Assembly: GCA_012514535.1 (NCBI GenBank)
Contig: JAAZAA010000239.1
Coordinates: forward strand, 1-64,000
From: Myxococcales bacterium
Lineage (GTDB): Bacteria; Myxococcota_A; Polyangia; Polyangiales; Polyangiaceae
Direction: 5' to 3'
Length of the DNA: 64,000 nt
In this document: piece after piece, positions 1 through 64,000 of the stretch
Numbering within the stretch: position 1 is the stretch's first letter
Layout of the letters: each line of letters opens with the position of its first letter
Notes under the pieces: model-generated
The model's database searches: none
Seen by the model: the letters and a program-made list of their open reading frames with translations, nothing else
Told to the model about the DNA's origin: nothing
Program-made: the position numbers and the translations under genes

Positions 1-1065
1 AATTGGATCGTCAAAGTCCTGACTGCAGGATTGCTGGTTGGCTGTAGCGCGGCCAGCTCCGATGATCAGGCGGACACGGGAGCCGGTGGCAATCCGTCGA
101 TCGGCGATCCTTCTACCGGCGGCACCCCGCCCATCGGCGGTGACCCGTCGACGGGAGGCGCCTTCTCCACTGGTGGCGGCTTCGGCGATCCGTCCACGGG
201 CGGTGTCCCCTCGACGGGCGGTATCCCCGGCACGACCTGCACGGACGTTCGTCCCACGGGCACCGATTGGGACGAGGCCACCTGTCCGATGTGGGCTTCG
301 GAGACCGACGAGTGCAGCGCGGCGTGGATGATCGACAACCACTACTGTGACGAGAGCTGCGGGCGCTGCTCGAGCGACGGCGGTGGTTCGGGGGGCACCG
401 ACGGGTCCGGCGGGGCCGGCGACACCGGGGGCAGCGGCGGCGGTGGGGGCGGAACCCCGGCCACCTGCAACGAGCCCGACTCGAAGGAGTGCTCGACCTA
501 CAAGGTGGGGGATCACTGCGGCCTCACCTATGAAATCTGGACCGACTCGGCGTCCGCGTGCATGACGAACACCGCCCGCGGGTTCATCGCCGAGTGGACC
601 GAAGCGAACGGGAACTACCTGGCTCGCAAGGGCGTTCGCCCGGGGTCGAGCTCTCCCGTGGTGACGTACAGCGCGGACTACAAGCCGAACGGGAACTCGT
701 ACCTGGCCATCTACGGCTGGACCCAGAATCCGCTCGTCGAGTACTACATCGTCGAGAGCTGGGGGAACTGGCGTCCACCGGACGACAGCCTCTCGCCCAT
801 CGGGACCGTCACCGTGGACGGCGGGACTTACGAAATCTACCGGACTCAGCGGGTCAACAAGCCGTCGATCGAGGGCGACAAGACCTTCTGGCAGTACTGG
901 AGCGTGCGCACGTCGAAGCGCACGAGCGGAACCATCACCGTGAAGCCCCACTTCGACGCCTGGGAGCAGTTCGGCCTGCAGATGGGGACCTTCTACGAGG
1001 TCTCCCTGGTGGTCGAGGGCTACTACAGCTCCGGGAACGCCGACGTGACGGTGTCGTTCCAGTAA
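1..1065 (+). CDS. GH11 endo-1,4-beta-xylanase lipoprotein (5' end outside window)
   Basis: Predicted surface or secreted xylanase that cuts internal beta-1,4 bonds of xylan. The frame is open at base 1, and the first residues (WIVKVLTAGLLVGC) read as the end of a lipoprotein signal peptide with lipobox LVGC, so the start codon lies just upstream. A Gly/Pro/Thr/Ser linker follows, then a six-Cys module ending CxxxCxxC (ShKT-like), a second Gly-rich linker, and a GH11 domain over roughly the last 200 residues. The nucleophile Glu sits in PLVEYYIVE (codon 739-741) and the acid/base Glu in VEGYYSSG (codon 1015-1017); both GH11 signatures are intact. The GH8 lipoprotein gene downstream on the other strand suggests a shared hemicellulose theme. 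Family assignment is firm. The role of the Cys-rich module (carbohydrate or protein binding) is inferred. Confidence 0.93.
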   Translation, partial: NWIVKVLTAGLLVGCSAASSDDQADTGAGGNPSIGDPSTGGTPPIGGDPSTGGAFSTGGGFGDPSTGGVPSTGGIPGTTCTDVRPTGTDWDEATCPMWASETDECSAAWMIDNHYCDESCGRCSSDGGGSGGTDGSGGAGDTGGSGGGGGGTPATCNEPDSKECSTYKVGDHCGLTYEIWTDSASACMTNTARGFIAEWTEANGNYLARKGVRPGSSSPVVTYSADYKPNGNSYLAIYGWTQNPLVEYYIVESWGNWRPPDDSLSPIGTVTVDGGTYEIYRTQRVNKPSIEGDKTFWQYWSVRTSKRTSGTITVKPHFDAWEQFGLQMGTFYEVSLVVEGYYSSGNADVTVSFQ

Positions 1066-1083
1066 ATCCGAACCACAGGCGGA

Positions 1084-1108
1084 GCCGCCGCTCTCGATGG
1101 GCGGCGGC
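1084..1108. terminator. GC hairpin between convergent genes
   Basis: A perfect 8-bp inverted repeat (GCCGCCGC / GCGGCGGC) with a 9-nt loop lies 19 bp after the xylanase stop, in the gap before a convergent gene. There is no T-run on either strand, so it is at best a weak or Rho-assisted terminator. A 14-bp direct duplication (CGGCCCGCTGCCCT twice) lies further on, at about 1197-1224. Confidence 0.35.
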
Positions 1109-1223
1109 GCGCCGGGAGCGGCGCGTCCCCACCTCGGCGATGCCTGAAGGGACGATCTCCGTGGGGCACCCCGCAGTGCTCATCGACCGCTGTCGTCGGC
1201 CCGCTGCCCTCGGCCCGCTGCCC

Positions 1224-1967
1224 TCAGCGATACTCGGGGTTCGGGTGATCGAAGCGGCAGCCGGCCTCCCACAGGGAGCGCTGGTTGCCGTGGGCCGGGA
1301 TCCCGCCCTGGGCCCTCACCATGCGCGCCATGTGCATGAGGTTCCAGGTCATGAACGTGACGTTGCGCTGCGTGAAGTCGTTCTGGGGACCTCCCGAGCC
1401 CTCATCGAGGTACGACGGGCCCGGCCCTGCCTCTCCCACCCACGCCGCGTCCGCCTGCGGCGGGATGAGATAGCCGAGGTGCTGGAGCGAGTAGAGGAGG
1501 TTCATCGCGCAGTGCTTGGCCCCGTCTTCGTTGCCGGTCACGAGGCACCCTCCGACGCGCCCGTAGTAGGCGTACTGTCCCTTCTCGTTCAGCTCTCCCG
1601 AGCTCCCGTACAGGCGCTCCGTCACCCTCCTGCAGACGGACGACAGCTCCCCGAGCCAGATCGGAGTCGTGAGGACGAGGATGTCGGCGGCCATCACCTG
1701 CTCCTGAATGCTCGGCCAGTCGTCGCGCGCCCAGCCGTGCTCCCGCATGTCGGGATAGACGCCCGCAGCGATCTCGTAGTCCACCGGACGCAGCACGTGC
1801 ACCGCGACGCCGTTCTTGCGGAAGATCGCCGCGGACACGTCGATGAGCCCCTGGGTGTGGGACAGCTCGGGCGTCCGCTTGAGCGTGCAGTTCAAAAAGA
1901 GCGCTCGCAGCCCCTGGAAATCCGTGGGAGCCGCCTCGCCGAGCGACGCAGAACCTGGTTCGGACAT
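1224..1967 (-). CDS. Flavodoxin-like NAD(P)H-dependent FMN reductase
   Basis: A 247-residue flavodoxin-fold oxidoreductase, probably binding FMN and reducing quinones, flavins or similar acceptors in the cytoplasm. The N-terminal LFLNCTLKR strand-loop and the TPIWLGELSSVCRRVTERL segment (about residue 105) match the phosphate- and isoalloxazine-binding loops of NADPH-dependent FMN reductases. The C-terminal third (FMTWNLMHMARMVRAQ) is typical of longer members. The ATG at 1967 was chosen because the frame further upstream is low-complexity Gly/Pro/Arg. No physiological substrate can be deduced. It stands alone on the minus strand, 163 bp downstream of the GH8 gene stop. Confidence 0.8.
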   Translation of the reverse strand: MSEPGSASLGEAAPTDFQGLRALFLNCTLKRTPELSHTQGLIDVSAAIFRKNGVAVHVLRPVDYEIAAGVYPDMREHGWARDDWPSIQEQVMAADILVLTTPIWLGELSSVCRRVTERLYGSSGELNEKGQYAYYGRVGGCLVTGNEDGAKHCAMNLLYSLQHLGYLIPPQADAAWVGEAGPGPSYLDEGSGGPQNDFTQRNVTFMTWNLMHMARMVRAQGGIPAHGNQRSLWEAGCRFDHPNPEYR

Positions 1968-2130
1968 GGCCCCCCGAGATACGGCCGGGCGTGGACAGCG
2001 CCGAACTCCACCGCTCCAAGAAGCGGTCCACCCGAAATCTCGGCGAGCCGGCAATCCGCCTGGCCCCCCGGCGCCCCCGGAGTCAGGTCGAACGCACGGC
2101 TCCTGTGGAGCCGTGCAACTCCGGTCCACC

Positions 2131-3378
2131 TCAGCCGGGCGTCATCTGTCCGCTGAGCACGAGCAGGCTGATCATGTAGAGCATGCCGTCGTAGTAGCGG
2201 AACGAACCCGTCGGCACCGGCTCGTCGAGGAGCACCTCGAGGAAGACGTCGTGCTTCGACGACTCGCTGGTCCCCGCCGCCAGGGCGACGAGGGAGCGGT
2301 GCGCGGCGGTGTTGAACGACACCAGGGGCTCGCCGGCGATCGTGTACTCGGACACGTACTCGTCCACCCCCTGCTCCAGGAAGAAATCGAGCCGCCGCTC
2401 GTTCTGCTCGACGACCCAGTCGAAGGGGCCGAACCAGAGGTGATCGAGCGCCAAATTCAGCAGCGTCCGGGCCGTCGTCGCCCGGTAGTTGCCGCGCTCC
2501 GAATCCGGCGACCCGGAGTAGGAGACGACCTCGGGCAGCAGGCCCGTCTCCGGGTGAGCGACCCGGGAGAGGAGATCGCGCGCGTTCTCCGCGGCGCGCG
2601 TCCACAGCTCCGCGCGATCCCGATCGTGGCGTGCCCAGACCTCGTAGAACGCCGGCATGAGGTAATCGACGGCGACCTCCTCCTCCGGGGACCTCGAGCT
2701 GAGCCGGGGCAAGGCCGCCTCCTCGTCGAAGCAGTCGACCACACCGTCGACGACCCCGCCGTTCCGGGCCTCGATGGCCACCATCGCGTCCAGGAGCGCG
2801 AGGGCGTCTTCTCCGTAGGCGTGGTCCCCCGCGGCGCCCCAGCGCGTCTCCGCCGTGAACAGGGTCGTCGCGATGATGCTCGAAGCGTCCGTCGCGGCAG
2901 CCGCGGCGCAGTTCTCGCCCGAGGTGTCACAACGCCAGCGGAGGAGCCCGGCGGAGGGTCCGCTCGTGCTCAGCATGTGCTCCTTGGCCCAGCCCCACAG
3001 CTTGTCGAACACCTCCCGGTGATCGAGGTGGACCGTCACGAGCATCCCGTACGCCATCGAGTCCGTCCGGACGTCACCGTTGGCGATGTCCTGGATGTAG
3101 GCGGTGCCGTCTCCTTGATCGAAGAACACCGCCTCCGTCTCGGGATCACCGAAGAACAGCTGGAGAAAGGCGTCGTTCAGCCGAGCGTTCACCTGGGAGA
3201 TCGGGATGCGATGACGCTCCTCCAGGACGTTCGGCAACCCGCCGGTCCCGGCGGGCTCCTCCTCCGGCGGGCTCGGGGGCTCCTTCACTTCGCTCGTCTG
3301 CTCCCGCGCCCCGAGCACGTCCACACTCGTGCAAGCCGAGAGGAGCGCCCCCGCACCGATCAGGACGAGCCACTTCAT
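2131..3378 (-). CDS. GH8-family lipoprotein with altered catalytic residues
   Basis: A 415-residue lipoprotein (MKWLVLIGAGALLSAC signal, lipobox LSAC) with an acidic Pro/Glu linker and then a GH8 (alpha/alpha)6-barrel domain from about residue 55. GH8 includes reducing-end xylose-releasing exo-oligoxylanase, endoxylanase and endoglucanase activities. The family core GDVRTDSMAYGM followed by FDKLWGWAKEHM (residues 101-135) is unmistakable. From family knowledge this motif is normally T-E-G-x-S-Y-G-M with Glu as general acid; here the position is Asp106. The later motif normally read as APDGEEYF is ATDASSII (162-169), keeping Asp164 but losing the following acids. It may be a weak or re-specialised enzyme, or a binding protein. 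Its start lies 1 nt after the stop of the upstream membrane TPR gene, so it is co-translated with a sigma-factor operon. Confidence 0.8.
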   Translation of the reverse strand: MKWLVLIGAGALLSACTSVDVLGAREQTSEVKEPPSPPEEEPAGTGGLPNVLEERHRIPISQVNARLNDAFLQLFFGDPETEAVFFDQGDGTAYIQDIANGDVRTDSMAYGMLVTVHLDHREVFDKLWGWAKEHMLSTSGPSAGLLRWRCDTSGENCAAAAATDASSIIATTLFTAETRWGAAGDHAYGEDALALLDAMVAIEARNGGVVDGVVDCFDEEAALPRLSSRSPEEEVAVDYLMPAFYEVWARHDRDRAELWTRAAENARDLLSRVAHPETGLLPEVVSYSGSPDSERGNYRATTARTLLNLALDHLWFGPFDWVVEQNERRLDFFLEQGVDEYVSEYTIAGEPLVSFNTAAHRSLVALAAGTSESSKHDVFLEVLLDEPVPTGSFRYYDGMLYMISLLVLSGQMTPG

Positions 3379-3379
3379 G

Positions 3380-4150
3380 TCAGTCGAGGTAACGCTTGGC
3401 GCGCGCTCCCAGGGGGCTCGAGGGATACTTCTCCAGGAACCGCGCGGCGCGCTTCCGGGCCGCGGCGGAGGAGCCGTTCTCGGACAACGCTTGGATGGTG
3501 AGCACCTCCGCCTCGAGCCCGAGCCGGGGCCGCGGGAAGCGCTGGCGATACTCCGCGAGCAGCGTGAGGGCACGCGCCGGGTTCTTCTCCTGGAGCGCGG
3601 CTTCGACCCGGGCGATGTGGGCGAGCTCCTCGCGGAGGCTCGATGCCTCGCTGGAGGGGGCGCGCTGGGATCCGCTCGCGCGCGGCTTGACGCGATCCTC
3701 TGCCGCCGGCCCCGTCGCGTCCTTGGCCGTCTCCGCGGGCGGGCTCATCTCACCCGTCACGGCCGGTCCCGTCACGGACGGCTCGGCTTCGACTTCGGGC
3801 TCCTCCACGACCTCCGGCTCGCCCATCCGCGGCGCTTCGTCGACGAGCGCCACCGATGCCCTCGACGCTTCGTCGTCCGACGGAGTCGCTCCACCCGAGA
3901 AGGCCACCGCGCCGGCGACGCCGAGCGCTCCCGCGAGACCCGTGGCGATGACGATGGTCCCGGTCTTGCCCGACAGCCACCCCAAGGTGCTGGCCTGAGC
4001 CGCGGACGTCGTGGTCAGGCCGACCGCCGCTCCCACCCCCAACGCGGTGAGGGTCTTGTTCCGTAGCTCGGGCGACATCCGCACGTCGCGACCTGCCCGC
4101 AGCAACGCCTCCTCGAGGTCCATCTGTTCCGGATCGACGCTCGGATCCAT
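3380..4150 (-). CDS. Membrane-anchored TPR-like protein, putative anti-sigma or partner of the upstream ECF factor
   Basis: A 256-residue protein: cytoplasmic N-terminus (about 1-50, SPELRNKTLTALG), one membrane segment near residue 60-85 (GTIVIATGLAGALGVAGAV), an acidic linker, and a C-terminal TPR-like helical stretch (ALQEKNPARALTLLAEYRQ; RAARFLEKYPSSPLG). The start overlaps the sigma stop (TGATG; an alternative GTG at 4153 would give a GTGA overlap), which argues for stoichiometric co-expression and an anti-sigma-type role. No canonical zinc anti-sigma motif (HxxxCxxC) is visible, so that role is inferred from position and from the parallel operon at 9077-11025. Confidence 0.6.
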   Translation of the reverse strand: MDPSVDPEQMDLEEALLRAGRDVRMSPELRNKTLTALGVGAAVGLTTTSAAQASTLGWLSGKTGTIVIATGLAGALGVAGAVAFSGGATPSDDEASRASVALVDEAPRMGEPEVVEEPEVEAEPSVTGPAVTGEMSPPAETAKDATGPAAEDRVKPRASGSQRAPSSEASSLREELAHIARVEAALQEKNPARALTLLAEYRQRFPRPRLGLEAEVLTIQALSENGSSAAARKRAARFLEKYPSSPLGARAKRYLD

Positions 4151-4680
4151 CACGCACTCTCCCGACGTTCGTTCTGCTGCAAGAGCGATAACTCACGCTT
4201 GAAAATCTCTCGGGCGCGCCGCAGCCGCGACGCCACCGTGCCCGGCGGGAGCTCCAGGAGAGCCGCGATCTCCGCCATGGTCATCTCCTCGAAGGAGTAC
4301 AACACGAACACCGAGCGCACTCCGTCGTCCATCGTCTCCAGGATGCGGTCCAGGAGCTCCCGATGACGCTTTTGTTCCGTGAGCCGATCCGGGAGCATGT
4401 CGGGGTTCGACCTCTCCGCCAGGACGTCGTCCGAGACCTCGCGCTTGCGCGCGAGGCTCCGTCGAAAATGGGCCGCCGTGTTCTGGGCGCAGGCGAACAG
4501 AAACGCCCGCTCCTTGCCGGGCTCGATCTCCTGCAAGCGTCGGGCGGCGACGAGGAAGACCTTCTGGACGCAGTCGTCCAGCTCACCGCCCCAAACCCCC
4601 AAGTTTCTCAGGGATCGCGTCACGAAGTCACCCTCGGTGAGCACGAGATCGCGCAAACGCCGTTCGTGGCTTCGACCCAT
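4150..4680 (-). CDS. ECF-type RNA polymerase sigma factor
   Basis: A 176-residue extracytoplasmic-function sigma factor. Region 2 covers about residues 10-75 (LRDLVLTEGDFVTRSLRN, DDCVQKVFLVAARRL, RAFLFACAQNTAAHFRR) and region 4 covers 115-165 (VFVLYSFEEMTMAEIAALLE, then PPGTVASRLRRAREIFKREL, a helix-turn-helix for the -35 element). The ATG at 4680 gives the usual ECF length. It heads an operon with the TPR membrane protein and the GH8 lipoprotein, so it probably controls its own polysaccharide-related operon in response to a surface signal. The signal is unknown. Confidence 0.9.
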   Translation of the reverse strand: MGRSHERRLRDLVLTEGDFVTRSLRNLGVWGGELDDCVQKVFLVAARRLQEIEPGKERAFLFACAQNTAAHFRRSLARKREVSDDVLAERSNPDMLPDRLTEQKRHRELLDRILETMDDGVRSVFVLYSFEEMTMAEIAALLELPPGTVASRLRRAREIFKRELSLLQQNERRESA

Positions 4681-4796
4681 GGCAGTTCGTTCAGCATGCG
4701 AGGCGACCCGCGGGGGGGCAAGGCCCAAAGGGGACGAGGATCCCACGAGCACCTCGTCTTGTTCCCGCGAACCCCCAAGTTGATCACTCCACGACG

Positions 4797-4813
4797 AAAA
4801 AAGCCTTAAGGCT
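4797..4813 (-). terminator. Compact intrinsic terminator
   Basis: Read on the minus strand: AGCC-TTAA-GGCT followed by a T-run. The hairpin overlaps the TAG stop of the outer-membrane-like gene (4812-5921), so that transcript probably ends here, just before the sigma gene promoter region (4681-4796). The 4-bp stem is short, so efficiency is uncertain. Confidence 0.5.
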
Positions 4814-5921
4814 AGAAATTCCAACCGGCTCCCGCGGCGATACCCCACGCAACCGCAGAAGTCGACGCCAGGACCTCCGGGCCCGGAGCGACCCCGAAGC
4901 GACGCCGGGTGAGCGGGACCTCGAGGGAAGGAGACAGCCACAGGTCGAGATGTCGGGAAATGCGCGCGCGCGACCACGCCTCCAGACCCAGGGTCGCGAA
5001 GAAGCGCGTCGTCGACGTGCCTTCGGCGAAGCCGCGGCTCTCAGCGGAGAGCAACCCGAGCTGGGAGACCGGGCAGAGCAGGAGAAAATGATCGCCGCCC
5101 CACCGGAGCGGGCAATAGGCGAGCCGCGCGCCATAGAAGGTCGTCCTGAGCGTCGGCTCGCGGACGGAGGCGGTCTCCGTCAGACCATACACGGACACGC
5201 GCGCCTCGAGGGGCAACCCCGTCGAACGCTCGGGGCCACTCACGGCGAACAAGATCCCCCCGCCGAGGTGCATCGTGTGATCCATGAGCCGCGCCAGCGC
5301 GAGGACGGGCCCCACGGAGAGCTGCAGGTGCGCTCGAGTCGAGGAGTCGTCGTCCGTGGAGGACGCGTCGTCGTCCTCCGCGTCCTCACGCCGCCGCTCG
5401 TCGTCCTCATCGTCCGAGGTGGTCCGCGCCGGCTCGCCGAGGCCGCCCGGCTCGCCCGAGCCGTCCGCGTCGTCTCCGCGTGCGCCCGACGGCTCCACGG
5501 GGCCGAGGGTCACCGTCGCGTCGGGATCGATGCTGAGGGCAGCGGTCAGCGCGAGCGCCTCCACGACCTCGTCGCAGCTGCCCCCGGTCATCCTCCTCCG
5601 TTCCGGCCTCTGCCCGGCGCGCGTCACCGTCAACACGCCCCGGTACCCGGAAGCGTCCGGGACGACGCTCATCCGGAGGTGTTGCTGCGCCAAGACAGGG
5701 CTCGTTCGGGCAACGCGACGGCTGCGTCGATGGAGCAGGGAGAACGCCTGCTCCTCGTCCATGCACGCGGTCGGCGCGCGGTACTCGAACGCGATGAGGA
5801 TGCGCCCCGCCGTCTCCGCCCGCGCCAGCGCCGGCTCTGCCACGCTCAGCCCACTCCAGACGAGCGCGAGCAGGCAAAGGAAGCGGAGCGGTCTGGCAAA
5901 GACCCGAGGAATGACGTGCAT
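4812..5921 (-). CDS. Outer-membrane beta-barrel-like protein, unrecognised family
   Basis: A 369-residue exported protein. A signal peptide (MHVIPRVFARPLRFLCLLAL, ending near ALARAE at about residue 35) is followed by a ~120-residue soluble N-terminal part (AFEYRAPTACMDEEQAFSLL), a highly acidic linker of about 50 residues, and a C-terminal ~180 residues with alternating polar/hydrophobic strands rich in Gly, Ser and Arg and ending in an aromatic (AAGAGWNF). That terminal Phe is typical of outer-membrane barrels. The layout resembles the protein at 8010-9080. It is transcribed towards the sigma gene but probably ends at the terminator at 4797-4813. It diverges from the lipoprotein at 6096 across a 174-bp gap that must hold both promoters. 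Confidence 0.6.
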   Translation of the reverse strand: MHVIPRVFARPLRFLCLLALVWSGLSVAEPALARAETAGRILIAFEYRAPTACMDEEQAFSLLHRRSRRVARTSPVLAQQHLRMSVVPDASGYRGVLTVTRAGQRPERRRMTGGSCDEVVEALALTAALSIDPDATVTLGPVEPSGARGDDADGSGEPGGLGEPARTTSDDEDDERRREDAEDDDASSTDDDSSTRAHLQLSVGPVLALARLMDHTMHLGGGILFAVSGPERSTGLPLEARVSVYGLTETASVREPTLRTTFYGARLAYCPLRWGGDHFLLLCPVSQLGLLSAESRGFAEGTSTTRFFATLGLEAWSRARISRHLDLWLSPSLEVPLTRRRFGVAPGPEVLASTSAVAWGIAAGAGWNF

Positions 5922-6095
5922 CGGTGTGCGACGGTGGAGCGCCAGCGGGGGCCACCGAGCCGCATCATACACAGGCCCCCTGCGCGCGTCGGCACCATCC
6001 CACGGTGACCGACGGCAGTCCCGAGGCGTGTTCACCGGGTCCTGCCTTTGTCGAAGGTCCGGAGATCCTGTAGGTTCCAGAGCGCTCTCCGGGCC

Positions 6096-7181
6096 ATGAC
6101 GATGACGCCGAGCAGCTGGCTGCATTCCCCGAGCATCGGCGCCCCCTCCGTCCGCCGGAGGCCGCGGAAGTTTCTTCCGTGGTTGCTCCTCGGCGCCTGC
6201 CTGGGCATGCCCTCCTGGGGCTGCCGTCGCGAGTCATCCTCCACAGAGGCCACCACCGAGCCGACCGCCACCGCGCGCTCCGCCGCCACAGAGAGCCAGA
6301 GCACAGAAGAACAGAGCACAGAAGGACAGAGCACGGCCCCGCCGACGACCCTGCTCGAATGGCAGGAGTCCGCCTACGGCACGACGCTGTTCCTCGACGG
6401 CTCCGTGGTGGTGCTCTTGACGCAGACCGCACTGATCCACATCCCCGAGGACGCCCCCGCCCGAAGCACGCCTCTGCCCCTGGGCTCCGGTCCGGCCTTG
6501 ATGGGCGACTCCATCGTCTACTGGCACGATGGCGCCGTTCGTGCCGTGCCCAAGGGCGGCGGAGAGCCGCGCACCCTCGGTCCCCTCGAGCGACAACCAC
6601 AGCGGTTCGTCGCGACGCGGCATGGCTTCGCCTGGCTCGAAGGCCCCCCGGGGCGCCCCGCCGCGTGGTCCACGTTCCGGGACCGGACCCCGCGGGTGCT
6701 GCATCGCACGAGCCATCCGGTCGCCTCTGCGACGATGCTCGATGACTGGGTGTTCTTCGTCGAGGTGGTCGGCGGGGGGGCCTGGCGGATGGGCGGTGTC
6801 TCGCTGAGCGGCAAGGCGACGGCCTTCTCCGCGACGCGCACCGGTCGCCCCCCGTCGATGCTCGCGGCCACTCACGACGGCATCCACTTCTACGACGGCC
6901 CCACCCGCTCGGTGCGACGGCTCAGCCCGGATCTCGAGCAGGAGACGGTGCTCGCCGAGGGCGTGATTTGCTCCCCCTTGGCGGTCTCCGATCGCGTCGT
7001 GTGCGCCCACGTCGGCGGCGTCTACGAGATCCCGGGCGCCGGGGTCCCGCCGCGCACCCTCGTCACTCAGCCGCGTGGCGCCACGGCGACGATCGCCGCC
7101 GACGCACGACGCGTCGTCTGGGTGGCGGACACCGGGGAGGGCCGGCTCGCCGTCCGCTCTCGGCCGCTCCCTCCGCGCTGA
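6096..7181 (+). CDS. Lipoprotein with beta-propeller-like repeats, unknown function
   Basis: A 361-residue predicted lipoprotein. The basic N-terminus and hydrophobic stretch (RKFLPWLLLGACLGMPSWGC) contain two possible lipobox Cys residues (LGAC or SWGC). After a Ser/Thr/Glu-rich linker there are repeated short modules (HGFAWLE, DDWVFFVE, DGIHFYDG, DRVVCAHVGGVYEI, ARRVVWVADTG) spaced about 45-50 residues apart. These look like blades of a beta-propeller of the kind that starts each strand with a 'what is displayed here' motif. The ATG at 6096 was preferred over an upstream TTG at 6048 because it places a normal-length n-region before the hydrophobic core. No enzymatic motif is visible. Confidence 0.6.
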   Translation: MTMTPSSWLHSPSIGAPSVRRRPRKFLPWLLLGACLGMPSWGCRRESSSTEATTEPTATARSAATESQSTEEQSTEGQSTAPPTTLLEWQESAYGTTLFLDGSVVVLLTQTALIHIPEDAPARSTPLPLGSGPALMGDSIVYWHDGAVRAVPKGGGEPRTLGPLERQPQRFVATRHGFAWLEGPPGRPAAWSTFRDRTPRVLHRTSHPVASATMLDDWVFFVEVVGGGAWRMGGVSLSGKATAFSATRTGRPPSMLAATHDGIHFYDGPTRSVRRLSPDLEQETVLAEGVICSPLAVSDRVVCAHVGGVYEIPGAGVPPRTLVTQPRGATATIAADARRVVWVADTGEGRLAVRSRPLPPR

Positions 7182-7272
7182 GCGCCCTGGTCCCCCAGAA
7201 CTCACGGTTCGTCGACGCCTCCCCATCGCTCCCGAAGCGAAGCGCGACACGACGAGCCGCGCCCGCCACGCG

Positions 7273-8022
7273 TCACTCGTGCCGCAGGAACGTCACGTCG
7301 TCGATCCAGAACTCGAAGGGCTCGGGGACGAAGAAGAACCACTGCAGCTCGTACAGATCGGCGACGTCGAGGTGCACGGTCGCGCCGTCGACGTTCACCG
7401 TCTCCTGATCCAAGCGCAGCGAATACTCGCTCCACTCGGTCCCCACCTCCAGGCTCCGAATGAAGCGCGGCCCCGAGTGGGTCAACATCTGGAAGGAGAC
7501 GGCCCGAGGCGTCCCGGCGCGGGCGAAGAACCGCACGGTGTCGTAGGCCCCGCGCTCGTAGAAGCCGTCGATGCCGACCCCGAGAGCGGCGCCCCACCCT
7601 TCGAACCCGGCGCCCACCGTCCGCAAACAGAAGCCTCGTTCGAGGCACTCGGGGCCCTGCACGACGGTCAACTCCTGTTGGCCCGCGCCATCGTTGATGA
7701 TGTACCACCACCCGCCTGGCTCGTTCGACAGGGTGTTGCCGTCCTCGAAGGTGTCGAGGACGTGCACGAGCTCCGTCGTCGGGGCGCCCGCGCCTCCCCC
7801 CGCCGACGAGCCACCGCCGGACGAAGCGCCGCCGGAGGCTCTGCCTCCCGACGAGCTCCCGCCACCGCCCGTGCCGTCGCCGTCCTGTCCGCCGACGCCA
7901 GCATCGAACACGAGCAGCTCACGATCACCACACGCCGCGAGACTCGGCGCGACCACGAGGCCGACGACGACGGAGAGCCCGCGCCGCGCGGTCGCCCTGC
8001 TCCTGCGTCTCACAGCTGCCAT
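7273..8022 (-). CDS. Lipoprotein with CBM11/CIA30-like beta-sandwich, probable carbohydrate binding
   Basis: A 249-residue lipoprotein (signal ending LAAC near residue 31) with a Gly/Ser linker and a ~165-residue C-terminal domain. The domain begins VLDTFEDGNTLSNEPGGWWY and ends PFEFWIDDVTFLRHE. That beginning and end, with the internal GFEGWGAALG and YDTVRFFARA segments, are the hallmark of galactose-binding-like domains (CBM11/CIA30 type). It probably binds a polysaccharide at the cell surface; no catalytic residues are expected. It is the last gene of the sigma/FecR operon, and its start lies 13 bp inside the preceding gene. Confidence 0.7.
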   Translation of the reverse strand: MAAVRRRSRATARRGLSVVVGLVVAPSLAACGDRELLVFDAGVGGQDGDGTGGGGSSSGGRASGGASSGGGSSAGGGAGAPTTELVHVLDTFEDGNTLSNEPGGWWYIINDGAGQQELTVVQGPECLERGFCLRTVGAGFEGWGAALGVGIDGFYERGAYDTVRFFARAGTPRAVSFQMLTHSGPRFIRSLEVGTEWSEYSLRLDQETVNVDGATVHLDVADLYELQWFFFVPEPFEFWIDDVTFLRHE

Positions 8023-9080
8023 CCCACCCCCAGCGTCGCCGCGAACCACGGTCGCCCGAGCTCGACGTCGGTCCGACGATCCGCGCGGAGCCGCACGGTC
8101 GGAACCACGAGTCCCGGCTCCGCCACCGCCCAGAGCGACACGTCCCGCCAGCGCAGCATGAGGCGCGCGCGGGCGGAGGCGAGCCCGACGCAGGTGGTGT
8201 CGCGCACCCCGCGGACGTCGTCGTCCTGGGCGGTCCCCTGAGCCTGCAGACACCACGCCGACGCCCCCAGACCCGTCGTAAGCGACCAGTGAGCACCGCC
8301 GCCTGCGCGCAGCATGAGGTGCGCGCCGAGCTGCTGGTGGTCGACGTCCACGGAGCCCTCCGGGAGACCGACGGACGCGGGCGTCACGCTCAGCGCTCCC
8401 CCGAGCTCGAGGCTGGTGATCCCCGTCAGCGGGAACCCGGCGCCCAGCGTGATCTGGGCCCCCGGCGCGCCGGACGTCACCGCGAAGGCCGCGCCCGCGC
8501 CGAGCCAGACCCAGGGACGCGCCGCTTCCGAAGCCGAGCCGTCGCCACGTCCGCGCGCAGCCGAGGCCGGAGGCGGCGACGCGTCGCGCACCGCGGCGCT
8601 CGAGTCCCGCGGCGCCGCCGGGTGGTCGCCCGGTGGACTGTCCTCCTGGCGCTTCCCGGGGCGCACCGTCATGAGATCCGCGACGCGCAGCGCGAGCATG
8701 CCCGCCGCGACGTTGGCCTCCGCGCTCGGCACATCGACGCGGAAGAGTCGCTCGTGATCGCGCACCCACACGTAGGCGAGCCCCGTGGAGCCCACCCGCA
8801 CGACGGTGACGGACCCCACGCTGCGCGGCTCCTGCGCGGCGTAGAGCGGCAACTCGGCGAGCAAGCTCCCTGGATCCACGACGGCCGACTGCCGCGCCTC
8901 CACCTCGAACCCGCTGGCTCGCAGCTCCGCCTCCACGTTGCGCCGCGCCTCGGGCCAGTCCATCTCCGGCGCGTGGACGGACACCACCACGGGCGCCTCG
9001 GCGCCCGCCGGGCTCACCACGAACGCCGCGCCACCGACCAGGCGGGCGAGGACCGCCAGGGACGACCAGGGGCTCTTCAT
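8010..9080 (-). CDS. Exported outer-membrane-like protein of the FecR/sigma operon
   Basis: A 356-residue protein. A signal peptide (MKSPWSSLAVLARLVGGAAF, cleavage near PAGAEA) precedes a ~120-residue alpha/beta part (HAPEMDWPEARRNVEAELRA), a charged linker rich in Arg/Asp/Ser/Pro, and a ~170-residue C-terminal part with alternating strands (GAAFAVTSGAPGAQITLGAG through FAATLGVGWQL) consistent with an 8-10 strand barrel. The ATGA overlap with the upstream gene implies translational coupling. Its architecture matches the protein at 4812-5921, but sequence similarity between the two is weak by eye. Confidence 0.55.
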   Translation of the reverse strand: MKSPWSSLAVLARLVGGAAFVVSPAGAEAPVVVSVHAPEMDWPEARRNVEAELRASGFEVEARQSAVVDPGSLLAELPLYAAQEPRSVGSVTVVRVGSTGLAYVWVRDHERLFRVDVPSAEANVAAGMLALRVADLMTVRPGKRQEDSPPGDHPAAPRDSSAAVRDASPPPASAARGRGDGSASEAARPWVWLGAGAAFAVTSGAPGAQITLGAGFPLTGITSLELGGALSVTPASVGLPEGSVDVDHQQLGAHLMLRAGGGAHWSLTTGLGASAWCLQAQGTAQDDDVRGVRDTTCVGLASARARLMLRWRDVSLWAVAEPGLVVPTVRLRADRRTDVELGRPWFAATLGVGWQL

Positions 9081-10351
9081 GGAGACGAGCCGAGCAGCCC
9101 CCGGGCGATGCCCGCGTGCGGACCCTCCGGGTGATGTCGAAGGTAGTCCCGAGCCACCTCCGCAGCCTCCTTCTGCCGGCCCTGACTTGCCAGGGTGTCC
9201 ATCAGGCGCGCCCGCGCGCTCGCCGCGAGATCGCCCGAGGGGGACTCGCCGAGGAACACGCGGAGCCAGTGGATCGCGCGGCTGGGATCCCGATCCACGT
9301 CCGCGGCGAGGCGCGCGAGGGCGAACGCCGCCAGACGTGCCTCGGCGGCTCGTGGGTAGCGGGACCGCAGGGACGTGTACGCCCGCCGCGCCCGATCGGG
9401 GTGCCCTGCGAAGCGAGCCGTGTTGCCGAGTTCGAGGAGATCCCCGGCGGGCGCGCGGGCGAGCATCTCGTCGAACTCCGCCGCCGAGACCGCAGCCAAC
9501 GCCTCGCCGTAGCGCCCCTCCGCCGTGAGCGCGCGCCACGCGGGTGGCTTCGTCGAGGAGGGCGCCCCCTCCTTCGAGCTCGGCGAGCCCACGCTCGCCT
9601 TCGCCACCGGCGCCGCGCTCCCCTCGGCGGCCCCCTCGGCGGAGCCCTCCTCCACGCGGGGCTCCTCCTCACTCGGCGCTGAGTCCGTCACCAGGGCGTC
9701 CTCCAGCGGGCTCGCGGCGTCGGAGTGGGCCACCGCGGGACCGGAGCGCTCCCAGCGCGCGCCGGCCCTGACCGCGACGCCCTCTGCGGGGAGCTCCTCA
9801 CCCAAGACGCGCACCTCGCCGCGGCTGACCTCGACGGCGAAGGCCTCCGCGTCCGGGTGCCAGGCCACGCTGAAGCGTGTCCCGATGACGCGCACGCGGT
9901 ACGGCCCCGCCGCGACGAACCACTCGGTGCCGGGCTCGCGCTGGACGTCCGCGTCGAGGCGCCCCCGCTGCAGCGAGAGCTCCACGCGTCCCTCCCGGCG
10001 CCCCAGGGCGGCGGACGTCTCCGCCTGCAGCTCGATGTGGCTCCCGTTGGCGAACTCCAGGCGCCCGGGGACGTCCTCGACATGAAGGAGCTCGTGCTCC
10101 GCGATCGGTGCTCCCCTCCAGGTGACGGGGGCGACCTCCGGCGTCGGACGCCAGAGTGTGAACAGGAGCGCGGCACACACCGCCGCGACGCCGAGCCCCG
10201 CTCCAATCCACGGCGCGCGCCGCGGCCGCGCTTGCTGAGCCGACCAGCGCAGCAGCAGCGTGGCGCGCTGCGCGGCGAGGGCGCGTCGCCCCGGTCCCTC
10301 CCCCAGGGCGTTCGCCAGGGCATCTCCGAACTCGCGGCTCGTGTCCTTCAC
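9077..10351 (-). CDS. FecR-domain, TPR-containing inner-membrane protein (putative sigma regulator)
   Basis: A 424-residue single-pass membrane protein. The short cytoplasmic N-terminus (about 1-45) is followed by a membrane helix (APWIGAGLGVAAVCAALLF), a FecR domain in the periplasm (about 75-215: LEFANGSHIELQAETSAALG, YRVRVIGTRFSVAWHPDAEA), a Ser/Glu/Pro linker, and C-terminal TPR-like helices (RYGEALAAVSAAEFDEM; PDRARRAYTSLRSRYPRA; EVARDYLRHHPEGP). FecR proteins carry a periplasmic signal to a cognate ECF sigma factor, which is the expected role here. The GTG start at 10351 overlaps the sigma stop as GTGA, with a GGAGG upstream. Confidence 0.8.
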   Translation of the reverse strand: MKDTSREFGDALANALGEGPGRRALAAQRATLLLRWSAQQARPRRAPWIGAGLGVAAVCAALLFTLWRPTPEVAPVTWRGAPIAEHELLHVEDVPGRLEFANGSHIELQAETSAALGRREGRVELSLQRGRLDADVQREPGTEWFVAAGPYRVRVIGTRFSVAWHPDAEAFAVEVSRGEVRVLGEELPAEGVAVRAGARWERSGPAVAHSDAASPLEDALVTDSAPSEEEPRVEEGSAEGAAEGSAAPVAKASVGSPSSKEGAPSSTKPPAWRALTAEGRYGEALAAVSAAEFDEMLARAPAGDLLELGNTARFAGHPDRARRAYTSLRSRYPRAAEARLAAFALARLAADVDRDPSRAIHWLRVFLGESPSGDLAASARARLMDTLASQGRQKEAAEVARDYLRHHPEGPHAGIARGLLGSSP

Positions 10352-11025
10352 GATGAAATCCCCCTCCCCGCGCGCAGGCGCTCGAGCAAGTCCGGGCGCG
10401 TCCGCACCAGCGCCTCGATGCGCCGCCGCGCCGCGGCGAGGCGGCGCTTCGCCGTCATCAGCGAGAACCCACAGGCCTCCGCCACCTCCGGCAGCGTGAG
10501 ATCCTCGAGATGAACCAGCCCGAAGACGATGCGCTCCTGCGCGGGCAGCTTCTCCAAGACCTCCAGGGACCGGTACACCAGATCCCGCGCCTCCACTTCG
10601 CGGGCGAGATCCCCATGGACGTTCGTCTCGGGGATCTGCCACCACAGCAGGCGCCGGAGCGAGCGCCGCCGGAGCTCCGCCCGCACCGTGTTCACGGTGA
10701 CCGCCCGCACCCACGCCTCGAGCCGCTCGGGATCCCGGAGGCGGTGGACGGAGGTGAGGATCCGAAAGAAGACCTGCTGGACGAGATCGTCGTGATCCGC
10801 GTCCGCCCCCATCAGGCGCCACACGAGCCGGTTCACGTCCCGCGCGAAACGGTCGTGCATGGCCGCCAGGCCTGCCCGCGGATCCTGCAACACCTGGTCC
10901 ACGAGGTCGGCGTTCGCTCGGCGCTGGAGCGCCAGCCGATCGTCGTCGACGCTCGCGGAGCGCGCCCCTGAGGTGCGGGCCGGGGGCGCCCCCCCGGGTC
11001 TGTGGGCGGTGGGCACGGATCGCAT
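10348..11025 (-). CDS. ECF-type RNA polymerase sigma factor (FecR operon)
   Basis: A 225-residue sigma-70 family protein. After an unconserved ~50-residue N-terminus come region 2 (residues about 55-130: LQDPRAGLAAMHDRFARDVN, ADHDDLVQQVFFRILTSVHR, LEAWVRAVTVNTVRAELRRR) and region 4 (160-210: PAQERIVFGLVHLEDLTLPE, then EACGFSLMTAKRRLAAARRR). The ATG at 11025 has a GAGG seven bases upstream. It overlaps the FecR gene by 4 nt, so the pair is a sigma/regulator unit that drives the outer-membrane-like protein and the carbohydrate-binding lipoprotein. The 253-bp gap upstream (11026-11278) must hold its promoter; no convincing box was seen. Confidence 0.9.
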   Translation of the reverse strand: MRSVPTAHRPGGAPPARTSGARSASVDDDRLALQRRANADLVDQVLQDPRAGLAAMHDRFARDVNRLVWRLMGADADHDDLVQQVFFRILTSVHRLRDPERLEAWVRAVTVNTVRAELRRRSLRRLLWWQIPETNVHGDLAREVEARDLVYRSLEVLEKLPAQERIVFGLVHLEDLTLPEVAEACGFSLMTAKRRLAAARRRIEALVRTRPDLLERLRAGRGISS

Positions 11026-11278
11026 GCGCCTCGTCCCCTGAAGATGCCCCAGGGCCAGCCGCCGTACCACGGTTCTGTGCCACTGGAACAATGCAACGAC
11101 GGAGGACCCATGCCGCTGCTCCCCGCCTCCCTCCTCATCCGGACGACCGCGGACACGCGCGCCCCGTCCCGCGGGGCGCGCTCGCCGCTCGGCCGATCGA
11201 CGCGCCCCTTCCGGAGGACGCGCTCACCCCTGCGCGGCGCCGTACCGCTACCGCATCGCACCACGCCGGGTCCTCGAC

Positions 11279-11986
11279 TCAGTCTCGTCGATCGCCCAGG
11301 ACGCCCGCGCGCAGGAGGAAATAGAGGAGCTGCAGGAGCGCCGAGACCGCCGCCGCGACGTAAGTGAGCGCCGCCGCCTTCAGAACCGCGGCGGTCCCGT
11401 CGACCTCGTCCGCGTAGATCATCCCGGTCTCTTGCAAGGCGACCACCGCTCGCTTCGAAGCGTCGAACTCCACGGGCAGGGTCACCAGGGTGAAGAGCAC
11501 GAAGGCGGCGAAGAACACGATGCCTGCCCAGAGCAGCCCCGTGGATTGCATGAAGAGACCGATGCCCGCCAGCACCGTGCCGAGGTTCGAGCCGATCATC
11601 GCCGGCTTGACCACCATGGACCGGAACTTCAACGGTCCGTAGCTCGTCGCGTGCTGGATCGCATGCCCGGCCTCGTGCGCGGCGACCCCGAGCGCTGCGA
11701 GGGAGCGCCCCTGATACACGTCGGGGGAGAGCCGCAGCACACGCGCCCGCGGATCGTAATGGTCAGAGAGGAAGCCTTGGGTCATCTCCACGCGGACACC
11801 CGACACCCCACGCCGCCGGATGAGCTCCCGGGCGGCTTCGGCCCCGGTATAGCCCCGACGGCTCGCGACGCGGCTATAACGTTGGAAGGTCGACTTCACG
11901 CGCGCGCTCGCCCAGAGGCTCAACAGCATTCCGGGGGCGAGGAACAGGAGATAGAGAGGATCGAAATGGAGCACGGAGTGCAACAT
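11279..11986 (-). CDS. Membrane zinc metallopeptidase (Zn_peptidase_2 / YugP-like)
   Basis: A 235-residue membrane protein of the 'neutral zinc metallopeptidase' family. An N-terminal membrane helix (PLYLLFLAPGMLLSLWA) precedes a catalytic core with HEAGHAIQHAT at about residue 103 (HExxH, two zinc His and the catalytic Glu). C-terminal hydrophobic segments follow (GTVLAGIGLFMQSTGLLWAG, FFAAFVLFTLVTLPVEFDAS). The FDAS segment after the last helices is also typical of the family. Substrates are unknown; relatives are thought to act in membrane-protein quality control. Its first 21 bp overlap the divergent lipoprotein gene. Confidence 0.85.
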   Translation of the reverse strand: MLHSVLHFDPLYLLFLAPGMLLSLWASARVKSTFQRYSRVASRRGYTGAEAARELIRRRGVSGVRVEMTQGFLSDHYDPRARVLRLSPDVYQGRSLAALGVAAHEAGHAIQHATSYGPLKFRSMVVKPAMIGSNLGTVLAGIGLFMQSTGLLWAGIVFFAAFVLFTLVTLPVEFDASKRAVVALQETGMIYADEVDGTAAVLKAAALTYVAAAVSALLQLLYFLLRAGVLGDRRD

Positions 11987-13150
11987 AATTCGCCGCCGCG
12001 ACGTCGCAAGCCGAAGCCCCCCGGGATCGCCACCGCGACGGTGTCTCCGCGCAGGGCGCTCCGCGGGCTCCAAGAGTCTCTGCTCGCCGCCGCGTGGCTC
12101 TGCCTCGCGGGCATCGTCGGCCTTTCCGGGTGCGCGCGGTCGTCGCCGTCCCACGCGGGACGGACGCCGAACGAGAGCACGTCCGCGACGTCTCCCCGGT
12201 CCGAACCGAGCGCTGCGACGTCGAGCGCCGCCTCGCCGTCGCGAGCAGCCCCTTCGACGCAAACCGCGCCACCGCTGGCCCCCTCGACGGACGTGCCCTG
12301 CGATCCCTTCGCGTGCCTGCGTTTCCCCACCGCCGCGGCGGCGCTGCGCCACGTGCTGGAGACGGACTCCCCCGAGGTGCTCGGCATCGGCGAGTCCCAC
12401 GCCCGCGCGGAAACCGAGCACATCCCTTCGGCCACGGCCCGCTTCACGGACGAGCTCCTGCCCGTCATCGCCGATCGCAGCCACGCCCTCGTGGTGGAGC
12501 TCCTCGCGCCCCCCTCCGACTGTCGCCCGGAGACGAGGGAGCGCGTCGACCAGGAGGAGCGCGCCATCACCGAAGGGCAGGCGTCGGCCAACCAGAACCA
12601 GTACCTGCGGCTGGGTCACGAGGCGAAGCGGCTCGGCGTCACGCCGTACATCCTGCGCGCGACCTGTGGCGATCTCGACGCCATCGCGGCCGCTGGCGAG
12701 GAAGGGGTGCTCGTGATGATGGAGACGATCGCGCGGCTGACCACCCAGGAGGTGCAGCGTCTCCTCGCGCGCCGCCCTCCAGAGCGGGCGCAGGCGATGG
12801 TGCTCGCCTACGGCGGCGCGCTCCACAACGATCTCGCGCCTCGCTCGGGGCGGGAGGGCTGGAGCTACGGCCCTCACCTGCAGGAGCTCACGGGCGGGAG
12901 CTACACGGAGCTCGACCTCATCGTCCCCGAGCACATCCAGGACACGGACAGCTGGCGTGCCCAGCCCTGGTACGACGCCGTGCCCCCGCTCACGTCCGCA
13001 GGCAGCGTCTTGCTCCAGGTCGCGCCGCGGCGCTGGGTGCTCTTCCTCTCCACGTCACCGCCCGACTCTCCTCCCAGCGAGCCGCGCTCCAGCGAGCCGC
13101 GCCCTGCCGAGCCGCGCTCCGATTCACAGGAGCCGGCGCAGGAGCTGTAA
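11966..13150 (+). CDS. Lipoprotein with ChaN/Tiki-like domain, uncertain
   Basis: A 394-residue predicted lipoprotein. A long basic N-terminus and hydrophobic stretch end at GLSGC, then a Ser/Thr/Pro linker, then a ~250-residue domain with VLGIGESHARAETEH, HALVVELLAPPSDCRP, EAKRLGVTPYILRATCGDLD and AMVLAYGGALHNDLAP. The GE.H at the first strand, the acidic second strand and the late YGG..H motif resemble the ChaN / erythromycin-esterase / TraB (Tiki) superfamily; this is a fold-level guess. The ATG at 11966 follows GAGGATCGAA, but a GTG at 12041 gives a more usual signal length and removes the overlap with the divergent peptidase. The C-terminus is a run of short Ser-Glu-Pro-Arg repeats. Confidence 0.6.
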   Translation: MEHGVQHNSPPRRRKPKPPGIATATVSPRRALRGLQESLLAAAWLCLAGIVGLSGCARSSPSHAGRTPNESTSATSPRSEPSAATSSAASPSRAAPSTQTAPPLAPSTDVPCDPFACLRFPTAAAALRHVLETDSPEVLGIGESHARAETEHIPSATARFTDELLPVIADRSHALVVELLAPPSDCRPETRERVDQEERAITEGQASANQNQYLRLGHEAKRLGVTPYILRATCGDLDAIAAAGEEGVLVMMETIARLTTQEVQRLLARRPPERAQAMVLAYGGALHNDLAPRSGREGWSYGPHLQELTGGSYTELDLIVPEHIQDTDSWRAQPWYDAVPPLTSAGSVLLQVAPRRWVLFLSTSPPDSPPSEPRSSEPRPAEPRSDSQEPAQEL

Positions 13151-13363
13151 ACCCAACAGCAAGAGCAGCGGTGACAGATCCAGTCCGGCGACGGGCGGGA
13201 GCACCTTGCGGATCGGCCGGAGCACGGGCTCCGTCAGCGCCGCCGTGAAGCGCACGATCGGGTGACGCGGATCCAGGTGGAACCACGACAAGATGACCGC
13301 GACGAAGACGATGATGGAGTAAACGTAGAGGACGAGATGGAGGAGGGAGGTCACGGAGGTCAC
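13124..13363 (-). CDS. YggT-family membrane protein
   Basis: A 79-residue membrane protein with two hydrophobic helices and, between them, the family motif PVLRPIRKVLPP preceded by DPRHPIVRFTAALTEP. YggT proteins are linked to membrane homeostasis and, in some bacteria, to division or ion tolerance. The GTG at 13363 was chosen because the frame upstream is a pure Arg/Ser/Cys repeat readout of the tandem DNA repeat. The last 27 bp overlap the end of the convergent lipoprotein gene. Confidence 0.8.
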   Translation of the reverse strand: MTSVTSLLHLVLYVYSIIVFVAVILSWFHLDPRHPIVRFTAALTEPVLRPIRKVLPPVAGLDLSPLLLLLGLQLLRRLL

Positions 13364-13436
13364 AGGGGCCCTTCGGGAGCGAGAGTTCCAGGAACGACGT
13401 GGACCGCGCCGCCGGCGGCGTCGAAAAGGGAAACGC

Positions 13437-13558
13437 GGACAGCGCGACCGCAGGGAGCGGCAGGCACAGCGCAACCGCAGGGAGCGGCAGGCACAGCGCG
13501 ACCGCAGGGAGCGGGCACAGCACGACCGCAGGGAGCGGCAGGCACAGCGCGACCGCAG
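13437..13558. repeat. 27-bp tandem repeat (about 4.5 copies)
   Basis: Unit GCGCGACCGCAGGGAGCGGC + AGGCACA, with point variants and one copy shortened by 3 bp. It fills most of the 289-bp gap between yggT and aat. It can be read as a 9-residue repeat in several frames, but no frame has coding character. It may act as a spacer; nothing else was seen in the gap. Confidence 0.85.
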
Positions 13559-13652
13559 CCTCGGGGGCCACGGCCCTGCGTGGGCACGACGGCCGAGCCC
13601 GTGGTAAAAAGCTCCTTGGTGCGCGTAGGGGTCATGCGCCTCCAAGCTTTCC

Positions 13653-14405
13653 ATGGTTTCGCTCCGTCCGCTCCTGATCCGTCCGGGTGATCCGCCGGTC
13701 TTCCCGGATCCGCTGGCCGCCGATGGGGATGGCCTCGTCGCGGTGGGCGGTGATCTGCGGCCTCAGCGCCTCCTGCTCGCCTACGAGCTCGGCATCTTTC
13801 CGTGGTATGATGGAGAGATCCCCCTGTGGTGGAGCCCCGACCCCCGCGCGGTGATGACGCCCGAGCGGCTCCACGTGTCCCGCAGCTTCCGGCGCTTCTT
13901 CCGGAAGACCCCCTGGACCGTCACCTGCAACAGGGCGTTCGCCGCGGTGATGGTGGAGTGCAGCCGCGAGCGCGCCGACGGCACCTGGATCCACACGGAG
14001 GTCATCCAGGCGTACACGGAGCTGCACCGCCAGGGCTACGCCCACAGCTTCGAAGTGTGGGACGGCGAGCAGCTGGTGGGCGGGCTGTACGGAGTGCAGC
14101 GGGGCGGGCTGTTCGCGGCGGAGAGCATGTTTCACCGGCGCACGAACGCGTCCAAGGTCGCGCTGTGCACCGCGGTGCTGGCGGTGTTCGCGCTGGGGAT
14201 CGAGGTCTTCGACGTGCAGTTCGTGACCGATCATCTCGAGTCGATGGGGGCCTTCGAGATCCCGCGGCGCGATTACCTGCGGCGGGTGCGGACGGCCCTG
14301 CCCCGGCACGTCCCCCTCGGCGCCCTGTCTCAACGCAATCCTCTCGCCCTCGCCCGGGCCGAGCTCGAGCGGATGCGGGCCGCAGCCCCCGATCCGCTGC
14401 CCTGA
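13653..14405 (+). CDS. aat: Leucyl/phenylalanyl-tRNA--protein transferase
   Basis: A 250-residue cytoplasmic enzyme that transfers Leu or Phe from tRNA to N-terminal Arg/Lys of proteins, marking them for ClpS/ClpAP (N-degron pathway). The family signatures are all present: FPDPLAADGDGLVAVGGDL, LGIFPWYD, WWSPDPRAVM, TWIHTEVIQAYTELHRQGYA, SFEVWD, GGLYGV, ESMFHRRTNASKVAL and DVQFVTDHLESMGAFEIPR. Length is normal. The ATG at 13653 matches the usual N-terminus. Monocistronic in this window. Confidence 0.96.
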   Translation: MVSLRPLLIRPGDPPVFPDPLAADGDGLVAVGGDLRPQRLLLAYELGIFPWYDGEIPLWWSPDPRAVMTPERLHVSRSFRRFFRKTPWTVTCNRAFAAVMVECSRERADGTWIHTEVIQAYTELHRQGYAHSFEVWDGEQLVGGLYGVQRGGLFAAESMFHRRTNASKVALCTAVLAVFALGIEVFDVQFVTDHLESMGAFEIPRRDYLRRVRTALPRHVPLGALSQRNPLALARAELERMRAAAPDPLP

Positions 14406-14547
14406 ACGAGCCTCCCCTGCGCGCTTTTCTTTCGAGGGTCGCACCCCGGCGTGCGGCGGCGCCGGCGCGCTCGTGAACCATGGATGGTAACGTGCTCGGG
14501 TCCCCCATCGAGCCGCGGCCTCGAGCCCGGCCGCAGCCAGGAAGGCC

Positions 14548-15891
14548 ATGTCGAAGGAACGCGTTTCTCCGCCGCAACCCGTGTACGTCATCGAGTCGAT
14601 CCCCGCCGGTGGTGACAACGACGTCACTCCCGAAGAGGCGCACGCCGAGGGCATCCCGACGCCCGAGCACCTGCGCATCTTCAAGGAGCTGGGGCGCGGC
14701 GGCATGGGCCGCATTCACCCCGCCACGGATCGCAACCTGCTCCGCCACGTCGCCCTCAAGCGACTCGACAAGGAGATGGCGCGGGAGCCCTTCTACCGCG
14801 ACGGGTTCATCGCCGAGGCGCAGATCACCGGGCAACTCGAGCATCCGAACATCGTCCCCGTGCACGAGCTCGCCATCGGCGACAACGGGGTGCCGTACTT
14901 CACGATGAAGCTGGTGCGCGGCATGAACCTCGATCGCTGGCTGCGGCACCCCTCGCGGCCGCCGGGCTCCTCCGAGCGCCTGGAGGGGGGCCTCGAGATC
15001 TTCCTCAAGGTGTGCGACGCCCTCGCCTACGCCCACCACCGCGGCGTCATCCACCGAGACATCAAGCCGGAGAACATCATGGTCGCCGGCTTCGGGCAGG
15101 TCTACTTGATGGACTGGGGCCTGGCGCGCCTCACCAAGACGCAGCCCGCGTCGGGGGCGATGTCCCAGATGAACGCCCCGGGTCCCGTCGGCACGGCGAG
15201 CTACATGGCGCCCGAGCAGGCGCGGGGCAACCCCGCGGAGATGGACGAACGCAGCGACGTCTTCGGACTGGGCGCCGTCCTCTACGAGATCGTGTCGGGC
15301 CGGCATCCCTATGGCACGAGCCACGACGTGGAGCTGTGCCTGAAGCGGGCCGTGGAGAATCAGGTCATCCCGATCGCCGAGGCCGCGCGCGACATCGGGC
15401 TCTCGACGCGCCTCGAGCGCATCATCGACCGCGCGGTGGCGCCGCGCCCCGAGGACCGCTACCAGAGCGTGCTCGAGCTGCAGGCGGACGTGCGGAGGTT
15501 CGTGCGCGGTGGCCTGCACCTGCCTCGCCAGGTCTTCGAACCGGGCACGCTGATCGTCAAGGAGGGGGACGTCGGCGACACGGCCTTCATGATCATCAGC
15601 GGACGCTGTCGCGCGTTCCGTACGGTGTCCGGGGCCGCCGGCGGCGGAGAGCAGGAGACCCTCGCTCTGATGGGCGCCGGGGACGTCTTCGGCGAGATGG
15701 CCCTGCTCCTCGAGGAGCCTCGGGCCGCCAGCGTCGAGGCGGTCGATCGGGTCACGACCCTCGTCCTCGACAAGCGCACGATGCAGGACGGGCTCGGCAT
15801 CGACGGCTGGACGGGCGCCCTCGTGCGGGCTCTGGCCCAGAGGTTTCGCGACCTGGAGGCCACCGTGCGCGCCTCCGGTCTCCGGCGCTGA
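14548..15891 (+). CDS. Ser/Thr protein kinase fused to a cyclic-nucleotide-binding domain
   Basis: A 447-residue cytoplasmic Hanks-type kinase. Kinase domain about 43-320: Gly loop GRGGMG (49-54), ATP Lys71 in ALK, catalytic HRDIKPEN (169-176), metal loop DWG (189-191, the usual bacterial variant of DFG), APEQ (221-224). Residues 325-415 form a CRP-type cyclic-nucleotide domain (PGTLIVKEGDVGDTAFMIIS) whose phosphate cassette FGEMALLLEEPRAAS keeps Glu383 and Arg392. Ala rather than Thr after that Arg is, from PKA/PKG comparisons, the cAMP-type residue. There is no membrane segment. The fusion implies nucleotide control of kinase activity, as in eukaryotic PKG but with domain order reversed. 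The convergent neighbour carries the same sensor domain. Confidence 0.9.
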   Translation: MSKERVSPPQPVYVIESIPAGGDNDVTPEEAHAEGIPTPEHLRIFKELGRGGMGRIHPATDRNLLRHVALKRLDKEMAREPFYRDGFIAEAQITGQLEHPNIVPVHELAIGDNGVPYFTMKLVRGMNLDRWLRHPSRPPGSSERLEGGLEIFLKVCDALAYAHHRGVIHRDIKPENIMVAGFGQVYLMDWGLARLTKTQPASGAMSQMNAPGPVGTASYMAPEQARGNPAEMDERSDVFGLGAVLYEIVSGRHPYGTSHDVELCLKRAVENQVIPIAEAARDIGLSTRLERIIDRAVAPRPEDRYQSVLELQADVRRFVRGGLHLPRQVFEPGTLIVKEGDVGDTAFMIISGRCRAFRTVSGAAGGGEQETLALMGAGDVFGEMALLLEEPRAASVEAVDRVTTLVLDKRTMQDGLGIDGWTGALVRALAQRFRDLEATVRASGLRR

Positions 15892-16034
15892 CCCGCGCGA
15901 CGGCGCTCATCACTGCGGCGGCCGCGGCTCCCGTTTTCCGCGGCGCTCCCCACTGCGTCGACCACGGCGCGTCTCCTCCGCGTCACCCCGGGCTGGCGAG
16001 CGTGGGCAGCGTCGCTCGGCGGCCGCGCGGCGCG

Positions 16035-17537
16035 TCACTGCTGCGCCGCGAAGAAGCGGCGAATCCGAGCCAGCAGGACGGGCGCCGTGTCCCGGGATCG
16101 CGTCGAGCTCTCCGTCAGCTCCTGGGCGCCGAGGGCCGCGCGGCGCGCGACGAGCACCTCGCTGATCTGCGCCAGCACCTCCGGCTCCTCGCCGAGCACC
16201 GCCTGGAACGCCGGTCGCTTCACCACGAGGAGCTCACACTCGGTGGCCGCGCGGACGGTGGCCGCGCGCAGCTCGCCTGTCATGAGGCCCATCTCCCCGA
16301 AGAACTCCGCGCGCCCCAGGCTGGCCACCGTGTGGGTCACGGCCCCGCGCTCGACCTCGACGGACACCTCCCCCGAGACCACGATGAACCAGTCCGTGCC
16401 CTCGTCCCCCTGCCGCACGATCAGCTCTCCGCGCCCGAACCGCTCGATGCGCGACAGCTCCGCCAGCCGCTGACGGCCCCCGCTGCTGAGGGGCGCCAGG
16501 AGATCCACCTGCTCGAGGACCTCCACCCGCCGCGCGAGATCCTTGCTCCCGTTGCTGCGTTCGCGGCGCTCGATCTGCACCCGGCGCCGCACGGCGGGGA
16601 GCTCGTAGCCGGCGCGGTTCAGCGCGTACCAGCAGTTCCGGTACACCTCGCCCGCGATGTCCTCGCGTCGCTCGTACTGGTCGATGTGGTACCGCAGCCA
16701 GTAGCGCACCCCCCGCTCCGTGAACTCCTGCACGAGGGCGTTCGGCGGCGGGTACTCGAGCACGCCGTCCACCCTGGCGGCGCACTCTTCGAGCAGCGCC
16801 AGCACCTCGCCGGGCGGCGCGTCGAAGGGGGCGTCCACGTAGACGGAGCGGCGCACCAACGCCGTCGGCCGCGAGAAGTTCATGATCGGGGCGCGGGCCA
16901 GCACCCCGTTCGGAACCGTGAGGATGACGCGGTCCGACGTCTCGAGCTTCGTGGCGCGCCAGTTGATCTCCACCACGCGCCCCACCCGCCGGCTCTGCTC
17001 GTCGAACTGGATCCAATCGTTCAGCTCGAAGGGGCGCTCCCCCTGGATGGCGAGGCCCGCGAAGAGGTTGCCCAAGGTCTCCTGGAGGGAGAGACCGATC
17101 ACCGCCGTCAGGAGCGCGGAGGTCGCGAGCAGGGAGGTGGGCTCCACTCCGGCCTCCCGCAGGGCGATCAGGGCCACCCCGATGAACACCCCTGCCTGGG
17201 TGATGTCCTCGAGGATGCGCGGCACGCGGTACCCCAGGCGGCGGGCCACGAGGCCGTGGACCAGGATCAGGAACGCGCTCCGCCCGATGGACGCCAGCAA
17301 GAAGAAGAGCGCGCTGAGCCGCAGCGTCTTCGCCAGCGCGTGCGTCTCGGGGAGCGCCAGGATGACGACCCGACACACCACGTACAGCAGCAGCAGCAGC
17401 AGGCCCAACCGAGCCAGCCTGCGCTCCTCCCGGGGCAGGGTGAGCCGCGAGACGAGCCACGCCGCGCCCGCGGCGATGACGCCGAGGACGAACGTCTGAA
17501 TGGCGGAAGGGTCCTGGACCAGGTCCTCGAAGGGCAT
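16035..17537 (-). CDS. MscS-family channel with C-terminal cyclic-nucleotide-binding domain (bCNG type)
   Basis: A 500-residue inner-membrane channel. About four to five membrane helices lie in residues 10-165; the pore-lining helix and start of the MscS beta domain are in the stretch ALLTAVIGLSLQETLGNLFA, followed by GLAIQGERPFELNDWIQFDE, GRVVEINWRATKLET and VPNGVLARAPIMNFSRP. A cyclic-nucleotide domain fills 345-445 (ELIVRQGDEGTDWFIVVSGE; cassette FFGEMGLMTGELRAAT with Glu415 and Arg424). This is the bacterial cyclic-nucleotide-gated subtype of MscS, expected to open on nucleotide binding rather than simple tension. The ATG at 17537 was chosen; an ATG at 17549 would overlap the putative -10 box. 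Confidence 0.9.
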   Translation of the reverse strand: MPFEDLVQDPSAIQTFVLGVIAAGAAWLVSRLTLPREERRLARLGLLLLLLYVVCRVVILALPETHALAKTLRLSALFFLLASIGRSAFLILVHGLVARRLGYRVPRILEDITQAGVFIGVALIALREAGVEPTSLLATSALLTAVIGLSLQETLGNLFAGLAIQGERPFELNDWIQFDEQSRRVGRVVEINWRATKLETSDRVILTVPNGVLARAPIMNFSRPTALVRRSVYVDAPFDAPPGEVLALLEECAARVDGVLEYPPPNALVQEFTERGVRYWLRYHIDQYERREDIAGEVYRNCWYALNRAGYELPAVRRRVQIERRERSNGSKDLARRVEVLEQVDLLAPLSSGGRQRLAELSRIERFGRGELIVRQGDEGTDWFIVVSGEVSVEVERGAVTHTVASLGRAEFFGEMGLMTGELRAATVRAATECELLVVKRPAFQAVLGEEPEVLAQISEVLVARRAALGAQELTESSTRSRDTAPVLLARIRRFFAAQQ

Positions 17538-17547
17538 GGGTCCGCGC

Positions 17548-17575
17548 ATTGTACATGGGCCCCGGCGCTTGCCAG
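17548..17575 (-). promoter_or_regulatory. Putative sigma-70-like promoter of the MscS gene
   Basis: On the minus strand, CTGGCA (17575-17570), a 16-bp spacer and TACAAT (17553-17548). Transcription would begin about 4-6 nt before the ATG at 17537, so the message would be nearly leaderless. No Shine-Dalgarno is visible, which fits. Based on consensus matching only. Confidence 0.4.
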
Positions 17576-17724
17576 CGGGCACCGGAGCAGTCCACGTCGG
17601 CCCGAATCAGCTGACGCGGCGATGGTGGAAGGACACGGCGCTCCCGATCCGGGACGGCGGCGCCCCCTCCCGTCCGAGTTCGGCCGGGAGGGACGTTCTT
17701 CGGGCGGGAAAGGAGCCTTCATCG

Positions 17725-18012
17725 ATGCCCATCCGATCCATTGGTCTGGTCGTCCTCCTGCTCGGGCTGGGGGGCTGCGGCGCCGACGACGTCGTGAGCA
17801 CCGCACCCACATGCCGCGACGTGTGCAACCGCTACCAGGATTGCTTCGACGACGACTTCGACGTCACGGGTTGCACCCACGACTGCGCCGACGCCGCCAT
17901 CGACGACGAGGCGTTCCAGGACCGGGTCGAGTCCTGCGAGGACTGCCTGGACCGCACCTGCGTGGCCGCCGCGTTCGCGTGCCCGGCGGAGTGCGCCGGG
18001 ATCGTCCCCTGA
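17725..18012 (+). CDS. Small Cys-rich lipoprotein
   Basis: A 95-residue lipoprotein (MPIRSIGLVVLLLGLGGC, lipobox GGC) whose mature part holds many paired cysteines (CRDVCNRYQDC, CTHDC, CEDCLDRTC, CPAEC), probably disulfide-bonded in the periplasm or at the surface. A strong AAAGGAG lies about 10 bases before the ATG. Such short Cys-rich lipoproteins are common in myxobacteria and have no known function. It diverges from the MscS gene and has its own upstream region (17538-17724). Confidence 0.75.
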   Translation: MPIRSIGLVVLLLGLGGCGADDVVSTAPTCRDVCNRYQDCFDDDFDVTGCTHDCADAAIDDEAFQDRVESCEDCLDRTCVAAAFACPAECAGIVP

Positions 18013-18392
18013 GGGCCGGCGCGGACCCGGGACGCGGAGCACTTTCATTTGACCCGATCCGGAGCTCTCCGATCCCCGCTGGGCCGGCGCGTCGACTGCT
18101 CGCTCCCCCCGACGCCCGCGGACGTCCCGGACACCGCGCCGCCAACAGAGAATTTCTTCAACGATTACGCCATTTTGCAAATTCTCTCTTATTCCGATTG
18201 AAAAGGTGATAAATGGCTTCCGTCGCCGCCCCAGCGGTGATGGGGGGCAGGCTCGGACCAGTCACCGGACCTCGCCCTCGGCAGAGCTCCCGCTTGGCCC
18301 TCTCCGGTCGTCGACAGCCGGTCGCGGACAGCCCCTCTCGGCCCCCGGGCCTTGGCACCATCTGCCCCTCGGCAACACCCAAGGATCCTCCC
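18013..18392. other. Long intergenic leader before cysD
   Basis: 380 bp without an assigned gene. An AT-rich island (about 18140-18212) stands out in GC-rich surroundings and carries the inverted repeat listed separately, so it is the likely cysD promoter. An ATG at 18213 with a strong upstream AAAAGGTG is in frame with cysD and open throughout. Either CysD has a ~60-residue low-complexity N-terminal extension, or this is a leader segment. No known riboswitch consensus was recognised. Confidence 0.5.
18147..18187. promoter_or_regulatory. 9-bp perfect inverted repeat upstream of cysD
   Basis: AGAGAATTT (18147-18155) and AAATTCTCT (18179-18187) separated by 23 nt, inside the AT-rich promoter island. 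The spacing (about three helical turns centre to centre) suits a dimeric regulator operator, or an RNA stem if transcribed. The regulator is unknown; a sulfur-assimilation regulator is the natural guess. Confidence 0.5.
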
Positions 18393-19373
18393 ATGCAGCA
18401 CGGGTCTCCGAATCAAAGAGAGTTCACGCGTCCCCACGAGCCCATGTCCGACATCCGTCCGCTCGTCAGCCCCCAGACGCTGTCCCATCTCCGCCAGCTC
18501 GAGGCGGAGAGCATCCACATCATGCGTGAGGTCGCCGCCGAGTTCGACAACCCGGTGATGCTCTACAGCATCGGCAAGGACTCGGCCGTGATGGTGCACC
18601 TGGCCCGCAAGGCCTTCCATCCGGGCAAGCTCCCGTTCCCCCTGCTGCACATCGACACGACCTGGAAGTTCCGGGCGATGATCGAGTTCCGAGACTCCTT
18701 CACGAAGAAGCACGGCATCGAGCTGCTGGTGCACACCAACCCCGAGGGCAAGGCGAACAACGTCAACCCCTTCGATCACGGCAGCGCCATCTACACGGAC
18801 GTCATGAAGACCCAGGCGTTGCTGCAGGCCCTCAGCAAGGGCGGCTACGACGCGGCATTCGGTGGCGCACGCCGGGACGAGGAGCGCTCCCGCGCGAAGG
18901 AGCGCATCTACTCGTTCCGCGATCGCTACGGCAAGTGGGATCCCAAGAACCAACGCCCGGAGCTCTGGAACCTCTACAACGGGCGCCTCACGAAGGGTGA
19001 GAGCATCCGCGCGTTCCCCCTCTCGAACTGGACCGAGCTCGACATCTGGCTCTACATCTACCTGGAGAACATCGAGATCGTGCCCCTCTACTTCGCGGCG
19101 GAGCGCCCCGTGGTGGAGCGTGATGGCACGCTCATCATGGTCGACGACGACCGGCTCCCCTTGCGCCCGGGGGAGAAGCCTCGCCTCGAGAGCGTGCGCT
19201 TCCGTACGCTCGGCTGCTACCCGCTGACCGGCGCCATCTCGTCCACGGCGGCCACCCTGCCCGACATCATCCGCGAGATGCTGCTCACCAAGCACTCCGA
19301 GCGGCAGGGTCGCCTCATCGATCACGACTCCGAAGGCAGCATGGAAGAGAAGAAGCGGGAGGGATACTTCTGA
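18393..19373 (+). CDS. cysD: Sulfate adenylyltransferase subunit 2
   Basis: The PP-loop ATP pyrophosphatase subunit of ATP sulfurylase, which with CysN activates sulfate to adenosine 5'-phosphosulfate. Motifs: [19 protein letters not shown], the PP-loop in [76 protein letters not shown] and the C-terminal KKREGYF. Similarity to enterobacterial CysD is close along the whole length. The ATG at 18393 has AAGGA at a good distance and gives 326 residues; an ATG at 18444 would give 309, nearer the usual 302; an ATG at 18213 is also in frame. It overlaps cysNC by one base (TGATG). Confidence 0.96.
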
Positions 19374-21271
19374 TGAGCCAGCACGAAACCATCACTCCCG
19401 AGAACATCCTCGCCTACCTCGAGCAGCACCAGCAGAAGGAGCTGTGTCGCTTCGTCACCGTGGGCTCGGTGGATGACGGCAAGTCGACCTTGATCGGGCG
19501 CCTCCTCCACGACACCCACGGGATCTACGAGGACCAGCTGGCCGCCGTGAAGAAGGCGACCAAGCAGGACGGCGGCGAGGTGGACTTCTCCCTCTTCACG
19601 GATGGTCTGAAGGCCGAGCGTGAGCAGGGCATCACCATCGACGTCGCGTACCGCTACTTCTCCACGGCGAAGCGGAAGTTCATCATCGCCGATACGCCTG
19701 GGCACGTGCAGTACACGCGCAACATGGCGACGGGCGCATCCACGGCCAACGTGGCGATCATCCTGATCGACGCGCGGCTCGGCGTCCTGCAGCAGTCGCG
19801 CCGCCACGCCTACCTCGCGTCGCTCCTGGGCATCCCGCACCTCGTCGTGTGCGTGAACAAGATGGACCTCGAGGGCTGGTCGAAGGACGTCTTCGAGGCG
19901 ATCCACACGGAGTTCAGCGCCTTCGTCGGCAAGCTCGGCTTCAGCGACGTCAAGTTCATCCCGATCAGCGCCAAGCTCGGCGACAACGTCGTCTCCCCCA
20001 GCACCAACCTCCCCTGGTACAAGCCGGAGGACGGCTGCGGGACGCTGCTCGAGTATCTGGAGACCGTCCCGGTCACGGCGAGCCTGAACCAGGACGATTT
20101 TCGCTTCCCCGTTCAGTACGTGCTGCGCCCGCACCTGAACTACCGCGGCTTCGCGGGGACGATCGCCTCCGGCAAGGTGCGGAAGGGCGACACGATCGTG
20201 TCCCTCCCCTCGGGCATGTCGAGCCAGATCGTCTCCATCGACACCTTCGACGGCGAGCTGGAGGAGGCCTACGCGCCCATGGCCGTCACCCTGCGGCTCG
20301 CCGACGAGATCGACGTCAGCCGCGGCGACATGCTGGTGCACACGAACAACCACCCGGAGGTGGCCCAGCGCTTCAAGGCGAAGGTCGTGTGGATGAGCGA
20401 GAAGGCCCTGGATCGCCACCAGGGCTACTACCTGAAGCACACCACCCAGTTCGCGCGGGCCGAGATCGAGACCGTGCACTTCCTCGTGGACCTGAACACC
20501 CTCGAGCAGAAGCCCGCGAATCGGCTGGAGCTGAACGACATCGGCGAGGTGACCATCGCCTGCCACCGCAGCCTGTTCTTCGATCCCTACCAGGCCAACC
20601 GCGCCACGGGGGCCTTCATCCTCGTCGATCCCCTGTCCAACAACACGGTGGCCGCGGGGATGATCGAGGGCCCGGCGGCGGTGCTCACTCCCTCCAAGAT
20701 CGAGGCGCTGCGCGCCGCCAAGGATCTCCCCAAGAGCCGCATCACCCCCGAGGAGCGGGCCGAGCGCCTCGCCCAGAAGGGCGCCGTCGTGTGGCTCACG
20801 GGGCTGCCGGGGTCCGGCAAGAGCGAGATCGCCTACGAGCTCGAGCGTCAGCTGTTCGACCGCGGTCAGGTCGCCATCGTGGTGGACCCGGACGACGGCC
20901 TGTCCCGCGGCCTCCACCCGGACGGTTCGAGCCCGGTCCAGACCCCCGAGCTCGCGCGGCGCGCCACGGAGGCCGGGCTGTTGGCGGTGTTCGCCTACGC
21001 CTCCCCGCTGCGCGCCGATCGGGCGGCCCTGCGCGACGCGGTGGGCCCCGAGCGGTTCGTCGAGGTGCACGTGTCCACGCCCCTCGAGACGTGCAAGCGC
21101 AGGGACGTCCGCGGCGCTTACGATCCGACCCACGCGGATCCGCGCTACGAGGCGCCCCAGGAGCCGGACGTCGCCGTGTCCCTCGCGGAGACGGACGCGG
21201 CCGAGGCGGCGTCGCAGATCGTCGCGCAGCTGGTGGCCCGCGGCCTGCTGCCCTCGAAGTTCTCGTTGTGA
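19373..21271 (+). CDS. cysNC: Sulfate adenylyltransferase GTPase subunit fused to a divergent adenylylsulfate-kinase domain
   Basis: A 632-residue bifunctional-type protein. Residues 1-440 are CysN, an EF-Tu-like GTPase that drives ATP sulfurylase: GSVDDGKST (31-39), GITID (86-90), DTPGH (107-111), NKMD (162-165). Residues 465-630 correspond to APS kinase (CysC), which makes PAPS: Walker A GLPGSGKS (477-484) is intact. However, the strand usually reading DGDNVRHGL is DPDDGLSRGL, and the APS-binding lid normally containing FSxxDRxENIRR is shortened to HPDGSSPVQTPELARRATEA. The kinase half may have weak or lost activity, or a changed substrate. No cysH/cysI genes follow. Confidence 0.93.
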   Translation: MSQHETITPENILAYLEQHQQKELCRFVTVGSVDDGKSTLIGRLLHDTHGIYEDQLAAVKKATKQDGGEVDFSLFTDGLKAEREQGITIDVAYRYFSTAKRKFIIADTPGHVQYTRNMATGASTANVAIILIDARLGVLQQSRRHAYLASLLGIPHLVVCVNKMDLEGWSKDVFEAIHTEFSAFVGKLGFSDVKFIPISAKLGDNVVSPSTNLPWYKPEDGCGTLLEYLETVPVTASLNQDDFRFPVQYVLRPHLNYRGFAGTIASGKVRKGDTIVSLPSGMSSQIVSIDTFDGELEEAYAPMAVTLRLADEIDVSRGDMLVHTNNHPEVAQRFKAKVVWMSEKALDRHQGYYLKHTTQFARAEIETVHFLVDLNTLEQKPANRLELNDIGEVTIACHRSLFFDPYQANRATGAFILVDPLSNNTVAAGMIEGPAAVLTPSKIEALRAAKDLPKSRITPEERAERLAQKGAVVWLTGLPGSGKSEIAYELERQLFDRGQVAIVVDPDDGLSRGLHPDGSSPVQTPELARRATEAGLLAVFAYASPLRADRAALRDAVGPERFVEVHVSTPLETCKRRDVRGAYDPTHADPRYEAPQEPDVAVSLAETDAAEAASQIVAQLVARGLLPSKFSL

Positions 21272-21353
21272 ACCGCCCGTGAGTTCGTGGAAGCCCGGTC
21301 CGGCATCGAGCCCGGCCGGGCGCCGCGGCGTCCCTGGGTGCTAATCTCCGCCC

Positions 21354-21716
21354 ATGGTCGTCGTCACGAATCGCATTCCCGTCGCTGCTGGACACGAGAT
21401 CGACTTCGAGGAGCGCTTTCGCGAGCGCGCTCACCTGGTCGATCGCTCCCCTGGCTTCATCCGCAACGAGGTGCATCGCCCCCGCCCCATGAAGCTCGAC
21501 CACCAGACGGGCACGTGGATCGAGGACCCGAGCCAGGAAGGATACTACGAGGTGAAGACCTGGTGGCGCAGCTTCGAGGACTTCGTCGCCTGGACGAAGA
21601 GCCCCGCCTTCGCGGAGGCCCACGGCAACCGGCCCCCCAAGGAGATGTTCCGAGGACCCAACGTCCTCGAGATCCATGAGGTCGTGACGAGCACCGATCT
21701 CCCCGAGGACCGCTGA
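21354..21716 (+). CDS. IsdG/HmoA-like heme-degrading monooxygenase (ABM fold)
   Basis: A 120-residue dimeric ferredoxin-like (antibiotic biosynthesis monooxygenase) protein. The catalytic Asn-Trp-His triad of IsdG-type heme oxygenases can be placed at Asn6 (VTNRIPV), Trp71 (KTWWRSFEDFVAW) and His90 (AFAEAHGN), in the same context as the staphylococcal enzymes. It is predicted to open heme to release iron. A loop around residues 42-62 is longer than in IsdG. It stands alone downstream of cysNC and may be a separate transcript. Confidence 0.8.
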   Translation: MVVVTNRIPVAAGHEIDFEERFRERAHLVDRSPGFIRNEVHRPRPMKLDHQTGTWIEDPSQEGYYEVKTWWRSFEDFVAWTKSPAFAEAHGNRPPKEMFRGPNVLEIHEVVTSTDLPEDR

Positions 21717-21814
21717 AAACCGGGCGGAGGCAGCCCTCGAACGGGCGCTGCCACCCGACGGCGCCGCGCCCCGACGACGCTGAGGACCGACGGCGCTCGT
21801 TACGCTGTGCCGGA

Positions 21815-21854
21815 CGGCGCTGTGCTTGGGCGGCGCTGTGCTTGGGCGGCGCTG
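21815..21854. repeat. 16-bp tandem repeat (2.5 copies)
   Basis: CGGCGCTGTGCTTGGG repeated twice plus a half copy, in the 167-bp gap between the convergent heme monooxygenase and the minus-strand gene ending at 21884. No gene or terminator was seen in that gap. Confidence 0.7.
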
Positions 21855-21883
21855 CGTCCCGACGACCCGGGTCCGAGCGCCGT

Positions 21884-22504
21884 TCAGGTGCCCGCTGCCT
21901 CTCCCTGCGCCTCCTCGAAGGGGGGCTCCTCGAAGAGCGCCGCGAGGGCGACCAAGGCGGGCAGCAGCTCCTCGATGATCGCCACCGGAATGTAGGGCGG
22001 ATTGCCGAAGTCGAAGACGGCGCTCACCCCCACGCTCGTCACGCTGAGCTCCTTGAGCTGTCGCAGCCGACGGAAGGGCGCGACGAGGGTGCCCGGCTCC
22101 TCGAGGCTCTCCAGCATGGCCCGCTCGCGCTCTGCGGCCCAGCGCGTCTTGAAGAAGCCGTCGAACCGCTTGTCGCGAGTGAAGACCGTGCGCATCGTCT
22201 TCGGAGGCCCCGAGTCGCGCTCGTAGGTCCGCAGATCGACGGCGGGAGCTCCCTCGAAGCGAACGCGAATGCGGCGTTGTTCGTCCGGATCGACGATGAC
22301 CACGAAGCCCTGGTAGGTCCCGACCAGGGATCCGACCCCGCTCCGATAACTCGACGGCTTGTAAGTGAGCCCCAGGCGCGTCGCCAGGTCCGGGTACCCT
22401 CGCGCCGCGGCGCGGTGACCGCTCTTGCGCCGCAGCACGCCGAAGACCAGCCCCGCGAAGAACACCATGCCCAGGGGCAGGGCGCCGTCCCCGAAGAAGC
22501 TCAT
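21884..22504 (-). CDS. Membrane-anchored hypothetical protein
   Basis: A 206-residue protein with one N-terminal membrane segment (LPLGMVFFAGLVFGVL), a basic stretch, and a cytoplasmic alpha/beta domain (TRLGLTYKPSSYRSGVGSLV, TYQGFVVIVDPDEQRRIRVR, FDFGNPPYIPVAIIEELLPA). No recognised family or catalytic motif. The start overlaps the stop of the upstream polytopic membrane gene as ATGA, so the two are expressed together. Confidence 0.6.
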   Translation of the reverse strand: MSFFGDGALPLGMVFFAGLVFGVLRRKSGHRAAARGYPDLATRLGLTYKPSSYRSGVGSLVGTYQGFVVIVDPDEQRRIRVRFEGAPAVDLRTYERDSGPPKTMRTVFTRDKRFDGFFKTRWAAERERAMLESLEEPGTLVAPFRRLRQLKELSVTSVGVSAVFDFGNPPYIPVAIIEELLPALVALAALFEEPPFEEAQGEAAGT

Positions 22505-24270
22505 CGCCCGTCCGTCGGTCCCTCGCGCCACCGACGTCGCAGGAGTTCCACGTCCACGACCTGCCAGTTGCCCTTCCGGAAGACCACCGCCTCGTCGGGC
22601 ACGGAGCCCAGGACCAGATCCTTCCGGCGGACGTCCCGCAAGAGCTCCCGCGTGAAGGCGGTGAAGGGCTCGAAGGAGGCCGCGCGCCGCTGGAAATCGC
22701 TCTTGTAGCGGTTGCGGTTCACGAGGAAGTGAGACACGCCGTGTCGCTGGGCATAGTCCAGCACCGCCGCCGGATCCGTGGCGTAGAGGGCCGTCAACGT
22801 CTCCTGGCAGCGCTCCTTCTGCCTGCGCCAGGAGTCGACGAACCAGGGCTGGAGGGTCTCGAAGGTGCCCATCGTGGCCCGCGCGCTGTAGTACGGGATC
22901 CCGTCGCCGTCCGCCGGGTGGCTCGCGATGCGCGCGTCGAGGGGCAAGGTGGCCACGAACTCGTAGAGCTCCCGATCCCGGCGCTGGTCGATCGTCATCC
23001 CGACGTTCTTCACGACGCCGTCGCCCGCGAAGGCCCACACCCCCAAAATGAAGCCCGCGACGGTCAGGTTGCGGGCGATGTCGCGCAGCGGCGGGCGCAG
23101 CCAGTACCAGCTGTGGGTGAGGAGCGCCGCGATCAGCGTCGTCGCCGCCATGCGCATCCCGAAGCTGTGGTAGCGCTCCGGCGAGTACAGCTGGAAGGCG
23201 AAGGTCCGCGACAGGAAGAACAGCACGACCATGCCGCAGAAGAACGCCACCGCCACCCAGGGCACCGGCGTCCAACGCAGCAGGGCCAAGACCAGCAGGA
23301 GCGCGAAGACGAGCGTCGCGTACATCTCTCCGTCGCTGGCGTAGATCTTGGCGAGCTCGGGCGCGATCGAGCGGCCCCGCGGCGTCAGCTGGTCGATGAA
23401 GTCACGCCCGAGCACGTCCGTGGGGCGATCGAAGGGGAGCACCCAGAGGCGACCCCGCTTGCCGAACGCCGGCTCGTTCTGGGCTTGCTCGAGGTTGTGG
23501 ATGGGGCCTCGCTCCTCGCCACCGGTGAGGGCCGGCAACACCGCGATGAAGCACACGGCCACCAAGGCCACGTAGCGTCCGAGCCTGCGCCACAGCACGC
23601 CCCACTCCACCCGCCCCAGGCCGCGGACCGCGTAGAGGCCCTCCGCGGCGAGCAGCATGTTCATCACCGACGGATAGGTGAGCGCCGCCAGGACCGGCGC
23701 CGCCCGGCGAACCCAGGGGCGCTGCGCGAGGACCCCCGCGAGCCACAGAGCGAACACGGGGAAGCCGAAAGCGCGAGGCAGCCCACCCGCGATCCGAAAC
23801 ACCGCGAACCAGTCGTGGAGGATCAGAAAGATCAGCAGGACGCCGGCGCCCAGCCCGGCGCGCCGCGACCGTGACAGCACCATGCCGGCGAACAGCAACA
23901 CGCCGAGGGCGATCCCCTGGACGATCTTGGGCGCCACGTAGACGTCCGTGAGCGGGACGAACGCCCGATAGAGGGCGTGCACCCCGAGGGGCACGAAGCT
24001 CAGCATCTCCGTGGCGATCGGATCGTCCGCCAGGGCGCCCTCCGGGCCGTAGCGATGGAACGGGAAGAGCGACGTGCGCGCGTCGTCGTTCTGGAGCAGC
24101 GGATCCGTCAGCGTACCCCAGTTGCCCTGGAGCCAGGTCGTCAGGTACGCGCTCAGCACTGCCAGCACCGCCAGGGTGCTCGCCAGGTGCGCCACCTTCG
24201 GCGTCGCGGGGCGCGCCCACAGGGCCGCCAGCGCCGCGCGAGCGCGCCGGAGTGTCGCGTCGAGGGCCAT
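22501..24270 (-). CDS. Polytopic membrane protein, glycosyltransferase-C-like layout
   Basis: A 589-residue protein with roughly 10-12 hydrophobic helices (VAHLASTLAVLAVLSAYLTT, IVQGIALGVLLFAGMVL, TLVFALLLVLALLRW, WVAVAFFCGMVVLFFLS) and a C-terminal soluble domain of about 150 residues (IDQRRDRELYEFVATLPLDA, IASHPADGDGIPYYSARATM, FLVNRNRYKSDF). Early in the first large loop is QNDDARTSLFPFHRYG; an acidic pair there and the overall plan resemble GT-C glycosyltransferases (mannosyltransferase or O-antigen-ligase-like), but no diagnostic motif is certain. ATG at 24270. It is co-transcribed with the small membrane protein downstream. Confidence 0.6.
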   Translation of the reverse strand: MALDATLRRARAALAALWARPATPKVAHLASTLAVLAVLSAYLTTWLQGNWGTLTDPLLQNDDARTSLFPFHRYGPEGALADDPIATEMLSFVPLGVHALYRAFVPLTDVYVAPKIVQGIALGVLLFAGMVLSRSRRAGLGAGVLLIFLILHDWFAVFRIAGGLPRAFGFPVFALWLAGVLAQRPWVRRAAPVLAALTYPSVMNMLLAAEGLYAVRGLGRVEWGVLWRRLGRYVALVAVCFIAVLPALTGGEERGPIHNLEQAQNEPAFGKRGRLWVLPFDRPTDVLGRDFIDQLTPRGRSIAPELAKIYASDGEMYATLVFALLLVLALLRWTPVPWVAVAFFCGMVVLFFLSRTFAFQLYSPERYHSFGMRMAATTLIAALLTHSWYWLRPPLRDIARNLTVAGFILGVWAFAGDGVVKNVGMTIDQRRDRELYEFVATLPLDARIASHPADGDGIPYYSARATMGTFETLQPWFVDSWRRQKERCQETLTALYATDPAAVLDYAQRHGVSHFLVNRNRYKSDFQRRAASFEPFTAFTRELLRDVRRKDLVLGSVPDEAVVFRKGNWQVVDVELLRRRWREGPTDGR

Positions 24271-24294
24271 GGGCCGAGCTGTTAGCACGACCGC

Positions 24295-25386
24295 CTAGGG
24301 TTCGTAGAGGAAGCAGCGCGCGTAGCGCCCCTCGGCGGTCTCCCCGGCGGCGGGGTCACCCACCGGGTAGGGCTCGGGCATGCGCTTGTCGCAGGGCTCG
24401 AAGCGCTCGGGGCAGCGGGTGTGGAAGCGGCAACCTGGCGGAGGATCGGCGGGGGACGGCACGTCTCCCAGCACGCGCACGGCGACCCGACGGGCGCTCG
24501 GATCGGCGGAGGGCACCGCCGCCAGGAGGCCCTGGGTGTAGGGGTGCTTCGGGAGCGCGAACAACGGCTCCGTCGGGCCGTGCTCCACGATCTGCCCCAG
24601 GTACATCACGGCCACCTCGTGGGCGAGGTAGCGCACCACGGACAGGTCGTGGGTGATGAACAGATAGGCGAGGCCGAGGTCCGCCTGGAGCTCCCCCAGC
24701 AGGTTCAGCACCTGCGCCTGGATGGAGACGTCCAGGGCCGAAACCGCCTCGTCGCAGATGATGAGCTCGGGCTCCACCGCCAGGGCGCGCGCGATGCCGA
24801 TGCGCTGCCGCTGACCTCCCGAGAACTCATGGGGGAAGCGCCGCATGTGATCCGGGCTGAGTCGGACCCGACGCAGCACCTCCGCGACCCGCTCCGTGCG
24901 CTCCGCCTCGTTCGCGCCGATGCCGAAGGACTGGAGCCCCTCCGCGACGAGATCCCGCACCCGCATGCGCGGGTTCAGGCTCGTCATCGGATCCTGAAAC
25001 ACCATCTGCAGGGAGCGGCGCACGGGGCGCAGCTCCTGCTCGGGCAGCGCGAGCAAGTCGCGCCCCCGAAAGTGCACCGACCCGCCCGCTACGGGCACGA
25101 GCCGCAACAGGGAACGCCCGACCGTCGTCTTGCCGCAGCCCGACTCGCCCACGAGGGCCAGCGTCTGCCCGGCGCGCACGTCGAAGCTGACTCCGTCGAC
25201 GGCGCGGACGTGCCCGACCACCTTGCGCAGGAGCCCTTTGCGGATGGGAAACCACGTCCGCAGGTCCCGCACCCGCAGCAGCACGTCCTCCGCCTGGGCG
25301 CCCTCGGTTCCCCGCTCGGCGGACGCGCCCGCCTCGGTGACGCCCGCCCCCGCCGCGGTCTCCTCCCTACGCGTCGGGCGGCTCAT
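24295..25386 (-). CDS. Peptide/nickel-type ABC transporter ATP-binding protein (OppF/DppF family)
   Basis: A 363-residue cytoplasmic ATPase. Walker A GESGCGKTT, Q-loop VFQDPMTSLNP, signature FSGGQRQRIGIARAL, Walker B LIICDEAVSALD, H-loop FITHD. The C-terminal extension has GCRFHTRCPERFEPC, the Cys cluster of OppD/OppF proteins that can hold an Fe-S centre. The N-terminal 35 residues are an extra Ala/Glu/Thr-rich stretch. ATGA overlap with the OppD-like gene. It powers import of the substrate captured by the binding protein at 28416. Confidence 0.93.
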   Translation of the reverse strand: MSRPTRREETAAGAGVTEAGASAERGTEGAQAEDVLLRVRDLRTWFPIRKGLLRKVVGHVRAVDGVSFDVRAGQTLALVGESGCGKTTVGRSLLRLVPVAGGSVHFRGRDLLALPEQELRPVRRSLQMVFQDPMTSLNPRMRVRDLVAEGLQSFGIGANEAERTERVAEVLRRVRLSPDHMRRFPHEFSGGQRQRIGIARALAVEPELIICDEAVSALDVSIQAQVLNLLGELQADLGLAYLFITHDLSVVRYLAHEVAVMYLGQIVEHGPTEPLFALPKHPYTQGLLAAVPSADPSARRVAVRVLGDVPSPADPPPGCRFHTRCPERFEPCDKRMPEPYPVGDPAAGETAEGRYARCFLYEP

Positions 25387-26369
25387 TGGGCCCCTCCCCG
25401 GCGCGCCCGCTCGACCACGTGACACCACGCCACGTGCCCGGGCTCGAGCTGCACCGGCCCGGGCACGGTGTCTCGACAGACGTCGATGGCCTCGTCGCAG
25501 CGATCACAGAAGCGGCACCCCGGAGGCCAGCGATCCGGCCCCGGGACGACGCCTCGGATCTCGTAGAGCGGCTTGCCCGGCTCGTTCCGGCTCGGCATCG
25601 ACGCCAGGAGGCCCTGCGTGTAGGGATGGCTGGGCTGCGACAGCACCGCCTCCCGCGCCCCGCGCTCGACGAAGCGCCCCGCGTACATGACGGCGATCTC
25701 GTCGGCGAGCTCGTTGACCACCCCGAGATCGTGGGTGATGAGCACGATCGCCGTCCGGAAGTCGCGCTGGAGCTCCCGCATGAGCTCCAGGATCTGCGCC
25801 TGGATGGTCACGTCCAGGGCGGTGGTGGGCTCGTCGGCGAGGAGGACCCGCGGCCGCGTGACGAGCGCCATGGCGATCATCACGCGCTGCTTGAGCCCTC
25901 CGGAGAGCTGGTGCGGGTACGCGTCGAAGCGCGCCACCGGGTCCGGGATCCCGACGCGCCGGAACAGCTCCAAACCCCGATCCCGCGCCGCGGCCTTGGA
26001 GACGCGCTCGTGGAGCAGGACCGCCTCCATGACCTGCGCTCCCACCCGCACCACGGGGTTCAGGCTGGTCATCGGCTCCTGGAAGATCATGGCGATGTCG
26101 TGCCCCCGCACACGGCGCATGGCGGGGATGTTCGCCTCGAGGAGGTTCTTGCCGTCGAGCAACACCCGCCCCCCGTCGATGCGGCCCGGCTTCGGCACCA
26201 GGCGCAGCACGGACAGCGCCGTGATGGACTTCCCGCTCCCGGACTCTCCGACGATCGCGAGCACCTGCCCCGCGTCGACGGAGAACGAGATCCCGTCGAC
26301 GATGGGCACGCGACGTCCCGCGAGGGGGAACGTCGTCCGCAGATCTTTGACCTCCAGCACCGCGCTCAT
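25383..26369 (-). CDS. Peptide/nickel-type ABC transporter ATP-binding protein (OppD/DppD family)
   Basis: A 328-residue ATPase, partner of the preceding entry. Walker A GESGSGKS, Q-loop IFQEPMTSLNP, signature LSGGLKQRVMIAMAL, Walker B VLLADEPTTALD, H-loop LITHD, and the C-terminal Cys motif GCRFCDRCDEAIDVC. Length and motifs are normal. Its start is 1 nt after the stop of the permease gene, so it belongs to the same five-gene operon. Confidence 0.95.
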   Translation of the reverse strand: MSAVLEVKDLRTTFPLAGRRVPIVDGISFSVDAGQVLAIVGESGSGKSITALSVLRLVPKPGRIDGGRVLLDGKNLLEANIPAMRRVRGHDIAMIFQEPMTSLNPVVRVGAQVMEAVLLHERVSKAAARDRGLELFRRVGIPDPVARFDAYPHQLSGGLKQRVMIAMALVTRPRVLLADEPTTALDVTIQAQILELMRELQRDFRTAIVLITHDLGVVNELADEIAVMYAGRFVERGAREAVLSQPSHPYTQGLLASMPSRNEPGKPLYEIRGVVPGPDRWPPGCRFCDRCDEAIDVCRDTVPGPVQLEPGHVAWCHVVERARRGGAQ

Positions 26370-26370
26370 G

Positions 26371-27447
26371 TCAGCCGCGCTCCCTCAGCGTGCGAGGATC
26401 GAGGACGTCCCGCAGGGCGTCTCCGATCAGGTTGACGGCCAGGAGCAGGCCGAACAGCGCCACGCCCGCGGCGGTGACGTTCCACCAAATCGCCGGCTCG
26501 CGGCTCAGCTCGTCCTTCGCCTGCGCGATCATCTGGCCCCAGCTGCCATCCACGCCGATGCCGAGCCAGGACAGGACCGCCTCGGAGAGCACCAGCCCCG
26601 AGAACATGAGCACGAAGGTGATCACCACCAGGTGCATGAGGTTCGGCACGATGTGTCGGAGCACGATGCGCACGTTCGAGACGCCGAGGCTCCGGGCCGC
26701 GTGCACGTAATCCATCTCCCGCAGCTTCATCGTCTCTCCCCGCGACAGGCGGCAGAAGGCGACCCAGCTCGTCACCCCCAGCGCCACACACACCGACAGG
26801 GTGCTGCGGCCCATCGCCATGATCAGGGCGATGAGCAGGAGAATGCTCGGCATCGACGCCAGCGTGTTCATCAAGAAAAAGACGACATCGTCAATGCGCC
26901 GCCCGAAGTACCCCGCGCTCACCCCGAAGAACAGCGCCAAGGGGATCGCGATCAGGCTGGTGAGGCCGCCGATGAGGAGCGCCACCCGCGCCCCCTTCAA
27001 CGTCATGTACAGCACGTCCTGGCCGAGGATGTTCGTGCCCAACGGGTGGCGCCGCGGGTGGCGGAGCGCGGACGCGTCGTAAAACTCCTGGGTCGCGAAG
27101 GGCGCCGAGTAGCTCTTCTCGGTGGTCCCCGTGAACATGCGGTCGAGCACGCTCCGGGCCTCGTGGGCCGCCACCTGGTCCTCCAGGGCCCCGCTGGCGC
27201 CCACCCAGGTGACCGAGTCGAGGAGCGCCACGAACACGTACAGCCCGAGGATCACCACCGGCACCTTGCGGCGGGCCCACACCTGCTGGAAGGCCTCGCG
27301 CCAGACGTCGTCCTTGCGGATGGAGCGGATGGCCAGGGCCAACCCCACGAGCAGCGCGCCGACGATGAGGTTGCTCGTCAAGGCGGCGCGCGCCGGCTCG
27401 GTCATGGCCAGCTGAGGGACGAAGGCGAGCGGGGGGGACGGGATCAT
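26371..27447 (-). CDS. ABC transporter permease (OppC/DppC family)
   Basis: A 358-residue inner-membrane permease with six or more helices. The ABC-permease EAA loop is RGETMKLREMDYVHAARSLG (about residue 230). The N-terminus carries extra hydrophobic segments (LIVGALLVGLALAIRSI; VVILGLYVFVALLDSVTW) with a ~75-residue insert before the conserved HPLGTNILGQDVL motif (the usual HxLGTDxxGRD), making it longer than typical. Located between the ATPases and the second permease; 3-nt gap upstream. Confidence 0.93.
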   Translation of the reverse strand: MIPSPPLAFVPQLAMTEPARAALTSNLIVGALLVGLALAIRSIRKDDVWREAFQQVWARRKVPVVILGLYVFVALLDSVTWVGASGALEDQVAAHEARSVLDRMFTGTTEKSYSAPFATQEFYDASALRHPRRHPLGTNILGQDVLYMTLKGARVALLIGGLTSLIAIPLALFFGVSAGYFGRRIDDVVFFLMNTLASMPSILLLIALIMAMGRSTLSVCVALGVTSWVAFCRLSRGETMKLREMDYVHAARSLGVSNVRIVLRHIVPNLMHLVVITFVLMFSGLVLSEAVLSWLGIGVDGSWGQMIAQAKDELSREPAIWWNVTAAGVALFGLLLAVNLIGDALRDVLDPRTLRERG

Positions 27448-27450
27448 CTG

Positions 27451-28416
27451 CTACTCCAAGCGCACGCGCGGATCGACCAGGGTGTAGCTGATGTCCGTCA
27501 AGATCTGCGCGACGACGAACAGGAGCGCGCTGATGTAGACCATCGAGCGCAGCGTGGAGAAGTCGTTGGCGTTGATGGCGTCGACCGTGAGCGAGCCGAG
27601 CCCGGGGATGCCGAAGAAGGCCTCCGTGAGCAGCGCGCCGGTGAACAGGAACGGGATCACCATGACGACGTTGGTGAGCACCGGGATCATGGCGTTGCCC
27701 AGGACGTGCCGCGACATGATGCGCCCCTCGCCGCAGCCCTTCGCGCGGGCCGTGCGCACGTAGTCCTTGTGAATCTCCTCGACGAACACGGTGCGGTAGA
27801 AGCGCACGTCGCTCCCCAAGGACGCGATCACGCCGACGGCCACCGGCAAGGCCAAGAACCGCCACAGCACGCCCGGCGCTGGATCGAAGCCCGAGACTGG
27901 GAACCACTTGAGCACCTTACCGAGCAAGAACTGCCCGGCGATGATGTAGAGGAGCACCGACACGCTCATGCCGAGCACGGCGAGGAACACGCCCGCCTTG
28001 TCGATGTACGTCTCCCGGAAGAAGGCGACGAACAGACTGAGCGTGAGCCCGATCACGAGCCCGATGGCGAACATCGGTAAGGTCAGCGCCAGGCTCGGCC
28101 CCGCGCCCTTCGCGATGCGGTCCAGGATCGGCGTCCCGTCCGCGTCGCTGCGCCCGAAGTCGAACGTGAGCATGCGGCGGTAGTGCTCCACCAAGAGGTT
28201 GTCCGACCACTGCCCCGGGCCAGGCCACTTGGGTTTGTCGTAGCCGTGGTTGATCTTCCACTGCTCGATCACCTCGGGCATGGCCTTGTCGCCGATGGCG
28301 CGCCGCGCGATGTCGTCCGGCGTCGACACCGCGAAGAACAGGACGAACAGGAAGAACAGCACGCCGAGCACCACCAGCGCGCCGTAGCTCAGCCGCCTCA
28401 CGACGTAAGCCAGCAT
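27451..28416 (-). CDS. ABC transporter permease (OppB/DppB family)
   Basis: A 321-residue permease. The start MLAYVVRRLSYGALVVLGVL is the classic first helix of the family. The EAA loop is YVRTARAKGCGEGRIMSRHV (about residue 210), followed by FTGALLTEAFFGIPGLG. The ATG overlaps the stop of the binding-protein gene by one base. It forms the heterodimeric channel with the OppC-like protein. Confidence 0.95.
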   Translation of the reverse strand: MLAYVVRRLSYGALVVLGVLFFLFVLFFAVSTPDDIARRAIGDKAMPEVIEQWKINHGYDKPKWPGPGQWSDNLLVEHYRRMLTFDFGRSDADGTPILDRIAKGAGPSLALTLPMFAIGLVIGLTLSLFVAFFRETYIDKAGVFLAVLGMSVSVLLYIIAGQFLLGKVLKWFPVSGFDPAPGVLWRFLALPVAVGVIASLGSDVRFYRTVFVEEIHKDYVRTARAKGCGEGRIMSRHVLGNAMIPVLTNVVMVIPFLFTGALLTEAFFGIPGLGSLTVDAINANDFSTLRSMVYISALLFVVAQILTDISYTLVDPRVRLE

Positions 28417-30437
28417 CACTGACGCTCCTTGTAGAAGGTCACGATCCCCGGCGCGATCACGGCGGCGGCCAACCCGAAGAGCAGGAAGATGGGCCACAGC
28501 ACCGGCTCGTTCCACTCGGAGCGCAGCCGCGCCCTGAGCTCGGGGTCCACGTCGAAATACTTCGTCGTCGGGATCGAGAGCCCCGCGGGCACCACGTTGC
28601 GGAGCCAGGCGTGGGTGAGCGCGTAGTCCTCCGGGTGGAACAGCTCGATCCAGGGGCGCTCGCGCTCGAGGATGGAACGCATCTGCTCGACGAGCCGCTG
28701 GCGCTCCGGGCCGCTCGGGAGCACCTTCATCTCCGCGAAGAGCCGATCGAAGTCCTTGTCCTGGAAGTTCGCCGTGTTCGGGCCGCCGGAGACGGAGCGC
28801 GCCATCTCCGTCGTGAGCAGGAACAGGAAGTTCTCCGGATCCGGGTAGTCCGCCACCCAGCCCCACTGAAAGATCTGGTACGCGCCGTCGCGGACCTTCT
28901 CCTGGAACTTGTTGTAGGTCGTGGCCGCGAGCTCGACGTCGATGCCGAGGCGCCGCCACTGCCGCACCCAGAAGGAGAAGCGCAGGCGGCTCTCCGGGCT
29001 GGTGTCGGGGACGTCGAAGGTCAGGCGCAGGGGGCGCTTCGTCCGCTCGTCGACGCCGCCTGGGTAGCCCGCCTCCGCGAGCAGCTTCTGGGCGCGCTGG
29101 AGGTCCACGCGGCGGTAGGGGTTCTGGTACTCCTCGTCGTGGCCGAAGATGCCGGGCGGGATCGGGGACTGCGCGGGGAGGCCACGCCCGTTCATGAACA
29201 GGCGCTTGTACTCCTCGACGTCGACCGCGAGGCTCATCGCCTGCCGCAGCTTGCGGCTGCGCTCCCCACCGGCTCGGCCCACCACCGGGTCATCCATGTT
29301 GAACCCGATGTAGAACACCGCGGGGACCACGGAGCGCTCGAGGTCCATCCCCATGGCCCTCATCTCCTCCGACAGGTCGTTCTCCTGGATGACCTTGTTG
29401 AAGCTCTCCCGCACCACGCCCGCGGAGTCGTAGTACCCCTGCAAGAACTTGGTGAACGCCGGGATGGGCTCCTTCTCGCGGCGGTACTCCACCCGCTCCA
29501 GGAACGGCAGCGGCTTGCCCACGTACGCGGCGAACTTCTCCGCTTCCTCCGGGGCCAGACCGGTGACCTCCGGGAAGACGGCGCCGGGCGCCTTCCACTC
29601 GGGGCGACGCAGGCCGTACCAGTTCGGGTTGCGCTCCAGCACGAACCGCGCCTGCTTGTCGTAGCGGGTCAACATGAAGGGCCCCGAGGCCACCGGGTGA
29701 TCCGCGAAGGCGGGACGGCCCCCCTGCCCGTCGTAGTAGGCGATCGCCTCCCAGGGCACGGGCGTGGTGAAGGGCATCGCGAACCAGTAGAGGATCTGCG
29801 GGTAGGACGTCTCCAGGACGACCTCGAACTCCCGCTCGCCGAGCACCTCGACGCCGCTGATCCCGCCCGCCTCGCGATACTGCTCGTGCACCGGCAAGCG
29901 GCCGAACGCCGGATCCGCCGCGCGCCGCTCCTTCAAGCGGCTGGCGAAGTCCCGAAAGCCCCGCACGTTGGAGAACGGATCGATGACCGGGCTGTTGACG
30001 GCCGGATCCGCGATGCGCATGAGCTCGAAGGCGAAGTCCTGCGCCAGGATCCGGCGCGTCTCGCCGCCGCTCAGGGAGAAGCAGGGGTCCTCCTGGAACC
30101 AGAGGTCCTCCCGAAGCACGAAGCGGTAGGCGGTGCTCCCGTCCGCGCGCTCCTGCGGCTCGGGGACGGCCTCCGCCAGGGCGGGGATGAGCTCGTAGGG
30201 GCGCTTCAGGTAGTGGTACTCGAGCAGGGTGTCGTAGACCTTGCCCGTGACGACGTGGTCGTTGGTGGAGTAGGCGACCGCAGGATCCAGGGTCTTGGGC
30301 GGCTCGTGATACTGGGCGTAGAGGACCTTCTTGCCGTCGTCCTTCTCCGGGTAGGGGTTGTTGGTGCACGCCACCCCCAACACCAGGGACACGGCGAGCA
30401 CGACTCTCATCCACCCCTTGCCAGGTGCCGCTCGCAT
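28416..30437 (-). CDS. ABC transporter family-5 solute-binding lipoprotein with C-terminal membrane helix
   Basis: A 673-residue periplasmic binding component for oligopeptides or similar ligands. Lipoprotein signal (MRVVLAVSLVLGVAC; lipobox GVAC), then the SBP_bac_5 fold: EPPKTLDPAVAYSTNDHVVT, VYDTLLEYHYLKRPYELIPA, VASGPFMLTRYDKQARFVLE, FQWGWVADYPDPENFLFLL. Unusually, the protein ends in a hydrophobic helix (WPIFLLFGLAAAVIAPGIVT) and basic tail, so it could be anchored at both ends. ATG at 30437, or an internal one at 30410 giving a shorter signal. It is the first gene of the operon with permeases and ATPases behind it (28416 to 24295). Confidence 0.93.
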   Translation of the reverse strand: MRAAPGKGWMRVVLAVSLVLGVACTNNPYPEKDDGKKVLYAQYHEPPKTLDPAVAYSTNDHVVTGKVYDTLLEYHYLKRPYELIPALAEAVPEPQERADGSTAYRFVLREDLWFQEDPCFSLSGGETRRILAQDFAFELMRIADPAVNSPVIDPFSNVRGFRDFASRLKERRAADPAFGRLPVHEQYREAGGISGVEVLGEREFEVVLETSYPQILYWFAMPFTTPVPWEAIAYYDGQGGRPAFADHPVASGPFMLTRYDKQARFVLERNPNWYGLRRPEWKAPGAVFPEVTGLAPEEAEKFAAYVGKPLPFLERVEYRREKEPIPAFTKFLQGYYDSAGVVRESFNKVIQENDLSEEMRAMGMDLERSVVPAVFYIGFNMDDPVVGRAGGERSRKLRQAMSLAVDVEEYKRLFMNGRGLPAQSPIPPGIFGHDEEYQNPYRRVDLQRAQKLLAEAGYPGGVDERTKRPLRLTFDVPDTSPESRLRFSFWVRQWRRLGIDVELAATTYNKFQEKVRDGAYQIFQWGWVADYPDPENFLFLLTTEMARSVSGGPNTANFQDKDFDRLFAEMKVLPSGPERQRLVEQMRSILERERPWIELFHPEDYALTHAWLRNVVPAGLSIPTTKYFDVDPELRARLRSEWNEPVLWPIFLLFGLAAAVIAPGIVTFYKERQ

Positions 30438-30522
30438 CAGGGCGTAACCCTAGCCAGCCGGCGGGCGGACGCAACGCGGGGCAGGAGCCAGGGTCGGGTG
30501 CCCGGGCCCGCCCCGCCGAACC

Positions 30523-32181
30523 TCAGCCGTCCAGCCCCCGCTGCCGGCGGTAGCGGACGATGAGCGCGTTCGTCGAGCTGTCGTGGCTGAGCTCGGGAGC
30601 CGGGCCCGACAGCTCCGGGATGATGCGCTGGGCCAGGACCTTACCGAGCTCCACCCCCCACTGATCGAAGCTGTTGATGTCCCAGAGGACGCCCTGGACG
30701 AAGACTTTGTGCTCGTAGAGCGCCACCAACTTACCCAGGGCAGCCGGGGTCAGCCGCTCGAGCAAGAGCGTGTTCGTGGGGCGGTTGCCGTCGAAGATCC
30801 GGCGCGCCACGAGCTCGTCGCGGGTGCCCTCCTGGCGGACTTCCTCCTCCGTCTTGCCGAAGGCGAGGGCCTCCGTCTGGGCAAAGAAGTTCGCCATGAG
30901 CAGGTCGTGGTGTTGACCGAGGGGGTTCAGGCTGTTCGAGAAGCCGATGAAGTCGCAGGGGATGAGCTTCGTCCCCTGGTGGATCAGCTGATAGAAGGCG
31001 TGCTGTCCGTTCGTGCCCGGCTGGCCCCAGATGATCGGCCCCGTCTCGTAGTCCACACGTTGACCGGACCGAGTCACCTGCTTGCCGTTGCTCTCCATGT
31101 CGAGCTGCTGCAGGTAGGCCGGGAACAGACGCAGGTACTGGTCGTAGGGCAGCACCGCGTGGCTCTCCGCCCCCCAGAAGTTGTTGTACCAGACCCCGAG
31201 CAGCCCGAGCAGCACTGGCAAGTTGGCGTCGAAGGGCGCGCTGCGGAAGTGCTCGTCCATGGCCCGGAACCCGCCGAGCATCTCCCGGAACGCCTCGGGC
31301 CCGATCGCGATCATCAGGGACAAGCCGATGGCCGAGTCGTAGGAGTAGCGCCCGCCGACCCAATCCCAGAACCCGAACATGTTCGCGGTGTCGATGCCGA
31401 ACTGGGCCACCTGCTCGGCGTTCGTGGACACGGCCACGAAATGCTTCGCCACGGCCGCGTCGTCGCCGAGCTCCGCGACGACGCGCTCCCGCGCCAGGCG
31501 GGCGTTCGCCAGGGTCTCCAGGGTCGTGAAGGTCTTGGAGCAGACGACGAACAGGGTCTCCGCCATGTCCAGATCCCGCACGGCCTCGGCGAAGTCCGTC
31601 GCGTCGACGTTCGACACGTAGCGCACGGTCAGCTCCCGCTGCGAGTAGTGGCGGAGCGCCTCGTAGGCCATCAGCGGTCCCAGATCGGAGCCCCCGATGC
31701 CGATGTTGACGACGTTCCGGATGCGTCGACCGGTGTGGCCCACGTGCTGGCCGCCGCGCACGCGATCCGCGAAGGCCGCCATCTGATCGAGCACCGCGTG
31801 CACGTCGGGGACGACGTTCCGCCCGTCCACCTCGACGACGGCGTCCCGCGGCGCGCGCAGGGCCGTGTGGAGCACGGCGCGGCCCTCGGTCGAGTTGATC
31901 TTCTCGCCCTGGAACATGGCCTCGATCTTCGCCCGGAGGCCGCGCGCCTCCGCGAGCTCGACGAGCAGCTTCAGGGTCTCGTCCGTGATCAGGTTCTTCG
32001 AGTAGTCGACGAAGACCCCCTCCGCCTCGACGGACATCCGCTCCGCGCGCCCCGGATCGTCCGCGAAGAGCTGCCGCAGGTGAGCGCTCTCGAGGCTCGC
32101 CCGGTGTTTCGACAGCGCCTGGACGGTGGGCAGCTGGCTGAACGACGGGCTCGGACCGAAGGCGGACGCGGACTGACTCAT
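30523..32181 (-). CDS. pgi: Glucose-6-phosphate isomerase
   Basis: A 552-residue cytoplasmic enzyme that interconverts glucose 6-phosphate and fructose 6-phosphate. Signatures: [20 protein letters not shown], the sugar-phosphate loop [54 protein letters not shown] (including the conserved GGRYS), [40 protein letters not shown], and a late VYR-like tail region with QWGVELGK. Length is as in proteobacteria. The ATG at 32181 excludes a non-conserved frame extension. Monocistronic. Confidence 0.97.
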
Positions 32182-32356
32182 GGAATACCTCGCAAACTCC
32201 CGGATCGAACCGCCGACCACGGGGGCCGCGAGTATCGGAGCGAGGGACGCGTCTCACAACCCCTCGTGGCCGCGTCCCCGAAGCAGCCATTTCCTGCGGG
32301 GCGAGGCGCCCGCGTCGCCCGGCCTGCCCGCTCGGCCCGCGTCGATCGGCGCCCCG

Positions 32357-32402
32357 CGCCGCTCACTCCTCGGGCGCCGCTCACTCCTCGGGCGCCGCTC
32401 AC
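32357..32402. repeat. 18-bp tandem repeat (about 2.5 copies)
   Basis: GCGCCGCTCACTCCTCGG repeated twice and partly a third time in the 217-bp gap between pgi and phoU. It ends at the phoU stop. No regulatory element is evident. Confidence 0.7.
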
Positions 32403-33085
32403 CCGCGGACGTCGCCGCCCCGGGCGTGTCGCACGTCCTCGCCCTTCACCATGAACACGACCATCTCCGCCAGGTTCGTGGCGTGATCGGCGATGCGCTC
32501 CAGGTGCTTGGCGATCGACAAGACGCGCATCGCCTGGTCCACGATCTCCGGCTGCGACGTCATCCGGGCGATCAGGAGCGGGAAGAGGTCCGCGTAGAGC
32601 TTGTCGACCCGGGCGTCGCGCTCGATCACTGCTTGGGCGCGCAGGGCGTCACCGGCCACGAAGGCATCCAGCGCATCCCGCAGCATGGACCGGGTCGTGT
32701 CCGCCATTTTCCCGATCGTCTCTCGCCCCGCGGACGAGGTGTGGGCGCCGAGCTCGATGACGCGCGCGCAGATGTTCGTCGCCAGATCTCCGATGCGCTC
32801 CAGATCCGTGACGACCTTGAGCGCCGTGGTGACGAACCGCAGGTCCGACGCGACCGGCTGCCGGCGCGCGAGCACCTGGAGGCAAGCGTCGTCGATGTCG
32901 ACCTCGAGCCGATCGACCTGCCGATCCAGCGTCGCCACCCGCCGCGCGCGCTCCGTGTCGCGCTCCTGGAACGCCTCGACGGCGCCCGTCAGCAGCTCCT
33001 CGACGCACGCCCCCATGAACAACACCTGCTCCCGGAGCGAGGTGAGCTGTTGCTCGTATTCGCGGTCGGTGTGGAATCTCTCCAC
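32399..33085 (-). CDS. phoU: Phosphate-transport regulator PhoU
   Basis: A 228-residue all-helical protein with two PhoU repeats: LTSLREQVLFMGACVEELLT, RFVTTALKVVTDLERIGDLA and AMRVLSIAKHLERIADHATN. The metal-binding E/DxxxD-type segments ERIGDLATN and ERIADHATN are intact. It damps PhoR/PhoB signalling through the Pst transporter and limits phosphate uptake. GTG at 33085 gives the usual N-terminus (RFHTDREYEQQLTS); an ATG at 33130 would add 15 residues. It is last in pstSCAB-phoU, 122 bp after pstB. Confidence 0.94.
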   Translation of the reverse strand: MERFHTDREYEQQLTSLREQVLFMGACVEELLTGAVEAFQERDTERARRVATLDRQVDRLEVDIDDACLQVLARRQPVASDLRFVTTALKVVTDLERIGDLATNICARVIELGAHTSSAGRETIGKMADTTRSMLRDALDAFVAGDALRAQAVIERDARVDKLYADLFPLLIARMTSQPEIVDQAMRVLSIAKHLERIADHATNLAEMVVFMVKGEDVRHARGGDVRG

Positions 33086-33207
33086 GGGATCTCTCGCTTC
33101 GACGGAAAACGCGGCCTCCGAGCCCCCCATGGCTCGAGGGCCGCTCGCGCGGGCCCGCGGACCCTCCCCAGCGGACCCATCCTTCCAGGATACCACGAAC
33201 CCACCCA

Positions 33208-34113
33208 TCAGCCGAAGCGACCCGTGATGTAGTCTTCGGTCTTTTGCTGCCGGGGGCGCGTGAACATCGCGTCCGTCCTGCCGTGCTCGATCAGCTCGCC
33301 CATGTAGAAGAAAGCCGTGTAGTCGGAGACACGGGCCGCCTGCTGCATGTTGTGGGTCACGATCACGATCGTGTAGCTGCTCTGGAGCTCGTGGATGAGC
33401 TCCTCCACCCGCGCCGTCGCGATCGGGTCCAGGGCGGAGCAAGGCTCGTCCATCAGGATCACCTCCGGCTCCGTCGCGAGGGTCCGGGCGATGCACAGGC
33501 GCTGCTGCTGCCCGCCGGAGAGGCTCAGCCCCGAGCGCCCGAGGCCGTCCTTCACCTCGTCCCACAGGGCCACCCGGCGCAGCGCCGACTCGACCAGGGA
33601 CGCCGGGTCTTTGGGGCGGAGGCCGTTCAAGCGCAACCCCGCCAGGACGTTGTCCCGGATGGACATCGTCGGGAACGGGTTCGGCTTCTGGAACACCATC
33701 CCGACGCGGCGCCGGATCCGCACCGGATCCACGCCGCGGGAGATCTCCTGCCCGTCCAGGAGCACCTTCCCCGTGGAGCGCGCGCCGGGGACCACCTCGT
33801 GCATCCGGTTCAGGCAGCGGATGAACGTCGATTTCCCGCACCCGGAGGGGCCGATGATGGCGGTCACCTTCTTCTCCGGGATGGGCAGGGTGATGCCCCG
33901 GATGACCTCGCTGCGCCCGAAGAACGCGCGCAGCTCCTCCGTCCGCATCTTGGAGGTCTGGGCACGACTGGCGACCGCGTCCGCGTCGCTCTGGGCATGC
34001 TCGCCGTTCGGAGCGCCCGCGAAGGGAGCGCTGGGAGCCCGTGACGAGCTCGCCTCTCGTTCGAACGCCACGCGGCCAGCGTCGGCGGGTCGACCCACTA
34101 GGTCCATCATCAT
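33208..34113 (-). CDS. pstB: Phosphate ABC transporter ATP-binding protein
   Basis: A 301-residue ATPase that powers high-affinity phosphate import. Walker [10 protein letters not shown], the PstB-specific [21 protein letters not shown]-loop [17 protein letters not shown], signature [16 protein letters not shown], Walker [18 protein letters not shown]-loop [20 protein letters not shown]. The N-terminal ~50 residues before [12 protein letters not shown] are an extra Ala/Ser-rich segment not usual for PstB. Three ATGs follow one another at 34113-34105; the first overlaps the pstA stop. Confidence 0.96.
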
Positions 34114-34976
34114 CAGGTCCTCACTCGATGTCGCACGAGCACGCGTGCCAGGATGTTCAACGACAAAACGAGACCCACCAGGACGAGGGCAGCGGCCCAC
34201 GCCTGGCGGTGCCACTCCTCGTAGGGGGAGACGGCGTAGGTGTAGATTTGTACGGGCAGGGAGGCGACGGGCTCATCGAGCCCCCGCGACCAGAAGCGGT
34301 TGCCGAACGCCGTGAACAGCAGGGGAGCCGTCTCCCCTGCGACGCGGGCCACCGCCAGCATGATCCCCGTGGCGATCCCGGGAGCCGCCGTGCGCAACAT
34401 GATGCGCAACGTGGCGCGCCACTTCGGCACCCCCAACCCGAGCGCGGCCTCCCGGAGCGCCTCCGGGACGAGCTTCAGCAGCTCCTCCGTCGTGCGCGTC
34501 ACCGTCGGCAGCATGATCACGGCCAAAGCGAGGCCCCCCGCGAAGGCGGAGAACTGCTTCGTGCGCAGGACGACGAGCGCGTAGACGAAGATCCCGATCG
34601 TGATCGAGGGGACCCCCGACATCACGTCCGCGCAGAAGCGGACCACCCGCCCGAACGCGCCGTTGCCGAACTCCGCGAGGTAGATCCCCGCCAAGACGCC
34701 CGGCGGGATCCCGAACAGGCAGGCGAGACCGACGAGCTGGAGAGAGCCGACGATCGCGTTCGCCATGCCGCCCCCCTCCTCCCCCACGGGCTTGGGGAGC
34801 TCGGTGAAGAACGCCGCATCGAGGCCGGCGAGGCCGCGCACCGTCAGGTAGTACAGGACGCTGAACAGGGGCACGAGCGCCACGAGCGCCGCGCCGGCAC
34901 AGGCCCCGCGGACCAGGCGATCCTTGAGCACGCGCACCCGCACGCTGCCGCCGAACCTCTCGACGACCTCGGTCAT
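34113..34976 (-). CDS. pstA: Phosphate ABC transporter permease PstA
   Basis: A 287-residue permease with six helices. Diagnostic segments: [37 protein letters not shown], the EAA loop [20 protein letters not shown], and [16 protein letters not shown]. The ATG at 34976 overlaps the pstC stop as ATGA. Pairs with PstC to form the phosphate channel. Confidence 0.95.
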
Positions 34977-35956
34977 GTCGCGGCGCCCCCCTGCGCCTGC
35001 ACGCGCCACACGAGCAGGCGCGCCAACACGTTGAGCAGCACGGTCACCAGGAACAGCAACAGCCCGATCTCGGCGAGGGCCGCCAGGTAGAGGTCCTCCG
35101 TGGCCTCCGTGAACTCGTTCGCGATCACGCTCGCCATGGTGTAGGCGGGCGCGAAGAGCGACACGTCGATCTCCGGACGGTTGCCGATCAGCATGGTGAT
35201 CGCCATCGTCTCCCCGAGGGCCCGCCCGAGGCCGAGGATCACCGCCCCCACGAGGCCGGAGCGCGCCACCGGGATCACGGCGGTCGCGATGGTCTCCCAG
35301 CGGGTCGCGCCGAGGCCCAGGGCCGCTTCACGGAAGGTCCGCGGCACCACCCGCAACACCTCACGGCTCACGGAGGAGATCGTGGGCGTGATCATGATGG
35401 CCAGCACGACACCTCCGGTCAGCATGCCGTAGCCCTGATTCGGTCCCTGGAAGAACGGCAAGAAGCCCAGGTGCTCCCGGAGGGCGGGCTCCACCGTGTC
35501 GCGCATCCACGGCGCCAGGGCAAAGATCCCCCAGAGCCCGTAGACGACGCTCGGCACGGCCGCGAGCAGCTCCACCAAGAACCCGAGGGGGTTCCGGAGC
35601 CAGTCGGGCGCCATTTCGCTCAGGAAGATCGCCACGCCGAAGGAGATCGGCACGGAGATCGCGAGGGCCAGCAGGGACGAGACGACGGTGCCGTAGATGA
35701 ACGGCAGCGCCCCGAACTCCTCCGTGACGGGGTTCCAGTCCCGGCTCACGATGAACTCCGCGCCGAACTCACGGATGCTGAGCCAGGAGGCCCCCACCAT
35801 CTCGGCGGCCATCGCCAGCAAGGTGACGACCACCGTCGCGGCGAAGGCCGCGGTGAGCCAGCGGAAGACGGCGTCCCCGACGTTGCCCTCCCCGCGGGCG
35901 CGCTTCGACGGCGCTCGGCTCACGGGGACGGAGGGCGATTGAACCGGTTGAGCCAT
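34973..35956 (-). CDS. pstC: Phosphate ABC transporter permease PstC
   Basis: A 327-residue permease. Conserved features: WNPVTEEFGALPFIYGTVVS, LAISVPISFGVAIFLSEMAP, ELLAAVPSVVYGLWGIFALA, the EAA loop [20 protein letters not shown], and GLGRALGETMAITMLIGNRP. Starts 7 nt after the pstS stop, so the four Pst genes form a tight operon. Confidence 0.95.
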   Translation of the reverse strand: MAQPVQSPSVPVSRAPSKRARGEGNVGDAVFRWLTAAFAATVVVTLLAMAAEMVGASWLSIREFGAEFIVSRDWNPVTEEFGALPFIYGTVVSSLLALAISVPISFGVAIFLSEMAPDWLRNPLGFLVELLAAVPSVVYGLWGIFALAPWMRDTVEPALREHLGFLPFFQGPNQGYGMLTGGVVLAIMITPTISSVSREVLRVVPRTFREAALGLGATRWETIATAVIPVARSGLVGAVILGLGRALGETMAITMLIGNRPEIDVSLFAPAYTMASVIANEFTEATEDLYLAALAEIGLLLFLVTVLLNVLARLLVWRVQAQGGAAT

Positions 35957-35963
35957 GGGGACC

Positions 35964-37031
35964 TCAGAGCTCCGACAGCAGCGGCTTGCCCGCCGCCTTC
36001 AGGCTGCGCAGGCGCTCCTCGATGCGCGTCACCACCTTGGCGGGGAGCGGCGCGTAGTCCAGCTCCGCCGCGAAGCGCTGACCGTCGTGGATGGCCCACC
36101 ACAGGAACTTCGCGAGGGCCTCGCCCTTGACGGGGTCTCGCGCGTCGCCGTGCACGAGCAGGTACGTGTAGGCCGCGATCGGGTAGACGCCGCTCCCGTC
36201 CGCGTCCGTGAGGGACCCGTGCAGATCCTCCGACAGCTCGGCGTTCTCCGCAGCCTTCGAGATGGCCGAGAGCTCCGGCACGACGAACTCCCCGGCCCGG
36301 TTGCGGAGCGCCGCGACGCTGAGGCCGTTCTGTCGCGCGTAAGCGAGCTCCGTGTAGCCGATGGCGCCCGGCGTCGTCTTGATCTGCCCGGTGACGCCCT
36401 CGTTGCCCTTGGCGCCGAGCCCCGCGGGCCAGCGCACGCTCTTGCCGACGCCGACGGAGCGCTCCCACTCCGGGCTCACCCGGCCGAGGTACTCCGTGAA
36501 GATCGCGCTGGTGCCGCTGCCATCGGAGCGGTGCACGACGGCGATGGTCCGATCCGGCAGGGGCGCGCCCTCGTTCTGGGCGGCGATGCGCGGGTCGCTC
36601 CACTTCGTGATCTTCCCCAGGAAGATGTCCGCGAGGAGGTCCCCGCTCAGGCGGAGCTCCTGCACGCCCTCGAGGTTGTAGGCGACCACCACGGCTCCGA
36701 TGGTCGTCGGGATGTGGTGGAGGGGCGCGGCGGACTTCTTCCGTTCGCTCTCCGTGAGCGCGGTGTCGCTGGCGCCGAAGTCCACGGTGCCCGCGATGAC
36801 CTGCCGAATGCCTCCGCCGGATCCGATCGACTGGTAGTTGATGCGGATCTCGGGGTGGAGCTGGTTGTAGGCGGCCATCCACTTCGAATAGAGCGGGTAC
36901 GGGAACGTTGCCCCGGCTCCGTTGAGGGACACTGCCGCTCCGGCCACGTCGGCGCCGGCATCCTTCCGGCTGCAGCCGAAGGCCAGGACCGAGCACATCG
37001 CGATCAATACGAACGCCCTGCGTGCGATCAT
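35964..37031 (-). CDS. pstS: Phosphate-binding lipoprotein PstS
   Basis: A 355-residue periplasmic phosphate-binding lipoprotein (signal MIARRAFVLIAMCSVLAFGC). The phosphate ligands are recognisable: GAGATFPYPLYSKW, GSGGGIRQVIAGTVDFGASD, HRSDGSGTSAIFTEYL and GNEGVTGQIKTTPGAIGYTE. RBS AAGGA lies seven bases before the ATG. A Pho-box-like triple repeat lies 51-77 bp upstream, so expression should rise under phosphate starvation through PhoB. Confidence 0.96.
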   Translation of the reverse strand: MIARRAFVLIAMCSVLAFGCSRKDAGADVAGAAVSLNGAGATFPYPLYSKWMAAYNQLHPEIRINYQSIGSGGGIRQVIAGTVDFGASDTALTESERKKSAAPLHHIPTTIGAVVVAYNLEGVQELRLSGDLLADIFLGKITKWSDPRIAAQNEGAPLPDRTIAVVHRSDGSGTSAIFTEYLGRVSPEWERSVGVGKSVRWPAGLGAKGNEGVTGQIKTTPGAIGYTELAYARQNGLSVAALRNRAGEFVVPELSAISKAAENAELSEDLHGSLTDADGSGVYPIAAYTYLLVHGDARDPVKGEALAKFLWWAIHDGQRFAAELDYAPLPAKVVTRIEERLRSLKAAGKPLLSEL

Positions 37032-37081
37032 CGTCGTTTCCTTAGTGTGGGCCGGTTGAACACCGACGCCGGGGCTTTGCC

Positions 37082-37108
37082 GTGACCGCTCGGTGACACT
37101 TCTGTGAC
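37082..37108 (-). promoter_or_regulatory. PhoB binding region (Pho box) of the pst operon
   Basis: On the minus strand three GTCAC half-sites recur with exact 11-bp periodicity (plus-strand GTGAC at 37082, 37093 and 37104). Direct repeats with 11-bp spacing are the hallmark of PhoB/PhoP operators, and the half-site resembles the core of CTGTCAT. The block ends 51 bp before the pstS ATG, where a PhoB dimer would replace or sit on the -35 element. phoB and phoR lie directly upstream. Confidence 0.8.
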
Positions 37109-37136
37109 GCGCGGCGCGGGAGGGCAGCGCCGTCGA

Positions 37137-37175
37137 GTTGCCACGTCGGGTTGCCACGTCGGGTTGCCACGTCGG
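37137..37175. repeat. 13-bp tandem repeat (3 perfect copies)
   Basis: GTTGCCACGTCGG repeated three times without change, 28 bp upstream of the Pho box relative to pstS transcription. The period differs from the 11 bp of the Pho box, so it is probably not an extended PhoB site. Confidence 0.85.
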
Positions 37176-37538
37176 GTAATCACGAAGGGGGGCAGCGGCG
37201 AAACCGGCGCGGAGGGACGCCGACCCCGGCGGCGGCGACGACGAGCAGCGCGAGCACGGCACGATCGGCTCGCCACGCCGAGCGACCTCCAGCGCGGCAG
37301 CGAAGCGAGGCGAGGCGAGGCGAGGCAGGGCGAACGGACGCGCTCCCCCGGACACATCGACGGCGACCACTCCGGGGAACCAGCGATGGGGCGCCCTCGA
37401 CGCGCCACACGCAGCCGACGGCCGCAGCTCGGGTCGGCGCAGCGCGCAGGCCGACGAACACGCGCGGCGCGGTCCCCGAACCACGGCGCGCTGCCCGACG
37501 AGGCCGCGCGGACCCGCGGGCCACGGGGCAGACGGGAG

Positions 37539-39383
37539 TCAGCTCGCGGCTTCGGGGTGCGGCGGAAAGGACGGGCGCTCGCGTCGCGGCAGGAGCACCG
37601 TGAAGGTCGTGCCCACGCCGACGCTGCTGTCCACCCGCACCCTGCCCCCCATCGAGTCCACCAAGTGTTTGACGATGGACAGACCGAGGCCCGTGCCCCC
37701 GAGCTCCCGGGAGCGCCCCGCGTCGACGCGGTAGAACCGCTCGAACAGCCGCTGCAAGTGCCGCTCCTCGATCCCGGGGCCATCGTCGGACACCACCAGG
37801 GCCATCCAGTCCCGCCGCTGCTCCGCGCGCAGGGACACGGTCTTCCCCTCCCCCGCGTACTTGACCGCGTTGTCCACGAGGTTCGTCAGCACCCGCTCCA
37901 GGGCGCGCCGATCCCCCAGCACCAACCCCGTGCCTTCGGCGACGTCCCAGACGAGCCCCACCCGGCGGCGCTCCGCTCGCTCGGAGAACAACTCGACCAC
38001 CTGCTCGAAGAGCTCCGCGGGGGGGATGCTCTCCAGGGACAGCCGGAACTGGCGCGACTCGATGCGGGAGAGATCCAGCAGGTCCTCCACGAGCTCGTGG
38101 AGCCGCGCGGCGTTGCGATCGATGATCTCGATGAAGCGCGGGGCCATGTCGGGGCGCGTCTCCACCGCGGCTTGCAGGGTCTCCGTCGCCGAGCGGATCG
38201 AGGTCACGGGGGTGCGGAGCTCGTGGGAGACGTTGGCGACGAACTCGCGCCGGATGTTCTCCAGGCGACGGGTCTCCGTGACGTCCACGAAGACGGCCAG
38301 CACGCCCCGCTGGTTGCCGTCCATGCGCGCGGCGCGCACGAGCAGCTGTCGGGGCTTGAGCCCGGAGACGTTGATCTCCGCGGTCGACGGCTCCCCCGAC
38401 TGGACCTTGTCGATCAGCTCCTTCAGCTCCGAGCTCCGCACGGCGGAGAGGAGGGTCTGGCCCACCTCGTCCCCGTGGAGCAAGAGCATCTCCCGCAGCG
38501 CGGGGTTGAACAGGGCGACGCGCCCCTCCTCGTCGAGGAACAGCACCCCCTCTTGCATGCTCTCCAGGATCCCGCTGAGCCGGTCACGCTCCTCGCTCAG
38601 GTCCTTCAGGGTCTTCGAGAGGCTCCGCGCGAGCTGATCCAGAGCGCTCCCGAGCTCGGCGAACTCGTCGTCGCCCACGAGCCGCGTGCGCATGTCCAGA
38701 TCTCCCGCGGCCATCCGGCGTGCCGCGTTCATCAGCACCTGCGCCTTGCGCGAGGCCACCTGCACGGCGAGGGACGCCACGATCATGGCCACGGTCAGCG
38801 CCAGCCCCGCGGAGATGATCAGGGCCTGCCGCATGGGGCGCACCGCCGTCTCGATGTCCGCCTGGGCCAGGCCGACTCGCGCCACGGCGATCCGCGCACC
38901 CGGCACGGGCACGGCGGCGTAGATCATGTGCCGGTCCGTCGTCGTGGAGAACCGCTGGCTCTGGCGATCGCGCCCGCCCATGGCGTCCACCACCTCGGGG
39001 CGCAGGCCATGGTTCTCGACGTCCCCGAGGCGCTCGAGGGGCACGAGGGAGTCCCCCACCACCCGTCCGTCCGCGTCGATGAAGGTGACCCGTCCCCCCG
39101 ACTCCTCCCCGAGCTCGTCCGCCAGCGCGTCCCAGGCGGCGAGGTCATCGGCCGCGTGGGGCGCGACGGAGGCCCGCGTCGCGACGAGGCGGGCGCGCAC
39201 CGTCAGATCTCCGCGGATACGCGCCAGGGCGTCCTGCTCGATCTCCGCCCGCGCGGAGGCGTAGGCGACGAAGACGGACAGGGTGATCAAGCCGAGGGCG
39301 ATCAGGAAGAGCTTCGCCCGGATGCCCAGACGCACCCGCAGCGCCGGCGCCGAGGTCGGCGAGCTCGTCGGCGCCTCCTTCAA
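37539..39383 (-). CDS. phoR: Phosphate-regulon sensor histidine kinase PhoR
   Basis: A 614-residue membrane sensor kinase. TM1 (IRAKLFLIALGLITLSVFVA) and TM2 (ALIISAGLALTVAMIVASLA) bracket a ~115-residue periplasmic domain. HAMP (AQVLMNAARRMAAGDLDMRT) is followed by a PAS domain (LSGILESMQEGVLFLDEEGR), the H-box EFVANVSHELRTPVTSI, N-box NLVDNAVKYA, and DDGPGI and GGTGLGLSIVKHLV. A periplasmic domain of this size is larger than in the enterobacterial PhoR and suggests direct sensing. TTG at 39383 overlaps the phoB stop (TTGA) and has GGGGAAG upstream; a GTG at 39335 is the alternative. Confidence 0.9.
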   Translation of the reverse strand: MKEAPTSSPTSAPALRVRLGIRAKLFLIALGLITLSVFVAYASARAEIEQDALARIRGDLTVRARLVATRASVAPHAADDLAAWDALADELGEESGGRVTFIDADGRVVGDSLVPLERLGDVENHGLRPEVVDAMGGRDRQSQRFSTTTDRHMIYAAVPVPGARIAVARVGLAQADIETAVRPMRQALIISAGLALTVAMIVASLAVQVASRKAQVLMNAARRMAAGDLDMRTRLVGDDEFAELGSALDQLARSLSKTLKDLSEERDRLSGILESMQEGVLFLDEEGRVALFNPALREMLLLHGDEVGQTLLSAVRSSELKELIDKVQSGEPSTAEINVSGLKPRQLLVRAARMDGNQRGVLAVFVDVTETRRLENIRREFVANVSHELRTPVTSIRSATETLQAAVETRPDMAPRFIEIIDRNAARLHELVEDLLDLSRIESRQFRLSLESIPPAELFEQVVELFSERAERRRVGLVWDVAEGTGLVLGDRRALERVLTNLVDNAVKYAGEGKTVSLRAEQRRDWMALVVSDDGPGIEERHLQRLFERFYRVDAGRSRELGGTGLGLSIVKHLVDSMGGRVRVDSSVGVGTTFTVLLPRRERPSFPPHPEAAS

Positions 39384-40081
39384 GGCGTCGCTTCCCCGAC
39401 CTCGCCCACGAAGCGATACCCGACGCCGCGGACCGTCTCGATGTAGTCGCGGGCCGCCCCCAGCTTCTCCCGGAGGCGCTTCACGTGCGTGTCCACCGTG
39501 CGCGTGGTGACGTCGGCGCGGATGCCCCAGACGACGTCGAGGAGCGCGCTCCGGGTCTGGACCCGATCCCGGCGATCGTACAAGGTGGCCAGCAGCTTGA
39601 ACTCGAGGGCGGTGAGCTCGATCTCCTCGCCAGCCACCCACACCCGGTGCGCCTCCCGATCCATCACGAGCACGCCGAACTGGACCTTGCTCGGGGCAGG
39701 CTCCGGATCGGCGCTCGCCCGCCGCAGGATCGCGCCGATGCGCAGCATGAGCTCGCGGACGCTGAACGGCTTGACGACGTAGTCGTCGGCGCCGATCTCG
39801 AAGCCCACCACGCGATCGATCTCCTCCCCGCGGGCCGTGAGCAGCACCACCGCGACGCCGTGGAGCGAGGCGTCCGCCTTGATCTGGCGACACACCTCCA
39901 GCCCCGTGAGATCCGGGAGCATGATGTCGAGCAGCACCAGGTCGGGGCGGCGAGCGCGGGCGCGGCGGAGCCCCTCGGTGCCGGTGCCAGCCGTCTCCAC
40001 CTCGTGACCATTTTGCGCGAGGTTGAACTCAATCACCTGCCGCAGATCGGCTTCGTCCTCGACGACCAGAATGCGCGCCAT
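39380..40081 (-). CDS. phoB: Phosphate-regulon response regulator PhoB
   Basis: A 233-residue OmpR-family regulator. Receiver domain: acidic pair EDE (8-10), phosphoacceptor Asp52 in LVLLDIMLPDLTG, Thr in LLTARGEE, Lys104 in YVVKPF. Winged helix: VWVAGEEIELTALEFKLLAT, LLDVVWGIRADVTTRTVDTH and VKRLREKLGAARDYIETVRG. The last motif set matches PhoB closely. It leads the phoBR operon immediately upstream of the pst operon and would act at the 37082-37108 site. Confidence 0.95.
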   Translation of the reverse strand: MARILVVEDEADLRQVIEFNLAQNGHEVETAGTGTEGLRRARARRPDLVLLDIMLPDLTGLEVCRQIKADASLHGVAVVLLTARGEEIDRVVGFEIGADDYVVKPFSVRELMLRIGAILRRASADPEPAPSKVQFGVLVMDREAHRVWVAGEEIELTALEFKLLATLYDRRDRVQTRSALLDVVWGIRADVTTRTVDTHVKRLREKLGAARDYIETVRGVGYRFVGEVGEATP

Positions 40082-40363
40082 GAAAGTCTCGTCTCCGCGC
40101 TGACTTGGAAGTGGTATTTTCTCCGAACGGCGCGGCTACGTCGAACCAGCGAGTGCGCCATCGAGCCGAGCACCGTCGCCGAGCGCTCGCGGCGGCTCTA
40201 GCAGGATTTTTCTCCTGGTTCTAGCGCTTCCACCGTCACCGAGCTGCCCCGGTCGTGTCACGAAAACGACACCTCTCCGTCACGCGACGGGAGCCGTCGC
40301 CTTCCCTTGGTCCGGGACTTTCCGCTATGGGAGAACTCGTCCAACTACGGAGAGGTATCCCCC

Positions 40364-41236
40364 ATGAAGCTTCGATTCCCTACCCGCGCAGGGGCTGCCC
40401 TGCTCGTCCCCGCCCTGCTGGCCAACCTGCTCGTCGGCTGCGGCTACTCCGAGGAGGAGTGGCAGCGTCAGCTCGACAAATACAGCCAGCTCGAGAACCA
40501 GCACGAACAGGAGCGCGCCGCTCACGCCGCGACGCGCGCGGAGCTGGACGCCGCGAAGCAGCGCGTCGACTCACTCGCCAACAAGCTGAGCGAGATGGGC
40601 TTCAACATGGATGCCCTGAACGCCCAGCTGCAGCAGACGGGCACGGAGAAGGAGCAGCTCGCCGCGAGCCTCACCGAGCTCCAACAGGCGCTCGAGGAGT
40701 ACAAGCGCCGCGCGGAGCAGCTCGAGCGCATCAAGGCGCGCTTCGAGACGCTCCGGACGCGCCTGCAGAAGCTCGTCAACATGGGCCTGAAGGTCGAGAT
40801 CCGGCGCAATCGCATGGTGATCCGCCTCCCGGGAGACGTGTTGTTCGCCTCCGGGCAGGACAAGCTGCGTGACGAGGGCAAGGAGGTCATCGCCGCCGTC
40901 GCCGAGGTGATCCGGACGGACAAGGCCTTGCAGAACCGGTACTTCCAGGTGGCAGGGCACACGGACAACGTGCCCCTGAAGGGGGGACGGTTCGGCGACA
41001 ACTGGGGCCTGTCCGCCATGCGCGCCCGGCAGGTGCTCCTCTACTTCATCGCCCCCGTCGACGAGAAGGACGGCGGCGGCGGGCTCAACCCCAACCAGCT
41101 CCACGCCGCGGGCTACGGCGAGACGGATCCAGTGGGAGAGAACGAGTCGGACGAGGGGCGCCAGGCCAACCGACGCGTCGAGCTGGTGATCATGCCCGAC
41201 GTCGAGGAGATGCTCGACCTGAAGGAGCTGATCTGA
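40364..41236 (+). CDS. OmpA-family peptidoglycan-associated lipoprotein with coiled coil
   Basis: A 290-residue lipoprotein (signal ends LLVGC). Residues about 30-140 form a long coiled coil (YSQLENQHEQERAAHAATRA; LNAQLQQTGTEKEQLAASLT; EEYKRRAEQLERIKARF). Residues 150-280 are an OmpA/MotB C-terminal domain: VIRLPGDVLFASGQDKLRDE, QVAGHTDNVPL and SAMRARQVLLYFI, with the diaminopimelate-binding Asp and Arg present. It links the outer membrane to peptidoglycan. ATG at 40364 after GGAGAGG. The 282-bp gap upstream (40082-40363), shared with phoB, contains no gene. Confidence 0.9.
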   Translation: MKLRFPTRAGAALLVPALLANLLVGCGYSEEEWQRQLDKYSQLENQHEQERAAHAATRAELDAAKQRVDSLANKLSEMGFNMDALNAQLQQTGTEKEQLAASLTELQQALEEYKRRAEQLERIKARFETLRTRLQKLVNMGLKVEIRRNRMVIRLPGDVLFASGQDKLRDEGKEVIAAVAEVIRTDKALQNRYFQVAGHTDNVPLKGGRFGDNWGLSAMRARQVLLYFIAPVDEKDGGGGLNPNQLHAAGYGETDPVGENESDEGRQANRRVELVIMPDVEEMLDLKELI

Positions 41237-41309
41237 GCGGGCACGACCCGGAACGCGCCGCGGGCGCCGGGACCGAAACCCCGGCGCCCCGAGGTGCGTA
41301 CCAGGTGCG

Positions 41310-42002
41310 GTGTCTTATTTCGGCTTCGGTGGTCACGTCTCGGGGGGCGTACTAGGACTGCACCCGGTGGACGACGTGCGAGCTCCGCCCGGTACCTCGC
41401 CGGGCACCGCTCGGCAGGGTCCTGCGGGGCAACAGCCCGCGAACCAGGGCCCTCCGCAGCAGGCTCCTGCCCAGGAGCTGATGGAGCGCTACGTCGACGG
41501 GGACGGCGACGCCTTCGAGCAGCTGTTCCACCAGGTGGCGCCGAAGCTCTACAGCTACTTGCTGCGCCTGACCCGAGACCGGGAGCGCGCCGAAGATCTG
41601 GTGCAGGTCACCTTCGCCAAGGTCCATCGCGCCCGGGACAGCTACCTCCGCGGCGCCCCGGTGATCCCCTGGGTGCTGGCGATCGCGCGGCGCTCCTTCT
41701 ATGACGAGCGCAGGCGCGCCAAGGCGAGACAAGAAGACTTGACCTTCGATGGCGTGGTCCCCGAACCCAAGCCGCAGCCCGACCAAGTGCCCAACGACGT
41801 GGCCGAGTCCCTCGAACGCGCCCTCGCCCGACTCCCCGACAATTACCGCGAAGCCATCGAGCTGACGAAGTTCACGGGCCTGTCCGTCGCGGAGACCGCG
41901 CAGGTCCTCGGGACCACCGAGACGGCCGTCAAGCTGCGGGTGCACCGTGGCTACAATCAGCTGCGGAGCGAGCTGGAGCGATTCCGGCGGGGGTCCCCGT
42001 GA
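41310..42002 (+). CDS. ECF-type RNA polymerase sigma factor (NrsF-paired)
   Basis: A 230-residue sigma factor. A Pro/Gln/Ala-rich N-terminus of about 55 residues precedes region 2 (LMERYVDGDGDAFEQLFHQV, RDRERAEDLVQVTFAKVHRA, IPWVLAIARRSFYDERRRA) and region 4 (LPDNYREAIELTKFTGLSVA, then LGTTETAVKLRVHRGYNQLR). GTG at 41310 is the furthest start; a GTG near 41368 would drop the first ~20 residues. The stop overlaps the downstream membrane protein (GTGA), which is the likely anti-sigma factor. Confidence 0.88.
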   Translation: MSYFGFGGHVSGGVLGLHPVDDVRAPPGTSPGTARQGPAGQQPANQGPPQQAPAQELMERYVDGDGDAFEQLFHQVAPKLYSYLLRLTRDRERAEDLVQVTFAKVHRARDSYLRGAPVIPWVLAIARRSFYDERRRAKARQEDLTFDGVVPEPKPQPDQVPNDVAESLERALARLPDNYREAIELTKFTGLSVAETAQVLGTTETAVKLRVHRGYNQLRSELERFRRGSP

Positions 42003-42700
42003 ACTCCGAAGATTCGATCAGCGAGAGCCTCGCTCAGCTCCAGGCACGCGCGAACCTCCAACCGCCGCCGGAGCTGCGCGCCAGGGTGTGTTCCCGGTGT
42101 ACCCACGATCTCCGCCCCCGCCGAGGGTTGTCTCGGGGCGCGCGGCTCCTCCTGTCGGCGCTGCTCGGAACCGGCACGGTGCTGCTGCTCTGGATCGTCG
42201 GCGGTCGCGGCCCGGACACCTTGAACGCCGTGCTCCTCGGCACGGCGGCCTGGGGCGGGGTGCTCGGCGCGGTGCTCCTGCTCGGGCTCGGTCGCACCGG
42301 GACGTGCCCCGCCAGCGCGGGTGCCCGATGGGCAATGCTCATCCTTTTGCCGATCGCCTTCTGCGGCGGGTTGATGTTCGTGAGCCAGCACATGCTGCCG
42401 ATGACGGACTTCTTCCGCGCCGATCAGGTCTGGCGCGTCCTGCCCTGCGGCTCCCTGGCCCTCGGCATCGGCGCGCTCGTCAGCGGCGGCATCATGCTGC
42501 TCTGGCGCCGCACGGATCCGTTCAGCCCGGGGCTCTCGGGAGCGCTGGTCGGGCTGCTCGGTGGGTTGGTGGGATCGGTGGGCATCGGCTTCGCTTGCCC
42601 GAACGCGGAGGGATGGCACATGGGCCTGGGGCATGGTCTCACCCTGGCCGCCCTCGTCGGTCTGGGCTGGCTCCTCGGGAAGCGGCTCCTGCCCCCGTGA
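41999..42700 (+). CDS. NrsF-like (DUF1109-type) membrane anti-sigma factor
   Basis: A 233-residue protein with a ~45-residue cytoplasmic N-terminus (SISESLAQLQARANLQPPPE, RVCSRCTHDL) followed by six hydrophobic helices (LLLSALLGTGTVLLLWIVGG, WAMLILLPIAFCGGLMFVSQ, ALVGLLGGLVGSVGIGFACP, GHGLTLAALVGLGWLLGKRL). The six-helix plan and direct 4-nt overlap with an ECF sigma gene match NrsF-type anti-sigmas that hold sigma factors at the membrane. The CxxC in the N-terminus might bind metal or respond to redox. No enzymatic motif. Confidence 0.75.
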   Translation: MNSEDSISESLAQLQARANLQPPPELRARVCSRCTHDLRPRRGLSRGARLLLSALLGTGTVLLLWIVGGRGPDTLNAVLLGTAAWGGVLGAVLLLGLGRTGTCPASAGARWAMLILLPIAFCGGLMFVSQHMLPMTDFFRADQVWRVLPCGSLALGIGALVSGGIMLLWRRTDPFSPGLSGALVGLLGGLVGSVGIGFACPNAEGWHMGLGHGLTLAALVGLGWLLGKRLLPP

Positions 42701-42852
42701 GGGCACGTCGGGAGCGGGCCCTGCGTCGACTCGGCGTCGCTGCGGGCGACCATGGACGCGGTGCCGTCGCTGCGACGTAGCCGGGCGTGGAGGATCGCCC
42801 GGGGCTCGGCGCTGCTCGGTTCCGGTGCGCGGGAGCAGCTTCGGGTCGGAGC

Positions 42853-43674
42853 TCAGGGCGTCGCGGGGCTCGGCGCGGGAGCCGCGGGGCTCGGCGCGGG
42901 CGCAGCCGGGCTCGGCGCGGGCGCAGCCGGACTCGGCGCGGGCGCAGCCGGACTCGGCGCGGGCGCAGCCGGACTCGGCGCGGGCGCGGCCGGACTCGGC
43001 GCGGGCGCCGCGGGGCTCGCGGGACGACTCGGCGTCCCGGAACCGGGCGCTGGGATGCCTGCTGGGGTCGGCGGCTGCTCACCGGGTTCCTGGGGCGCAC
43101 GCAGCGCGGGCGGCGGCGGCTCCTTCAGGGGCGGCAGAGGGGCTCCCGCGGGCAGCTCGCGCGTCGCCTTCCAGGACGAGTCGACGCGCTCGAGCTCGTA
43201 GATCCGCTCGAGCTCACCGCCGGGCACACCGACCGTGCGCACGCGCACGAACGCGTTCGTCGGGCTGCGTCGCAGGACCTCTGCCACGGAGCGGGCGCTC
43301 TCCGCGGCCTGGCGCCGTCCCTCGCAGCCGCCCGTCTGGCAAGTCTGCTCGTCGGCCGCGATCGCCTTCGCGAGCTCTCCTGCCACCAGCTGCTTGGCGA
43401 TCGAGAAATCCGCGGTGGCCCAGCGCTGGGCCAGCTCGAACGCGACGCCCTTCTCGTCCCGGGTGCGCGCCTCGAGGGCGACCTCCTTGGGGGACAGGCT
43501 CTCTCCTGGCTCGTGGTAGTTGCACGCAGCGCGGCCGGCCGCCCACGCGAGGAGCGTGGTCGTCGCGACGATGGTCAACATGCCCACCGTCTGCCGCGAG
43601 GGCGCGTTCAGCTGGTCTTCGGACCACGTCCCCGACGTCGTACGGGATCTGGGCGAACGGGGAGTTTCGCTCAT
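42853..43674 (-). CDS. Membrane-anchored protein with Ala/Pro/Ser heptad repeat tail
   Basis: A 273-residue protein. Cytoplasmic N-terminus, one membrane helix (TVGMLTIVATTTLLAWAAG), a periplasmic ~130-residue domain (NYHEPGESLSPKEVALEART, FELAQRWATADFSIAKQLVA, CQTGGCEGRRQAAESARSVA) and a C-terminal tail of eight near-identical AAPAPSP units. The tail would be an extended rod, perhaps crossing the periplasm or wall. No family recognised. Its DNA is the 21-bp tandem repeat listed separately. ATG at 43674; an ATG at 43689 is possible. Confidence 0.65.
   Translation of the reverse strand: MSETPRSPRSRTTSGTWSEDQLNAPSRQTVGMLTIVATTTLLAWAAGRAACNYHEPGESLSPKEVALEARTRDEKGVAFELAQRWATADFSIAKQLVAGELAKAIAADEQTCQTGGCEGRRQAAESARSVAEVLRRSPTNAFVRVRTVGVPGGELERIYELERVDSSWKATRELPAGAPLPPLKEPPPPALRAPQEPGEQPPTPAGIPAPGSGTPSRPASPAAPAPSPAAPAPSPAAPAPSPAAPAPSPAAPAPSPAAPAPSPAAPAPSPATP
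42862..43019. repeat. 21-bp coding tandem repeat (about 7-8 copies)
   Basis: Units of GGACTCGGCGCGGGCGCAGC + C with single-base variants. On the minus strand each encodes one AAPAPSP heptad of the gene at 42853-43674. High identity between copies suggests recent expansion or ongoing slippage, so copy number may vary between strains. Confidence 0.9.
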
Positions 43675-43730
43675 GGCGAGCGGGAGCATCCCTGGCACCG
43701 GCGCGCCTGGCAAACGAAAAAAAGGGCGGC

Positions 43731-43765
43731 TCCAGTCTTCTCCGGGGCGCGACCGACGGCTCGCC
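43731..43765 (-). repeat. Partial copy of the dispersed hairpin element
   Basis: A 35-bp stretch that on the minus strand reads GGCGAGCCGTCGGTCGCGCC and on to GGAGAAGACTGGA. It matches the middle of the full element at 43801-43919 (GGCGAGCCGCTGGTCGCGAC and on) with few differences and in the same orientation. It appears to be the remains of a second, head-to-tail copy upstream of the gene starting at 43674. Confidence 0.65.
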
Positions 43766-43800
43766 ACCGGGAGGGCTCCGCCCAGCAGGCCCCGACCCCT

Positions 43801-43919
43801 TACGGGCGGCCTGATGGGCTCACCTAGCCCGAACCTTGCTCGCAGATCGGGACTCTGGTCTTCCTCCGGGTCGCGACCAGCGGCTCGCCTTTCGGCAAGC
43901 CGTCGGTCGCTCTAGGATG
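43801..43919 (-). repeat. Dispersed ~120-bp intergenic hairpin element, copy 1
   Basis: Read on the minus strand it begins CATCCTAGAGCGACCGACGG and ends near GAGCCCATCAGGCCGCCCGTA. It aligns over its whole length with 59975-60094, with shared blocks CCTAGAGCGA, GACGGCTTGCCGAAAGGC, GCCGC/TCC..CGCGACC, GAAGAC, GCGAGCAA and GAGCCCATCAGGCC. The central hairpin here is imperfect (three mismatches). It fills the divergent gap before the gene at 43931 and contains no protein-coding signal. Confidence 0.85.
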
Positions 43920-43930
43920 GTCACCTCGAA

Positions 43931-44614
43931 ATGAGCGCACGACTCGAGCTCGGGCCCACCCAGCCCCTCTGGCGGGGCCCCTGGGCGTTGGCCCGACTGG
44001 TCACCCGCGGCGGCTCGCAGCGTCGCGCGTTCCGTAGCGCCCTGTGGAGCGGGGTCTCCCTGGCCCTCCTCTCGACGCCGCTGATCGCCGTGTTGGCACG
44101 CACCAGCGCGGCGGACGCGACGGACATCCTCGCCGTTCGGGTCCTCGCCTACGCCTCCTGGCTCGTCGGGGGCTTCGGCGCCTGGGCGTTCTTCGGCCCG
44201 GGCGCGGTCAGCCCGATGGCGGACACCCTCGCCCGCGAGCGGGGCTTCTCGACCAGCGACCTCGGCACGCTGTGGAGCGTCGGGGTGGCGGTGCGGCTCG
44301 CCCTGGCGATCTTCCTCATCACGCTGCTGCCCCTGGGCGTGAGCGTCGCCCTCAGCCCCTCCACCTCCCTCCTCCTGTCCCGGGCCCTGCTCCTGCCCGC
44401 GGTGGCCGCCTACGCGACGCTCTTGGGCGGGGTGATCGCCGCCCTCGGCTCCCTCGCGCGTCGGCTCACGCCGCGTCACCCGCGCGCCACCCTCGCCCTC
44501 CTGGTGCTCCTCCCCTACTTCGCGAGCTTCTGGTTCTCCGCGATCCCCAGCGTGCCGGGGGTCTTCGGCTGGTTGCTGGACGGGCTCATCGCCCTCGGGG
44601 GATGGCTCCAATGA
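43931..44614 (+). CDS. Polytopic membrane protein of a pseudo-ABC operon
   Basis: A 227-residue membrane protein with about six helices (SALWSGVSLALLSTPLIAVL, VLAYASWLVGGFGAWAFFGP, VGVAVRLALAIFLITLLPLG, LLLPAVAAYATLLGGVIAAL, ATLALLVLLPYFASFWF). No family recognised by sequence; size and helix pattern are compatible with an ABC-2-type permease half. It is first in a three-gene operon (ATGA overlap with the ABC-like gene) and starts 12 bp after the dispersed hairpin element. Confidence 0.65.
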   Translation: MSARLELGPTQPLWRGPWALARLVTRGGSQRRAFRSALWSGVSLALLSTPLIAVLARTSAADATDILAVRVLAYASWLVGGFGAWAFFGPGAVSPMADTLARERGFSTSDLGTLWSVGVAVRLALAIFLITLLPLGVSVALSPSTSLLLSRALLLPAVAAYATLLGGVIAALGSLARRLTPRHPRATLALLVLLPYFASFWFSAIPSVPGVFGWLLDGLIALGGWLQ

Positions 44615-45489
44615 CCGCGGCGAGCACCGCCAGCGTCACCTTCCAGGGGGTGCGGCTCCGCAACGGGTACACCCTCCACGCCACCCTGGACGCAGGCGTG
44701 CACACCTTCTTCGCGGACGCTCAGGAGCCCCTCGCCCAGGCCAGCCTCGAGGAGCTCTGCGCCCTCGTCGCGGGGGTCAACGCTCCTCGACGAGGCAACC
44801 TGCTCGTCCAAGGGCACCGCCCCTACGACCACCCGCCGACGCGGCGCCGCATCGCCAGCGTGCTGGCCTCGGAGCCCCCGCTCGTCGGGCCCACGGTGAA
44901 GGACCACGTCGAGCGGGTCGGCTCCCTCCTCGGCGTGGACGTCACGGATCTGGACGCCCCCCTCGACACCTGGCGAGAACGCCGCGCGGAACACCTCGAC
45001 GGGACGGAGCGGCGCCGACTCGCCGCGGCGATCGCCTTCGCGCAGCCCGCTCCCCTCGTCGCCGTGCTCCACGAGCCCACCCGCATCGGGCCTCCCCTGG
45101 ACGAGCCTCGAGTCCTCGCGCGCATCCAGAGCTGGCGGGAGGCAGGCTGCGTCGTGATCTGCGGCACCACCGATCCGCGGGTCGCCGCGCGCCTGAGCAC
45201 CCAGGCGTGGTCCCTGTCCCGGATCGAGCGGGCGGAGGCGCCGCGCCCCGAGTATCTCGTGCGCAGCGGCGGCGCCCGCGGGCTGGCGGCGCGGCTCGTC
45301 GATCATCCGGCGGTCAGCGGGCTCCGCTACGACGAGCAGCTCCCCCGCGATCTCTGGGTCCGCGGCTCCGACGCGGAGGAGCTCGCGGACGCGATCCAGG
45401 CAGCGGTGCTCGCCGAAGGGTGTGAGCTCCACGAGCTGACGCAGCTGCAGCGCCAGGCCCACCTCCCCTCCACCCCGGGGGCGCCGTGA
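44611..45489 (+). CDS. ABC-ATPase-like protein lacking Walker A and other nucleotide motifs
   Basis: A 292-residue protein that follows the layout of an ABC nucleotide-binding subunit but without its catalytic residues. Where GPNGAGKT is expected after a GVH.. strand, it reads GVHTFFADAQEPLAQASLEE, with no GxxGxGKS/T. The Q-loop region is VLASEPPLVGPTVKDHVERV. The signature LSGGQ..R is LDGTERRRLAAAIAFAQ. Walker B LLLLDEPT is LVAVLHEPT, so the Asp is His and the Glu is kept. The switch segment is VVICGTTDP in place of LxTH. A ~100-residue C-terminal domain follows. Both neighbours are membrane proteins with 4-nt overlaps. Inferred to be a non-hydrolysing pseudo-ATPase subunit. Confidence 0.75.
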   Translation: MTAASTASVTFQGVRLRNGYTLHATLDAGVHTFFADAQEPLAQASLEELCALVAGVNAPRRGNLLVQGHRPYDHPPTRRRIASVLASEPPLVGPTVKDHVERVGSLLGVDVTDLDAPLDTWRERRAEHLDGTERRRLAAAIAFAQPAPLVAVLHEPTRIGPPLDEPRVLARIQSWREAGCVVICGTTDPRVAARLSTQAWSLSRIERAEAPRPEYLVRSGGARGLAARLVDHPAVSGLRYDEQLPRDLWVRGSDAEELADAIQAAVLAEGCELHELTQLQRQAHLPSTPGAP

Positions 45490-46166
45490 GCGGTCGCGTC
45501 TTCCCCTGGGAGGTCCGGGCGCTGTTCCCCGCGCGGCGCACCCTGTCCTGGCTCGCGATCCCCCTCGCCGCGGCGGCCCTGGTCGGGCGCGCCCGCAGCG
45601 CCGACGACGCCGCGGCCGCCGCAGACGCGAGCGTCGAGCTCACCTTCGGCATCCTGCTCCCGCTCCTCGCCACCGCCGCCGTCATCCACCTGACGGGCGG
45701 CTCGAACCTCCGGGATCTGGGGGCGTCCGCGGCCCGCTACGGCATGAACCGACGAGCGCGGGTCCTCACTGCCCTCGCCGCGGTCACCGTGGGGCTCGTC
45801 GGCGTCGCTTTGTTGCTCACCGCGGTGAGCCTCCCGGCGGCCCGCGGCCTGAGCGATCCCCGACTGGTCGCCGACCTCCTGGCGACGGCCCCCGTCGCCG
45901 TGACGCTGGGCCTCGCCTATGGCCCCTGGCTCGCGGCGGGGGCCTGCTTCGGCTCTCGGGGAGGCGGCGTCCTGGCCGCCCTCCTGATCGACTGGCTCGC
46001 GGGAGCCACCGCCCTGCCCATCGCCCTGGCCACACCGCGGGGTCACGCGCGCCACCTCCTGGGCCTGGAGGCGGCCTTCTCCTTCGCGCCCTGGCTGTCC
46101 TTCCTCGCCCTCCTGGGCCTGGCCGGTTTGGGGGCCCTGCTCGTGGTCCTCCGCACTCCCCGCTGA
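45486..46166 (+). CDS. Second polytopic membrane protein of the pseudo-ABC operon
   Basis: A 226-residue protein with about six helices (LSWLAIPLAAAALVGRA, SVELTFGILLPLLATAAVIH, ALAAVTVGLVGVALLLTAVS, VTLGLAYGPWLAAGACFGS, AALLIDWLAGATALPIALAT, SFLALLGLAGLGALLVVL). Starts with PWEVRALFPARRTLSW, an amphipathic coupling-helix-like segment. GTG at 45486 overlaps the ABC-like gene stop (GTGA). Almost the same length as the first membrane protein of the operon, so the pair could form a heterodimer. Confidence 0.65.
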   Translation: MSGRVFPWEVRALFPARRTLSWLAIPLAAAALVGRARSADDAAAAADASVELTFGILLPLLATAAVIHLTGGSNLRDLGASAARYGMNRRARVLTALAAVTVGLVGVALLLTAVSLPAARGLSDPRLVADLLATAPVAVTLGLAYGPWLAAGACFGSRGGGVLAALLIDWLAGATALPIALATPRGHARHLLGLEAAFSFAPWLSFLALLGLAGLGALLVVLRTPR

Positions 46167-46294
46167 TCGCCGGGCGGTGCCCCCTCGGCGCCCGGCTGAC
46201 GGCCGACATCGCCTGGCTGACGACATTGCCCGTGCACCCCACTCGGCGCCCAACTGGCGCCGCCCGGTCCCCGCAGCTAGGCTGCCTGCCGTTC

Positions 46295-47002
46295 GTGCGC
46301 GCGACCGAATTTCATTTCCCCTGCCGCGGCAGCTTGGCGGAGGCGCTCGCGCGGGCCGAGGCCCGCGAGCTCGAGCTGTCCTGCGCCGACGGCCTGAGCG
46401 ACGGCGACTGGCTGATGGTCACCGTGCGCGTGGCAGAGGACGCCACGTGCCTCGCGGGGCGCGTCATCGCCCGTGAAGGCCAGGGCGCCCCCTTCGGCGT
46501 GGAGTTCGCCGAACACGACTGGCATCACCTCCGCGCCCTCGCCGCGGAGCCAGCCGCCGCGCCCCAGAACCCGCGCACCCGTCAGACGCCCCCGTGCTCG
46601 GTCTGTCCGCCCTGTGACGCCAACGTGCTCATCGTGCACGACGATCCCACCGTCGCCGACATGCTGGGGCGCATGCTCGGGTCCCATGGGTTCTGCGCGA
46701 CGTGGGTCTCGACCCCCGCGGAGGCCTTCAACGCGCTCCCCGACAAGAAGGTCGATCTCGTCCTCGCCGATTGGTCCCCCCGGGGCATGGCGGGCCACGA
46801 GTTCTGCGCGGAGCTGACGAGCCACTGCCAGGCCCTCGCGATGCGTCGCCCGTCCCTCGTCTTCCTCGCCTGCCCCAGCGCCCGCGCCCAGCGACCGCTG
46901 GCCCTCGAAGCGGGCGCCGACGACTTCGTGGTGTTGCCCTTCCGCTGGCGTGAGCTCGACGCCCGCCTCCTGAGCCTCCTGCACCGCCCGACCGCGTCCT
47001 GA
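46295..47002 (+). CDS. PilZ-like domain plus degenerate receiver domain
   Basis: A 235-residue cytoplasmic protein. Residues 1-85 resemble a PilZ or PilZ-like barrel (LSDGDWLMVTVRVAEDATCL, APFGVEFAEHDWHHLRAL), but the c-di-GMP motif RxxxR...DxSxxG is absent. A linker holds CSVCPPC (101-107). Residues 109-230 are a receiver domain: VLIVHDDPTV acidic pair, phosphoacceptor Asp159 in LVLADWSPRGMAG, and a late strand DDFVVLPFRW where the conserved Lys before Pro is Leu. Phosphorylation may therefore be impaired. GTG at 46295; a TTG at 46226 would add 23 residues. Confidence 0.65.
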   Translation: MRATEFHFPCRGSLAEALARAEARELELSCADGLSDGDWLMVTVRVAEDATCLAGRVIAREGQGAPFGVEFAEHDWHHLRALAAEPAAAPQNPRTRQTPPCSVCPPCDANVLIVHDDPTVADMLGRMLGSHGFCATWVSTPAEAFNALPDKKVDLVLADWSPRGMAGHEFCAELTSHCQALAMRRPSLVFLACPSARAQRPLALEAGADDFVVLPFRWRELDARLLSLLHRPTAS

Positions 47003-47347
47003 GCCGCGCCGCGCGCGGGCGCCCCCGCACGGCCCGACGTGGGGACACGACTCCACCACACGCCCACCCGAAGCCTCCGCCGCGCGCGGCAGGCCAGCGA
47101 CCGGCGCCCCGCCGCTCCCGAGCACGTCCGCTGTGCCCCCCGCGCGCAGCACGCGGCTCACGACAGCCGCTCACGACTGGCTTACGACTCGAGGCGCCCG
47201 CGACACCCGCTCAGGGACACTGGCTCACGACTCGAAGCGCTCGCGATACCCGCTCAGGGACACGCGAGCTCACGACCCCCGCTCCGGGACACCCCTCACG
47301 AAGAGCTCACTGTAGCCGGCGCTCCGCCCGGCCACCGCGCCCGCCGC
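47003..47347. other. Intergenic region between convergent genes with tandem repeats
   Basis: 345 bp between the stops of the receiver gene and the LolC-like gene. Apart from the 43-bp tandem repeat (47176-47261) and its degraded continuation to about 47300, nothing recognisable was found. No clear intrinsic terminator with a T-run was seen. Confidence 0.6.
47176..47261. repeat. 43-bp tandem repeat (2 copies plus degraded third)
   Basis: Unit begins ACTGGCTYACGACTCGARGC and ends ACCCGCTCAGGGAC. The two copies differ at only a few transition positions, and a more diverged third copy follows to about 47300. It lies between convergent genes. Confidence 0.8.
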
Positions 47348-48865
47348 TCACTGCTCCCGGAACGCCTCCGCTGGGCGCAGACGCGCCGCGTGCATGGCGG
47401 GCCACACCGTGGCGATGAGGCAGATGGCCACCGCGAACACGCCCACCATCGTGAACTCGAAGGGACGCACCTCCACGGGCAGGTGCGAGATGAAGTAGAC
47501 CTGCGGATCCAGGGGCACCGCCCAGATCAACAGCCCCTTGCACACGAGGAGCCCCAAGCCGAGCCCGATGGCGGCGCCGAAGACCCCGATGATGCCGCCC
47601 TGGTACAAGAACGCCCAGAGCACCGTCCCGTTGGTCGCGCCCATCGCCTTGAGCACCGCGATCTCACGCTTCTTGTCGAGCACGACCATGATCAGCGTCG
47701 CGATCACGGTGAAGGCGGCCACCACGATGATCAGCGCCAGGACCAGGCTCATCACGATCTGCTGGATGCGCAGGGCCGTGAACAGGCCGTGGTTCAGCTC
47801 CTCCCAATCCATCGTGTAGTGGAGGCCATCACCCAGCCGCTCGTCGATGAGCCGGGCGATGGATCGCGCGTCGTCGATGTCCTCGACGCGCATCTCGATG
47901 CCCGTGACGCTGTCGCCGGTGTCGTAGAACTCCTGGGCCTCGTAGAGATCCGTGTAGACGAGCCGCGAGTCGTACTGATCGAACCCGGCCTCGAACACCG
48001 CGATGACCCGGAACTCCTTGGCGACCGGGGCGCGGATGGTGTCCCGCGCGAAGCTGAGCCCGATGGTGGGCGACGTGACCCGCACGCAGCTCCCGATCGC
48101 CGCGTCGAGGTTGCGGGCGAGGGTCTTCCCCAACACGATCCCGGGCAGGGCGCTCTGATCCGAGGTGCACGGGTCCGGCAGCAGGTCGTCCGGCAGGATG
48201 TCGTCCTCCGGGAGCTCCGCCGCGTACCCCTCGTCGGGGACGATGCTGCCCTCGGGGAGGGTGTCCAGGTCCTCGGAGGGCGCGGCTGCTTCGGGCTCCT
48301 CCGCGGCCGCTGCGCTCGCCGCCTCGTCTTCCTGGATGATGCGCTGGATCTCGTCCAGGAGGCCGGTGGTGGTGACGGGATCCGGCGCCGGCACCCGCTT
48401 GGTCGTCTTGCCGCGCCGTCGCTCGGGGGGCTTCGCGCCGGGCCGACGCAGCCCCTCGAGGCTCCCCTCCGTGATGTGCTGCGGGAGATCGAGCACCTGG
48501 CCGACCCGCTCCGGATCGACGCCCTTGAGCAGCACGCCGGTGGCCGTGTAATCGCCGTGGGTGACCATCATGGGGTTGATGGCGAACGGCCCGATCCCGG
48601 TGACCCCGGGCACGTCCTCCACCTTCTTCATGAGGTCGCGGTACTCGCTGAAGTCGCTGGAGCGCTTCAGGATGAGCACGTGGGCGTTCACGCCGAGGAC
48701 CTTGTCGCGGAACTGCGTCCGAAAACCTCCCGTGACGCTCATCACCGTGGCGAGGGCCGCCACGCCGAGCGCCACCCCGAAGATCGCGAACAGCGTCCCC
48801 ACGGAGATGAACGCTCGCTTCTTCGAGCTCATGTAACGGAGTGCAAGCTCCAGGGAAAAACCCAT
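47348..48865 (-). CDS. LolC/LolE-type lipoprotein-releasing ABC permease with acidic insertion
   Basis: A 505-residue inner-membrane protein of the MacB/FtsX permease class. TM1 (FISVGTLFAIFGVALGVAAL) follows the LolC-like start SLELALRYMSSKKRAF. A large periplasmic domain (about 45-360) precedes three C-terminal helices with VLDKKREIAVLKAMGATN and AMHAARLRPAEAFR, both hallmark segments. LolC/E extract outer-membrane lipoproteins for LolA. About 95 residues (141-236), rich in Ala, Glu, Asp and Pro, are inserted between GSLEGLRRPGA and ALPGIVLGKTLA, where ordinary family members run straight on; they explain the length (505 versus about 410). No LolD ATPase is in the window. Confidence 0.85.
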   Translation of the reverse strand: MGFSLELALRYMSSKKRAFISVGTLFAIFGVALGVAALATVMSVTGGFRTQFRDKVLGVNAHVLILKRSSDFSEYRDLMKKVEDVPGVTGIGPFAINPMMVTHGDYTATGVLLKGVDPERVGQVLDLPQHITEGSLEGLRRPGAKPPERRRGKTTKRVPAPDPVTTTGLLDEIQRIIQEDEAASAAAAEEPEAAAPSEDLDTLPEGSIVPDEGYAAELPEDDILPDDLLPDPCTSDQSALPGIVLGKTLARNLDAAIGSCVRVTSPTIGLSFARDTIRAPVAKEFRVIAVFEAGFDQYDSRLVYTDLYEAQEFYDTGDSVTGIEMRVEDIDDARSIARLIDERLGDGLHYTMDWEELNHGLFTALRIQQIVMSLVLALIIVVAAFTVIATLIMVVLDKKREIAVLKAMGATNGTVLWAFLYQGGIIGVFGAAIGLGLGLLVCKGLLIWAVPLDPQVYFISHLPVEVRPFEFTMVGVFAVAICLIATVWPAMHAARLRPAEAFREQ

Positions 48866-49129
48866 CTCGATACGACCTCGGCGGGAGCGGCATCTACCAC
48901 AGGGATGGACGCCGTCACACCCGCGCGCGGGCGCCGCAGCCCGCAGCTGATTCGTTAGCTAATGTGAGGCAGCCGTCCCGATCGCGCCGAGAACGGAATC
49001 TCCGAAGGGTCGCGGGCCGACGCGCGCGCGACGTGGCGCGCCGCGCGCCGAAAATGCGGCCGTTCTGCGGCGCCTCGCCGACAATTGCCCAGCCCGCGGC
49101 GCGAATTGCGCCTAGAATCCGCGTGACCC

Positions 49130-50839
49130 GTGACGAATCGATTCGACAAGGTCCGCCGCACGGCGGACGCGGTCAGCTCACCCGAGTCGTCGACCTCTCT
49201 CGAGGAGACGACCGCCGGGGAGACGACCGTCGTCGAGGAGACGACCGCCGCCGCGGACACGACGCCGACCGACGAACCCCAAGAGTCCGGGCTGCGGCAG
49301 GTGACCGTCGTCGGCGCGCCCCTCGAGGCGGGCGATCGACCGTCGGGAGAGCAGACGACGGCGCCGACCTCGGGGGAGCAGCGCACGAGCACGCAGGTCG
49401 AACCGTCGACCGATCCCTACATCGGACGGGTCGTGGACTCCCGTTACCACGTCGAAAAGATCCTCGGCGAGGGCGGGATGGGCGTCGTGTACCGCTGCCG
49501 CCACACCATCATCGGCAAGAAGGTCGCCATGAAGGTGTTGCGCGCGGATCTCGCTCGCAACTCCGAGGTCACCGAGCGCTTCCTCAACGAGGCGAAGTCC
49601 GCGTCCTCCATCGGCAACCCACACATCATCGACATCAGCGATTTCGGACGACTGCCGGACGGCTCCACGTACTTCGTGATGGAGTACCTGGAGGGTGAAG
49701 CCCTCGCCAACCTGGTGGACAAGGGCGGCCCCGTCCCCGCCGCGCGCCTGCTGCACATCGCCGAGCAGCTCGCCGAAGGGCTCTACGCCGCCCACCAGGC
49801 GGGGATCGTCCACCGCGATCTGAAGCCCGACAACATCTTCCTCATCCCCCGCGCCGGGCAGGATTTCGTGAAGATCCTCGACTTCGGCATCGCCAAGGCG
49901 TCGAGCACCGAGGGGAAGCTGACGCAGGCGGGACAGGTCTTCGGGACGCCGCACTACATGTCCCCGGAGCAAGCCGCGGGTTCGCCGCTCGATCATCGGG
50001 CGGACATCTACTCCCTGGGGATCATCCTCTACGAGATGGCCTGCGGCACCGTCCCCTTCGACGCGGACAGCTTCATGGGGATCCTCACCCAGCACATGTA
50101 CAAGTCGCCCCCGCCCCTCGGCAGCGTCGGCGCCAAGCCCCAGGAGGTCCCGCCGGGGCTCGAGGCGATCATTCTGAAGTGCCTGTCGAAGCGCCCGGAG
50201 CAGCGGTACCCGACGATGCACGCCCTCCTCGAGGATCTGCAGCGGGTCAGCGCCGACGAGGTGCCCCAGGCCGCGGCGGAGCTGATGCGTCGCCCGGGCG
50301 GGTTCAGCCTCCCCCAGGACTACTTCGGCGGCTCGGGGCGGCTCGGTCGACGGCCCGCTCCGGAGGGCCCCGCCAAGGCGCGCTGGCCCTTGTATGCGGG
50401 GCTCGCTGGCTTGGGCGTCACCGTCGCCGCCATCGTCTTCTCGACGGGCAGCGACGCTCCCACGGCGCCGTCTCCGGATGAGACAGCGGCAGCAGCGGCC
50501 CTCACCGTTCCGTCGGCCCCGCCGCCCCGGGAGCGACCAGCGCCCCCGGCCCCCCCGCCCTCCCGCCGCCAGGTGGTGCTCGCGGTCGCCCCCCTCGACG
50601 CCCGGGTCTACCGAGGCGCAGAGGATCTGGGGACGAGCCCGGTGGTCGTGGACCTCGAGGAGGGCGAGCAGGTCGTCCTGCGAGTGGAGAAGACGGGCTA
50701 CGAGTCGACCCAGGTCGTCCTGGACGGCTCCCAGGCGAAGCTCTCCGTGGCCCTGCAGAAGAAGGCGCCGACCCCGTCGAGGCCACCGGCCGCGCCGAAG
50801 AGGCCCTCGAGCAGCGAAATCGTCAATCCGTGGGAGTGA
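49130..50839 (+). CDS. Membrane Ser/Thr protein kinase with PEGA domain
   Basis: A 569-residue Hanks-type kinase. A Thr/Glu-rich N-terminal stretch (1-95) precedes the kinase domain (about 105-370): GEGGMG (113-118), Lys135 in VAMK, HRDLKPDN (228-235), DFG (251-253), SPE (278-280). A membrane helix (LYAGLAGLGVTVAAIVF, about 421-437), an Ala/Pro linker and a periplasmic PEGA domain (485-545: VAPLDARVYRGAEDLGTSPV, EGEQVVLRVEKTGYE) follow. PEGA domains bind cell-surface ligands, so this is a transmembrane signalling kinase of the common myxobacterial type. GTG at 49130. The 264-bp divergent gap upstream holds both promoters. Confidence 0.92.
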   Translation: MTNRFDKVRRTADAVSSPESSTSLEETTAGETTVVEETTAAADTTPTDEPQESGLRQVTVVGAPLEAGDRPSGEQTTAPTSGEQRTSTQVEPSTDPYIGRVVDSRYHVEKILGEGGMGVVYRCRHTIIGKKVAMKVLRADLARNSEVTERFLNEAKSASSIGNPHIIDISDFGRLPDGSTYFVMEYLEGEALANLVDKGGPVPAARLLHIAEQLAEGLYAAHQAGIVHRDLKPDNIFLIPRAGQDFVKILDFGIAKASSTEGKLTQAGQVFGTPHYMSPEQAAGSPLDHRADIYSLGIILYEMACGTVPFDADSFMGILTQHMYKSPPPLGSVGAKPQEVPPGLEAIILKCLSKRPEQRYPTMHALLEDLQRVSADEVPQAAAELMRRPGGFSLPQDYFGGSGRLGRRPAPEGPAKARWPLYAGLAGLGVTVAAIVFSTGSDAPTAPSPDETAAAAALTVPSAPPPRERPAPPAPPPSRRQVVLAVAPLDARVYRGAEDLGTSPVVVDLEEGEQVVLRVEKTGYESTQVVLDGSQAKLSVALQKKAPTPSRPPAAPKRPSSSEIVNPWE

Positions 50840-50846
50840 CACACCG

Positions 50847-52238
50847 ATGACAGGAATCTCGACGGCCGCCCTCAGGGCGGCGGTCCCCGACGCCGTGCGC
50901 ACCATCGCCCGCACCCTCCGCGACGCCGGGTTCCGCTCCTGGGCCGTGGGAGGTTGCGTGCGCGACGAGCTCCTCGCCGAGCTCTTCCCCGAGCGCGGCG
51001 CGCCGACGAAGAACGACTGGGACCTGGCCACGGACGCGCGCCCGGAGCAGGTGCAGAAGCTGTTCCGGCGCGTCATCCCCACGGGCATCCAGCACGGCAC
51101 GGTGACGGTCCTCCTGCGCGGGCAAGGCTACGAGGTCACGACCCTGCGCGGCGAGACGACCTACAGCGACGGCCGCCGCCCCGATGATGTGTTCTTCGTG
51201 AGTGACCTCGCGGCGGATCTGGAGCGGCGCGACTTCACGGTCAACGCCATCGCCTACGACGTCCTCGCAGACGAGCTCCACGATCCCTTCCACGGCATCG
51301 ACGATCTCCGCCGACGCCTGCTCCGGGCGGTCGGTGATCCCGCGCGGCGCTTCGCGGAGGACGGCCTCCGGGTGTTGCGAGGCGCGCGCCTGGCGGCGAC
51401 CCTCGACATGGACCTCGAGGAGGCGACGCGCGCGGCGATCGCCCCCTCCCTCGACAGCTACCGCCAGGTGAGCGCGGAGCGCATCCGCGACGAGTGGTAC
51501 AAGGCGTTCAAGGCGCGCCAGCCGAGCCGCGCCTTCGAGATCATGCGCGACGAGGGCCTGCTCGCCGTCACCGCGCCGGAGCTGCTGCGGCTGCGAGACC
51601 TCGTGGAGGCGGGGCTCGACGTCGACGCCCTCACCCTGAGCTTCCGCACGATGGACCTCTTGCCCGCCGATCCGGCGCTGCGCTTCGCCGGTCTCTGCCA
51701 TGGGCTCGGCGCGGACCATGCACCCGATGGGGCGCCCGGCGCCGCGCCCGCGGAGGACGCGCAAGGCGGCGTCGGAGCCGCCGCAGCGAGCCGCGCCCGG
51801 GCCCTCGCGGCGCGGCTCCGCCTGTCGAACGCGGATCGCGACCGGGTGGTGACCATCGTGCGCCACCACCGCCTGCCCCCGTGCGTCGACGGCGGTGATC
51901 CGGAGCTGCGCCGCTGGCTCCGGGAGGTGACCCCGCAGCGGGTCGAGGACGTGCTGGCGGTGCAGGGCGCCCGCCTCCGAGCCGCCCAGCAGGACGCCGC
52001 CCTGGAGCGCTGGGCCGCCTTCCGCGATCGGGTCCGCGCCCAGCTCGAGGAAGCTCCTCCCCTCACCGCCCGCGATCTCGCGGTGACGGGGCGCGATCTG
52101 ATGGACGTCGTCGGCCTGCCTCCGGGCCCCGTCCTCGGCCGCACCCTCGATGCGCTGGTGGGGGTCGTGCTCGACGACCCGAGCGCGAACACCCGCGAGA
52201 CCCTCCTGGAGCACGCCCGTCGCTTGACCAGCGACTAG
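50847..52238 (+). CDS. cca: CCA tRNA nucleotidyltransferase / poly(A) polymerase family protein
   Basis: A 463-residue class II nucleotidyltransferase that adds or repairs the 3'-CCA of tRNAs. Head domain: WAVGGCVRDELLAEL, metal-binding Asp pair in NDWDLATDA, GIQHGTVTVLLRGQGYEVTT, ERRDFTVNAIAYD, DPFHGIDDLRRRLLRAVGDP, RFAEDGLRVLRGARLAATL. The body has AERIRDEWYKAF and a divergent HD-like region (LCHGLG; RHHRLPP). The final ARDLAVTGRDLMDVVGLPPG matches the tail of CCA enzymes. ATG 7 nt after the kinase stop, so probably co-transcribed. Confidence 0.92.
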   Translation: MTGISTAALRAAVPDAVRTIARTLRDAGFRSWAVGGCVRDELLAELFPERGAPTKNDWDLATDARPEQVQKLFRRVIPTGIQHGTVTVLLRGQGYEVTTLRGETTYSDGRRPDDVFFVSDLAADLERRDFTVNAIAYDVLADELHDPFHGIDDLRRRLLRAVGDPARRFAEDGLRVLRGARLAATLDMDLEEATRAAIAPSLDSYRQVSAERIRDEWYKAFKARQPSRAFEIMRDEGLLAVTAPELLRLRDLVEAGLDVDALTLSFRTMDLLPADPALRFAGLCHGLGADHAPDGAPGAAPAEDAQGGVGAAAASRARALAARLRLSNADRDRVVTIVRHHRLPPCVDGGDPELRRWLREVTPQRVEDVLAVQGARLRAAQQDAALERWAAFRDRVRAQLEEAPPLTARDLAVTGRDLMDVVGLPPGPVLGRTLDALVGVVLDDPSANTRETLLEHARRLTSD

Positions 52239-52469
52239 CCGCCGACTCGCTGGGCGGCCACCGCACAGACGGCCGTGCACTCGTCGTTCAGGCCCCTCCA
52301 CCCCCAAGGCGGCTACCCGGCGCCGACGAGCTCCCATTTCGAGAAGCGTCGGCCGGGCCGGCCGCCGGTCGGCCGTCCATGGGAGCAGTGACCGCTCGCC
52401 TGCCAGCCCCTCGGAATCCCTCGGACGCCAGGGCACGGGCACGGGCACGGCACGCAGAAAGGCTTGCCG

Positions 52470-53459
52470 ATGAAACTCACGAAGACGTTCGTCTGCGCGG
52501 CGACGCTGCTGCTCGGTGTGCTCCCGGACGTGCACGCTCAGACCGCGATCGACACGGAGACTCCGAGCTCGACCCATCCACCCCAGTTCGCCCTCGTCGA
52601 GGGATACCAGTACGTGCACCGCAACTGGTACCAGTTCTGGAAGTTCCCTTGGCAGCCGACGGATTGGACGGCGCCCGTGGACTACTACCGGGGCGCGACC
52701 TACCTGCGCTTCGAGATCCACGAGCTCCTCCAGCCGACGATGCTGCAGTTTTGCTACTTCCAGGATCGTCACGTCTCCGAGAAGCACGCCTGCGGCCCGC
52801 AGTGGACCTTCTCCGCGCCGGGCGTCTACTACCGCCGCGTAGTGAACCGTGAGCTCTGGCAGCAGCACGTGGTCGACTGGACCCGCGAGCTGCTCGATTT
52901 CATGCTCATCGACAACGCCACCGAGGGGGCCGCGCGCGCCAACGTCACCCTGGACATCGTGGTGGTGGCCGCAGGGGAGCGCCTCGAGGTGCCCGACCAT
53001 TGGCAGTGTCCACTCGACTGGAACTGCCTCGGAGGATCCCCGCCCGCGGAGGAGCCGCCGGACGACGACGAACCGGAACCCGACGTGCCCCCGCCGGAGG
53101 ACGACGAGGACGAGGATCCGGGCGTCGAGCCTCCCGAGGACGTGGAGGAGGAACCGGAAGAAGAGGAGCCCCCGGGCCCCGACGACGAGGTCGCCCCCGT
53201 GGACGCCCCCGTGGATGACCCCGTGGACGACCCAGTGGACGACCCTGCCCCGCCCCCGCCCGAGGACGACTCGACGGACGAGGACCTGCCCGACGACCCC
53301 GCGGAGCTGGACGTGGACGGCGCCCCACCGCAGACCTCGACGCCAACCACCTCGCAGGGGGCGGCCTGCACCTGGGGCCTCGCCCCGAGCGGCGCTGGGG
53401 GACTCCTCTGGGGCGCCCCGCTCGCCGCGCTGGGCTGGCGACGACGCCAGCGACGGTGA
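52470..53459 (+). CDS. Exported protein with VDDP-repeat acidic stalk and MYXO-CTERM-like tail
   Basis: A 329-residue secreted protein. Signal peptide MKLTKTFVCAATLLLGVLPD cut near VHAQ; a Trp/Tyr-rich globular domain (about 25-185: QYVHRNWYQFWKFPWQPTDW, YYRGATYLRFEIHELLQPTM, WQQHVVDWTRELLDFMLIDN) of unknown family; a 100-residue Asp/Glu/Pro stalk with VDDP repeats; and a C-terminus with Cys, hydrophobic helix and RRRQRR. This tail fits the MYXO-CTERM signal, which sorts proteins to the myxobacterial outer surface. The ATG at 52470 follows AGAAAGG. Function unknown. Confidence 0.7.
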   Translation: MKLTKTFVCAATLLLGVLPDVHAQTAIDTETPSSTHPPQFALVEGYQYVHRNWYQFWKFPWQPTDWTAPVDYYRGATYLRFEIHELLQPTMLQFCYFQDRHVSEKHACGPQWTFSAPGVYYRRVVNRELWQQHVVDWTRELLDFMLIDNATEGAARANVTLDIVVVAAGERLEVPDHWQCPLDWNCLGGSPPAEEPPDDDEPEPDVPPPEDDEDEDPGVEPPEDVEEEPEEEEPPGPDDEVAPVDAPVDDPVDDPVDDPAPPPPEDDSTDEDLPDDPAELDVDGAPPQTSTPTTSQGAACTWGLAPSGAGGLLWGAPLAALGWRRRQRR

Positions 53460-53665
53460 GTCACCTTCGGCCTCACGCGATGGCGCCCACGGCTCGGGCG
53501 CCCTTCGAGCACGGCGGGAGCCACGGCGGCACGGCGCTCCCAGTGCGGACGTCACAGCACCCGGAGGGGTCTTGCTCACGCGCACGGCCCCGCGCCACGG
53601 CCCCCGCGCACGACCCCACACCCCGTGATGCCTCCGTGAGCCGGGGAGGGCCGCGGGAGGGGCTC

Positions 53666-53719
53666 GTGGATACCGTAGCGGAGCTAGATACGGTAACGCA
53701 CCTAAATACTGTAACGGAG
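53666..53719. repeat. 18-bp tandem repeat spanning the 3' end of the Rrf2 gene
   Basis: Three 18-bp units on the minus strand: CTCCGTTACAGTATTTAG, GTGCGTTACCGTATCTAG, CTCCGCTACGGTATCCAC. The first encodes the last residues LRYSI and the stop of the Rrf2 gene. The second would encode VRYRI-stop, and the third LRYGIH. The duplicated unit therefore includes the stop codon. Confidence 0.9.
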
Positions 53720-54163
53720 CAGCGCGCTGGTGCCGCTCTCGGCGCTCCTCGTCATCCGCGCCAGATCCGCCAGGGTCGTCGTGTCGAGGACCCGCAGGGT
53801 GGCCTCGTGGACGTCACGCAGCACGAGGCGGATGCCGCACGTCTCCTCGCTGCGGCACCCCTCACAACGCTGGTAGGCGGTCTTGCTCAGGCAAGGCACC
53901 GGCGCGATGGGCCCGTCGAGGATCCGGATCAGCGCCGAGAGGGAGAGGCTCTCGGCCGGCTTGTTGAGGAAATAGCCCCCGCCGGGCCCCTTCCGGCTCC
54001 GGAGCACCCCATGCTGCCGCAGCTCGCGCAGGATGAGCTGCAGAAATTTCAAGGGGATGTCCTCGCGCTCGGCGATGGTGGCAATGAGCACCGGCTCGCC
54101 CTCCGTCGCGTTGGCGAGCAGCGCGAGCGCCTTCAGGGCGTATTTGGTCTTCATCGTCAGCAT
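53702..54163 (-). CDS. Rrf2-family transcriptional regulator with four-Cys cluster
   Basis: A 153-residue winged-helix repressor or activator. N-terminus LTMKTKYALKALALLAN is typical. DNA-binding helices: AEREDIPLKFLQLILRELRQ; wing GVLRSRKGPGGGYFL. The effector region holds Cys91, Cys100, Cys103 and Cys109 (CLSKTAYQRCEGCRSEETC), a spacing unlike IscR/NsrR (three Cys) but able to bind an Fe-S cluster or zinc. No sulfur or Fe-S genes are adjacent, so targets are unknown; autoregulation is likely. It lies alone between a convergent gene and ftsH. Confidence 0.85.
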   Translation of the reverse strand: MLTMKTKYALKALALLANATEGEPVLIATIAEREDIPLKFLQLILRELRQHGVLRSRKGPGGGYFLNKPAESLSLSALIRILDGPIAPVPCLSKTAYQRCEGCRSEETCGIRLVLRDVHEATLRVLDTTTLADLARMTRSAESGTSALLRYSI

Positions 54164-54647
54164 AACGACCGCGCCACTATGCTACGCCGGGACGGGCGCG
54201 GGGCCAGCCGAACCGGGACATTTGTTCCCGTAGGGCCCCGACGTCGGCGTCCTCGCGCACCAATTGCGCCGCGCGCAGGTCTCTCGCGCCGTCGACTCCG
54301 TCCGCGCCTCCCGCGCCGGCCCTACGCGGCGCCCCGCACCGAAAGCCCAGCCGAGGTCCAGCTTCGCGGCGCAGCTCCGAGGCCAGCTCTTCGAGGCCAC
54401 CCTTTCACGGCAGCCGCGGTCGGGCCGCCGCAGCCTGGGAGCGGGTCATGCGTTTCATGCATGGGTTGCCCAGGTTCCATGCGAATTCTGCATGAATGTG
54501 TGCCGACGTGGTCGCCCGGCGGCCGTGGGCGCCGCCCGTGACGCGTTCCCGTCAGCGCCCGCGTCGGCGACCAGGGCCCGCACGAAGCGAAAACGCCGCG
54601 AACCCGGAGGTCCGCGGCGTTTTCCGCGCCTGGCCAGCGCCGCCCGT
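54164..54647. other. Intergenic region between ftsH and the Rrf2 gene
   Basis: 484 bp without a gene. It holds the ftsH terminator (54589-54624), an island of ATGC-containing inverted repeats at about 54447-54496 (TTCATGCA...TGCATGAA, with CATGCATGG and CCATGCG inside), and, near 54164-54200, the likely Rrf2 promoter. The rest is GC-rich with no recognisable signal. Confidence 0.55.
54589..54624. terminator. Intrinsic terminator downstream of ftsH
   Basis: Perfect 12-bp inverted repeat GAAAACGCCGCG / CGCGGCGTTTTC with a 12-nt loop, 24 bp after the ftsH stop. The A/T-rich ends give a TTTTC tail on the minus strand (and on the plus), so it can work in both directions. Confidence 0.8.
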
Positions 54648-56573
<1,926 letters not shown>

Positions 56574-56747
56574 CTAGAACCTCGTGACCATGGAGCTTGT
56601 TGAAAGGAACGCACGCAGAGACTCTCCGGTTTCGACTATGGCATCCCCCCTCGCGGGCGTCGATTCTCCCCAGGGGGCCCGGAGAAAGACCCCGAGCGAA
56701 GACCCGAGCAAAATCGGAGTGCCGTTGGACATTCTGGGTCGTTGACC

Positions 56748-57791
56748 TCAGCGGGGGGAGTTCACGTCGCCTCCGTCGCCGGAGGGACCCGAAGGGGAGG
56801 AGGGCCGCGCGCCGTCGGCGAGCCGGAGCGGCGCAGGGATCCGAGTGGGGGGCGTGATTGTGGGGCGTCCCGTCCGTGAGTCGAGCACCAGGGCTCTTTC
56901 CCGCGAGAGCGGAACGTGGAGCTGGCGAGCGTCCCCCCGAGCCCGCCCGGTTGCCGCGGCCCCCTCGGAGGAGGCCGTGGCCCGCGACAGGACCTGGCGG
57001 AGCTGCCGGGCCTGCTCGCGATTGAGCGGCACTCCGTCCACTGATGCATCGAAGGGAGCGGCGCAAGCGGCCATTTCCGCTGACCCGGACGCTGCGGGCG
57101 CTCCCGCGATCTGGAGCTGGTCCGCCACGGCGGCGAGGTGCTCCGTAATCCCGGGGGAGAGCTCGCGCAGCAGGGGCAGCAGCTCGTGGCGCACCCGGCT
57201 CCGCAGGAAGCGCGGGTCGTGGTTGGAAGGATCTTGCGACGATGGAACCCCGTGCCGCTGGAGGTGGAGGGTCACGTCGCGGCGGCTGGCACGGATCATC
57301 GGGCGCAGCACGTCTCCCGCGCGGGGGGGGAGGACGGCCAGCCCCCGGGGACCAGCTCCCCGGAGCAGCCGCAAGAGGACGGTCTCCGCCCGATCGTCCT
57401 GGTGGTGTCCCACGACGAGGTACTTCGCGTCGACGGCCCGCGCTCGCTCCCGGAGCGCCGCGTACCGCGCGTCCCGGGCCCGGGCCTGGAGATTTCCGCC
57501 GGGGGCGACGCACACGGAGCGGCGCTCGAAGGGCACCCCCCATTGAGCGGCAGCCTGCTCCGCCAAGGAAAGCTCTGCGGCCGCCTCCGGGCGCAATCCG
57601 TGGTCCACGCCGCAGGCGAACACGCCGAACCCCATGCGCGGGGCCAGGATCGACAGCACGTGCAGCAGCGCCATCGAGTCGGGTCCGCCGGAGACCGCCG
57701 CCAGGAGCACGTCTCCCGGGACGACGCCGCACTCCCGCTCGAGGCAGCGACCGACGAGGCGGATCAGGGTCGGGGGATGGCTCCGCGGCAC
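56748..57791 (-). CDS. tilS: tRNA(Ile)-lysidine synthase
   Basis: A 347-residue PP-loop ATPase that converts C34 of tRNA-Ile(CAU) to lysidine, allowing AUA decoding. PP-loop SGGPDSMALL (about 36-45), then VDHGLRPEA, VSV-type strand, ARDARYAAL, VGHHQDDRAETVLLRLLRGA, GLAVLPP, RPMI and FLRSRVRHELLPLL. The C-terminal region (from about 240) is short and the last ~90 residues are low-complexity, so the tRNA-binding extension of long TilS is missing. GTG at 57791 with GAGGG eight bases upstream; 1 nt after the stop of the small Cys protein. Confidence 0.93.
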   Translation of the reverse strand: MPRSHPPTLIRLVGRCLERECGVVPGDVLLAAVSGGPDSMALLHVLSILAPRMGFGVFACGVDHGLRPEAAAELSLAEQAAAQWGVPFERRSVCVAPGGNLQARARDARYAALRERARAVDAKYLVVGHHQDDRAETVLLRLLRGAGPRGLAVLPPRAGDVLRPMIRASRRDVTLHLQRHGVPSSQDPSNHDPRFLRSRVRHELLPLLRELSPGITEHLAAVADQLQIAGAPAASGSAEMAACAAPFDASVDGVPLNREQARQLRQVLSRATASSEGAAATGRARGDARQLHVPLSRERALVLDSRTGRPTITPPTRIPAPLRLADGARPSSPSGPSGDGGDVNSPR

Positions 57792-57792
57792 C

Positions 57793-57987
57793 TCAGCTGC
57801 CCTCGAACGCCTTGCAGAACACCACGGTGCCGCCGACCTCGAGGCGAGCGTCCCTGTGCTCGTCCGTCGGGAACCCCTGGCTGCAGCCCGCACCGAGCTC
57901 GTCGAAATGGGCGCAGTGCTCGCAGGTGAAGAGCAGGCGATGGCGAGCTGCTTCTCGCCGCAAGCGGTCATCGACTTGGGTGCGCAT
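57793..57987 (-). CDS. Small four-Cys protein (putative metal-binding)
   Basis: A 64-residue protein: basic helical N-terminus (VDDRLRREAARHRLLFTCEH), then CEHCAHFDELGAGCSQGF and VVFCKAFEGS, giving a C-x2-C-x9-C-x(20+)-C arrangement suitable for zinc or Fe-S. One-base overlaps or gaps with both neighbours place it firmly in the mnmA-tilS operon, so it is translated. No named family recognised; a role in tRNA sulfur/lysidine modification is a guess from position. Confidence 0.6.
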   Translation of the reverse strand: MRTQVDDRLRREAARHRLLFTCEHCAHFDELGAGCSQGFPTDEHRDARLEVGGTVVFCKAFEGS

Positions 57988-58661
57988 CAGGGGAAGGGTT
58001 GGGCGGGCTGGCCCCGCTGGAAGAAGAAACGGAAATGGCCCGTGACCACGCTGAGCAGCGCGGGGTCGTGATCGTCGCCGGGGCTCAGCTCCCGGGGATC
58101 GGCGAAGGTCGCGGTGAACTCCGCTTCGGTCAGCCGGTTTTCGGCTCTGCTCTCCCGTGTGTTCCCATTGAACAGCGAGGTGAACCGGATCGTTCCATCG
58201 ATCGCGTAGATGGCGCTGTTCTGCACGTGGCAGCTGTCGTTCAGGTAGAGGGTCATGCTCACGGGCGGGGGATCCGGATCGTACTCCACCACCTGACCCG
58301 GGGGCGCGACGCCCACCGGCAGGCCGATGCGCACGTCCTGACCGAGCCGCCCTTCGCCGCCGTCGTCCCCGCGGATGGCCGCGACGTCCGTGACCAGGAT
58401 GGAGAGGCCATCGGAGAGCTCCTCCATGCGATCGCCGCGCTGCACCCGGATGGTCTGGGTGTCCTTGAAGGGGTTCGTCGCGAAGAAGTCCGGTTGCAGA
58501 TCGAAGGGGCCGTTGTGGCAGTCGCGGAGGAACAGGTGCTCGCTGCGCACCTCCCCCGTGCCCTCGCCCGTCGTGCAAGCGCCGAGCGCGCCGGCACCGA
58601 ACACGCACGCGCCGAGCCCGAGGAGCACCCGGCCGAGCTCGAGAGAGCGCATCCCTCTCAT
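57987..58661 (-). CDS. Lipoprotein, unknown function
   Basis: A 224-residue lipoprotein (VLLGLGACVFGAGALGAC; lipobox LGAC). Mature part: HLFLRDCHNGPFDLQPDFFA, IRVQRGDRMEELSDGLSILV, SMTLYLNDSCHVQNSAIYAI, TIRFTSLFNGN, ending in a Phe-rich FRFFFQRGQPAQPFP. Probably a beta-rich fold; no enzyme motif. The ATGA overlap with mnmA and TGATG overlap with the small Cys gene put it inside the tRNA-modification operon, which is unexpected for an exported protein. Confidence 0.65.
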   Translation of the reverse strand: MRGMRSLELGRVLLGLGACVFGAGALGACTTGEGTGEVRSEHLFLRDCHNGPFDLQPDFFATNPFKDTQTIRVQRGDRMEELSDGLSILVTDVAAIRGDDGGEGRLGQDVRIGLPVGVAPPGQVVEYDPDPPPVSMTLYLNDSCHVQNSAIYAIDGTIRFTSLFNGNTRESRAENRLTEAEFTATFADPRELSPGDDHDPALLSVVTGHFRFFFQRGQPAQPFP

Positions 58662-59965
58662 GGGCTGACCCCCACCTCCACCGGCGCGGCGGATGCTTCG
58701 TTCCCTGCGGCCACGGCGACCCCACGGCTGCCCTCGCGGATCACCCCGCCCCCGAGCACGCGGTCTCCCACGTAGAACACGGCGAACTGCCCCGGCACGA
58801 CCGCCAGCTGCGGCTCGTGGAACTCGATCCGCGCCCGCGGCTCTCTTCTTCCGGATGGTCCACCGAATGGTCCACTCGCTGGCCCGTCCGGTGGCCCATT
58901 TCTTGGCTCGTCCGGGGCCGCGACGATCCGCGCCGGCACGGTGCGCCCTCGGTACCGCACCGCGACCTCGCACTCGAAGGGCAGCTCCACCCGATCCCGC
59001 AGCGCGAGCTCTCCCACGATCGCCTCACGGCACGCGAGCTGCTCCCGCTCGCCCAACTGCACGACCCCCGAGGTGGCGTCCACGCCCACCACGTAGGCGC
59101 GCTGCCCCACGGCGACACCCAGGTTCCGACGCTGGCCCAGCGTGAACCGATGCACGCCGCCGTGCACCCCCACCTGGCGCCCTGCCCCATCGAGGATGGG
59201 CCCGGGCCGCACCCGCTCCGGCGCCCTCGCCTCGACGAGCTCGTCGTAACGCCCCGTCGGCACGAAGCACAGCTCCTGGCTCTCCCCCTTCGTCGCTCCC
59301 GGCAGATCCAGTCGGCGTGCCTCGGCGCGCACCTCCGCCTTGCTCAGGCCCCCCAGGGGGAAGAGCAGGCGGCGCAGCACGTCGTCCGACAACATGTGCA
59401 GGAAGTAGCTCTGGTCCTTCCCCGCGTCCCGAGCGCGCAGGAGCTCCAGGCCCGCGGGGCCCTCCTCGATGCGGGCGTAGTGCCCGGTGGCCACCCGCTC
59501 CGCGCCCAACCGATCCGCCAGGCGCAGGAGCTCCTGGACCTTCACACCTCGGTTGCAGCGCACGCAGGGGCTCGGCGTCTCTCCGGCGAGGTAGGCGTCC
59601 ACGAAGGGGGCCACCACCTCGCGCTCGAAGAGCTCGCGCCGATCGAAGGCGTAGTGGGGGAAGCCCAGTTTGTCGGCCACGCGCCGCGCGTCGTGCACGT
59701 CCTCGGGCGCGCAGCAGCGTCCTTGCACGGAGCCGTCGTCGGGCGTGTCCCACAGGTGCAGGGTGACCCCGACCACGTCGAACCCCTCCGCCAACAGGCG
59801 CGCGGCCGCGACGGAGGAGTCCACGCCGCCGCTCATGGCGACGAGCACGCGCCCGCGCCCCGGCGACGAAGGAGCGGGCGCGGACGAGGCAGCGGCGCCG
59901 AGCCGCGGGCTCCCCGAGGAGCCCGAAGGGGCGCCGGGACCTCCCGGTGGGTTCGTGAGGGACAT
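58658..59965 (-). CDS. mnmA: tRNA-specific 2-thiouridylase MnmA
   Basis: A 435-residue enzyme that makes 2-thiouridine at U34 of Lys/Glu/Gln tRNAs. PP-loop VLVAMSGGVDSSVAAA, HDARRVADKLGFPHYAFDRR, first catalytic Cys in TPSPCVRCNRGVKV, GHYAR, RARDAGKDQSYFLHML, LPGATKGESQELCFVP with the second Cys, HRFTLGQRRNLGVA, and C-terminal VPGQFAVFY and GGGVI. Two additions relative to the usual ~360 residues: an N-terminal Pro/Ser/Ala stretch (1-35) and a Gly/Pro-rich insertion in the C-terminal barrel (58841-58918). ATG at 59965; a GTG at 59974 is also possible. First gene of the operon to tilS. Confidence 0.95.
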   Translation of the reverse strand: MSLTNPPGGPGAPSGSSGSPRLGAAASSAPAPSSPGRGRVLVAMSGGVDSSVAAARLLAEGFDVVGVTLHLWDTPDDGSVQGRCCAPEDVHDARRVADKLGFPHYAFDRRELFEREVVAPFVDAYLAGETPSPCVRCNRGVKVQELLRLADRLGAERVATGHYARIEEGPAGLELLRARDAGKDQSYFLHMLSDDVLRRLLFPLGGLSKAEVRAEARRLDLPGATKGESQELCFVPTGRYDELVEARAPERVRPGPILDGAGRQVGVHGGVHRFTLGQRRNLGVAVGQRAYVVGVDATSGVVQLGEREQLACREAIVGELALRDRVELPFECEVAVRYRGRTVPARIVAAPDEPRNGPPDGPASGPFGGPSGRREPRARIEFHEPQLAVVPGQFAVFYVGDRVLGGGVIREGSRGVAVAAGNEASAAPVEVGVSP

Positions 59966-59974
59966 CGCGCGCAC

Positions 59975-60094
59975 CAGCCTAGAGCGAGGGACGGCTTGCC
60001 GAAAGGCAAGCCGTCCCTCGCGACCAGAAGAAGACTAGGGCACCGACCGGCGAGCAACACTTCGGCTGGGGCGAGCCCATCAGGCCCCCCGCGG
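59975..60094 (+). repeat. Dispersed ~120-bp intergenic hairpin element, copy 2
   Basis: Begins CAGCCTAGAGCGAGGGACGG and ends GAGCCCATCAGGCCCCCCGC + GG. It fills nearly all of the 129-bp gap between the sigma gene stop (60095) and mnmA start. Its core is a perfect 17-bp inverted repeat, GCGAGGGACGGCTTGCC (59984-60000), GAAA loop (60001-60004), GGCAAGCCGTCCCTCGC (60005-60021). The plus strand shows a C-GAAA-G tetraloop, so as RNA it would be very stable. No T-run follows on either strand, so it is not a standard terminator. Homologous to 43801-43919. Confidence 0.9.
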
Positions 60095-60886
60095 TCAGCG
60101 ACCCCCGCGGCCCGTGGTGCGGCCTGCGCTGCGGCCTGGGGTGCTGCACAGCTCGCCGGTCGGGAGCTGACGGAGGCGGAGCGTGAGGCGCCGGATGGCC
60201 CGGGTGTGCAGGCGGCTCGCCCACGACTTGCTCAGCCCGAGAGAGCCGCCCACCTTCTCGAGGCTCTCGCCGTCGAAGTAGTGGCGGCGGATGATCTCGT
60301 CTTCGGGGGGCGGCAGCTCGTCGACGCTGGAGCGCAGCAGGGACTCGAGCTCCGCGCTCGCGTACGCGGCCTCCGGATCGTCCCGACGGGCCACGGCGAC
60401 GACCCCGTCGGCATCCTCCGCGCCCGCGGCGAACAGGCCCATCGTCATCGCCGTGGCCATCGCCGCCATGTGGTCGCGGAGCAACTGCTCCGCGCGCTCC
60501 GCGCTCAGGTCCCCCCGCGCCGCCAGGTAGTCCTCGTAGGCGCCCTCCGAGGTGCTCTGGGCCGCGCGCAGCAGCAGCACGCGCTCGTACCCGCGCCGGG
60601 ACCAGGTGCCCATCTTGCGCAAGCCGTCGAGGATCGCCCCGCGCACCCGGTAGTAGGCGAAGGTGCGGAACCCGATGCCGCGGCTCGGATCGAAGCGACG
60701 CGCGGCGTCGAGCAGCCCCTCTCGCCCCCACGCCTCCAGCTCACTCCGCTCCCCTTGCAGACGCCCTCCGGCCGTGATCTGCCGCACCGCGAGGGCGACG
60801 AGATCCACCGCGGACTCGTAGCGGGCCACGACCTCCGGGTCGTCGCCGCGGGGCAGCTCGTCTCCTCTCCTCCTCGACCCCTCCAC
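60095..60886 (-). CDS. FliA/SigF-like alternative sigma factor
   Basis: A 263-residue sigma-70 family protein. Region 2: RSELEAWGREGLLDAARRFD, SRGIGFRTFAYYRVRGAILD, GLRKMGTWSRRGYERVLLLR (region 3 start). Region 4: ELPPPEDEIIRRHYFDGESL, then EKVGGSLGLSKSWASRLHTR. The FxTFAxxRVRGAxLDxLR signature is that of FliA/WhiG/SigB-type factors. No flagellar genes are nearby. GTG at 60886 is immediately followed by an internal AGGAGGAGAGGAG, so translation may really start further in (for example GTG codons near residue 20). The tail is Gly/Arg/Thr-rich. Confidence 0.85.
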   Translation of the reverse strand: MEGSRRRGDELPRGDDPEVVARYESAVDLVALAVRQITAGGRLQGERSELEAWGREGLLDAARRFDPSRGIGFRTFAYYRVRGAILDGLRKMGTWSRRGYERVLLLRAAQSTSEGAYEDYLAARGDLSAERAEQLLRDHMAAMATAMTMGLFAAGAEDADGVVAVARRDDPEAAYASAELESLLRSSVDELPPPEDEIIRRHYFDGESLEKVGGSLGLSKSWASRLHTRAIRRLTLRLRQLPTGELCSTPGRSAGRTTGRGGR

Positions 60887-61061
60887 GCCACGGGCACTCT
60901 AGGTCGGTGGAGCCGCGCGCACCAGGGCAGGAGCCGCCCCGCGCGACAGAGGGCGCCCGCCCCGCGCGACAGAGGGCGCCCGCCCGCTCGCGCGCCCGAG
61001 AGGAGCGCGGGTCGGCGCGCCGTGCTCGCGACGCACGCGGCGCCGTGCCATAGTTCCCGGC

Positions 61062-61655
61062 ATGCCGCGCTGGAGCCAACTAGCGGCCATCTACGCGCTC
61101 CTCGGGATCGCCGCGGGCGCGGTGGCGATGTTCTGGCGGGGCACCCCCTGGGCCCACCCGGAGCCCTGGCTGCGCCTGAGCCCGGCGGCGGCACACCTGT
61201 ACAGTGCCCTGCTGGGGCTGACCGTAGGGCTCGGCGTGGCCATGTCGACGCGTCCGCTCGTCGCCCGCTTCGAGTGGGCCCGACGCCTCTCGGACGAGCT
61301 GCGTCCGGTGGCGCGTCAGATGTCCACGGCGGGGATCGTGGCCGTCGCGCTCCTCAGCGCCGCTGGCGAGGAGCTCCTGTTTCGCTCCGTGGTGCAGCCG
61401 GCGGCGGGGCTCTGGATCCAGGCGCTCCTCTTCGGGCTCGCCCACCAGCTCCCCGGGCGCGCCCGCTGGGTCTGGGTCTCCTGGGCCGCGGTGATGGGGC
61501 TCGTCCTGGGTGCCATGTTCCAGCTGACCGGCTCGCTCCTGGGCCCCGTGCTCGCCCACGCGGCCATCAACGGCCTGAACTTGCGCTACCTTCGGGAACA
61601 CGATCCGGCGCCCCGCCGACGCCCGATGGGTGGTTTGCTCGACCAGCGAGGCTGA
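61062..61655 (+). CDS. CPBP (CAAX/Abi) family intramembrane metalloprotease
   Basis: A 197-residue membrane protein with about six helices. Catalytic motifs of the CPBP family: EELLFRSVVQP (motif 1, Glu pair and Arg), FGLAHQLPG (motif 2, His) and GPVLAHAAINGLN (motif 3, HAxxN). Bacterial relatives process bacteriocins or other membrane peptides or act in protein quality control. ATG at 61062; the GC-rich upstream gap holds a duplicated CCCCGCGCGACAGAGGGCGC (about 60945-60985). Monocistronic. Confidence 0.85.
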   Translation: MPRWSQLAAIYALLGIAAGAVAMFWRGTPWAHPEPWLRLSPAAAHLYSALLGLTVGLGVAMSTRPLVARFEWARRLSDELRPVARQMSTAGIVAVALLSAAGEELLFRSVVQPAAGLWIQALLFGLAHQLPGRARWVWVSWAAVMGLVLGAMFQLTGSLLGPVLAHAAINGLNLRYLREHDPAPRRRPMGGLLDQRG

Positions 61656-61727
61656 TCTAGCCCGACCGCCGCCCCTCCCCTCCGATCCGCCCCCGTTCGG
61701 CTCTCTCCCCCTCATGACCCGCCCTTC

Positions 61728-63218
61728 ATGACGGCACAGCTCCCCAGCGACAAACCTCGCGTCCTCGTGGTGGACGACGAGAAGTTCATCCGCGACATCC
61801 TCGCGGACTTCTTGGGTATGGAGGGGTACATCGTGCGCACGGCCGAAGACGGCACGAGCGCGGTGCAGGAGCTCTCCCGCGCCAGCTACGACATGGTCAT
61901 CAGCGACCTGAAGATGCCGCGCATGGGCGGGCTCGACCTCCTGCAGGAGGTCGCGAAGGTCCACCCGGACACGCTCACCGTCATCATGACGGGCTTCGGC
62001 ACGGTGGAGTCAGCGATCGACGCCATGAAGCGCGGCGCTTACGACTACATCCTCAAGCCCTTCAAGGCCGAGGAGATCGTCCACATCGTGCAGCGCGGCC
62101 TCGAGAAGCGCCGGCTCGCCGCGGAGAACCTCCGCCTCCGGGAGGCCGTCTCCCTCTACAAGGTGAGCGAGGCCATCACCGCGAGCCTCAGCCTCGACGA
62201 GGTGATCGCGACCCTCAGCGACGCGGGGCTCACGGAGGTGCGGGCCGACGTCGTGTCCATCTGGCTCGACGACGGCGAGGGGGGCTTCTTCGAGCGCCAC
62301 CGCTCCTGCGCCGAGACCCTCGAGGAGGGCATGCGCGTGGGGGCCCTGGATCCGGAGCGCGTGCGCCGACGCCTGGAGGATCCGGGGCCGATCGTCGAGC
62401 ACGGCGAGCGGGCCCGGCGGCTGTTCGGTGAGCTCCCGGAGCTGCCCTTGACCAGCCTGGCGGTGGTCCCCCTGAGGATGCGGGAGCGCCTGCTCGGCTG
62501 GCTGGCGGTGAGCTCCCTCACGCCGAGCAAGCGCTTCGACGAGGGGCAACGCAAGCTGCTCAGCATCGTGGCCTCCCGGGCCGCCGCGGCCATCGAGAAC
62601 GCGCGGCTCTACGAGGATCTCCAGGCGACCTTTCAGCAGACCATCCAGAGCCTCGCCAACACCATCGACAAGATGGATCGGTACACCGCGGGCCACTCGG
62701 AGCGGGTCGCCGAGTACGCCGTCAACCTCGCGCGCTGGCTGGGCCTCCCGGAAGATCAGATCGAGATCGTGCGCCACTCCGCGCTCATGCACGACATCGG
62801 CAAGGTGGGCTGCGTCTTGAACCTCAACAAGCCGGGCAAGCTCACCCGCAGCGAGTACGAGATCTTCCAGAAGCACCCCACCTACGGCAAGGACATCCTC
62901 GATCCGATCAAGTTCCTCGCGCCGGTGATCCCGGGGGTGCACCTCCACCACGAGCGCTGGGACGGGCGGGGCTATCCCCTGGGGCTCGCGGGGCAGGACA
63001 TCCCGCTCATCGCCCGGATCATCTCCGTGGCGGACACCTACGACGCGATGACGAGCGACCGCGCGTACCGGCGGGCGCTGCCCCACGAGGTGACGGTGAA
63101 CGAGCTGGAGCGCTGCGCGGGCTCCCAGTTCGATCCAGACGTCGCGGGCGTGTTCACGGAGCGCATCGAGGAGCTCCGGGAGATGCTCCGCGCGGAAGGA
63201 AAGCCCCTCCCCGAATGA
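61728..63218 (+). CDS. Response regulator with GAF and HD-GYP (c-di-GMP phosphodiesterase) domains
   Basis: A 496-residue cytoplasmic regulator. Receiver 10-125: VVDDEKFIRD, phosphoacceptor in MVISDLKMPRMGGL, VIMTGFGT, YDYILKPF. GAF-like domain about 135-295 (YKVSEAITASLSLDEVIATL; VVPLRMRERLLGWLAVSSL; SIVASRAAAAIENARLYEDL). HD-GYP 300-480: HSERVAEYAVNLARWLGLPE, HSALMHDIGKVG, HPTYGKDIL, HLHHERWDGRGYPLGLAG, SVADTYDAMTSDRAYR. All metal-binding residues and the GYP motif are present, so it should hydrolyse cyclic di-GMP under control of an unlinked histidine kinase. ATGA overlap with lipB. Confidence 0.94.
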   Translation: MTAQLPSDKPRVLVVDDEKFIRDILADFLGMEGYIVRTAEDGTSAVQELSRASYDMVISDLKMPRMGGLDLLQEVAKVHPDTLTVIMTGFGTVESAIDAMKRGAYDYILKPFKAEEIVHIVQRGLEKRRLAAENLRLREAVSLYKVSEAITASLSLDEVIATLSDAGLTEVRADVVSIWLDDGEGGFFERHRSCAETLEEGMRVGALDPERVRRRLEDPGPIVEHGERARRLFGELPELPLTSLAVVPLRMRERLLGWLAVSSLTPSKRFDEGQRKLLSIVASRAAAAIENARLYEDLQATFQQTIQSLANTIDKMDRYTAGHSERVAEYAVNLARWLGLPEDQIEIVRHSALMHDIGKVGCVLNLNKPGKLTRSEYEIFQKHPTYGKDILDPIKFLAPVIPGVHLHHERWDGRGYPLGLAGQDIPLIARIISVADTYDAMTSDRAYRRALPHEVTVNELERCAGSQFDPDVAGVFTERIEELREMLRAEGKPLPE

Positions 63219-64000
63219 GCTCCCCACGCACGCTCCGGGCGATCTGGCTCGGCACACGGCCCTACGGCCCCGTCCACGATCTGCAAGAGCGCCTGTTCGA
63301 GGCCCGGCGCCGGGGCGCGATCGGCGACACCCTCCTCCTCCTCGAGCACACCCCGGTGGTGACGCGCGGACGCGGAGCACGGCCCGGCCACGTGCTGGCG
63401 AGCGTCGACGAGCTCCGGCGGCGCGGGGTCGACTGCGTGGAGACCGGGCGCGGCGGCGACGTCACGCTGCACGCTCCCGGGCAGCTCGTCGCCTACCCCA
63501 TCTTCGACCTGAGCCCGGACTGGCGGGACGTGCGCCGCTACGTGCGCGCCCTCGCGGAGGTCATGCGGCGCGTCGCGGCGGAGGCGGGGATCGGGGCCGG
63601 CACCCTCGAGGCCTACATCGGGCTGTGGGCCGACGCGGAGACCCCCGGGGCCTGGCCCGGCGAAGACGCCGTGAAGCAACCCGTGAAGCTCGGCGCCATC
63701 GGGGTGCGCATCAGCCGCTGGATCACCATGCACGGGTTCGCCCTGAACCTCGATCCGGATCTGGGGCTGTTCCGCTGGATCGTACCCTGCGGCATCCGCG
63801 AGCACGGGGTGACGAGCGTCGCTCGCCTCGTCGGCGACGCGCCCTCCGCGCGGAGCGCCGCCGTGACCGCCCTCGTGGCCTTCCAGGACCTCTTCCGAGC
63901 CAGCTGCGACGGCCTGGAGGATCTCGCGGAGCTTCCCCTCGAGGCCATCGAGCACCGCCTCCTCACCGGCGCACCCCGGACGGCGTGGCCCGAACGCGCC
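63215..64000 (+). CDS. lipB: Octanoyltransferase LipB (3' end outside window)
   Basis: At least 262 residues; the frame is open at the window end. The enzyme moves octanoate from acyl-carrier protein to lipoyl domains, the first step of lipoate synthesis. Signatures: LLLLEHTPVVTRGRGARPGH, GRGGDVTLHAPGQLVAYPIF (usual TYHGPGQ reads TLHAPGQ), catalytic Lys in KLGAIGVRISRWITMHGFAL, and catalytic Cys in WIVPCGIREHGVTSV. The ATG overlaps the HD-GYP stop (ATGA). The C-terminal ~45 residues after the conserved core run off the window. Confidence 0.94.
   Translation, partial: MSSPRTLRAIWLGTRPYGPVHDLQERLFEARRRGAIGDTLLLLEHTPVVTRGRGARPGHVLASVDELRRRGVDCVETGRGGDVTLHAPGQLVAYPIFDLSPDWRDVRRYVRALAEVMRRVAAEAGIGAGTLEAYIGLWADAETPGAWPGEDAVKQPVKLGAIGVRISRWITMHGFALNLDPDLGLFRWIVPCGIREHGVTSVARLVGDAPSARSAAVTALVAFQDLFRASCDGLEDLAELPLEAIEHRLLTGAPRTAWPERA

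Follow-up and report, generated by a model that had tools for sequence, protein, structure and literature searches.

In the eukaryotic kinase PKG, tandem cyclic nucleotide-binding (CNB) domains are located N-terminal to the kinase domain, an order that is also apparent in the match ranges obtained here. Bacterial MscS-type channels that end in a CNB domain were reportedly given the name bCNG by Caldwell et al. in 2010. The survey by Kannan et al. (2007; PMC2246266) tabulates CNB domains attached to mechanosensitive channels of bacteria; its available sections also name 'kinases', undetailed, among the bacterial partners of the domain, and the accessible part of a 2024 study of Planctomycetota kinases (PMC11032199) includes CNB among the domains associated with kinases there. 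PP2C-cNMP proteins have already been described in myxobacteria, as excerpts of the relevant paper indicate (PMC2887360), and Bd1971, a phosphodiesterase of Bdellovibrio, carries a single linker helix in place of the classical N3A bundle, according to the portion of the report available (PMC6717892). Our search of the open-access literature found neither a description of a kinase-CNB fusion family nor a case in which cyclic-nucleotide switching of a bacterial Ser/Thr kinase had been demonstrated.

The window analysed here (the whole stretch of 64,000 nt, on contig C165 of a 5.77-Mb genome that is 98.8% complete in 442 contigs) encodes a kinase and a channel, each with a CNB domain, side by side. 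The reading that we favour, at a probability of about 0.68, is that these are two independent cyclic-nucleotide effectors, a bCNG-type channel and a member of a kinase-CNB family, which are adjacent by chance.

The two genes and their products

As the preliminary description had stated, the kinase and channel genes are convergent, with 143 bp between their stop codons, and both products end in a CNB domain, as the reading frames and Pfam matches bear out (Table 1). A sequence check likewise placed the kinase frame where it had been reported, and both phosphate-binding cassettes are intact, with the sequences originally given. No terminator-like site was found in the 143-bp gap.

Table 1. Features of the kinase-channel locus; positions are those of the window and residue numbers those of the respective protein
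Feature	Position	Strand	Basis
aat, leucyl/phenylalanyl-tRNA-protein transferase, 5' of kinase	13653..14405	+	PF03588
PknB-type Ser/Thr kinase with C-terminal CNB, 447 aa	14548..15891	+	Pfam; PDB sequence and fold matches to PknB; 22 orthologs, 63-73% identity
Kinase N-terminal motif PVxVIExIP (aa 11-21)	14578..14610	+	Alignment of 23 orthologs
Protein kinase domain (aa 45-306)	14680..15465	+	Pfam; ortholog alignment
Last kinase helix (aa 308-320)	15469..15507	+	AlphaFold2 model; sequence-conserved
Kinase CNB domain (aa 328-414)	15529..15789	+	Pfam E 4.8e-18
Kinase phosphate-binding cassette FGEMALLLEEPRAASV (aa 381-396; E383, A385, R392)	15688..15735	+	Alignment, 23 orthologs
Kinase C-terminal helix (aa 420-442)	15805..15873	+	Model; alignment
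MscS-type channel with C-terminal CNB (bCNG-type)	16035..17582	-	Pfam; relatives
Channel CNB domain (aa 380-463)	16194..16445	-	PF00027 E 2.9e-21
Channel phosphate-binding cassette FFGEMGLMTGELRAATV (aa 427-443; G429, E430, R439)	16254..16304	-	Alignment, 30 channels
MscS beta domain (aa 169-238)	16869..17078	-	PF00924 E 3.3e-15, 56.4 bits vs cut-off 20.2

The kinase domain (Pfam Pkinase, E 3.5e-39) has the catalytic residues K71, E90, HRD 169-171, K173, N176 and D189, which are retained in 23/23 orthologs. Its best match in the PDB by sequence was PknB (E 3.5e-49; for PKG, E 5.9e-32), and the fold search also returned PknB as the best match (5u94, Z 32.6, rmsd 1.9, 259 residues aligned). The protein falls short of the PASTA-containing PknB/Stk1 family, scoring 228.4 bits against the cut-off of 450 of profile NF033483, in a match limited to the kinase part (profile positions 10-271 of 563). 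The rows of the fold search were almost all confined to the kinase part, so that the CNB assignment rests on sequence, by which the nearest solved chains are eukaryotic PKA-R and PKG. In the AlphaFold2 model (mean pLDDT 87.3, pTM 0.77; 44 input sequences, i.e. the window protein and loci from a search among named organisms), the last kinase helix is predicted to lead into the first CNB strand (aa 327) within 7 residues, apparently with no separate helical bundle in between. Beyond the CNB domain, the C-terminal helix keeps W421, L425, R432, F433, L436 and E437 in all 22 sequences that extend that far, and L429 in 21 of the 22. At the other end of the protein, the motif PVxVIExIP shows a mean identity to the window protein of 0.70 in the 23-ortholog alignment, compared with 0.08 at aa 1-10, in a region of low model confidence.

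Orthologs of the kinase were identified in 23 of 97 related genomes, its own genome counted, at 63-73% identity and near full length (the copy in G038 runs off a contig end). Over these 23 sequences the mean identity to the window protein was 0.69 in the kinase domain, 0.685 in the CNB domain and 0.705 in the C-terminal helices. By this measure, sensor and enzyme are under equal constraint. In the cassette the F, G, E, A385, P, R and A394 residues are invariant (23/23). A second kinase-CNB protein, 46% identical, is encoded in the same genome (contig C27), and of 140 genomes sampled from the phylum, 19 had a match to the whole protein at E <= 1e-70. Direct kinase-CNB fusions that are 28-34% identical are also encoded in loci bearing the names Lentisphaera marina, Verrucomicrobia and Fibrobacterota (L078, L079 and L080), i.e. 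in at least three loci, open frames having been scanned for 43 of the 80 matches listed in the named-organism search. The kinase is a member of a conserved, stand-alone kinase-CNB fusion family in this bacterial order.

The channel is 515 aa long from a GTG start, or 500 aa from the ATG at 17537 taken in the preliminary description. In addition to the MS_channel_2nd (beta) and cNMP_binding domains, Pfam detected MS_channel_3rd (E 7.7e-05), and about five peaks at aa 26-49, 59-77, 90-108, 123-141 and 148-166 precede the beta domain by hydropathy only. A single-sequence structure model reached a pLDDT of 39 and was left unused. Relatives with 35-49% identity (E < 1e-80) were counted by hand in 42 other genomes among the 97 searched. 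When the window protein was aligned with 29 relatives, whose reading frames were chosen by BLAST, the cassette G, E and R as well as A441 proved invariant in 30/30 channels. Judged from its sequence, the channel is a member of the already known bCNG-type class.

Neighbourhood and co-occurrence of kinase and channel

The preliminary description had proposed that one messenger steers both phosphorylation and ion flux from this one locus. In related genomes, the pairing of the two genes turned out not to be conserved. Using tblastn with both proteins on the DNA around 21 of the 22 other kinase orthologs and around 19 channel relatives, no channel was found near a kinase (0/21 loci; the sequence available downstream was 2 kb or more in 18 of them and 0.5-1.0 kb in L162, L167 and L171), and no kinase ortholog was found near a channel (0/19 loci). 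Kinases without a CNB domain do occur near one of the channel loci (L193). The two genes did not co-occur across the 97 genomes either, channel relatives being present in 9/23 kinase genomes vs 34/74 others (Fisher p 0.64; counts made by hand, with a channel threshold of E < 1e-80 picked after seeing the data).

In both congeners (G001 and G002) aat lies directly upstream of the kinase gene. In G002, cysN comes next, about 330 bp beyond the aat-kinase pair; in G001 the pair is kept with cysN and cysD beyond, and a channel relative is found on that contig at a distance of about 85 kb. In both genomes, cysN faces against the kinase, whereas cysDN in the window runs in the same direction, with the channel in between. 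As the orientation of cysN and the position of the channel differ between the congeners and the window, the two genes seem to have become neighbours through a local rearrangement in this lineage. Clustering of the open frames at the 21 ortholog loci and in the window revealed no operon or neighbourhood partner of the kinase, the only widely shared groups being those of the kinase and of its shadow frames; aat, cysN and the genes upstream of aat recurred only within the genus. Clusters that consisted of frames on the reverse strand or out of frame were put down to the high G+C content and set aside.

A messenger module at one locus, in which the kinase would perhaps phosphorylate the channel, could account for the intact cassettes with RAA in both proteins and for the short distance between the genes. 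Furthermore, with 14 CNB matches in 13 reading frames of this genome, and about 5,000 genes assumed, only about 0.03 adjacent CNB-CNB gene pairs would be expected by chance, so that a recent, species-specific link is conceivable. The adjacency is thus mildly unusual, but this is a post hoc judgement, and relatives do not share the arrangement. The absence of pairing and of co-occurrence, together with the arrangements in the two congeners, speaks against such a module, and the genes, being convergent, do not form one transcript. A conserved kinase-channel module is largely refuted by these data, and we regard a module of any kind as very improbable. The two genes are probably side by side by accident.

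Source and identity of the messenger

In agreement with the preliminary description, no class III cyclase is encoded in the window: a profile search found none on its contig, all three matches in the genome being on other contigs. Two likely adenylyl cyclases were found outside the window, both on contig C316. One of the two domains matches the solved adenylyl cyclases 2w01 and 6fht (E 2.1e-39 and 7.2e-39, respectively), and the other matches the adenylyl cyclase Rv1264 (1y10, E 2.7e-19). By eye, one of the C316 cyclases is preceded by an apparent FHA-like N-terminus, and the third cyclase-like protein is without the usual Lys. Given that the genome has cyclases elsewhere, the lack of one in the window is no puzzle. 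The class III cyclase profile (PF00211) matched in 23/23 kinase genomes and in 96/97 overall, and is therefore non-discriminating; the phosphodiesterase profile PF00233 was uninformative, as it had no match in any of 14 control genomes either. A PP2C phosphatase-CNB protein is also encoded in this genome (contig C36). Matches to such proteins (E <= 1e-60) occurred in 85/97 genomes, i.e. in 22/23 kinase genomes and 63/74 others (counted by hand; a few of the matches miss the CNB part), and co-occurrence with the kinase was set aside as evidence because they are too common to inform. As several CNB outputs are scattered over the genome, a general cAMP pool would fit better than a private one-locus circuit. 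The idea of a shared messenger is plausible only in the general sense that a common cAMP supply may serve many CNB proteins.

The rule that Ala after the cassette Arg marks a cAMP site, which had been applied to both proteins, comes from eukaryotic PKA and PKG. It did not carry over: in the 30 channels the residue is A in 8, R in 6, T in 4, S in 4, K in 3, N in 2, M in 2 and Q in 1, and in the 23 kinase orthologs it is A in 20, S in 2 and Y in 1. In a wider set of 34 kinase-CNB proteins it is A in 21, S in 7, T in 5 and Y in 1, the Arg itself being present in 33, and the CNB frames of this genome that have the Arg show both A and S after it. The available sections of the survey of Kannan et al. 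assign RAA to PKA, RTA to PKG and bacterial channels, RSA to a bacterial group including kinases, and RPA to Crp-type regulators (PMC2246266). Since the residue is variable and the survey consensus differs, the ligand of a bacterial CNB domain cannot be read off from it, and the Ser or Tyr of three kinase orthologs means that the ligand could vary.

The invariance of the cassette Glu and Arg (23/23 kinases, 30/30 channels) agrees with the original view that both proteins are probably cyclic-nucleotide effectors, although intact cassettes by themselves are no proof of binding. One could imagine that the CNB domain of the kinase no longer responds to a ligand and now acts in dimerisation or docking, given the strong conservation of the C-terminal helix and the existence of CNB families whose cassettes are non-canonical, according to the survey sections available (PMC2246266). 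We consider this unlikely, as E383, A385 and R392 are invariant in 23/23 orthologs, and as the degenerate-looking CNB domains of the same genome (C416 and the second domain of C226) have lost the cassette Arg, i.e. loss is visible when present. Moreover, A385 and R392 match A202 and R209 of PKA, the equivalents of which are replaced in the trypanosome PKA, which binds nucleosides (PMC10959531, in the part accessible); this argues for a cyclic-nucleotide ligand of the kinase. A ligand other than cAMP, be it cGMP or a further cyclic mononucleotide, or one that differs between kinase and channel, would be in line with the eight residue types found after the Arg in the channel relatives, and with Bd1971, a bacterial CNB enzyme activated by cAMP and cGMP alike in the portion of the report available (PMC6717892). 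Such a ligand is nevertheless quite improbable given the PDB matches of the two better cyclases to adenylyl cyclases and the missing Lys of the third.

Possible working of the kinase and comparison with known systems

Two independent effectors, adjacent by chance, are thus the preferred reading, and most likely kinase and channel would respond separately to cellular cAMP, which would come from the class III adenylyl cyclases encoded elsewhere in the genome. In the channel, the cytoplasmic CNB domain may tune gating. In the kinase, cAMP, the presumed ligand, would dock in the cassette through E383 and R392, the cassette would move and the C-terminal helix would be repositioned. The kinase lobe, whose last helix continues into the first CNB strand, could thereby be reoriented and its activity changed, whichever the direction of the effect, perhaps via a dimer along the C-terminal helix. 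Tentatively, and with more doubt than confidence, the kinase might be viewed as a bacterial counterpart of PKG, that is, a single-chain, cAMP-switched Ser/Thr kinase independently built from a PknB-type kinase and a CNB domain, in which the last kinase helix would directly replace the usual bundle and a Crp-like C-terminal helix would couple two chains; together with the PP2C-CNB phosphatase present in most genomes of the order, it could make up a cAMP-controlled phosphorylation cycle. If the kinase is indeed switched by a cyclic nucleotide, bacteria own a version of the textbook PKA/PKG pathway, and its small one-chain form would ease the study of allostery. The locus itself is ordinary, a known channel type beside an unrelated kinase; it is the kinase family that deserves attention, being conserved across many genera (63-73% identity) with an invariant cassette and little studied.

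Among described systems, the bCNG channels (the 'Channel_Bact' CNB family) resemble the window channel in that a CNB domain with a canonical cassette lies C-terminal to an MscS beta domain. The residue next to the cassette Arg is Thr in their survey consensus and Ala in the window channel, at a position that is variable among its relatives, and comparison with the consensus and the relatives found no feature that sets the window channel apart. The kinase shares its kinase domain with PknB of M. tuberculosis, its best PDB match by both sequence and fold, but differs in the CNB domain that follows and in falling below the PASTA-kinase cut-off. The myxobacterial PP2C-cNMP phosphatases (Mxan4398 and others, with C36 in the genome studied here) likewise carry a CNB domain on an enzyme of the phosphorylation network; they are phosphatases and not kinases, and the excerpts of their description available make no mention of kinase-CNB fusions (PMC2887360). 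Bd1971, a cAMP-sensing EAL phosphodiesterase, is a bacterial enzyme switched by a CNB domain, and its structure 6hq3 matches the CNB domain of the window kinase (E 4.6e-10); its output, however, is c-di-GMP hydrolysis and its CNB domain is N-terminal. PKG, finally, combines kinase and CNB in one chain as the window kinase does, and the CNB domain of the latter is closest in sequence to those of PKA-R and PKG. In the window kinase the order is reversed, with one C-terminal CNB domain instead of tandem N-terminal ones, apparently no helical bundle ahead of it in the model, and a kinase domain nearer to PknB than to PKG.

The window kinase and its flank

Near its N-terminus the window kinase carries a conserved motif, PVxVIExIP, where confidence in the structure model is low; this segment may perhaps serve a docking or inhibitory role. 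Relative to the arrangement in two congeners, the flank of the kinase that holds cysDN is inverted, with the MscS-type channel lying in between, a difference that probably reflects a local rearrangement.

Positions of the features discussed
Feature	Locus	Contig	Position
PVxVIExIP motif	window	C165	14578-14610
Probably rearranged region	window	C165	15892-18212
Second kinase-CNB fusion	L198	C27	7179-8378
Lentisphaera kinase-CNB	L078		5830-7806
PP2C-CNB	L203	C36	15369-16739
CNB with apparent GGDEF domain	L204	C416	4049-4300
CNB-membrane protein	L202	C319	13686-13931
CNB-long protein	L207	C228	2524-2760
Likely adenylyl cyclase	L210	C316	29169-29690
Likely adenylyl cyclase	L209	C316	4379-4834

Further kinase-CNB fusions

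The window's genome (G000) encodes another fusion of a kinase to a cyclic-nucleotide-binding (CNB) domain, 46% identical to the window kinase, in which the phosphate-binding cassette reads RSA, whereas that of the window kinase reads RAA. The Lentisphaera kinase-CNB bears an additional long C-terminal extension, perhaps, as judged by eye, a winged helix.

Other CNB proteins and cyclases of the genome

Elsewhere in G000, a CNB domain is fused to a PP2C phosphatase; of 97 genomes of the order, 85 contain relatives of this protein at a threshold of E <= 1e-60. The CNB of L204, followed by an apparent GGDEF domain (by eye), has lost the cassette Arg, a combination that could possibly provide a non-cyclic-nucleotide link to c-di-GMP. 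Also by eye, a membrane protein with a CNB at its front otherwise resembles a CAAX-type protease, and a further CNB is attached to a long protein having a uridine-kinase-like stretch. Two likely adenylyl cyclases lie on a single contig, about 25 kb apart.

Follow-up and report, generated by a model that had tools for sequence, protein, structure and literature searches.

A conserved three-gene ABC-2-like operon of Polyangiaceae in which the only ATPase-like subunit lacks the Walker A motif

An ATPase motor is generally taken as the defining feature of ABC transporters. In the NosFYD system the ATPase NosF is functional, and NosFY forms a homodimer together with NosD. In the degenerate-site ABC exporters Pdr5, TAP, TM287/288, TmrAB and ABCG5/G8, a degenerate and a canonical site are present in the same complex, and to our knowledge the degenerate ABC transporters described so far keep at least one working site. 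NBD1 of Pdr5 has lost the Walker A Lys, the Walker B Glu and the H-loop His, the MgATP affinity of the degenerate site was reported to be comparable to that of the canonical site, and the protein works because NBD2 is canonical (PMC7756269). A literature search for bacterial ABC pseudo-ATPases, in which most subscription journals were outside coverage so that a description may have been missed, returned no system matching the one presented below.

The window analyzed in this study is a stretch of 64,000 nucleotides from a Myxococcales bacterium of the family Polyangiaceae. It contains a triad of genes (43931-46166; Table 1) organized as a tight operon, with 4-nt overlaps formed by ATGA at 44611-44614 and GTGA at 45486-45489. 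When the open reading frames were re-read, the coordinates, the lengths and both overlaps were found to be the same as those reported in an earlier note on this DNA. An antisense ORF (44515-45462, minus strand) favoured by a crude GC3 caller was rejected, since it is the sense frame that is conserved among relatives, along with the overlaps. The C-terminal extension of the pseudo-NBD resembles the DUF4162-type tail found in ABC-2 ATPases, and alignment of TM2 revealed the conserved motifs ARxGxxRR and PR[AG]HxxNLLG.

Table 1. Genes of the triad and positions of the former catalytic motifs, in window coordinates
Feature	Coordinates	Strand	Description	Basis
TM1	43931..44614	+	227 aa, ABC-2-permease-like membrane subunit	ORF, position in relatives, profile
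Pseudo-NBD	44611..45489	+	292 aa, ABC-ATPase-like, without Walker A	
TM2	45486..46166	+	226 aa, predicted ABC-2 permease fold, GTG start	AlphaFold2, Foldseek, alignment
Former P-loop	44713..44751	+	residues 35-47, ADAQEPLAQASLE	alignment, column counts
Former signature motif	44995..45009	+	residues 129-133, LDGTE	alignment, column counts
Walker B end	45067..45081	+	residues 153-157, LHEPT	alignment, column counts
Switch region	45166..45174	+	residues 186-188, TTD	alignment, column counts

Pfam gave nothing convincing for the TM1, NBD-like and TM2 proteins of the window. The ABC2_membrane profile matched neither window TM1 nor window TM2, and no PF00005 match was obtained for the window NBD-like protein; among its relatives, those in L021 and L097 scored above the gathering cut-off of PF00005 and the one in L008 had no match. 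Searched alone against NCBIfam, the window NBD-like protein gave weak ABC matches (CydC, 2.2e-5; cbiO, 8.2e-5), mostly in its second half. A family profile of the same protein matched ABC ATPases in the PDB with values of up to 7e-33. AlphaFold2 models, for which alignments of related loci were used as input, had a pLDDT of 88.3 for the NBD-like protein and a pLDDT of 89.3 and a pTM of 0.85 for TM2. In Foldseek the NBD-like model matched NosF, TM_1403, MetN, FtsE and CcmA (probability 1.00, E-values to 6e-13), and the TM2 model matched NosY and the ABCG membrane domains (probability 1.00, TM-score 0.6-0.70), with weak E-values of 0.03-0.5. The middle protein is thus predicted to have the ABC nucleotide-binding-domain fold that the earlier note had assigned to it, and TM2 a predicted ABC-2 transmembrane fold. 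A fold unrelated to ABC ATPases was ruled out by these Foldseek matches and by the comparison of the family profile with the PDB, and the homology to ABC ATPases exceeds what chance would give.

The catalytic motifs were compared in a profile alignment covering 68 genomes. Walker A (GxxGxGK[ST]) was absent, and its Lys was found in 0 of the 67 family members in which the loop was covered, so that no relative with an intact Walker A came to light. The former P-loop of the relatives follows the pattern G-[TA]-P-x-D-G-[TSA] (G in 90%, mostly [TA]-P-x, D in 84%, G in 85%, then T as the commonest residue), and the Gly before the Lys position is conserved. The window copy belongs to the more divergent ones: its former P-loop lacks the D-G and is interrupted by a 5-residue insertion. 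At the signature, LSGGQ is replaced by LDGTE in the window and mostly by LSxxE, without the two Gly, in the family. The switch His is absent in 68/68; Thr stands in its place in the window, and most relatives have Ser or Ala there. At the Walker B Asp position, D occurs in 10/68 and most members carry H, E, F, Y or V, with His in the window (LHEPT), and the catalytic-Glu position that follows holds Glu in the window copy and in 65 of 68 relatives; the Pro of Walker B is, like this Glu, almost invariant across the family.

The earlier note had read the window motifs correctly, from the missing Walker A to the missing switch His. Its claim that every catalytic motif is eroded stands for Walker A, the switch His and the signature Gly; it does not stand as a whole, since the catalytic Glu is kept in nearly all relatives, the Walker B Asp in some and LSxxE of the signature in many. 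Because the P-loop Lys and its second Gly, the signature Gly and the switch His are gone, the pseudo-NBD would not be capable of canonical ATP binding and hydrolysis. The kept Walker B Glu, together with the Asp in 10/68, hints at some leftover nucleotide-site chemistry. Since the new loop motif is conserved and the Glu is retained, the nucleotide site was rebuilt rather than scrambled.

A first search covered 60 genomes of the Polyangiaceae and gave matches in 29, of which approximately 23 hold true relatives; the remainder hold ordinary ABC ATPases with Walker A. A scan of genome contigs with the single window protein gave no match. When a TM2 profile was applied to 290 sampled genomes of the class, the triad system was found in 68 family genomes, in one copy each, and the NBD-like gene adjoins TM2 in nearly all of them. 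Outside the family, the same sample yielded only one weak TM2-profile match, in G219 of the sister family, and the triad there (L120) also lacks Walker A. Overall, the triad is present in approximately 70 genomes of the window's family, from dozens of genera; many of the sampled genomes are MAGs, and the number of family genomes lacking the triad should be read as a minimum. The search for the same three-gene order in other Polyangia genomes, proposed in the earlier note, found TM1, the NBD-like gene and TM2 in this order at nearly all triad loci, nearly always with 4-nt overlaps (mostly -4/-4). Natural NBD-TM2 fusions are present in L014, L017 and L119; in L119 (2498-3982, minus strand) the NBD half of the fusion escapes the family profile.

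The triad is single-copy and mostly vertically inherited. In G049, a genome of the same genus as the window, locus L159 retains only a TM1-like ORF (2573-3721, minus strand); neither the other two genes of the triad nor the REC gene next to it turned up there. G246 belongs to a different genus of the family and has no triad at the syntenic site (L160), where a TPR-like protein (5661-6755, minus strand) fills the gap and the REC gene persists. The remnant in the first genome and the absence in the second show that the triad can be lost.

A tree was built in which the dead domains were compared with intact NBDs of the window genome and of family f37 (see below). All 22 sampled dead domains formed one clade (support 100/99), which is consistent with a single old loss. 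In within-genus comparisons (Nei-Gojobori), the NBD-like gene had dN/dS values of mostly 0.14-0.43 and TM2 had values of mostly 0.11-0.48, with one distant TM2 pair at 0.54, and the reading frames were open in all covered relatives. These values show that purifying selection acts on the NBD-like gene and on TM2. Together with the kept gene order and overlaps, they support the earlier proposal that selection maintains the operon. Neither a sequencing error nor a recent pseudogene explains the window copy, because the dead domain is shared by 68 relatives without Walker A and dN/dS is below 1.

In the window's clade, the triad lies in a syntenic block in which it is preceded by an OmpA-like gene, an ECF sigma factor, an NrsF-like protein and a gene without a Pfam match, and followed by a REC-domain gene, a LolC/E-like permease, a Ser/Thr kinase and a nucleotidyltransferase-like gene, the last two being named from sequence. 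Two other triad clades lie in different contexts, and therefore the neighbours do not define the function of the triad. An obligate tie between the triad and the REC gene was ruled out, as the other clades lie elsewhere and the REC gene occurs without the triad in G246. This gene (46226-47002), which adjoins the triad in approximately 12 syntenic loci, encodes a C-terminal REC domain without the usual Lys before Pro-Phe and an N-terminal domain with a PilZ-like look and no Pfam match. On the other side, the gene at 42853-43767 (minus strand) is conserved, has no Pfam match and is an upstream syntenic neighbour of the triad in 11 genomes; its window copy carries a long tail of PAPSPAA tandem repeats. 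In the third clade (L051, 2343-4775, minus strand, and approximately 19 related loci), the triad is divergently paired with a membrane protein of approximately 800 aa that ends in a sigma-54-activator-type AAA lid (PF25601). An anti-phage defence system and a phage gene were both dropped as candidates: PADLOC gave nothing useful, and there was no meaningful PHROGs or viral-structure lead.

A broadened TM2 profile reached family f37 elsewhere in the phylum (loci L143-L146), in which the operon is NBDa-TM1-NBDb-TM2. Both NBDs have an intact Walker A (GPNGAGKST), LDEP and the switch His and are clear PF00005 members; TM1 of f37 scores above the PF12679 cut-off and TM2 below it. By hhalign, TM2 of the triad matched TM2 of f37 with 96% probability (E 1.8e-9), compared to 0.1% (E 0.48) for control ABC-2 permeases. 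The corresponding TM1 match was weaker, with 55% probability and E 1.2e-4, compared to E 0.43 for the controls. Descent from ABC-2 proteins, suggested in the earlier note, is supported by this homology and by the NosY-like fold of TM2. Most likely the triad descends from an ABC-2 exporter that lost one of its ATPases and whose other ATPase became disabled. That the lost ATPase was NBDa and the disabled one NBDb is something we infer, because f37 NBDb does not come out in the tree as the specific sister group of the dead domains.

The explanation we favour for these observations is a non-hydrolysing complex derived from an ABC-2 exporter, and the account as a whole is given a rough probability of 0.55. 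The ancestor probably resembled the f37 operon; in the Polyangiaceae lineage one ATPase gene would have gone from the locus and the other would have become the pseudo-NBD. The most likely arrangement, suggested by the folds, the translational coupling and the NBD-TM2 fusions, is a TM1/TM2 heterodimer of the usual ABC-2 kind whose coupling helices are capped on the cytosolic side by the docked pseudo-NBD. Because the ATP-grabbing motif was lost long ago in the only NBD subunit, the triad is probably no longer an ATP-driven pump by itself. The complex would work without ATP hydrolysis of its own, either facilitating passage across the membrane in a gated or passive way or acting as a sensor; the P-loop in its rebuilt form (G-T-P-x-D-G-T) could, with the kept Glu, serve the NBD-TMD contact or a new ligand. 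The channel, assembly factor or sensor suggested in the earlier note would likewise be candidate roles. Complex formation, the lack of ATP use in vivo and the facilitator or sensor role are what we infer from sequences and models. A stronger version, in which the lineage has an ABC-2 heterodimer whose P-loop was rebuilt as an Asp-Gly loop for ligand sensing or gating, operating family-wide and wholly without ATP hydrolysis, is tentative and falls somewhat short of an even chance.

No second NBD is present in the triad operon, so the pairing of a canonical with a degenerate site is not seen at the locus itself, and within approximately 10 kb no intact NBD was found in 20 loci except one located 8 kb away in L039, which looked unrelated. 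An intact ABC-2 NBD encoded elsewhere might nevertheless pair with the pseudo-NBD or replace it, giving a heterodimeric exporter with one half dead. The f37 homologue does have two different NBDs, and Pdr5 pairs one heavily degenerate NBD with a canonical one (PMC7756269). A partner in trans could be drawn from the approximately 40 other ABC ATPases encoded by the window genome, including a permease-less ABC-2-type NBD present in 54/60 family genomes. We consider this arrangement, the main alternative, rather unlikely. Neither composite site of such a heterodimer would be complete, because Walker A and the signature Gly are both missing from the pseudo-NBD. Moreover, the orphan NBD is also present in G049, G017 and G023, where no triad was found, and was not found at E 1e-80 in the triad-bearing single-contig genomes G020 and G059. 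No NBD of the window genome groups with f37 NBDa in the tree. This orphan, an intact ABC-2-type ATPase (G000:C256:22122-23036, L147 and L169; also L170-L172), has 53-73% identity across the 54 genomes and no adjacent permease in the four genomes examined, and lies near an outer-membrane-like protein and a MurJ-like flippase.

The pseudo-NBD could also be a nucleotide sensor that binds ATP or another nucleotide without hydrolysis and gates the ABC-2 part. Loss of the Walker A Lys and of the middle Gly removes the phosphate cradle, and the window copy has neither the D-G nor an uninterrupted loop there, which makes such a role improbable, even though the Walker B Glu and Pro are almost invariant, the Gly before the Lys position is kept, a new Asp-Gly is present and degenerate sites elsewhere retain ATP affinity (PMC7756269). 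The least probable of the accounts considered is that the triad is a fading relic: an exporter that has been inactivated, persists through inertia or because of some minor role, and is gradually disappearing. Its turnover is indeed much faster than that of its neighbours (25-35% identity compared to 55-68% for the LolC/E-like gene), it is missing in G246, and only the TM1-like remnant is left in G049. Arguing against decay are reading frames that stay open in every covered relative, a dN/dS far below 1, the fixation of a new loop motif after the loss of Walker A and a three-gene coupling held through deep divergence.

If the non-hydrolysing complex is the correct reading, the ABC-2 scaffold can be reused without ATP, as the only encoded NBD would be dead while operon, fold and selection persist. 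Natural contrasts are available in the intact f37 relatives, in the dead triads of approximately 70 genomes and in the losses in G049 and G246.

Compared to described systems, the closest solved folds are those of NosFY(D), with NosF resembling the pseudo-NBD and NosY resembling TM2; unlike NosFY, the triad has an apparently dead NBD and two different membrane proteins. The f37 operon shares the TM1-NBD-TM2 order and, where it was read, the 4-nt overlap between NBDb and TM2, but it differs in the extra NBD gene before TM1, in two intact NBDs and in its PF12679 matches. The LolC/E-/MacB-type permease at 47348-48865 is an ABC-related membrane protein of the same neighbourhood; it differs in its FtsX/MacB fold (PF02687, PF12704) and lies on the opposite strand, outside the triad. 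Like Pdr5, TAP, TM287/288, TmrAB and ABCG5/G8, the triad has an NBD with degenerate motifs, and in contrast to these exporters its operon encodes no canonical NBD and its P-loop glycine pattern is rebuilt.
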